NCBI GenBank assembly: GCA_003168295.1
Contig: PMST01000482.1
Coordinates: forward strand, 27,361-34,067
DNA length: 6,707 nt
From: Actinomycetota bacterium
GTDB taxonomy: Bacteria > Actinomycetota > Actinomycetes > Streptosporangiales > Streptosporangiaceae
Direction: 5' to 3'
The notes below the pieces were generated by a model. That model had not been told where the DNA came from, searched no databases, and saw nothing but the letters and a program-made list of their open reading frames with translations. Both the position numbers and the translations under genes were made by a program. Each line of letters starts with the position of its first letter. The first letter of the stretch is position 1. Below, piece by piece: positions 1 to 6,707 of the stretch.

Positions 1-2122
1 CTTCGGAGACGTGACCTTCGGAAGCGGCCCCTTTGGAAGGGGGGTCCGTTGCGGCAGGCAGGTAGACGCTGAAGATGCTGCCGTGGCCCAGGGTGCTGGT
101 CGCCTCGACGTGCCCGCCGTGCATCTCGACGAGCACCTTGACGATGGACAGGCCGAGGCCCGTGCCCGGGAGCCCCGCGGTGCGTGCGTTGGAGGCGCGG
201 ACGAAGCGGGTGAAGAGCTGCCCGACCTCTTCCGGCGGTATGCCGATGCCGTCGTCCGCCACGTCAATCCGCCAGTTGCCGCCGTCAAAGGTCGCAGTGA
301 TGTGCACGTGCCCGTTCCGGTGCGAGAACTTGATCGCGTTGGCGATCAGGTTGTCGAACACCTGCATCAGCCGTCTCAGGTCACCCTGGATGGCCGGTCC
401 CGCTCCGGCCGTGACGCCGATGGTGATGCCCTGCTTGGCGGCGCCGGCCGCGGCGGACCCGACAGCCTCGGCGGTGAGCTCAGCGACCGAGACCGGGGTC
501 AGGTCCAGCGGCAGCGCGCCGGCGTCGAGCCGGTCCAGCATGAGCAGATCGCCGACGAGCCGGTGCAGCCGGTCGGCATTCCGCTCGATGATGTCGAGGA
601 AGCGATTGCCTTCCGGGGTCAGCCCCCCGGCTTCCCCGCGGATCAGCTCGCTGAAGGACAGGATCGACGTCAGCGGCGTGCGCAGCTCGTGCGAGACGAT
701 GGCGAGGAACTGGTTCCTGGACTCGTCGAGCCTGCGCAGCCGTTCGTTCTGCTCGGCCAGCCGCTGCTGGACCTGCTCGGCCAGGTGGCGGGCGCCGAGT
801 TCGTCGTCGAGCATCTGCTGGCGCTGCTGCTCCAGGGCCGCGCGTTCCGACGTGTCCCAGGCCAGCCACAGGTCACCGCGGAAGCGGCCGTCGACCATCA
901 CGGGCCAGTAGTCGTTTTCGATGGTCCGGCCATCGGTCAACTTCAGCAGCTCCTTGGACAGGGGCTGCTTTTCGCGGTGCGCCTCGGCGGCGCGCCGGGC
1001 GAGGCCGCCGGGGTCGGCGAACAGGTGCTGGATCCGGAGCACCAGCGAGGCGGCGGAGGTCCCCACCAGCTGGCCGGGGTCCTCGATGCCGAACAGGGCG
1101 CCGAAGCTCCGGCTGACGTGCGTGACATGGCTCTTCTCATCGGTGATCATGATCGCGGGGATCGCCGCGGCGATCATGCAGTTGAGCCGCTCGGTCTGGT
1201 CGGCCAGCTCGGCGTGCGAGAGCTCGAAATCGGTGAGGTCCCGCAGGAACCCGGCAAAAATGACCTTCTCGCCGATGGTCAGCTGCACGGGCGTCAGCTC
1301 CACGCTGCGCTCGGTGCCGTCCGCGCGCAGGCTAGATGCGTGTATCTGGCCGGTGAACTCCTCAGGGTCACCGGTGGCCGCAAAGGTCTGGATGTGCTCA
1401 ACGAACCGGGCCCGGTCCCGCTCAGGCATGAAAACCTCCGGCATATTCTGGCCAAGCACTTCGTCACGTCGGCAGCCGGAAAGCTCTTCGGCCGCGGGAT
1501 TGAATTCGATGAGGAGGCCGCTGGCGTCCATGGCGATGATCGCGGTCGGCGATGCCTCGACGAGCGCCCGCGCCAGCGTCTCCCGTTCGGCCAGCGTGGC
1601 CAGGTCGCTCGCATGGCGAAGCTGCGTCGCCACGATAGTGGCGACGGCGTGCGCGGTGGCGCGGATCTCGTCGTCCCAGCGCGCCGCGTCGCCGATCAGG
1701 GCCAGCGCGCACAGGCACCGGCCGGTGACCGGCGCCGAGTAAGCGAGCAGAGCACTCACGGTCAGGCCGTCTGACTCCACCGTCGTCACCTGAACGGCAG
1801 CGGTGTCGGCCGCCGGGCCCGCGTCACGCTGAAGCAGGGTCAGCGCGCCTATCTTGGCCAGCAGCCCGGGAGCGACGGCGCCGCGAGGGTCCATCGCCAG
1901 GACCGCGGCCGGCTGCCCCGCTGACGGCTGGAACGCCACCGCGGCCCGGATCCCGGAGATGGTCACGAGCTGGGCTAGCACGGCGGGCAGCGCACCGAGG
2001 GTCGTGTCGTCGCGCAGGATCTTCGCTACGGCAAAATCGAGGATGGCCGTTGCCGCCGGCCCGTCCTGATGCGTGCGGTGCGTGACAAGATCCGAGTCCG
2101 CCCTAGCCCGTGGTGCCCCCAT
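1..2122 (-). CDS. Soluble multi-domain sensor histidine kinase (GAF-PAS-PAS-HisKA-HATPase), C-terminus cut by window edge
   Basis: Sensor kinase of a two-component system, predicted to autophosphorylate on His and pass the phosphate to a response regulator that is not in the window. The 707 codons visible read from ATG at 2122 with no stop before position 1. Domains: GAF-like region, about residues 20-165; PAS 1, about 180-300 (core EASPTAIIAMD from residue 189, then FNPAAEELSG); PAS 2, about 310-426; Gln/Glu/Arg-rich coiled coil, about 427-470; HisKA H-box SHELRTPLTSI with phospho-acceptor His478; HATPase N-box DNLIANAIKFS (Asn595), G1 box DGIGIP (Asp624) and G2 box GTGLGLSIVK (from Gly653). 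No hydrophobic segment long enough to span a membrane is seen, so it should sense a cytoplasmic signal. The ATG is the only start after the in-frame stop at 2177-2179 and has GGAAG 7 nt upstream. After the HATPase domain comes a Ser/Gly/Glu-rich tail of at least 15 residues, so either the protein ends just beyond the edge or another domain follows. The ligand of the GAF/PAS modules cannot be told. Confidence 0.93.
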   Translation of the reverse strand, partial: MGAPRARADSDLVTHRTHQDGPAATAILDFAVAKILRDDTTLGALPAVLAQLVTISGIRAAVAFQPSAGQPAAVLAMDPRGAVAPGLLAKIGALTLLQRDAGPAADTAAVQVTTVESDGLTVSALLAYSAPVTGRCLCALALIGDAARWDDEIRATAHAVATIVATQLRHASDLATLAERETLARALVEASPTAIIAMDASGLLIEFNPAAEELSGCRRDEVLGQNMPEVFMPERDRARFVEHIQTFAATGDPEEFTGQIHASSLRADGTERSVELTPVQLTIGEKVIFAGFLRDLTDFELSHAELADQTERLNCMIAAAIPAIMITDEKSHVTHVSRSFGALFGIEDPGQLVGTSAASLVLRIQHLFADPGGLARRAAEAHREKQPLSKELLKLTDGRTIENDYWPVMVDGRFRGDLWLAWDTSERAALEQQRQQMLDDELGARHLAEQVQQRLAEQNERLRRLDESRNQFLAIVSHELRTPLTSILSFSELIRGEAGGLTPEGNRFLDIIERNADRLHRLVGDLLMLDRLDAGALPLDLTPVSVAELTAEAVGSAAAGAAKQGITIGVTAGAGPAIQGDLRRLMQVFDNLIANAIKFSHRNGHVHITATFDGGNWRIDVADDGIGIPPEEVGQLFTRFVRASNARTAGLPGTGLGLSIVKVLVEMHGGHVEATSTLGHGSIFSVYLPAATDPPSKGAASEGHVSE

Positions 2123-2129
2123 ATGGCTG

Positions 2130-2134
2130 CTTCC
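2130..2134 (-). promoter_or_regulatory. Ribosome binding site of the histidine kinase
   Basis: On the minus strand GGAAG lies 7 nt before the ATG at 2122. A longer purine run, GAGAAGG (2138-2144), is 15 nt away and less well placed. Since no other start codon exists between the upstream stop and this ATG, the site supports the start rather than deciding between alternatives. Confidence 0.5.
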
Positions 2135-2202
2135 GCGCCTTCTCAGGCAGTCGTTGATCTCGGTAATAAGTACGCTCTAACCCGTCTTCAGATGGTCAAA
2201 AC

Positions 2203-2218
2203 GGGCACCGGAGTGCCC
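2203..2218. repeat. Perfect 6-bp inverted repeat in the kinase leader region
   Basis: GGGCAC-CGGA-GTGCCC is a perfect 6-bp stem with a 4-nt spacer, about 80 nt upstream of the kinase start. It could be a repressor or activator operator, or a small hairpin in the 5' leader of the kinase mRNA. It is followed on the minus strand by GTTTTG, so weak termination or attenuation is also possible. Nothing in the window identifies a binding protein. Confidence 0.4.
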
Positions 2219-2245
2219 AAAGCCTCCATGGCTCTCACCCTTAGC

Positions 2246-2262
2246 ATTCTATGCTACGTATA
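2246..2262 (-). promoter_or_regulatory. Candidate -10 region for the histidine kinase
   Basis: Reading the minus strand, this AT-rich island in a GC-rich region carries overlapping -10-like hexamers TATACG, TAGCAT and TAGAAT. TAGAAT (2246-2251) would place transcription start near 2239, giving a leader of about 115 nt. No convincing -35 hexamer is seen at 16-18 bp, so this is a candidate only. The plus strand of the same island holds TATAGT (2259-2264), so divergent promoters are conceivable. Confidence 0.3.
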
Positions 2263-2361
2263 GTCATCGATCGAACTCAGATTGTCATCGAGGCCTTCGC
2301 GACCAGCGGATTCGCCCCCACGGTCGTCAGCGACCTCGCCCCCACGGCAGTAGGGGAGTAG
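2251..2361 (+). CDS. Doubtful 36-codon ORF, possible gene remnant
   Basis: A short frame with ATG at 2251 and TAG at 2359-2361 starts MLRIVID. From about the tenth codon nearly every third position is G or C, as in the genes around it, and the residues look protein-like (VIEAFATSGF). The first codons use A/T third positions and there is no ribosome binding site, since only TCACCCTTAGC precedes it. It contains a 12-bp in-frame direct repeat. I do not recognise a family. It may be a remnant of a former gene, a small leader peptide, or chance. Confidence 0.2.
   Translation: MLRIVIDRTQIVIEAFATSGFAPTVVSDLAPTAVGE
2263..2291. repeat. Direct repeat GTCATCGA, two copies 21 bp apart
   Basis: GTCATCGA occurs at 2263-2270 and 2284-2291. 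The 21-bp centre-to-centre distance equals two helical turns, which puts both copies on the same DNA face, as is common for response-regulator sites. They lie just upstream of the candidate kinase -10 region. An 8-bp match over this distance can also arise by chance. Confidence 0.3.
2312..2347. repeat. 12-bp direct repeat TCGCCCCCACGG, two copies at 24-bp spacing
   Basis: TCGCCCCCACGG occurs at 2312-2323 and again at 2336-2347. The period of 24 bp is eight codons, so within the 36-codon ORF it yields FAPTV then LAPTA. It may be a short tandem duplication or a protein binding site upstream of the operon. Confidence 0.55.
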
Positions 2362-2478
2362 CATTATCTGCGGTGGTCCGGCCGCCGCTAGGTCCGCAGG
2401 CAGAGCTCCAAGCTCACCGGTAGCGTTGACGTAATCGATGGCGAGTCTTTCCCGCCCCGAGCAAGCGGACCCGGGCGC
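2362..2478. other. Remainder of the intergenic region upstream of the operon
   Basis: No gene is supported here. The only promoter-like element is TTGACG (2426-2431), a good -35 match, but no TANNNT hexamer follows at 16-19 bp. The operon promoter therefore cannot be placed with confidence. The hydrolase frame is open upstream from 2392 but has no start codon before 2494. Confidence 0.4.
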
Positions 2479-2488
2479 GAGGGAAGGG
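2479..2488 (+). promoter_or_regulatory. Ribosome binding site of the hydrolase-fold gene
   Basis: GAGGGAAGGG ends 5 nt before the GTG at 2494. The purine-rich run matches the anti-Shine-Dalgarno sequence well and decides in favour of this GTG, which is also the first in-frame start after the stop at 2389-2391. Confidence 0.65.
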
Positions 2489-2493
2489 CTGCC

Positions 2494-4068
2494 GTGTCCG
2501 GTAGGTCACGCTCACTGCCTGCTCGGCCCAGCCTGCGGTTCTTGCGGCTCGAAGCCAAACGCCGCCTGGCCGCGGGCGAGTTTCCGACCCTGCACGAGGC
2601 CCAGGCCGCTATCGCGTGGGAACACGGCCTGCCCAGCTGGGCCGCACTGAAGCAGGCCTGCGCCGCATCCCAGCTGTCAGAGCCCGCGCAGGAAAGCCAC
2701 GCCCTGGCCCAGCTGCGCTGGCTGATCTCCCGCTTCTCCGACGCCGGCCGCCCGGGCTGGACGCCCCCCGCCGATGGCGAGCTGGCCGAGCACTTCGATG
2801 ACCGGCTCCTGGCCGCGGTTCCGGCCGGGAGCCTGGCCGCCCAGCTCAGCAAGGTCGCTCCGGACCTGAGCGAAGAACTCATCGTGATCGGTCAGGCGCC
2901 GCTGGAGGCGCACGTCCAGCTGGCTGGGATGCGCTACCTGGCGACGGTCGAAGCCGACCCGCCGCACCGGCTGACCGGGCTGCGGGGGTTTCCCCTCGCC
3001 GAGCGCATCACCGATCCCCGGCTGACGGCCCCGCCGCCAGTCCACATCTACGGCACCACTCCCGACCAGACCGTCGGCCAGGCCGCCGAGGCCGCCGAGG
3101 CCCCCGAGGCCGAGACCGCCGAGCTGCTCTCGATCGCAGACGATGCCTTCTCCGAGCTCGGCCTGGCCGCCCTGGTCCTGGCCGGCGGCGAGCCAGGCCG
3201 CCCGGCGTGGGTGGTCACCAAGGGCTACGCCGACCTCGACGGGGCCGAGGTCCTGGACGCCAGCCGCCGGTTCGCCGCGCCCGGTGTCACCGCGCTCGTC
3301 ACGGCCACCGCCGTGCTCCGGCTGGTCGCCGAGGGCCGCTTCGGCCTGGACGCTGCGGCCAACGACCACCTGCGGACGGTGCGCCTGGCCGACGACGCCA
3401 TCACCGTCAGGCAGTTGCTCAGTCACGCCGCCGGGGTCGACAACCCCGCCGAACTCTACGCCGACAGCGTCCCCGACCTGGCGACCCTGTACGGCCCGGT
3501 CGTCCCCTGCAGCGGCCCGCGCGGAACCGCCCGGCCGAGCAATGGCGGCTACGCCGTGCTCGGTCAGCTGATCGCCGACGTCACCGGAATGGCTTACGTA
3601 AGCGCGGTCACCCGCCTCGTGCTCGACCCCCTCGGGATGCGCGACTCGCGGTTCCCGGACCGCGCGGCGGACATCGGCGCCGATGCGGTCACCGGCTACA
3701 CGGTGACCCCGGCGGGCGTCTTCTCCCCGGCCGCGGCCCGGGTTTCGACCGTCCCGGCCGTGGCCGGCCTGTGGTCCACCGGGGCCGACCTCGTGCGCCT
3801 GGGCAGCGCCTGGTCATCGCTGCTGCCCGCGGCGCTGGCCCGGCAGGCGCTCACCGTCCAGGCCGAACCGGGACCCGGCGGCCACCGCGTGGGCCTCGGC
3901 TGGCTGCTCAGCGAAGACGGCACCGCCGTGCACAGCGGGGCCGGCCTCGATGCCACCGCCTTCCTGCGCGTCCGCGTCCGCGACCTCCGCACGTACGTCG
4001 TGCTGACGAACCGGCCGATCATGCTCAATTCCATCGACGCCCGCCTGCGGCAGACCTGGAACCCTTAA
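2494..4068 (+). CDS. Serine hydrolase / beta-lactamase-fold protein lacking the catalytic motifs (probable pseudoenzyme)
   Basis: 524 residues, no signal peptide or membrane segment, so cytoplasmic. Residues about 12-57 (PSLRFLRLEAK, then FPTLHEAQAAIAWEHGLPSW) resemble the short N-terminal module that often precedes ankyrin repeats in bacterial proteins. Residues about 65-180 look like an NTF2/steroid-isomerase-like domain such as the N-domain of ORF12/LpqF-type hydrolases; this assignment is from pattern memory. An Ala/Glu linker (197-210) leads to a beta-lactamase/transpeptidase-like domain, about 211-524, recognised from TATAVLRLVAEGRFGLD, ITVRQLLSHAAGV, SNGGYAVLGQLIADVTG, LDPLGMRDSRF and HSG (480-482). 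The family nucleophile motif SxxK, expected before LVTATAVL, reads G264-V-T-A267, and the YxN motif reads P348-S-N350. Ser, Lys and Tyr are therefore all absent and only the HxG-like motif remains, so classic acyl-enzyme chemistry is unlikely. A ligand-binding, scaffold or sensor role is inferred. It is first in an operon with an ABC exporter; the next gene starts 21 nt after its stop. Confidence 0.88.
   Translation: MSGRSRSLPARPSLRFLRLEAKRRLAAGEFPTLHEAQAAIAWEHGLPSWAALKQACAASQLSEPAQESHALAQLRWLISRFSDAGRPGWTPPADGELAEHFDDRLLAAVPAGSLAAQLSKVAPDLSEELIVIGQAPLEAHVQLAGMRYLATVEADPPHRLTGLRGFPLAERITDPRLTAPPPVHIYGTTPDQTVGQAAEAAEAPEAETAELLSIADDAFSELGLAALVLAGGEPGRPAWVVTKGYADLDGAEVLDASRRFAAPGVTALVTATAVLRLVAEGRFGLDAAANDHLRTVRLADDAITVRQLLSHAAGVDNPAELYADSVPDLATLYGPVVPCSGPRGTARPSNGGYAVLGQLIADVTGMAYVSAVTRLVLDPLGMRDSRFPDRAADIGADAVTGYTVTPAGVFSPAAARVSTVPAVAGLWSTGADLVRLGSAWSSLLPAALARQALTVQAEPGPGGHRVGLGWLLSEDGTAVHSGAGLDATAFLRVRVRDLRTYVVLTNRPIMLNSIDARLRQTWNP
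3082..3123 (+). repeat. GCCGAG-rich short repeat encoding an Ala/Glu linker
   Basis: Imperfect repetition of GCCGCCGAG / GCCGAG within the hydrolase-fold gene encodes QAAEAAEAPEAET (residues 197 onward). It separates the N-terminal region from the beta-lactamase-like domain and is probably a flexible or helical linker. Such simple repeats are prone to length variation by slippage. Confidence 0.6.
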
Positions 4069-4077
4069 AAACCGGTA

Positions 4078-4083
4078 GAGGAG
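4078..4083 (+). promoter_or_regulatory. Strong ribosome binding site of the small membrane protein
   Basis: GAGGAG sits 6 nt before the ATG at 4090, in the 21-nt gap after the hydrolase-fold gene. It is the best Shine-Dalgarno sequence in the operon. The two downstream exporter genes lack one this good, so ribosomes loaded here may feed the coupled ATPase and permease cistrons. Confidence 0.75.
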
Positions 4084-4089
4084 AGACCC

Positions 4090-4482
4090 ATGTACCAGCC
4101 GTATCCGCAAGACACCCAGCTGCCGGAAACCCGGCGCCTGCCCGCTCCCGCTTCGGTGCTGAACGCCGTCAAGGTCATGTACATCGGCGCGGCCGCGAGC
4201 ATCCTCGGCATCGTCATCGACATCCTCACGGTGGGCGCCACCAAGAGAGCCATCGAGAGGCGTTCCCATCACCTGTCGGCGAGCCAGATCAACTCGTCCC
4301 AGCACGTCACCGGCACGGTGCTGTTCGCCCTGGCCACGGTGGACACGCTGGGCGGGCTCAGCGCCCCGATCGCCGGGGCGGTCAAGATCTGGGCGATCCT
4401 GGTCTGGCTGGTCGGGCTGACCGCGATCGTGTTCTTGTGGCGGCGCAGCTCCACCGAGTTCTTCAGGGCCACGCCGCAGTGA
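4090..4482 (+). CDS. Small membrane protein of unknown function (three predicted helices)
   Basis: 130 residues. A polar, Pro-rich N-terminus (MYQPYPQDTQLPETRRLPAP) is followed by three hydrophobic stretches, about residues 27-49, 73-93 and 96-117. A basic end (WRRSSTEFFR) follows the last helix and fits a cytoplasmic tail. The overall plan, a YQPYP-type start then helices ending in an ILVWLVGL..VFLWRR motif, recalls small uncharacterised actinobacterial membrane proteins. From memory many of those are longer with an extra helix, which I cannot verify here. It is well placed for translation, and its stop TGA overlaps the GTG of the ABC ATPase (GTGA, 4479-4482), so the two are translationally coupled. 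It could be an accessory subunit of the exporter; its function is unknown. Confidence 0.85.
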   Translation: MYQPYPQDTQLPETRRLPAPASVLNAVKVMYIGAAASILGIVIDILTVGATKRAIERRSHHLSASQINSSQHVTGTVLFALATVDTLGGLSAPIAGAVKIWAILVWLVGLTAIVFLWRRSSTEFFRATPQ

Positions 4483-5426
4483 TCGAGCTGGACGGGCTCA
4501 GCAAGCGCTTCGGCTCGGTCACCGCGCTGGACGACCTGAGCTTCACCGTGCGCCCGGGCCATGTGACCGGCTTCCTGGGGCCGAACGGCGCGGGCAAGAC
4601 CACCACGATGAAGATCATCCTCGGACTGGACACCCCGTCGGCGGGAACCGCCCTGGTCAACGGGCGCCGCTACGACCGGCTGGTCCGCCCGTTGCGCCAG
4701 GTCGGTTCGCTGCTTGACGCGACCGCCCTGCACGGCGGCCGCACCGGCCGGCTCCACCTGGCCTCGATCGCGCAGAGCAACGGCATCGGGCGCGGCCGGG
4801 TCGCCGAGGTGCTCGGGCTGACCGGCATGGAGGCGGTGGCGGACCGGCGGGTCAACGGGTACTCGCTCGGCATGAAGCAGCGGCTCGGCCTGGCCGCCGC
4901 GATGCTCGGCGACCCGCCCGTCCTGATGCTCGACGAACCGGTCAACGGCCTGGACACCGAGGGCATCGGCTGGATCCGGCAGTTCTTCAAGGCGCTGGCG
5001 GCCGAAGGCCGCACGGTCCTGGTGTCGAGCCACCTGATGAGCGAGATGGCGCTGAGCGCCGACCACCTGATCGTCATCGGCCGCGGCAAGCTGCTCGCGG
5101 ACATGCCCACGGCCCAGCTCATCGCGGAGAACGCGCGCCACGACGTGCTGCTCCGATCGCCACAGGCGGCCGACCTCGCCGGGCTGCTCACCGCCCGCGG
5201 CGCGACCGTCACCACGCAGCCCGACGGCGCCCTCGTCGTCACCGGCCTGGACGCCGCCACGATCGGCGACCTGGCCGCGAGCCGCGGCATCGCCGTGCAC
5301 GCGCTGGTGCCGCGGCAGGCCTCCCTCGAGGACGCCTACCTCGACCTCACCGGCGAAAGCGTCGACTACCACGGCACCCCGGCCCAGCCCAGCGGGCCGT
5401 CACCGAAGGGACACCAAACCCGATGA
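4479..5426 (+). CDS. ABC transporter ATP-binding protein, DrrA/BcrA/NatA-like exporter type
   Basis: Hydrolyses ATP to drive export through the ABC-2 permease encoded next. 315 residues from GTG 4479, chosen because MIELDGLSKRFGSVTALDDL is the usual start of the fold and GTGA overlaps the previous stop. Walker A GPNGAGKTT (34-42), signature YSLGMKQRL (128-136, the SLGMKQR form typical of drug-exporter ATPases), Walker B VLMLDEP (148-154), D-loop GLD (157-159) and switch His185 (SSHLMSEM) are all intact, so it should be active. The Q-loop region reads VGSLLDA, without a plain Gln, as is common in this subfamily. A C-terminal region from about 225 (RGATVTTQPDGALVV, then ASLEDAYLDLTGE) is the usual regulatory extension. 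The stop TGA overlaps the first ATG of a tandem repeat leading to the permease. Substrate is unknown; small lipophilic molecules, antibiotics or peptides are typical for the family. Confidence 0.95.
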   Translation: MIELDGLSKRFGSVTALDDLSFTVRPGHVTGFLGPNGAGKTTTMKIILGLDTPSAGTALVNGRRYDRLVRPLRQVGSLLDATALHGGRTGRLHLASIAQSNGIGRGRVAEVLGLTGMEAVADRRVNGYSLGMKQRLGLAAAMLGDPPVLMLDEPVNGLDTEGIGWIRQFFKALAAEGRTVLVSSHLMSEMALSADHLIVIGRGKLLADMPTAQLIAENARHDVLLRSPQAADLAGLLTARGATVTTQPDGALVVTGLDAATIGDLAASRGIAVHALVPRQASLEDAYLDLTGESVDYHGTPAQPSGPSPKGHQTR

Positions 5427-5474
5427 GCACAGCCCGATGAGCACAGCCCGATGAGCACGGCCCGATGAGCACGG
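5419..5474 (+). repeat. Four tandem copies of a 14-bp unit containing the ATPase-permease stop-start junction
   Basis: The unit CCCGATGAGCACRG is repeated four times without spacers: 5419-5432 and 5433-5446 end in CACAG, 5447-5460 and 5461-5474 end in CACGG. Every unit carries an ATGA. The first ATGA is the overlap of the ATPase stop (TGA 5424-5426) with an ATG at 5423; the last ATG (5465) is the permease start. Exact tandem copies with only one variable base point to recent replication slippage or duplication. Confidence 0.95.
5423..5468 (+). other. Chain of three overlapping minicistrons, each encoding MSTAR
   Basis: ATG at 5423, 5437 and 5451 each open a frame of five codons, MSTAR, ending in TGA at 5438-5440, 5452-5454 and 5466-5468. 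Because the repeat unit is 14 bp and each frame is 18 nt, every stop overlaps the next ATG by the same ATGA, ending at the permease ATG 5465. The only Shine-Dalgarno-like sequence nearby is GAAGGG (5405-5410), 12 nt before the first ATG; none precedes 5465 at a usable distance. The permease would thus be reached by successive termination-reinitiation, by ribosome sliding, or by direct entry. Whether the minicistrons are translated is inference. Confidence 0.5.
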
Positions 5475-6277
5475 CCACGGCACCTACCGCACCGGCCCCG
5501 CCGAACGCCCCTTCGATTCCCGTCCGGGCCCGTGACCTGCTCGGATGCGAATGGACCAAGTTCCGCTCGGTCCGCTCGACCTACTGGACGCTGGCCGTCG
5601 CGATCGTCACGCCCATCGGGTTCAGCATCCTGGTAGCTTCGGCCTTTGCGGCCGCGCCGCCGGGCGGGGCGCCGCCCGATCCGCTGCTGCCCGCGCTGCT
5701 CAGCCAGGAATACGCGGTGATCGCGGTCGCCGTCCTGGGCGTGCTGTCGTTCAGCTCGGAGTTCGGCACCGGGCTGATCCGCACCACCTTCGCCGCGGCG
5801 CCGCGCCGTCGGGCGGTGCTCGCCGCCAAGGCGGCCGTGACGGGCGGGGTGACGCTCATCGCGGGCGAGGTGGTCGCCTTCTCCTCGTTCTTCGCCGACC
5901 AGGCGATCCTGGCCGGCCATCACCTCGGCGTGTCCCTGTCCCGCCCCGGCGTGCCCGGGGCGGTGCTGGCCGCGGGGGCCCTGCTGTGCGTGTGCGCCCT
6001 GATCGGCGTGGCGCTCGGCGCGATCGTCAGGCACACCGCGGGCGGGATCGCCGCGGCCATCGGGGTGATCGTCCTGCCGGCCATCGTGGCCCTGCTCCGG
6101 CCCCCGTGGAGCGACCGGATCGGCCGGTTCACCCTGCTGGACGCGGCCAGGCAGGTGACGGCCCTGCATCCGCAGCCGGACCTGTTCGCCCCGGTCGGCT
6201 CCCTGCTGGTCCTGCTGGCCTGGCCCGCCGTCGCGCTGGCCGCCGCGGCCCTGCTGATCACCCGTCGCGACGTGTGA
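5465..6277 (+). CDS. ABC-2 type transporter permease
   Basis: Membrane-spanning partner of the ATPase encoded upstream. 270 residues: a disordered Ala/Pro/Thr-rich N-terminus (1-20), then RDLLGCEWTKFRSVRSTYWTL (about 23-43), the cytoplasmic entry motif seen in actinobacterial ABC-2 permeases. About six hydrophobic segments follow at 41-61, 82-97, 122-145, 165-187, 190-211 and 242-265. The segment SSEFGTGLIRTTFAAAPRRRAVLAAK (97-122) is the family's conserved loop after helix 2. The C-terminus is a short basic RRDV. ATG 5465 is taken as the start because the three ATGs upstream in the tandem repeat all meet a stop after five codons. It depends on coupling to the ATPase gene for translation, as no good ribosome binding site is present. 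Substrate unknown. Confidence 0.93.
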   Translation: MSTATAPTAPAPPNAPSIPVRARDLLGCEWTKFRSVRSTYWTLAVAIVTPIGFSILVASAFAAAPPGGAPPDPLLPALLSQEYAVIAVAVLGVLSFSSEFGTGLIRTTFAAAPRRRAVLAAKAAVTGGVTLIAGEVVAFSSFFADQAILAGHHLGVSLSRPGVPGAVLAAGALLCVCALIGVALGAIVRHTAGGIAAAIGVIVLPAIVALLRPPWSDRIGRFTLLDAARQVTALHPQPDLFAPVGSLLVLLAWPAVALAAAALLITRRDV

Positions 6278-6285
6278 CACCACCG

Positions 6286-6311
6286 CCGTTCAGCTTAAAT
6301 TTTCTGAACGG
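6286..6311. terminator. Hairpin between the convergent permease and methyltransferase genes
   Basis: CCGTTCAG (6286-6293) pairs with CTGAACGG (6304-6311), a perfect 8-bp stem around a 10-nt AT-rich loop. It starts 8 nt after the permease stop, and the methyltransferase TAA (6295-6297) falls inside the loop. Its position suggests a two-way terminator. No T-tract follows on either strand, so it would be a non-canonical terminator, or only an mRNA 3'-end stabiliser. Confidence 0.55.
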
Positions 6312-6707
6312 GCCTGGCTTCCGCCCCATCGGCACGCGCCACGCCGCCCGTCGGCTCCGCCCGCGGCCGGGCCTTGCTGCTGGTCACGACGACGCTGTCC
6401 GGCGGCTCCGCCGCGGCCGGGTCGCACATCACATCCGGCATGGTCACTCGGGCTTGGCACAAGATCTCGCCGTGCGGGATGAGGAACCAGCCGTCTTCGC
6501 TGGCCGCCCAGCGCCGCCAGCCCTGGGCCAGCCGCTCCAGGTCATCCCGGGTAGCCAGGCCATGTTCAACCGCCCGATCCCCGAACGGTGACTCGGTCAG
6601 CCGCTCGGCCCACGACGCGCCCCACCAGGGCCGGTCCACGGGACCGGTGTAACACCACGCGCTCGCCGACGCCTCGACCGTCTCGAAGCCGGCCTGCCGG
6701 GCCCAGG
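6295..6707 (-). CDS. SAM-dependent methyltransferase, C-terminal part only (N-terminus beyond window)
   Basis: 137 codons are visible, open to the right edge. The sequence WARQAGFETVEAS, then WCYTGPVDRPWWGASWAER, GDRAVEHGLATRDDLERL, and WRRWAASEDGWFLIPHGEILC matches my recollection of the C-terminal end of actinobacterial class I SAM-dependent methyltransferases. The glycine-rich SAM-binding motif would lie in the missing N-terminal part, so this call rests on the tail alone. After GEILCQA there is an unexpected extension of nearly 50 residues, rich in Ala, Pro, Arg and Glu, ending PVQKI at TAA 6295-6297. The gene converges on the ABC operon and is not part of it. Substrate unknown. Confidence 0.7.
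   Translation of the reverse strand, partial: WARQAGFETVEASASAWCYTGPVDRPWWGASWAERLTESPFGDRAVEHGLATRDDLERLAQGWRRWAASEDGWFLIPHGEILCQARVTMPDVMCDPAAAEPPDSVVVTSSKARPRAEPTGGVARADGAEARPVQKI

What the first reader, a model, noticed from the sequence alone, without database searches (positions are those of the whole stretch)
5419..5474. ATGA translational-coupling junction amplified into a four-step relay
The stop-start overlap between an ABC ATPase and its permease is repeated four times as a 14-bp tandem. Each upstream copy makes a complete five-codon minicistron (MSTAR) whose TGA overlaps the next ATG. Since each unit carries its own ATGA, gain or loss of a copy keeps the relay intact, though it could change how many ribosomes reach the permease. 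This could tune the ATPase:permease ratio by repeat number, a slippage-driven setting rather than an on/off switch. The repeat and frames are seen directly; the tuning role is inference.
Basis: partly seen in the sequence, partly recalled or inferred. Interest (0 to 1): 0.75.

Follow-up and report, generated by a model that had tools for sequence, protein, structure and literature searches.

The report
Repeated stop-start relay between transporter genes
In what looks like an actinobacterium the overlapping stop-and-start signal between two transporter genes has been copied four times in a row, making tiny five-codon genes that could pass ribosomes along, and similar repeats lie before some other genes in related bacteria.

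Summary
A 14-bp unit is repeated 4.1 times at 5419-5476. The ABC ATPase stop overlaps the first ATG, three MSTAR minicistrons follow, and the permease starts at the fourth ATG. It is not a one-off: 12 of 120 listed ATPase homolog clusters end in MSTAR or MSTAP, so by inference they share at least the first unit. Other 14-bp ATGA arrays lie at unrelated junctions in the order, such as ABC ATPase/MacB permease and SpoIIE phosphatase/STAS. Spacings of 2 mod 3, which make each stop overlap the next start, occur in more genomes than 1 mod 3; a reversed-pattern control shows no such bias. Tandem arrays of this phase more often end exactly at a gene start: 14 of 53 versus 1 of 38, p = 0.003. Best reading: slippage copies of an overlapping junction, tolerated because each copy re-couples translation across a 38-nt gap. 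Tuning of the subunit ratio by copy number is untested. The closest known elements are mycobacterial MIRUs. New variant of a known kind.

The parts
4090..4482 (+). small membrane-protein-like ORF (130 aa), upstream member of the gene cluster; its TGA overlaps the ATPase GTG (GTGA 4479-4482)
   Evidence: 52% identical to the ORF in the same position of L001; no Pfam match
4479..5426 (+). ABC transporter ATPase (315 aa), stop TGA 5424-5426 inside the first ATGA
   Evidence: PF00005, E 9.7e-26; 77% identical to the ATPase of L001
5405..5411 (+). GAAGGGA, Shine-Dalgarno-like, about 11 nt before the first ATG (5423); none comparable before the other three ATGs
   Evidence: duplex energies
5419..5476 (+). 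tandem array, period 14, 4.1 copies, one ATGA per unit
   Evidence: spacing and units
5423..5440 (+). minicistron 1, MSTAR-stop; its TGA overlaps ATG 5437. In 12 homolog clusters the same peptide (MSTAR or MSTAP) is the C-terminus of the ATPase itself
5437..5454 (+). minicistron 2, MSTAR-stop; its TGA overlaps ATG 5451
5451..5468 (+). minicistron 3, MSTAR-stop; its TGA overlaps ATG 5465
5465..6277 (+). ABC-2 type permease (270 aa), start at the fourth ATG
   Evidence: homologs named ABC-2 type transport system permease protein by a source; no Pfam match of its own; codon usage places the gene start at unit 4

Best explanation
The array is a tandemly duplicated ATGA stop-start junction. Replication slippage in the unconstrained tail/linker between ATPase and permease copied the junction. 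Because the unit is 14 bp (2 mod 3), every extra copy is a five-codon minicistron whose stop overlaps the next start by 4 nt. Ribosomes, or the initiation they promote, are handed ATPase -> MSTAR -> MSTAR -> MSTAR -> permease, so coupling survives a 38-nt gap that would otherwise weaken it. With at least three units every reading frame meets a TGA-ATG pair inside the array, so indels in the ATPase tail do not uncouple the genes. Shown: repeat, frames, trace in relatives, recurrence of arrays at other junctions, phase bias. Inferred: the slippage origin, that the minicistrons are translated, and that they carry the coupling. Not shown: any effect of copy number.
For: Geometry. SD only before the first ATG; the permease ATG is weaker than background. 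In E. coli, lengthening a native -1 overlap to a 38-nt gap cut reinitiation by 80-90% in two gene pairs and abolished it in a third, and 15 nt of upstream gene sufficed for coupling (PMC10666635, two sections read). Relatives share unit 1, read in another frame. In 101 genomes, ATGA triples at 2-mod-3 spacings occur in 38, 25 and 29 genomes (L = 11, 14, 17) versus 11, 19 and 18 (L = 10, 13, 16); 44 genomes favour 2 mod 3 and 8 favour 1 mod 3, or 35 and 11 after dropping recurrent homologous families, sign p = 5e-4. The reversed-pattern control gives 25 against 19 of 303 genome-period cells, p = 0.43. Tandem arrays ending exactly at a gene start: 14 of 53 versus 1 of 38, p = 0.003. Arrays with upstream stop at unit 1 and downstream start at the last unit: L127, L128, L131, L139, L271 within that set, and L102 from the targeted pattern.
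Against: No translation data. L=14 versus L=13 presence is not significant (14 against 8 genomes, p = 0.29) and 17 versus 16 is borderline (p = 0.07). L=11 tandem arrays end at no gene start (0 of 12). Non-tandem ATGA triples show no phase bias at gene starts (16 of 43 versus 6 of 23, p = 0.42). Arrays with both array entry and exit at gene ends are not significantly biased (5 of 53 versus 1 of 38, p = 0.39; all), nor are starts at any unit (14 of 53 versus 5 of 38, p = 0.19; counts, test). Arrays also sit at gene 3' ends with no following start (L101, L106) or in unclear DNA. RRF depletion did not change coupling in E. coli (PMC7538156, abstract), which argues against same-ribosome reinitiation as the main mechanism. 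Genomes of one order are not independent samples.
Confidence: 0.6

Rival explanations
1. Neutral slippage repeat: the array has no effect on translation worth selecting. Both protein ends are unconstrained, duplications there are tolerated, and the permease is initiated on its own or by general mRNA unfolding.
For: ATPase tails and permease N-termini of relatives carry other short tandem repeats (VDYHG x3, AASPA, MSPMSPMSP, DAHP). ATGA arrays also occur at gene 3' ends and in unclear DNA. Several of the phase comparisons are not significant.
Against: Pure neutrality without use of the upstream ATGs predicts no phase bias, but a bias is seen overall and for tandem arrays that end at a gene start. 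The permease ATG has no SD of its own.
Confidence: 0.25
2. One reading: repeat number changes by slippage and sets the ATPase:permease ratio, because each hand-over loses some ribosomes.
For: Follows arithmetically if each hand-over is below 100%. In M. tuberculosis longer repeats upstream of fpg1 went with higher expression (PMC2734929, passages), so repeat length can matter for a downstream gene, though the mechanism there is not this one.
Against: No copy-number series could be read: no DNA of close relatives was reachable, and the variation seen is at the protein level only. Copies 3 and 4 carry substitutions, so the array is not wholly fresh.
Confidence: 0.12
3. Frame-buffer selected as such: the array is kept because it terminates and restarts ribosomes arriving in any frame, insuring the operon against indels in the repeat-rich ATPase tail.
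For: All three frames meet a TGA in the array. The window's ATPase uses unit 1 while relatives' ATPases read unit 1 and stop at its end. Tails of three listed homologs (P0162, P0174, P0191) run on into what looks like permease coding sequence, in or out of frame.
Against: Selection for insurance is weak; the property follows automatically from any 14-bp array of three or more units.
Confidence: 0.1
4. Assembly or base-calling artefact: copy number, or the frame difference in the ATPase tail, is wrong in this contig.
For: No reads or genome of the strain were available. The ATPase tail of the window differs from relatives by a frame change just before the array.
Against: The copies differ by substitutions, and the same unit appears at the protein level in 12 ATPase clusters drawn from jgi and ena sources.
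Confidence: 0.06

Closest known systems
Mycobacterial interspersed repetitive units (MIRUs), e.g. senX3-regX3 (review PMC12548453, passage; PMC4213456, passage; original paper Supply 1997 not held)
   Same: Repeats sitting at start codons, an ORF inside the unit coupled to the next gene with -4 nt spacing, tandem and copy-variable. The 77-bp and 53-bp units named are both 2 mod 3, as here.
   Different: The unit here is 14 bp, not 40-100 bp. It looks like a local copy of the junction itself rather than a mobile interspersed sequence, and most arrays listed at other loci of the order have unit sequences of their own.
ATGA (-4 nt) termination-reinitiation gene pairs (PMC6728339, passages; PMC10666635, abstract and two sections)
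   Same: ATPase and permease of one transporter joined by a 4-nt stop-start overlap.
   Different: Four overlaps in series instead of one, with three minicistrons between the genes.
Short upstream ORFs that deliver ribosomes: axe-txe two-codon minigene (PMC8708949, passages), engineered short upstream ORFs (PMC13255528, abstract), bicistronic designs (search listing only)
   Same: A very short translated ORF raises or sets translation of the next gene.
   Different: A natural tandem chain of such ORFs between two genes of an operon.
Repeat-driven expression variation: GCAGA repeats in the pil1 leader peptide (PMC3894217, abstract); repeats upstream of fpg1 (PMC2734929, passages)
   Same: Repeat number upstream of a gene goes with its expression.
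   Different: pil1 acts through leader length and transcription attenuation; here no attenuator is proposed and no expression effect is shown.

Membership tests
ATGA (-4 nt) coupled gene pair | stop of the upstream gene overlaps start of the next ORF by 4 nt | tested here: met
   ATGA at 5423, 5437, 5451 and 5465
ATGA (-4 nt) coupled gene pair | translation of the downstream gene depends on that of the upstream gene | not testable with these tools
   no expression data
MIRU | unit of about 40-100 bp | tested here: not met
   unit 14 bp; size range from the passage
MIRU | ORF within the unit coupled at -4 nt to the next gene | tested here: met
   geometry only: three MSTAR minicistrons with 4-nt overlaps; coupling itself not measured
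MIRU | interspersed copies of the same repeat at many loci of one genome | tested here: inconclusive
   window genome not held; in 345 genomes of the order the unit pair with at most 1 mismatch occurs in 9, and most arrays listed have other units
Phase-variable (on/off) repeat | change of repeat number shifts a reading frame of a protein | tested here: not met
   ATPase stops at unit 1 and permease starts at the last unit whatever the copy number
Copy-number rheostat | repeat number differs between close strains and changes output | not testable with these tools
   no DNA of close relatives reachable; best genome relative about 72% identical with a single ATGA

The most novel reading that the evidence does not exclude
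Tandem ATGA micro-relays are a general genetic element of high-GC actinobacteria: slippage-born arrays with units of 2 mod 3 that sit between functionally linked genes, are translated unit by unit, keep the genes coupled whatever frame the upstream gene ends in, and let copy number set the ratio of the two products. MIRUs would be the long-unit form of the same principle.
Probability: 0.2. Interest if true: 0.82.

Novelty: new variant of a known kind. Interest (0 to 1): 0.6.

Why it matters
Whether translational coupling needs a touching stop and start, and whether the same ribosome does it, is still disputed (PMC10666635, abstract and two sections, against PMC7538156, abstract). Natural arrays with several hand-overs in series would give a direct test: output against number of hand-overs measures loss per step. 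If the phase bias holds in a larger survey, a curious repeat becomes evidence that these short ORFs are read in the cell. It would also give a simple rule, unit length 2 mod 3, for finding further cases, and a possible (speculative) reason for the lengths of MIRU units.

Tried and rejected
Chance match: the only viral-contig hit of the two-unit pattern (L100) lies antisense to the longest ORF there, in what I take for a phage contig, and was dropped. The plasmid collection gave one match of 62 bases to the start of the permease core, not to the array. L = 15 was tried as a comparator and rejected: 91 of 101 genomes match, many listed matches have low repeat identity, as expected of in-frame coding sequence; its loci were not classified.

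Junction DNA of relatives: 24 of the 80 loci were printed, as were 17 of the genome-search loci L081-L098 (several are the same contigs as, and two, L085 and L098, are cut before the junction). None that can be read shows the array. A scan of 101 sequences (580,739 bases) found a 14-bp ATGA array only in the window; L059 has a 7-bp GTGACTG array. Of 9 genomes with the two-unit pattern (11 matches, 1 control match) I count four with arrays: G086, G099, G213, and G247 whose first unit is ATGG; five without: G169, G181, G245, G288, and G211, borderline with two ATGA units and a following GTGA. G086 and G213 arrays lie at gene 3' ends without a following start.

Limits of the survey: loci are the first 15-30 listed per period (15 for L=10, 25 for L=16, 30 for the others); L = 14 loci come from the 345-genome search, the other periods from a 101-genome draw. 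Palindromic arrays are counted on both strands. L102, L101, L106 and L108 came from the targeted pattern and are not in the 53. Gene edges rest on a codon-usage score that I trained on this gene family (window included) and on a threshold of my choice (0.1, 0.15 later). Genome lists and control lists for the 101-genome draw were read off and typed into.

Considered and rejected: on/off phase variation (no protein frame changes with copy number). Searches for prior description: (capped listings of titles and abstract starts) showed single minigenes and engineered short ORFs but no tandem chain of short-unit ATGA arrays; MIRUs came up in the review read. The library lacks most subscription journals, so absence from print is not claimed.

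Full report
WHAT IS THERE. The window holds a conserved operon-like cluster: a beta-lactamase-fold (PF00144) serine hydrolase (2494-4068), a small membrane-protein-like ORF (4090-4482), an ABC ATPase (4479-5426) and an ABC-2 type permease (5465-6277). The same four genes lie in the same order in L001 at 59, 52, 77 and 72% identity. Between ATPase and permease, TRF reports a 14-bp tandem at 5419-5476, 4.1 copies, 97% matches. Each unit holds one ATGA (5423, 5437, 5451, 5465). The ATPase stops in the first, three five-codon ORFs (MSTAR) follow, each ending in the next ATGA, and the permease begins in the fourth. The longest exact period-matched run is 26 nt against a maximum of 14 in 500 resamples.

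WHY 14 BP MATTERS. A unit of length L = 2 mod 3 puts the TGA of the next ATGA in frame with its own ATG, so copies make minicistrons with 4-nt overlaps. L = 0 mod 3 makes in-frame repeated starts, as in relatives whose permease begins MSPMSPMSP. L = 1 mod 3 runs past the next start. In the window all three frames meet a TGA inside the array. This is arithmetic from the sequence.

RELATIVES. Of the 120 listed ATPase clusters (785 found), 12 end in ...MSTAR or ...MSTAP, and one more in ...MSAIR; six end in ...MP. The 12 are among the best 21; of the other nine, seven end ...TPTG, one ...GRLR, and P0139 stops short of the tail. The tail of the 12 (for example TPNPMSTAR) is what the window reads in another frame just before and through unit 1. 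So those ATPases appear to run through unit 1 and stop at its end, and the window's ATPase, after a frame change in its tail, stops one unit earlier. The permease P0001 (92% identical) begins MSTAPMSAST, which I read as an in-frame trace of the same unit. In reachable genomes the nearest permease is 71-72% identical (L001, genome G001) and has one ATGA. Of the 24 junctions printed and the 17 (two of them cut before the junction, several repeated contigs) none that can be read has the array, and a scan of 101 sequences found it only in the window.

NOT A ONE-OFF. The two-unit pattern with at most one mismatch was found in 9 of 345 genomes of the order (11 matches, one control match). Four of the nine hold arrays at other genes: G099, a SpoIIE-type phosphatase followed by two MSTSR minicistrons and a STAS protein (L102); G247, a CGNR/ABATE protein ending DPMGAVR, one MSAAR minicistron, then a PTP-like protein (L108; its first unit is ATGG, not ATGA); G086, after a DivIC gene with no start at the end (the next gene starts over 100 nt on); and G213, also at a gene 3' end (Pfam for the first three). 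A sequence-blind pattern, three ATGA at 14-bp spacing, matched 157 of 345 genomes, many as near-perfect arrays of up to eleven units (listing capped).

PHASE TEST. In one draw of 101 genomes, three ATGA at spacing L occur in 11 (L=10), 38 (11), 19 (13), 25 (14, read off), 18 (16) and 29 (17) genomes. Genomes with more 2-mod-3 than 1-mod-3 spacings: 44 against 8; after dropping L=11 genomes in families that recur as homologs, 35 against 11 (sign p = 5e-4). By pair, 11/10 gives p = 0.024 after the drop, 14/13 p = 0.29, 17/16 p = 0.07. The reversed-pattern control in the same genomes gives 25 against 19 cells of 303, p = 0.43. Both classes of spacing put stops in all three sense frames, so sense-strand coding does not explain the difference. 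Among tandem arrays (unit identity at least 0.7) a codon-usage classifier placed a gene start exactly at the last unit in 14 of 53 with L = 2 mod 3 (L=11 0/12, L=14 10/24, L=17 4/17) and 1 of 38 with L = 1 mod 3 (L=10 0/9, L=13 1/18, L=16 0/11), p = 0.003. Results that do not show the bias: starts at any unit, 14/53 versus 5/38, p = 0.19; upstream stop at the array as well, 5/53 versus 1/38, p = 0.39; non-tandem triples, start at the last unit 16/43 versus 6/23, p = 0.42. The classifier places the window as stop at unit 1, start at unit 4, though window genes were in its training set.

FULL RELAYS ELSEWHERE. Arrays with the upstream gene ending at unit 1 and the downstream gene starting at the last unit: L139, ABC ATPase to MacB/FtsX-type permease, 3 units, the same kind of pair as the window; L131, MgtE_N/CBS protein to DUF1003, 3 units; L127, SNF2 helicase to a SWIM protein, 6 units, the last a GTGA; L128, SurA_N protein to MazG, 4 units entered through TGATG; L102 as above; L271, ABC ATPase to a TPP enzyme, 17-bp units, 6 copies. 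The units differ in sequence between loci, so I take these as independent arrays.

MECHANISM. Between the ATPase stop and the permease start lie 38 nt. In E. coli, opening a native -1 overlap to this distance cut reinitiation by 80-90% in two pairs and to nothing in a third, and 15 nt of upstream gene were enough for coupling (PMC10666635, two sections read). In the window the only good Shine-Dalgarno stands before the first ATG. The simplest account is that the array began as one junction served by that SD, was copied by slippage, and stayed coupled because each copy hands over to the next. Whether the same ribosome moves on is open: RRF depletion did not affect coupling in E. coli (PMC7538156, abstract). 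The phase bias suggests that the upstream ATGs are read, since frame should not matter otherwise; tolerance (1-mod-3 copies purged) explains it as well as positive selection. Tuning by copy number is compatible but rests on nothing measured.

AGAINST KNOWN SYSTEMS. MIRUs of mycobacteria appear to insert at start codons so that an ORF in the unit is coupled at -4 nt (review PMC12548453, passage). The 77- and 53-bp units named in PMC4213456 (passage) are both 2 mod 3. The window array works like a MIRU but fails its size criterion and is not shown to be interspersed, so it is not filed as one. It belongs to the general kind of ATGA-coupled junctions and is a new variant of it.

VERDICT. Real, traceable in relatives, and one example of a recurrent class. 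The relay is likely (0.6), the rheostat unproven (0.12).

Noticed in passing
window 4090-4482 versus L001 1602-2090: The small membrane protein of the window lacks a stretch of about 32 residues, hydrophobic in its first half, that the L001 homolog has between QHV and TGTVLF.
   Followed up: no
L211, L213, L214, L218, L219, L222, L223: A conserved, non-repetitive chain of three ATGA at 11-bp spacing (ATGAGCCGGAGATGAGTC, 4 variable bases, then the gene start) stands before an aminotransferase-like gene (name recalled, not searched). The 18 bases are invariant in the 7 aligned loci, while the upstream flank varies; the coding stretch after the start is also well conserved.
   Followed up: partly
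P0040, P0044, P0048, P0049, P0053, P0058, P0060, P0062, P0065, P0067, P0089: Permeases of relatives start with in-frame repeated starts (MSPMSP up to MTPMSPMSPMSP, MTPMTPMTP), the 9-bp in-frame counterpart of the window's 14-bp array.
   Followed up: partly
L271, minus strand, around 1504: After six 17-bp ATGA units the downstream gene itself begins MKTRKPMKTRKPM, an in-frame 18-bp repeat of the start.
   Followed up: no
L114 (G004:C104), L207, L265 (G075:C1): Some arrays carry ATGA on both strands (unit containing TCATGA), up to nine units; L114 has no clear gene on either side, L207 follows a gene that stops in it, L265 faces an antisense gene; function unclear.
   Followed up: no
window 4479-4482: The ATPase itself starts with GTG inside GTGA, overlapping the stop of the small ORF, so the cluster has two overlapping junctions in series.
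   Followed up: no
P0162, P0174, P0191: ATPase homologs whose tails run on into what looks like permease coding sequence, in or out of frame: either natural frame changes at a junction or sequencing errors.
   Followed up: no
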